Assembly (NCBI GenBank): GCA_009783395.1
Contig: WRHA01000353.1
Span: 1-12,262, forward strand
From: Defluviitaleaceae bacterium
GTDB lineage: Bacteria > Bacillota > Clostridia > Lachnospirales > WQUN01
Reading direction: 5' to 3'
Length of the DNA stretch: 12,262 nt
Made by a program: the position numbers and the translations under genes. Shown here one piece after another: positions 1 through 12,262 of this stretch. The notes below the pieces were generated by a model. It saw only the letters and a program-made list of their open reading frames with translations. It made no database searches and was not told the origin of the DNA. Numbering within the stretch: position 1 is the stretch's first letter; each line of letters opens with the position of its first letter.

Positions 1-1
1 T

Positions 2-46
2 AACGTACCGCATTGGGTACGCGTCGTCGCCGACGAAAAGCTGTGA
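2..46 (+). CDS. possible C-terminal tail of an upstream gene (partial)
   Basis: The frame starting at base 2 is open from the window edge to a TGA at 44-46 and encodes NVPHWVRVVADEKL, which reads like the end of a real protein. Only 14 residues are visible, so no family can be named. The same frame continues after the stop into the broken gene that follows. The stop could therefore be a nonsense mutation inside one longer pseudogene rather than a true gene end. Confidence 0.25.
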   Translation, partial: NVPHWVRVVADEKL

Positions 47-58
47 AAACGCCATTCT

Positions 59-491
59 GTGCCGGGGCAACGTGAAATTATTGAAGACAGGTTCTTAAGC
101 CAAACATCGGTTTTGGATAACAACCTGTTCAATGTTTTAGGAAATATTACCGCAACCCATTTTCCGGGACAATTTACCGATTTGGATGTTATATGGGAGC
201 TGCGCGATCCTTTAGGTTACATCATGGATTCCGGCGATGTTGCCGTTACGGATACCGACTAATTTGCGGATTCGTTGGTCGATAGTCTACGGCACAACAG
301 GGCCGAGTGTGGAGATATTTTCCGGCACAGCACAAGTTCACGTAAACGGTCATTGGGATATACCGGCACGGTTGCTTCCGGCAAGAGTACCCAGGGGAGC
401 TGTAGTATCCATATTTACAGAAATTATCGATGCAAGCGGCAGGACAGTTCCCGGCAGTCGTGCTATAGACTCGTTTTTCACCCCTATGTAA
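59..491 (+). pseudogene. frameshifted gene of unknown function, beta-rich
   Basis: Two overlapping open segments in different frames look like halves of one protein. The first runs from a GTG at 59 to a TAA at 260-262, with residues such as NVLGNITATHFPG and VIWELRDPLGYIMDSGD. The second is open from after a stop at 213-215 to the TAA at 489-491, with residues such as WSIVYGTTGPSVEIFSG and GAVVSIFTEIIDASG. Joining them needs a +1 shift somewhere between 216 and 262 and gives about 140 residues rich in alternating hydrophobic and polar beta-strand patterns. Neither the GTG at 59 nor the ATG at 237 has a Shine-Dalgarno site, which argues against two separate genes. I do not recognise the family; an immunoglobulin-like or jelly-roll beta sandwich is a guess. 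A strong terminator follows 19 bases after the stop. A sequencing or assembly error could give the same picture. Confidence 0.5.
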
Positions 492-509
492 CCTCAATAA
501 AGCACCACT

Positions 510-555
510 AAAAAAAGCCTGCGATCGGTTTTAAATCGGTCACAGGCTTTTTTTT
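510..555 (+). terminator. strong intrinsic terminator, probably bidirectional
   Basis: An A-run and AAGCCTG on the left pair with CAGGCTT and a T-run on the right. Inside one C/A mismatch the stem continues as GATCGGTT with AATCGGTC (one G-T pair in each direction) around a 3-base loop. The A-run before and T-run after make it able to stop transcription from either side. It closes the broken gene on its left and insulates the c-di-GMP operon on its right. Confidence 0.9.
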
Positions 556-626
556 ATAGGCTAGGAAACTGCATCCGGCTTCGAGACGAACACCCCAATA
601 ACTCGAAGACGTCCACGGTGTCCAAT

Positions 627-646
627 GCACGCTTGGCGTGCTTTTT
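627..646 (+). terminator. compact terminator-like hairpin
   Basis: GCACGC, a TTG loop and GCGTGC form a perfect 6-bp stem, followed at once by five T. The shape is that of a short intrinsic terminator. It lies 72 bases after the stronger terminator and 50 bases before the operon promoter, so it would end a short transcript from 556-626 or act as a backup. I see no convincing gene in 556-626. Function is inferred from shape only. Confidence 0.5.
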
Positions 647-696
647 AATGCTTCGCCCGGAGGTACACACGTTCACATTTGAAAAAATTCCCGCTC

Positions 697-725
697 TTGC
701 CCTAAGCGCGGATTTTGTATAAAAT
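697..725 (+). promoter_or_regulatory. sigma-A-type promoter of the PilZ/HD-GYP/kinase operon
   Basis: The -35 box TTGCCC (697-702) and the -10 box TAAAAT (720-725) are separated by 17 bp. Transcription would start near 732, giving a leader of about 27 bases before the TTG start at 759. That leader is too short to hold a c-di-GMP riboswitch. No operator is recognisable. A Shine-Dalgarno AGGGGAGG at 743-750 follows. Confidence 0.6.
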
Positions 726-758
726 ACCCCTACATGCAATCCAGGGGAGGCGATCGAA

Positions 759-1418
759 TTGTACATCCACCAAGTTCCGCGAGGCACAAAATTTAGCTTC
801 AAATTTGATGAAACCACGACAATCGAGGGCACTTTTGACGGAAACATTGATCATTTGGCCTATAAAGTCTTTTGCCCGGAAATTGCACGAAACGCCGATT
901 ATTATGCCGAAATGGAACCCGAAACAGAGTTTTTTCACAACGGGAGTTTTTGGAACTTCACGTCGCTGCTTATGGGATTAAGCACCAAGCGCGACGCAAT
1001 CCAGGAATCGATTGAGCTTAAGGTAATCACCCCGATTAAGGAAACAAAACAGCGCATCGATTTCCGTATTCAACTCAATATGAAAATAACCCTGCACAAT
1101 TTTATTGACGACCCCAGTATGCTTTATGCGGGCGGATGGGTTTGCGAGGCTCTTACCGACGACATAAGCAAGAGCGGAGTGCGGATTTTTTCCGATTATA
1201 ATCTCACCGAGCCTTTGGGTACGGCATTTACGCTGGAATTTACGCTTAAAGACAATATTTACATGATTCCCGCAATTTTGATCCGAAACCAGCCAAACAC
1301 AACAACCCGCTCGTACCACTACGACCAGGGCTTCAGCTTCGACTTCAAAGACATGCAAGACAGGCAGGAAAAACTGATTTTAGACATCTTGGAGCATAAA
1401 ATTAAGCATAGGTTGTAA
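759..1418 (+). CDS. PilZ domain protein, YcgR-like c-di-GMP receptor
   Basis: This 219-residue soluble protein is a predicted c-di-GMP effector. The C-terminal half carries both halves of the PilZ binding signature: RxxxR (R99-I-D-F-R103) and (D/N)xSxxG (D135-I-S137-K-S-G140). The first ~90 residues form a separate beta-rich N-terminal domain in the place of the YcgR-type flagellar-brake/PilZN domain, although its sequence is diverged. The tail (about 195-219) is a charged helix. The start is TTG at 759, chosen because AGGGGAGG lies 8 bases upstream and no ATG fits. It is the first gene of the operon, 79 bases ahead of the REC/HD-GYP gene, so it most likely reads the c-di-GMP level set by that enzyme. 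The output is not visible in the window; YcgR-like proteins usually act on the flagellar motor or on polysaccharide synthesis. No transmembrane segment or signal peptide is seen. Confidence 0.85.
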   Translation: MYIHQVPRGTKFSFKFDETTTIEGTFDGNIDHLAYKVFCPEIARNADYYAEMEPETEFFHNGSFWNFTSLLMGLSTKRDAIQESIELKVITPIKETKQRIDFRIQLNMKITLHNFIDDPSMLYAGGWVCEALTDDISKSGVRIFSDYNLTEPLGTAFTLEFTLKDNIYMIPAILIRNQPNTTTRSYHYDQGFSFDFKDMQDRQEKLILDILEHKIKHRL

Positions 1419-1447
1419 TTGACCCCCGCCATGAAATATGTTACGTT
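1419..1447 (+). promoter_or_regulatory. weak possible promoter in the PilZ/HD-GYP gap
   Basis: A good -35 box, TTGACC (1419-1424), directly follows the PilZ stop codon. The matching position 17 bp downstream is only TACGTT (1442-1447), a poor -10. The rest of the 79-base gap is AT-rich and ends in a strong Shine-Dalgarno, CGGAGG (1487-1492). An internal promoter is possible but not well supported. Confidence 0.2.
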
Positions 1448-1497
1448 TATAAGACATATTTTTTGCGGTTCGCCTATTTTTTTATTCGGAGGCCGGG

Positions 1498-2544
1498 ATG
1501 AGAAAAACCATTTTTGTTGTCGACGACAACGATACAAACCTTTCAAAAGCCGAAGAATCATTAGAAGATATATATGACGTGATGACGATACCCTCCGGGG
1601 CTCGTCTTTTTGCCATATTGAAAAAAATAAAGCCAAACCTGATTCTTTTGGACATTGCGATGCCCGAAATGGACGGATTTCAGGTGCTTGAAATACTTAA
1701 AGCCGAAAAAGATTACAAAGACATCCCCGTCATCTTTCTAACAGGGCTGAGCGACCCCGACGTCGAATCGCGAGGCTTTGACAGCGGCGTTGTTGACTTT
1801 ATTGCAAAACCGTTTTCCACCCCGGTTTTGCTAAACCGTGTAAAACTGCACATTGACATAAACCAGCTCGTTCGCGAGCAAACAAAAAAGCTCGAAATGA
1901 ACCATCAAAACATGATATCCATTCTGGCAGAGGTCGTTGAAGACCGCGACTCCGGCACAGGCGGTCACATCACGCGCACAACAGAATATGTAAAAGTGCT
2001 TCTGCGAGAGATGCAAGAACAAGGCCTTTACGCCGACGAAATAAATGGCTGGGATTTGGAAATGGTAGGAATAAGCGCGACACTCCATGATGTCGGCAAA
2101 ATCGCCGTTTCCGATACCATTTTAAACAAACCGGGCAAGCTTACCGACGAGGAATTCGACCACATAAAAAATCATGCCTCAAAAGGTGCCGCCATCATCG
2201 ACCGTGTAATAAAGCGCACTGCCGTGGGCGACGACGATGAATTCTTGCTCCATGCCCGCGCATTTGCCGTAGCCCACCACGAACGCTGGGACGGAAGCGG
2301 ATACCCCTACGGGTTAAAGGAGCTTGAAATCCCGATTGAGGGACGCATAATGGCAGTTGCCGATGTTTACGACGCGCTTATCTCCGAGCGGCCGTACAAG
2401 CCCGTGTTCCCCCACGAAAAAGCCGTTGCAATTATAATGAAGGATGCCGGAAGGCATTTCGACCCAAAAATCGCCGAAATTTTCAACGAGATACACGAAA
2501 CCTTCAGAAGCGTGCAGATGACAATTCGTGATATAAAACATTAA
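1498..2544 (+). CDS. response regulator with HD-GYP domain, predicted c-di-GMP phosphodiesterase
   Basis: This 348-residue cytoplasmic protein has the RpfG-like REC + HD-GYP layout. The REC domain (1-120) is complete: acidic pair D9/D10, phosphoacceptor D52 in LLDIAMPEMDG, T82 and K104 in AKPF. The HD-GYP domain (about 135-345) shows E148/D149 ahead of TGGH157, the HD pair H197/D198 followed by K201, H226, HHERWDGSGYP (260-270), and VADVYDAL followed by ERPYKP. All hallmark catalytic and GYP residues are present, so it should hydrolyse c-di-GMP (to pGpG or GMP) when its receiver is phosphorylated. The ATG start is set by CGGAGG 5 bases upstream. It lies 12 bases before the first jelly-roll gene and in the same operon as a hybrid kinase that ends in an HPt domain, its likely phosphodonor. 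Confidence 0.93.
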   Translation: MRKTIFVVDDNDTNLSKAEESLEDIYDVMTIPSGARLFAILKKIKPNLILLDIAMPEMDGFQVLEILKAEKDYKDIPVIFLTGLSDPDVESRGFDSGVVDFIAKPFSTPVLLNRVKLHIDINQLVREQTKKLEMNHQNMISILAEVVEDRDSGTGGHITRTTEYVKVLLREMQEQGLYADEINGWDLEMVGISATLHDVGKIAVSDTILNKPGKLTDEEFDHIKNHASKGAAIIDRVIKRTAVGDDDEFLLHARAFAVAHHERWDGSGYPYGLKELEIPIEGRIMAVADVYDALISERPYKPVFPHEKAVAIIMKDAGRHFDPKIAEIFNEIHETFRSVQMTIRDIKH

Positions 2545-2556
2545 TGAGGTACACAT

Positions 2557-3528
2557 ATGGAGGTTCTGTTTGATCTGCAACAAGAGATTGACACGCTCGA
2601 TTTAAACTCATCGAATTTACTCGTGACGGTGGGAAACCAGCGTCCGACTTTGGCAATCAGCGTTGTTGATGACATAAAAACCATCTTGATAAAAGATCGC
2701 CAAGACCGGATCTCGGGGCTGGGAATCGATCTGAAAGAGCTGCCCAACCTTCGCGCCGGCGACAGAATTACCGTAACCGGTCGCATCCCGAGGGAATCTG
2801 CACCGGGAAGCTGGGGCGTCGCCCTTATCATCGAAGAGTCGGAAACAAGACGCGCCGAGGAATGTCAACTTGCCCAGCAAGCATCGCCGAAAATCTTGTT
2901 CGCGCTAAGCCATCTTTTGGGCAGTGCGGATCTTAACAGCCTTGTCATGGTGCAAACAACTCGCTGGGGTGCGGTCAACCCCGTTATGGACATCTATGTC
3001 GACAGTATTTTAATTTTGCGCGACAGCAACAATGCCTCCATCGAAGAAGACCCGCGCACTCTCGTCTATTCCCTGGATACAGACAAAAATCTCCGGCTTG
3101 GACGCTACGCAGAAAACTCGTTTGGGACGGGTATACTAACTCAGTCCGGCACCCCCGTTGTAACAATTTCTGAGAGCGACGGCGAAAAAAATATTTTTCT
3201 GAGCGAGCGCGGTAAAGAGTGGGACGGCGTGGATGTAAACCTGGCCTCGCTTAATCTTCTCACCGGCAATATGTATCAAATTGTCGCAAAGGGGCAACTG
3301 ACGGGGGACGCACCGAAAGATGCGCGCATAACCTTGATGGGTGTCCCCGGATACTCTTGGCGCGGCAGTACGAGCATGAAAAACAAAAAAGAATTTAAAC
3401 TTGTCCACACGCTTTCATATGCTGAGGTTGAGAAGTGGAAAACTGTTCGGATAACAACAAACGCATGGGGAGCATCCGTACCTTTTTATATTACCGACAT
3501 TGAGGTTAAAAGGTTGGGATTATTATGA
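2557..3528 (+). CDS. cytoplasmic protein with two CBM4/9-like jelly-roll modules (paralogue A)
   Basis: This 323-residue protein has no signal peptide or membrane segment. It contains two related beta-sandwich modules (about 15-155 and 165-320). Each has a G-(I/V)-D-(L/V) strand, L..G..(I/Y), an F.L.H.LS-like segment, a T.RWG or NAWGA turn (W137, W304) and a closing strand (MDIYVDSILI; FYITDIEV) resembling the end of CBM4/9 (PF02018-type) carbohydrate-binding domains. The family call rests on pattern only; the two-module architecture is visible in the sequence. It is paralogous to the gene at 6728 over its full length (shared motifs AGDRITVTGRI, EWDGVD, PGYSWRG, VEKWKTVRITTN). GAGGT lies 6 bases before the ATG. 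The stop overlaps the kinase start by 4 bases (ATGA), so the two are probably translationally coupled. A role as an intracellular ligand-binding partner of the kinase is inference. Confidence 0.75.
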   Translation: MEVLFDLQQEIDTLDLNSSNLLVTVGNQRPTLAISVVDDIKTILIKDRQDRISGLGIDLKELPNLRAGDRITVTGRIPRESAPGSWGVALIIEESETRRAEECQLAQQASPKILFALSHLLGSADLNSLVMVQTTRWGAVNPVMDIYVDSILILRDSNNASIEEDPRTLVYSLDTDKNLRLGRYAENSFGTGILTQSGTPVVTISESDGEKNIFLSERGKEWDGVDVNLASLNLLTGNMYQIVAKGQLTGDAPKDARITLMGVPGYSWRGSTSMKNKKEFKLVHTLSYAEVEKWKTVRITTNAWGASVPFYITDIEVKRLGLL

Positions 3529-6500
3529 GTATCAACGTTATCGATGTTAGTTTTCGGGAATTTTTTAACGCTATTCCGGCACCGTGCATATGCTTTAACG
3601 CCGAGTGCGAACCCTTCGACTGCAACCATGAACTGATGGGTTTGATTGGTGCGCCTTCCCGCGCCGACACTTTGGCATTTTTTAATGACGACGGACTTAA
3701 AAAAAATATCGCAAGCTCGGCGACGGCATTTACATATATGTGTGTAAAATTCGGCAGCACCGAAAAAATTACGCTGACGATGAACACAAAGCGGCTTAAA
3801 GACGGAATTATTATTGCGCACGCAAAAGAGCGTAATCTTGACGAGGTTCGCGGTCATTTGATGCTTAACTCAACCCCTATGGAAATAACCTTTTTTAACA
3901 GCAATCTGGATGTTGTTGACTGCAACATGGAGGCCGTTAAAATGTTCGGCTTTGTTGATAAATCCCATTATCTCGAAAATTTTATGCGGCTTATGCCACC
4001 GATTCAGCCAAACGGACGATCCTCGAAAAAATTAATCCGAGACTATATAAAGGAAGCAATCGACACAGGCTATTCGAAGCATGAATTTATGCGTCAAAAA
4101 ATTGACGGCTCGCTCATGCACACCGAAGCCTCTTTTTTGTGTACAAAACATGAAGACGAAGATGTAATAATTGTCTACTCGCGTGACCTGACGGATATTT
4201 ATGCAGCCGAGGAGCGCGCCCGCGAAGCTCGCGAAATGGCACAGGCGTTTTGGGATAATTCGCCCGTCGGCATGGAAATGTGGGACGAACAGCATCAAAT
4301 CATCGACTGCAATCGCCATGTTTATGAAATGTTCGGCTTCGTCGATAAAAATTCCTTCCTTACTCGTGTGAAGGATGAGTGGGCGGGCGATCACATCCAC
4401 CCGGTTTACCTCCAGCAAGCCCTCGAAGATGGAATGTTTCGATACGAGTGGGACTTTACCCGTACCGACGGAAAAAAATTGCCTTGCGAGATACAGCTTG
4501 TACGCATAGTGCGCAATTCTTTGCCGCAGGTTATGGCATATTTCTTTGATATGACAAGCATTACCAAGGCGATGGAGGCGGCGCGAGAGGCCGACATGCG
4601 AAACCAGATTATGCTTAACCACACGCCGATAGCGTGCTTCCTCGTTCGCGAAAATCTTACCGCCATTGACTGCAATAACAAGGCCGTCGAGCTGTTCGGT
4701 TTTGAAAATAAAGTCGACGCGTATATGCGCTATCGCGACATTTTTCCGCCGGGCAAGTTGCCGAAATCGCTGGACTGGATTGGCATATCCGAGCCGACCC
4801 GCTTCGAATTCGACCACAAGCACTCCTTGACCGATGAAATTATCCCGTGCGAAGTTACGATGAACTACATCGACTACCAGGGGCGTCCGGCTATCGCCTG
4901 CTTTATGAGCGACTTGCGCGAGCGCAACAGAATACTGTCCGAGCTAAAAAGCAAAGAACTCGCCGAAGAGGAATCGCGTGCAAAAAGCCAATTCCTCGCC
5001 CGCATGTCGCACGAAATACGGACGCCGCTTAACTCCATTATGGGTGTGGCGGATATACAGCTTCTCGGAAAAGAGCATCCCGCCGAAACAGAGGAAGCCT
5101 TTTTACAAATCCACTCATCCTCAAAAATTTTGCTTTCGATTATCAATGATATTTTAGACCTCTCAAAGGTCGAAGCCGGCAAAATGAGGATCCAAAACAA
5201 ACCGTATGAAATCGCCAGCATGATTTTTGATACGGTGCAGCTGAATATGATGCACATCGGAAGCAAGCCTATCAACTTCAACCTGATGGTTGACGAGGAT
5301 ATTCCGCAAATACTGATCGGCGACGAGCTTCGCATTAAACAGGTTTTAAACAACCTTCTGTCAAATGCATTTAAATACACCCGCGAGGGCGAGGTCAAAC
5401 TTTCGATTTCGGTGGAGCATGGTGCGGGTGACGATATGTCCCTTTTGGTTGAACTGCAAGACACGGGGCAGGGCATGACAAAAGATCAAATCGATTCGCT
5501 TTTTGAAAGCGAATACGTGCGCTTTAACGAGGAAAAAAACCGCATGATCGAAGGCACCGGCCTCGGCATGAACATCGCAAACAAGATGATTGAAATGATG
5601 AGCGGTGATATTACGGCCGAATCCGAGGTCGGCATAGGTACCACGTTCTTTATACGCTTGCCGCAAAAGTCTGGAAGCCAGCAAACCCTCGGTCCGGACA
5701 TCGTCGAGAATTTGCAAAACTTCCAGCTTTCACAGCGCGCTTTTCACAAGCGGCATCACTTCACATATGAGCATATGCCATATGGCAAGGTGCTTGTTGT
5801 TGATGACGTCGAGAGTAATTTATTCGTTGCCAAAGGGCTTCTTGTTCCCTATGGGCTTACCGTTGACACGGCAACCAGTGGATTTGAGGCACTGCACATG
5901 GTTAAAGAGGGCAAGACCTACGATATTATCTTCATGGATCATATGATGCCGGATTTAGACGGCATTGAAACCGCAAAAATGTTGCGCGACAGAGGTTATA
6001 ACGAACCCATTGTCGCGCTTACCGCAAATACGATTATCGGGCAGGCCGACCTTTTCATGGCCAACGGCTTTGCGGGCTTTATTTCAAAACCCATCGACGT
6101 TACTAAAATGAACGGCTACCTTATGACCTTGATTCGCGACAAACAATCGCCCGAGGTTCTCGCCTCCGCTAAAGCTTCTTCACCAAACCAGGTTGACCTT
6201 TCCGGCGCGCTTGTCGACTCCTTCTTGCGCGACGCAGAACGCTCGATCAGCATTCTTGATGTACTGCTTCACAACGAGAACTGGGGCGACGAAGAATACA
6301 AGCTTTACACGATTAACACGCACGGATTAAAATCCGCGCTCGCAAACGTCGGAAGAACACAGCTCTCCGGCATTGCGGGCAGCCTCGAGCAGGCCGGCCG
6401 AGACAAATCCGCCGAGCTTATTCTCGAACAAACAAAAAAATTCATCGAGGATTTGCGTGACGTTGTGACGGAGCTTTCTCCTAAAGAAGAAACTGAGTTT

Positions 6501-6725
6501 ACGGGCAAGGAGAACACAAAAAAGCTGCACGAAGGCCTGAAAAAAATCCAAGCCGCTTGCGACAAATACGATAAAAAAGTCGTGCGTGCCACGCTTGAAG
6601 GTTTAAACAAATCTAACTGGAGCAAGGAAACAAAGACGTTTTTGGGCGATATTGCTGCGCATCTGTTGCACAGCGATTTTGAAAAGATGGGCGAGGAGAT
6701 CGGGGAATATTTGAAGGGAGGGTAA
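3525..6725 (+). CDS. soluble hybrid histidine kinase: 4 PAS, HisKA, HATPase, REC, HPt
   Basis: This 1066-residue protein has no transmembrane segment. Four PAS-like domains (about 5-108, 112-232, 236-350, 353-470) each carry a D-C-N strand motif (D32, D132, D261, D382) followed by a conserved L/M-F-G-F-like turn; the first is the most diverged. A short coiled linker leads to HisKA, with phospho-acceptor H496 in SHEIRTPLNS. The ATPase has N614 (LLSNAFKYT), D646 in DTGQGM and GTGLGM from 677. The receiver has D760/D761, D805 in FMDHMMPDLDG, T833 and K855. The HPt domain has H933 in NTHGLKSALANVG. A charged helical tail (about 995-1066) follows. All catalytic residues of a His-Asp-His phosphorelay are present, ready to pass phosphate to an external receiver, most simply the REC/HD-GYP protein of the same operon. 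The PAS ligands are unknown. The start overlaps the previous stop (ATGA), and the next gene begins 2 bases after the stop. Confidence 0.95.
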   Translation: MSINVIDVSFREFFNAIPAPCICFNAECEPFDCNHELMGLIGAPSRADTLAFFNDDGLKKNIASSATAFTYMCVKFGSTEKITLTMNTKRLKDGIIIAHAKERNLDEVRGHLMLNSTPMEITFFNSNLDVVDCNMEAVKMFGFVDKSHYLENFMRLMPPIQPNGRSSKKLIRDYIKEAIDTGYSKHEFMRQKIDGSLMHTEASFLCTKHEDEDVIIVYSRDLTDIYAAEERAREAREMAQAFWDNSPVGMEMWDEQHQIIDCNRHVYEMFGFVDKNSFLTRVKDEWAGDHIHPVYLQQALEDGMFRYEWDFTRTDGKKLPCEIQLVRIVRNSLPQVMAYFFDMTSITKAMEAAREADMRNQIMLNHTPIACFLVRENLTAIDCNNKAVELFGFENKVDAYMRYRDIFPPGKLPKSLDWIGISEPTRFEFDHKHSLTDEIIPCEVTMNYIDYQGRPAIACFMSDLRERNRILSELKSKELAEEESRAKSQFLARMSHEIRTPLNSIMGVADIQLLGKEHPAETEEAFLQIHSSSKILLSIINDILDLSKVEAGKMRIQNKPYEIASMIFDTVQLNMMHIGSKPINFNLMVDEDIPQILIGDELRIKQVLNNLLSNAFKYTREGEVKLSISVEHGAGDDMSLLVELQDTGQGMTKDQIDSLFESEYVRFNEEKNRMIEGTGLGMNIANKMIEMMSGDITAESEVGIGTTFFIRLPQKSGSQQTLGPDIVENLQNFQLSQRAFHKRHHFTYEHMPYGKVLVVDDVESNLFVAKGLLVPYGLTVDTATSGFEALHMVKEGKTYDIIFMDHMMPDLDGIETAKMLRDRGYNEPIVALTANTIIGQADLFMANGFAGFISKPIDVTKMNGYLMTLIRDKQSPEVLASAKASSPNQVDLSGALVDSFLRDAERSISILDVLLHNENWGDEEYKLYTINTHGLKSALANVGRTQLSGIAGSLEQAGRDKSAELILEQTKKFIEDLRDVVTELSPKEETEFTGKENTKKLHEGLKKIQAACDKYDKKVVRATLEGLNKSNWSKETKTFLGDIAAHLLHSDFEKMGEEIGEYLKGG

Positions 6726-6727
6726 AT

Positions 6728-7696
6728 GTGCAAATTATATACGACTTCCAAGAAAGATATAAAAACTATACCGCAGGAAAATTTATCGAAGACGATTTTA
6801 TAACCATCCGGCACGACGCGGCGGCGAATTTTAATATCGCAGACATTGAAGACATTAAATCCCTTCAAATTACCGAACGCGAAAACCGCGAGGCCGGCAT
6901 TTATATCAAACTGCAAAGCATAGAAGGTTTGCTTCCGGGCGATAGGCTTACTATTACGGGACGCATTGGCGAAAACCCGCCTTCGAGTCCCAAGTGGAGC
7001 GTTGCTCTTTTTTGCGTTAGCGAAGGGCATTCGCCGCATTTGACACACCACCCGTCGCCGCAACCGATTTTTGCAATATCCTACATCGTTGAAGAAAAAG
7101 ATTTGAACGCCACCTTCACGGTTCACGCGATTTCATGGGGTTCGACAGAGCCGGACATGGATATTTACATCGACGATATAGTTATTACGCGGCATGACAC
7201 AGGCATGGTCGACGAAATTGACCCGCGCAAAGTAATTTACTCGCTTGCCGAGGATGAAAACATCACGCCGACTATCGTGGACTTGTATGACGAAAACGGC
7301 CCGAATGCGAACATTTTGCGAAACGGCGATTTGAGCGTGCGCGTGTTTAAGCACAACGGAGCCAACGCTATCCAAGCAAGCAATCGTGTAAAAGACTGGG
7401 ACGGCATTGACATTTGCATCGAAAACTTCAAGCTGCTCCCCGGCAACAGCTACAAGGTTTCGGTATGCATTCAATTGGACGAACCTGCACCGCTCGGCAC
7501 AATTTTTATGCTTCAGGGCATTCCGGGTTATGATTGGCGCGGAAACACCGTCGTTCAGAAAGAAACGGACTTTACACTCCACTACGTCCTAAGCCGTGTC
7601 GAAGTCGAAAAGTGGCACACCATTCGCATAACAACAAATCCCCCGGGGGCGTCGGTATCATTTTGTATTCACTCGATTGATATTGTGCGGATTTAA
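6728..7696 (+). CDS. cytoplasmic protein with two CBM4/9-like jelly-roll modules (paralogue B)
   Basis: This 322-residue protein is a paralogue of the gene at 2557, with the same length and module order. It has an N-terminal module with PGDRLTITGRI, ISWGSTEPDMDIYIDDIVI and DPRKVIYSLAEDENI, then a C-terminal module with DWDGIDI, LLPGNSYKVSV, GIPGYDWRGN and VEKWHTIRITTN. The 'MDIYIDDIVI' strand is especially like the end of CBM4/9 domains. There is no signal peptide. The GTG start at 6728 is chosen because GGGAGGG (6716-6722) lies 5 bases upstream; the overlapping ATG at 6726 is in another frame and soon stops. It is the last gene of the operon. Its final 39 bases are also the end of the opposing S41 peptidase gene. 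Divergence from paralogue A is large, which suggests an old duplication with different ligands or partners. The function is unknown. Confidence 0.75.
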   Translation: MQIIYDFQERYKNYTAGKFIEDDFITIRHDAAANFNIADIEDIKSLQITERENREAGIYIKLQSIEGLLPGDRLTITGRIGENPPSSPKWSVALFCVSEGHSPHLTHHPSPQPIFAISYIVEEKDLNATFTVHAISWGSTEPDMDIYIDDIVITRHDTGMVDEIDPRKVIYSLAEDENITPTIVDLYDENGPNANILRNGDLSVRVFKHNGANAIQASNRVKDWDGIDICIENFKLLPGNSYKVSVCIQLDEPAPLGTIFMLQGIPGYDWRGNTVVQKETDFTLHYVLSRVEVEKWHTIRITTNPPGASVSFCIHSIDIVRI

Positions 7697-8590
7697 CAGG
7701 TAATCCGGTTCCGCGCTGTCGAAGTCGAATTCAATATCGGGCGCGATTCCTGTACGATTTATGCTTTGGCCGTCGGGGCCGAGTACGCGCAGGGTTGTTG
7801 CGCGTAGGGCATATCCGCCTGTTAGCGGAATCGTGACTTGCCCTATTCCCTTGCCGAAGGTTGTTTCGCCGACGGTTATGGCTTCCGGGACGTGGGTGGT
7901 TATCGCCAGGATAAGGCTTTCTGCCGCGGAGGCGGTTCGGCGGTTTTGCAGGATTATAACTCGCTCGAAGTCGAAAAACGCATCGCCGCGAGAGGTTGTT
8001 ACATGCGTGAAAAGTCGCGCTTCCTGACGGCATAAAACCTCGCCGTGCGGCACAAACATATTTGCAATGGCGTGAAACGAGGGGATGAATCCGCCCCAAT
8101 TTCCGCGAAGATCAAGGATCAGTGTCGGATACCCGGCCAAATAATCGCGATGCTCTCGAACGAAGCGTTGTGTTGCAATGGATATGTTAGGCAAAAACAT
8201 GTAAACCGTTTCGTCGTCGAGTGCGAAAACCTCCGCACGCCTTGCCGCCGCACGGTTTGCGTCGATTGACGCGCTAAGCTCTTGCGGCGCGTAAAGATAG
8301 GTGTAGCGGTCGTTGTTTATTTCCGTAAGCTGATGTGTCACCGACGATATTACTACGCGGTCGAAATCGCGAAAAAAACTGCGTCGGTTTTCTTCACTAA
8401 TGTGCATCGAATAAAACTCATCGAGGGTGTTGGTGCAGTAGTAATTGTTTGCGATTAGAATTTTAAAGATCCAGTAGTCGTAATTTACATAAACGGTCAC
8501 GGCAAACAGCGCGAGCAGAGCGAAGAATCCGATTTGAAAAAATCGGTACCCTCTTCGCTCCGCGTTGAATTTTTTTATTCTGCCAAACAT
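7658..8590 (-). CDS. membrane-anchored S41 family peptidase lacking a PDZ domain
   Basis: This is a predicted serine protease of the C-terminal-processing (tail-specific) family, about 310 residues from the ATG at 8590. Basic residues precede one transmembrane segment (about 17-37, FFQIGFFALLALFAVTVYV), which should place the catalytic part outside the membrane. The S41 core shows DRYTYLY (the family's 'D.hT.Yl' segment), LILDLRGNWGG, the nucleophile S221 in RTASAAESL and the general base K247 in TTFGKGIGQ, so the Ser/Lys dyad is intact. Only about 35 residues separate DRYTYLY from the core, too few for the PDZ domain that usually sits there. The ATG was preferred over a TTG three bases upstream because GAGAGG lies 8 bases before it. 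The gene converges on the signalling operon, with its last 39 bases overlapping, and diverges from smpB. The substrate is unknown. Confidence 0.85.
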   Translation of the reverse strand: MFGRIKKFNAERRGYRFFQIGFFALLALFAVTVYVNYDYWIFKILIANNYYCTNTLDEFYSMHISEENRRSFFRDFDRVVISSVTHQLTEINNDRYTYLYAPQELSASIDANRAAARRAEVFALDDETVYMFLPNISIATQRFVREHRDYLAGYPTLILDLRGNWGGFIPSFHAIANMFVPHGEVLCRQEARLFTHVTTSRGDAFFDFERVIILQNRRTASAAESLILAITTHVPEAITVGETTFGKGIGQVTIPLTGGYALRATTLRVLGPDGQSINRTGIAPDIEFDFDSAEPDYLLNPHNINRVNTK

Positions 8591-8607
8591 CAAATTTTCC
8601 TCTCGAT

Positions 8608-8636
8608 TTTTGATTTTGCGAGTGTTGGTGTATAAT
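8608..8636 (+). promoter_or_regulatory. smpB promoter
   Basis: A perfect -10 box TATAAT (8631-8636) lies 30 bases before the smpB start. The region 17 bp upstream reads TTTTGA (8608-8613), a weak -35. The spacer between smpB and the divergent peptidase gene is only 75 bases, so the two promoters must overlap or nearly so. I could not place a convincing minus-strand promoter. Confidence 0.6.
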
Positions 8637-8665
8637 CTAACACAACAGAAAGGGCGAGACTAACT

Positions 8666-9127
8666 ATGAAAGAAAAAACGGATCGGCTTATTTCGCAAAA
8701 CAAAAAGGCGTACCACGATTATTTTATTGAAGAAACTTTTCAAGCCGGCGTCTCGCTTACCGGCACGGAAGTTAAATCCATGCGTGCGGGTCGATGCAAT
8801 ATAAAAGAGGCGTATATACGCATAGAGGGCGGTTCGGCATTTATCGACGGGATGCATATTTCGCCCTATTCGCACGGCAATATTTTTAACGGCGACCCCG
8901 TGCGTCGCCGCCGTTTGCTTTTAAACCGCCGCGAAATAAATCGCCTCAGAGCAGGTGTGACGCAAGAGGGTTACACTATTGTACCCGTTCGCGCCTATTT
9001 TTCTCGCTCGTATGTAAAAATCGACATCGCCCTCGCAAAGGGTAAAAAACTGTATGACAAGCGCGAGGCCCTCGCGAAAAAAACCGTGGATAGAAACGTT
9101 CAGCGGCAGTTTGCGATGCGAGTATAA
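8666..9127 (+). CDS. smpB: SsrA-binding protein SmpB
   Basis: This 153-residue protein has the normal family length. It binds tmRNA (SsrA) and delivers it to stalled ribosomes for trans-translation. Family segments are visible in order: NKKAYHDYFIEETFQAG, the GTEVKSMR turn, the NIKEAYIRI strand, HISPYSHGN, the basic RRRRLLLNRREI helix, and the C-terminal tail with KKLYDKREALAKK followed by basic residues that folds on the ribosome. The ATG at 8666 fits the usual N-terminus, with GGGCGAG upstream. It stands alone, with its own promoter. No tmRNA gene is present in the 213 bases downstream, although the two are adjacent in many bacteria; it must lie outside the window. Confidence 0.97.
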   Translation: MKEKTDRLISQNKKAYHDYFIEETFQAGVSLTGTEVKSMRAGRCNIKEAYIRIEGGSAFIDGMHISPYSHGNIFNGDPVRRRRLLLNRREINRLRAGVTQEGYTIVPVRAYFSRSYVKIDIALAKGKKLYDKREALAKKTVDRNVQRQFAMRV

Positions 9128-9257
9128 ATTTCGGTCGGACTTGCAACAAATTTCCCGCACTACATACATATATAATGAATTAAAGCGAAAGGGGGAAAAG
9201 AGCAAAACCTGACAAACATCTCCCCAAACTAAAGACGCATATAAACGTACATATGTA
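9128..9257 (+). other. intergenic stretch with promoter-like boxes; possible small RNA
   Basis: A TATAAT box (9171-9176) occurs 45 bases after smpB, but no -35 box sits at the right distance; TTGCAA at 9141 is 24 bp away. If used, it would give a transcript of about 110 bases ending at the terminator near 9293. It contains a G-run (9193-9197), a C-run about 30 bases later that could pair with it, and the palindrome TACATATGTA (9249-9258). No open frame with a Shine-Dalgarno is seen. It may simply be the 3' untranslated region of smpB. Confidence 0.25.
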
Positions 9258-9293
9258 AATCCCCGCCCGGATTGTTTTCGGTGGGGATTTTTT
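9258..9293 (+). terminator. intrinsic terminator downstream of smpB
   Basis: AAATCCCCGCC pairs with GGTGGGGATTT (one G-T pair), and the right arm runs into six T. The stem is 11 bp with a 12-14 base loop. It separates smpB from the sugar isomerase cluster. Confidence 0.9.
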
Positions 9294-9301
9294 CATTTTC
9301 G

Positions 9302-9310
9302 TGATATAAT
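9302..9310 (+). promoter_or_regulatory. extended -10 promoter of the isomerase/Uma2/tgt cluster
   Basis: TGATATAAT is a perfect extended -10 element (TGn + TATAAT), 31 bases before the start codon at 9341. No good -35 is present; its place is taken by the T-run and loop of the upstream terminator, which fits an extended -10 promoter. The transcript would carry the isomerase and, given the short gaps, probably the next three genes. Confidence 0.6.
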
Positions 9311-9340
9311 TTCGGCAATACAGCAGGGGAGTGATTTTTT

Positions 9341-10135
9341 ATGAGATACGGATATTGTATGGATTTGAAATTTTTGAACGGCGACGAAGAGGATCGCGCA
9401 CTTTTTGAAGCGGTGGTTGAAGCGGGGTTCGATTACATCGAGCTGCCGTTTTCCGAATTGTCTGCACTGTCGCGTGACGAGATTGCGGATTTGAAAAAGG
9501 AATTGCGCACGATTCCGTGCTTGGCATGTAATTTATTTTTCCCGCCCGGGATAAAAATCGTCGGGCCCGGCATGGCGGCAAATGAAGTCATGTCATATCT
9601 TGAGAGAATGATGCCGCTCGCGGCAGGGCTTGGCATTGAAACTCTCGTTTTCGGCAACGGCGGTGCGCGAAAAATTCCCGAGGGTGCGACACGGGAAAGC
9701 ATTTGGGCAAATTTACGCCTAATCGCCGAACTCATGGATGTTTACGCCGTGCAGAACAATATAAAAATTTCTGTCGAGCCGCTTAATTCTACTGAGACAA
9801 ATATCATAAACAGTTACGGCGAAGCGGTTGAGCTTACATTCGGCCTTAAAAATGTGGGAACAATGATTGACAGCTACCATGTCGCTATGGAAAATCAAAC
9901 TTACGAGGATGTTGCAAAATATCCCGCGCACATGTGGCATTTGCACACGGCATATCCAACAGGCCGCTTGGTGCCTTCGCCCGATGACCCCGCCGGCACG
10001 TATGATGAATTTGTGCAAACCGTAAAAAAATCGGGATACAACAACAAGATAAGCATTGAGGGCGCGCTGAAGAACCCCGCCGATGTTAAAAAGGAAGTTG
10101 CGGCGGGGCTTGAAGTATTACGCGGGTGGTTTTAG
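9341..10135 (+). CDS. sugar phosphate isomerase/epimerase (xylose isomerase-like TIM barrel)
   Basis: This 264-residue cytoplasmic protein belongs to the AP-endonuclease-2/xylose-isomerase-like TIM-barrel superfamily. The expected divalent-metal and catalytic residues line up on successive strands: E146 in SVEPLN, D177 and H180 in MIDSYH, H200 and H202 in WHLHTAYP, and E240 in SIEG. The early barrel strand reads FDYIELPF, and GIETLVFGNGG is a typical central strand. Members interconvert keto sugars, inositol intermediates or sugar phosphates; nothing here fixes the substrate. AGGGGAG upstream of the ATG supports the start. The Uma2-family gene follows after 21 bases, which suggests a shared transcript, but the two have no evident common function. 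Confidence 0.9.
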   Translation: MRYGYCMDLKFLNGDEEDRALFEAVVEAGFDYIELPFSELSALSRDEIADLKKELRTIPCLACNLFFPPGIKIVGPGMAANEVMSYLERMMPLAAGLGIETLVFGNGGARKIPEGATRESIWANLRLIAELMDVYAVQNNIKISVEPLNSTETNIINSYGEAVELTFGLKNVGTMIDSYHVAMENQTYEDVAKYPAHMWHLHTAYPTGRLVPSPDDPAGTYDEFVQTVKKSGYNNKISIEGALKNPADVKKEVAAGLEVLRGWF

Positions 10136-10156
10136 CCAAAACGAGGAGATGAGGAA

Positions 10157-10783
10157 ATGTCGGCATTGGCGGTAAAAATGGAGGCAAAGCGAAAACTGCG
10201 GTACACGTATACGGATTATTATTCATGGGGGGCGGATGCGGAGCGTTGCGAGCTTATCGACGGCGTTATTTATGCGATGTCTGCACCGACGGTTTCGCAT
10301 CAACATATTGTCGGCGAGATATTCGGCGAGTTTAAAGCCTTTTTCAAGGGTCGAAGGGGCAGACCCATCGTTTCACCCTTCGACGTACGCTTAAACCCAA
10401 AAGGGCTTGACGATACGGTTGTTCAGCCCGATGTCGTTGTTATCTGCGACCCGAAAAAAATTTCCGACGGCAAGGCATGTGCCGGTGCGCCCGATCTTGT
10501 AGTCGAGGTGCTTTCTCCTTCAACAAGCAAGCGCGACCGCCGCATAAAATTTCTTAAATATGAACAGGCCGGCGTGCGAGAATTTTGGCTTGTTGACCCC
10601 GTGAGCGAAACCATTGAGACATTTGTGCTTGAGGACGGCAAGCTTGTGCCGCGGGACTTTGCAGAAGCGCACGAAACAATTTCAAGCAACATTTTTGAAG
10701 GGCTTGAAATAAATTTGGCTGACATTTTTGCGGAGGAAACGGAGGAAACGGAGGAAACGAACGATGCCACGGAGGCTGAGTAG
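10157..10783 (+). CDS. Uma2 family (DUF820) predicted nuclease-fold protein
   Basis: This 208-residue protein matches the Uma2/DUF820 family, which has a PD-(D/E)XK nuclease-like fold. Visible motifs are ERCELIDGVIYAM (E32, D35), H48/H50, QPDVVVICD (D92), LVVEVLSPSTSKRD (E117, D127), K131/K134 and AGVREFWLVDP. The candidate active-site set D92, E117 and K131 or K134 is intact. The biological role of the family is poorly known, and it is often found in many copies per genome. The last residues (EETEETEET) come from a 9-base tandem repeat. That same repeat supplies the ribosome-binding site of the next gene, which starts 20 bases before this stop. AGGAG lies 8 bases before the ATG. Confidence 0.9.
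   Translation: MSALAVKMEAKRKLRYTYTDYYSWGADAERCELIDGVIYAMSAPTVSHQHIVGEIFGEFKAFFKGRRGRPIVSPFDVRLNPKGLDDTVVQPDVVVICDPKKISDGKACAGAPDLVVEVLSPSTSKRDRRIKFLKYEQAGVREFWLVDPVSETIETFVLEDGKLVPRDFAEAHETISSNIFEGLEINLADIFAEETEETEETNDATEAE
10731..10757 (+). repeat. tandem 9-bp repeat CGGAGGAAA x3 with embedded Shine-Dalgarno sites
   Basis: Three perfect copies of CGGAGGAAA sit at the 3' end of the Uma2 gene. They encode its repeated E-E-T tail and give three GGAGG Shine-Dalgarno sites in a row. The last, at 10750-10754, is 9 bases before the ATG of the lipoprotein gene at 10764. Copy number could vary by slippage without shifting either reading frame, because the unit is 9 bases. Confidence 0.9.
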
Positions 10784-11408
10784 CGTATGGGCTGTGGCAG
10801 CGGTGTTGCTTTTCGTCGCGTGCGGAAGCGATGCGACGGATACTTTGCCTGCTTTGCCCGAGGAACACGACTTCCGGGCAGAGATTAATTTCGATGCGTT
10901 TCAGCAGGGGGAAAGGGAAGATAATGTCGAAGAAGAGGTTTCCGAAAAAATCGGAGAATTGATTCAACTTGGTCGATCCGGATGGTTTGGCTCTCTTGGT
11001 TATGAAATAGAAATGAATTGGATTGTGCTTGATGTGCGGGGCGACAGAGCCTTGGTTTTGAGCGAATACATTTGGAGCACAGGGGAGTTTAGCGAAAGCG
11101 CGACAACGTGGGAGCATAGCGATATTCGTGAGTTTTTGAATCACGGTTTTTTTTACGAACATTTTGACGCGGAAGAACAGTCGCGAATTGCCGAGGTGAT
11201 TATTGCAAACAGCGACAATTTGATCACCGGCGCCGAGGGCGGCGAAGAAACACTCGACAGGGTGTTTTTGCTGAGTATCGACGAGGTTGAGCGGCTTATG
11301 GGGGAGGAAACGCCGCTTTACGGTGCGAGGTCGGCGATCCATTTCCAATTTCACCCGGAGGTGCGGGCGCGATTATGGCCGGACGGATATCCCGAATGTA
11401 TAAAATAA
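10764..11408 (+). CDS. short DUF6273-like lipoprotein
   Basis: This 214-residue protein begins at the ATG at 10764. It opens with a basic N-terminus and a hydrophobic stretch ending in LLFVAC (C20), a lipoprotein signal with an atypical F at -3, so it should be lipid-anchored outside the cell. The frame is open further upstream to a TTG at 10728, but that extension only translates the tandem repeat as Arg/Lys and would bury the signal peptide. The mature part resembles DUF6273: a NWIVLDVRGDRALVLSE strand pair, TWEHSDIREFLNHGFFYEHF, and DRVFLLSIDEVERLM. The protein stops before the W-L-R-S-P-G-like region usual in that family, so it may be C-terminally truncated. The function is unknown. It overlaps both neighbours (20 bases with Uma2; 13 with tgt as started here). 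Confidence 0.7.
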   Translation: MPRRLSSVWAVAAVLLFVACGSDATDTLPALPEEHDFRAEINFDAFQQGEREDNVEEEVSEKIGELIQLGRSGWFGSLGYEIEMNWIVLDVRGDRALVLSEYIWSTGEFSESATTWEHSDIREFLNHGFFYEHFDAEEQSRIAEVIIANSDNLITGAEGGEETLDRVFLLSIDEVERLMGEETPLYGARSAIHFQFHPEVRARLWPDGYPECIK

Positions 11409-12262
11409 TTGCGCGTGACGGACTTGCCAAACGGGCGATTTTGCACACGCCGCACGGAGAAATCCATACGCCGGTTTTTATGAACGTGGCGACGGCGGCG
11501 GCGATAAAAGGCGCGCTTTCGGCGGCGGATTTGCGTGCGGCAGGATGCGGCGTCGCACTTTGCAATACATATCATTTACATCTGCGCCCCGGCGAGGATA
11601 TTGTTCGCCACATGGGCGGGTTGCGAAAATTTATGGCCTGGGACGGGCCGATTTTAACGGATTCGGGTGGGTTTCAGGTGTTTTCGCTGGGGCCGTCCAT
11701 TAAGGAAGAGGGCGTTTATTTTTCGTCGCATATCGACGGGCGCAAAATTTTTATGGGGCCGGAGGAAAGCATGGAAATTCAAGCAGCCCTTGGGTCGACG
11801 ATTGCGATGGCGTTCGACGAATGCGCACCGTTTCCTGCGACGCGGGAGTATATGAACGATTCCGTTGCCCGAACAACGCGGTGGCTCCACAGAAGCACGG
11901 CAAAAATACGCGAGCTGAACGAGGCAAGCGGTTCGAAACAGTTGCTTTTCGGCATTAATCAAGGCGGCGTTTTCGCGGATATTCGCGTTGAACACGCGAA
12001 GGAAATCGCACAGCTCGATCTCGACGGTTACGCACTCGGCGGCCTTGCCGTCGGCGAACCCGCCGAGGATATGTATCGCATTTTGGATGAAACCGTTCCG
12101 CACTTGCCGCAAAATAAGCCGACATATTTGATGGGGGTCGGCACGCCGGAAAATTTGCTTGAGTCAATCGAACGCGGCGTGGATTTTTTCGATTGCGTTA
12201 TGCCCGCCCGCAACGGTCGGCACGGCCATGTCTTCACATCACGGGGCAAGCTGAATCTTTTC
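11396..12262 (+). CDS. tgt: tRNA-guanine transglycosylase, 3' end beyond the window
   Basis: The first 289 codons of queuine/preQ1 tRNA-ribosyltransferase are present. The enzyme swaps the anticodon wobble guanine of Asp, Asn, His and Tyr tRNAs for preQ1 on the way to queuosine. Family segments are clear: HTPHGEIHTPVFMN, NTYHLHLRPGEDIV, catalytic D89 in LTDSGGFQVFSL, GPEESMEIQ, AFDECAPFP, FGINQGG, GYALGGLAVGEP, YLMGVGTPENLLE and nucleophile D266 in FDCVMPARNGRHG. The C-terminal zinc-binding CxCxxC...H part lies beyond the edge. The start at 11396 (MYKIIARDG) aligns with the usual family N-terminus. An in-frame ATG at 11375 has a GGAGGT 12 bases upstream and would add seven residues, so the true start is uncertain. 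It overlaps the end of the lipoprotein gene in another frame. Confidence 0.95.
   Translation, partial: MYKIIARDGLAKRAILHTPHGEIHTPVFMNVATAAAIKGALSAADLRAAGCGVALCNTYHLHLRPGEDIVRHMGGLRKFMAWDGPILTDSGGFQVFSLGPSIKEEGVYFSSHIDGRKIFMGPEESMEIQAALGSTIAMAFDECAPFPATREYMNDSVARTTRWLHRSTAKIRELNEASGSKQLLFGINQGGVFADIRVEHAKEIAQLDLDGYALGGLAVGEPAEDMYRILDETVPHLPQNKPTYLMGVGTPENLLESIERGVDFFDCVMPARNGRHGHVFTSRGKLNLF

Follow-up and report, generated by a model that had tools for sequence, protein, structure and literature searches.

CBM22 modules are known as parts of secreted fibre-degrading enzymes, and carbohydrate-binding modules (CBMs) are also carried by RsgI anti-sigma factors. In Bacteroides, hybrid two-component systems (HTCSs) sense glycans through the periplasmic sensor domain of a membrane protein. 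Here we describe an operon of a Defluviitaleaceae bacterium in which two CBM22-like proteins, referred to below as jelly-rolls A and B, accompany a soluble hybrid histidine kinase, a REC/HD-GYP protein and a PilZ protein. The individual parts are all of known kinds; among the papers listed in literature searches, with most subscription journals outside their coverage, no title or opening of an abstract mentions this gene set or cytoplasmic CBM22 proteins with kinases, and as far as these searches show, no cytoplasmic kinase with a CBM22-like companion has been described. Should the glycan-sensing role proposed below be true, uncultured gut clostridia would read imported sugars with a recycled xylan-binding fold, coupled to c-di-GMP and flagella. 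Such a role would also connect, in a way that can be tested, the degradation of fibre in the termite gut with attachment or motility, and it would offer a means of finding what a PAS kinase binds, generally the most difficult piece to identify.

The jelly-rolls resemble the CBM22 modules of GH10 xylanases (1dyo, 1h6x and 1h6y of Clostridium thermocellum; 4xuo, 4xun and 4xup of Paenibacillus barcinonensis Xyn10C) in predicted fold, in tandem arrangement and, at the level of a motif, in the R-x3-W of domain 2. Unlike the xylanase modules, they are free-standing, come without an enzyme or an export stretch, reside in a signalling operon and score under the CBM_4_9 cut-off. Like Bacteroides HTCSs, the locus would use a hybrid histidine kinase to sense glycans, but the glycan-binding-like part is here a separate soluble protein. 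The output half is ordinary for REC/HD-GYP regulators with PilZ receptors, its motifs being intact; what sets it apart from such sets is the unusual pairing with CBM22-like companions. RsgI of C. thermocellum, a clostridium that degrades fibre, is likewise reported to link the sensing of substrate with signalling (PMC12203970). RsgI is a transmembrane protein cleaved within its membrane helix, whereas the proteins of the operon look soluble and their signal would be kinase-based; among the five genes, we found no membrane stretch and no sigma factor gene.

Layout of the operon and its conservation in the genus

The window - that is, the whole stretch of DNA analyzed, 12,262 nucleotides long - is one contig, named C353, from a metagenome assembly of 1.72 Mb that is incomplete (71.5%). 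Seven other genomes of its genus are Defluviitaleaceae bins that, by their sample codes (PMC7024585), come from higher termites feeding on litter, humus or soil. One further genome of the genus is a Clostridiales bin. The features of the window are as follows:

517..555, strand unassigned: possible terminator of the upstream unit, seen in the sequence as an inverted repeat (GCCTG...CAGGC) with a run of T after it
697..725, + strand: promoter-like element TTGCCC-N17-TAAAAT, 34 nt 5' of the PilZ start
759..1418, + strand: PilZ protein, 219 aa, with a TTG start and a GGGGAGG ribosome site (Pfam and motifs)
1498..2544, + strand: REC + HD-GYP protein, 348 aa (Pfam and motifs)
2557..3528, + strand: jelly-roll A, tandem CBM22-like, 323 aa (Pfam, model, fold match and hydropathy)
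3525..6725, + strand: soluble hybrid histidine kinase, 1066 aa (Pfam, motifs and hydropathy)
Within the kinase (residues): N-terminal segment 1-105; PAS at about 114-224, 240-344 and 363-463; HisKA 486-552; HATPase 599-715; REC 756-862; HPt-like 896-978
6728..7696, + strand: jelly-roll B, paralogue of A, 322 aa, with a GTG start

The initial annotation had listed five co-directional genes in this order, separated by gaps of 79, 12, -4 and 2 nt, and the ORF coordinates (759-7696) confirm it. Downstream, jelly-roll B overlaps at its end with a convergent ORF encoding an S41 peptidase. An element similar to the promoter-like one lies 21-52 nt upstream of the PilZ gene in eight of nine genomes examined; this pattern was drawn up with the alignment already in view, and 60 of 2000 shuffles match it too. 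Window-wide scans yielded no excess of promoters (14 sites, against 15.5 expected from shuffles) or of terminators (20 against 18.4), and the inverted repeat at 517..555 is absent from the terminator-scan list. The window had no Rfam match at the gathering threshold, and no relatives of it were found among viral contigs.

The same five-gene order is kept in 7 of the 10 genomes of the genus (G000, G002, G003, G004, G005, G007 and G009), and the arrangement is therefore not due to chance. Among these, G003 has an extra, third jelly-roll in the operon, the PilZ gene of G004 was located by tblastn, and in G009 jelly-roll B is cut by the contig end, only its start being present. In G006 and G008, PilZ, HD-GYP, kinase and jelly-roll B are present and A is missing. 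Finally, G001 keeps PilZ, HD-GYP and kinase and has no full-length jelly-roll anywhere in its genome, which makes the jelly-rolls accessory.

The hybrid kinase and the c-di-GMP output

The PAS, HisKA, HATPase and REC domains of the window kinase all score above their Pfam cut-offs, the third PAS barely so (22.7 bits for a cut-off of 22.6). Its HPt falls below the cut-off (21.1 against 24.6 bits), but the H-x-x-K motif is present. By its HisKA histidine, HATPase, receiver aspartate and HPt H-x-x-K, the protein is predicted to be a hybrid kinase with an HPt. All 16 kinases checked (15 linked to a jelly-roll, plus that of G001) show the His and receiver Asp patterns; the HPt motif occurs in 15 (the exception being G107) and the N-box pattern in 12, the four kinases of a second locus lacking it.

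Residues 1-105 of the kinase have no Pfam match and are PAS-like by eye only. When the genus kinases were aligned, this segment was present in all seven operons that hold jelly-roll A and in none of the three that do not, the G008 kinase retaining an apparent short remnant of it. G029 has a jelly-roll at the A position, yet its kinase is without the segment. We therefore dropped the idea that jelly-roll A and the segment are strictly paired, as the segment has no Pfam match and G029 departs from the rule. The weaker association that is left, a hint of contact between the two, is suggestive only, for these same reasons and because a single deletion may have taken out both neighbours at once in G006 and G008, and because the kinase tree does not resolve at depth.

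The PilZ protein, which we take to be YcgR-like, scores 28.1 bits with Pfam (cut-off 22.5); its c-di-GMP receptor motifs, R99-x3-R103 and D135-x-S137-x2-G140, are invariant in nine aligned sequences, and an NCBIfam search with it returned no match. In the REC/HD-GYP protein, REC and HD_5 score 82.1 and 103.5 bits (Pfam), and the receiver Asp, HD and HHExWDGxGYP motifs occur in all 11 sequences compared. It thus carries the motifs of HD-GYP phosphodiesterases and is a predicted enzyme of that type. The operon had been annotated as holding a complete phosphorelay and c-di-GMP circuit. The kinase, HD-GYP and PilZ parts are there with their motifs; against completeness, no diguanylate cyclase is encoded within the five-gene operon, and G001 keeps these three parts with no jelly-roll gene.

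Tandem CBM22-like proteins: fold, location and distribution

Jelly-rolls A and B are paralogues, with 35% identity. They score 15.1 and 23.0 bits with CBM_4_9 (PF02018), and since both values are under the curated cut-off of 25.9 we call them CBM22-like and not CBM22. Within the jelly-roll set A1, 13 of 20 members match CBM_4_9 (E up to 0.1, best 2e-7). The predicted models (mean pLDDT 87.9 for A and 75.2 for B) both match CBM22 folds, that is, the CBM22 beta-sandwich, B by VIA-align. Searched by sequence with the jelly-roll profiles, the solved structures gave chance matches only, mostly to antibody chains, and no solved CBM22; a GH10-protein domain of another bacterium that the jelly-roll profile picked up is also without a solved relative by sequence. 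An NCBIfam search with the jelly-rolls found no match.

The xylan cleft of CBM22 is formed by R25, W53, Y103, Y134 and E138 (C. thermocellum numbering). Domain 2 of the jelly-rolls keeps an R-x3-W that resembles R49/W53 of 1h6x, the two being paired by motif and not by alignment, and domain 1 is without the motif tryptophan. In a comparison of cytoplasmic copies with outside-type domains, labelled so from their loci, both kinds conserve R218, W222 and R298 in domain 2; Q261 is found in 31 of 32 cytoplasmic versus 15 of 24 outside-type domains (it is M in the window's own A), and W268 in 30 of 32 versus 14 of 24.

The cellular location was assessed by a hydropathy scan, which is no signal-peptide predictor. 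The 19-residue Kyte-Doolittle mean does not exceed 1.41 in any of the five window proteins, and reaches 2.21 in the adjoining S41 ORF. The highest mean is 1.53 among 31 free-standing jelly-rolls, and 1.65 among 11 kinases, none of which therefore shows the periplasmic sensor plus membrane segment of Bacteroides-type HTCSs. Of 12 other proteins that bear the domain, nine reach 1.68-2.48 within their first 60 residues; the remaining three, at 0.52 or less, are fusions to a MerR-type N-terminus. Kinase and jelly-rolls thus look cytoplasmic, being without a hydrophobic export or membrane stretch. The MerR fusions, predicted DNA-binding proteins, place the jelly-roll domain in the cytoplasm as well. 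Such fusions are encoded by seven open frames (561-641 aa), spread over 5 of the 38 genomes of the family, with MerR identity established by Pfam on three of the seven; they also hold a sub-threshold GyrI-like or similar region, and their candidate cleft residues are R218 in four of seven, Q261 in none and W268 in three. Matches in shorter open frames are confined to the N-terminal parts of these fusions. The two jelly-rolls had been annotated as intracellular carbohydrate-binding-like proteins, a description that is borne out and sharpened to a tandem CBM22-like predicted fold with no export signal evident by hydropathy.

The jelly-roll profile matches 28 of 96 genomes, with 32 full-length places. 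Free-standing copies number 31, one place being inside a 1906-aa GH10 protein; the partial match G009:C50:9-170, which runs into the end of its contig, and many other partial, mostly single-domain matches were left out of the count. To the question of whether these genes lie at random beside unrelated ones, the answer is no: 22 of the 31 lie in one run of genes together with a PAS protein, and for 21 of these the run holds a kinase. The 22 comprise 16 copies in the operon, one in G029 (beside a kinase, the PilZ gene being on a different contig), four in a second jelly-roll/kinase pair (G000:C246, G004:C92, G008:C6 and G009:C301) and one at G008:C1, which adjoins a PAS-PAS-type protein without a transmitter. 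As 16 of the 22 belong to a single orthologous operon, independent cases of linkage are few, namely the operon, G029, the second pair, G008:C1 and G107. From the 22 to 39 HisKA matches per genome (five genomes), chance adjacency of a jelly-roll to a kinase is estimated at a few per cent. The other nine copies lie outside gene runs with a kinase or a counted PAS protein: three adjoin Gfo/Idh oxidoreductases (two of these loci with GH2), one is beside AP_endonuc_2, one follows an MFS gene, two are beside DUF4097, one lies 104 nt upstream of a PAS-MCP gene, and one is elsewhere.

Wider searches used 392 genomes of the order and 391 of the class, drawn evenly from larger groups, at E 1e-20 with at most five candidates scored per genome. 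In the order set, a full-length copy outside the host family was found in one genome, G107, where it stands between a 123-aa receiver gene and a 1004-aa PAS kinase gene whose end is overlapped by nagA; a GlcNAc PTS gene lies upstream on the opposite strand. This genome is the sole carrier among seven of its family, so the gene may have arrived by transfer, or the contig may have been misbinned. In the class set, besides the window, only single-domain matches were obtained, in frames of 1034 to 1634 aa from seven genomes. Protein searches gave 21 and at least 32 relatives, the window's own included (8000 candidates scored in the latter), and the organism-named relatives among the matches listed are Defluviitaleaceae or Clostridiales.

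A possible signalling path and its ligand

We tentatively read the operon as a branch of c-di-GMP control that senses glycans in the cytoplasm and is made of a CBM22-like pair, a soluble hybrid kinase and an HD-GYP/PilZ output, a reading that we regard as quite possible. For the ligand, its binding in the cytoplasm, the contact between jelly-rolls and PAS region, the direction of the phosphorelay and the flagellar output, we infer the following course. An imported xylan-type oligosaccharide would be bound by jelly-roll A, B or both, and the loaded or the empty protein would influence the kinase through its N-terminal PAS region. Phosphate would then pass from His to Asp to His, via the receiver and HPt of the kinase, to the REC of the HD-GYP protein, and the change in its phosphorylated state would alter c-di-GMP turnover. 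The c-di-GMP itself would come from GGDEF proteins encoded elsewhere in the genome (4 to 10 matches per genome in 12 genomes), and the PilZ protein would read it, probably slowing or releasing flagella; flagellin matches are present in all 12 genomes. The observation with which the initial annotation began was right, and stronger than its reader could know; its interpretation is partly supported, in outline, and in the mechanism proposed here the jelly-rolls would tie ligand state to kinase activity.

The jelly-rolls may instead be exapted CBM folds that have lost sugar binding and serve as protein-protein adaptors, for example by holding the kinase and its partners. They are indeed soluble, duplicated and linked to kinases, the motif tryptophan is gone from domain 1, few candidate cleft residues are left in the MerR fusions, and oligosaccharides that fill a typical CBM cleft may be scarce in the cytoplasm. 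We nevertheless find this rather unlikely: R218, W222 and R298 are kept in domain 2 of cytoplasmic and outside-type copies, and some copies adjoin Gfo/Idh and GH2 genes. These same neighbours (Gfo/Idh for 3 of 31 copies, with GH2 at two loci), together with the core that persists in G001 without jelly-rolls, would also suit an ordinary PAS kinase/HD-GYP/PilZ module that responds to some other signal, the jelly-rolls being co-transcribed and acting elsewhere, such as in xylan catabolism. This is an unlikely account, however, given that linkage to PAS kinases recurs at more than one locus and also beyond the host family, that A pairs with the kinase N-terminal segment within the genus, and that the G008:C1 jelly-roll adjoins a PAS protein lacking a transmitter.

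Export of the jelly-rolls by a non-classical route, with sensing of surface glycans, seems very improbable. The strongly hydrophobic N-termini of 9 of the 12 other domain-bearing proteins do recall secreted proteins or lipoproteins, but the maxima of 1.53 and 1.65 in the free-standing copies and kinases, and the setting of the domain in a DNA-binding protein in the MerR fusions, speak against it. On a broader scale, the xylan-binding module of secreted xylanases may have moved into the cytoplasm and become a general oligosaccharide sensor, with PAS kinases, and perhaps a PAS chemoreceptor, as partners in steering c-di-GMP and motility, in addition to the MerR fusions; we hold this to be possible, if somewhat doubtful. 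Cytoplasmic signalling based on CBMs would then form a class of its own, one that none of the papers listed in the literature searches appears to describe.

As to what the proposed glycan sensor would bind, a xylan-type plant ligand is somewhat better supported than the cell-wall fragment also suggested for it, on the grounds that domains of the same profile occur in GH10 proteins. The nagA gene in G107 points to amino sugars as a possible alternative. Xylan-type oligosaccharides are plausible as cytoplasmic ligands because GH10 matches occur throughout the genus and one such enzyme may be intracellular. All 10 genus genomes have GH10 matches (2 to 9 each), as does G107, with no match in G029; the possibly intracellular enzyme, a 364-aa ORF in the window's own genome, begins only 8 residues ahead of its catalytic domain.

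Genes neighbouring the jelly-roll genes

In a genome of the same genus as the window (G008, contig C1; L061:6410-8782), a jelly-roll gene is adjoined by a gene for a 274-aa PAS-PAS-type protein that lacks a kinase transmitter. This protein may be a truncated paralogue of the PAS kinases encoded in one gene run with jelly-roll genes (the linked kinases). At another locus (L056:5109-7693), a PAS-MCP gene, in which the MCP domain match ends early, lies 104 nt downstream of a jelly-roll gene. The end of a linked kinase gene is overlapped by nagA in another family (L094:8661-12789), and a GlcNAc PTS gene resides near this overlap. In the window itself, jelly-roll B and a convergent S41 peptidase ORF overlap at their ends by 39 nt (7658-7696).

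MerR-type fusions

The CBM22-like domain is also found fused to MerR-type regulators, with seven copies in 5 of the 38 family genomes; these fusions are candidate intracellular glycan-responsive regulators.

MerR-type/CBM22-like fusion loci in family genomes
L027, L028, L030, L084, L085, L086, L087

Flagellins

Flagellins are unusually numerous and long in the 12 genomes searched: Flagellin_N matches number 5 to 13 per genome, and many of them fall within open frames that are 500 to 1286 aa long.
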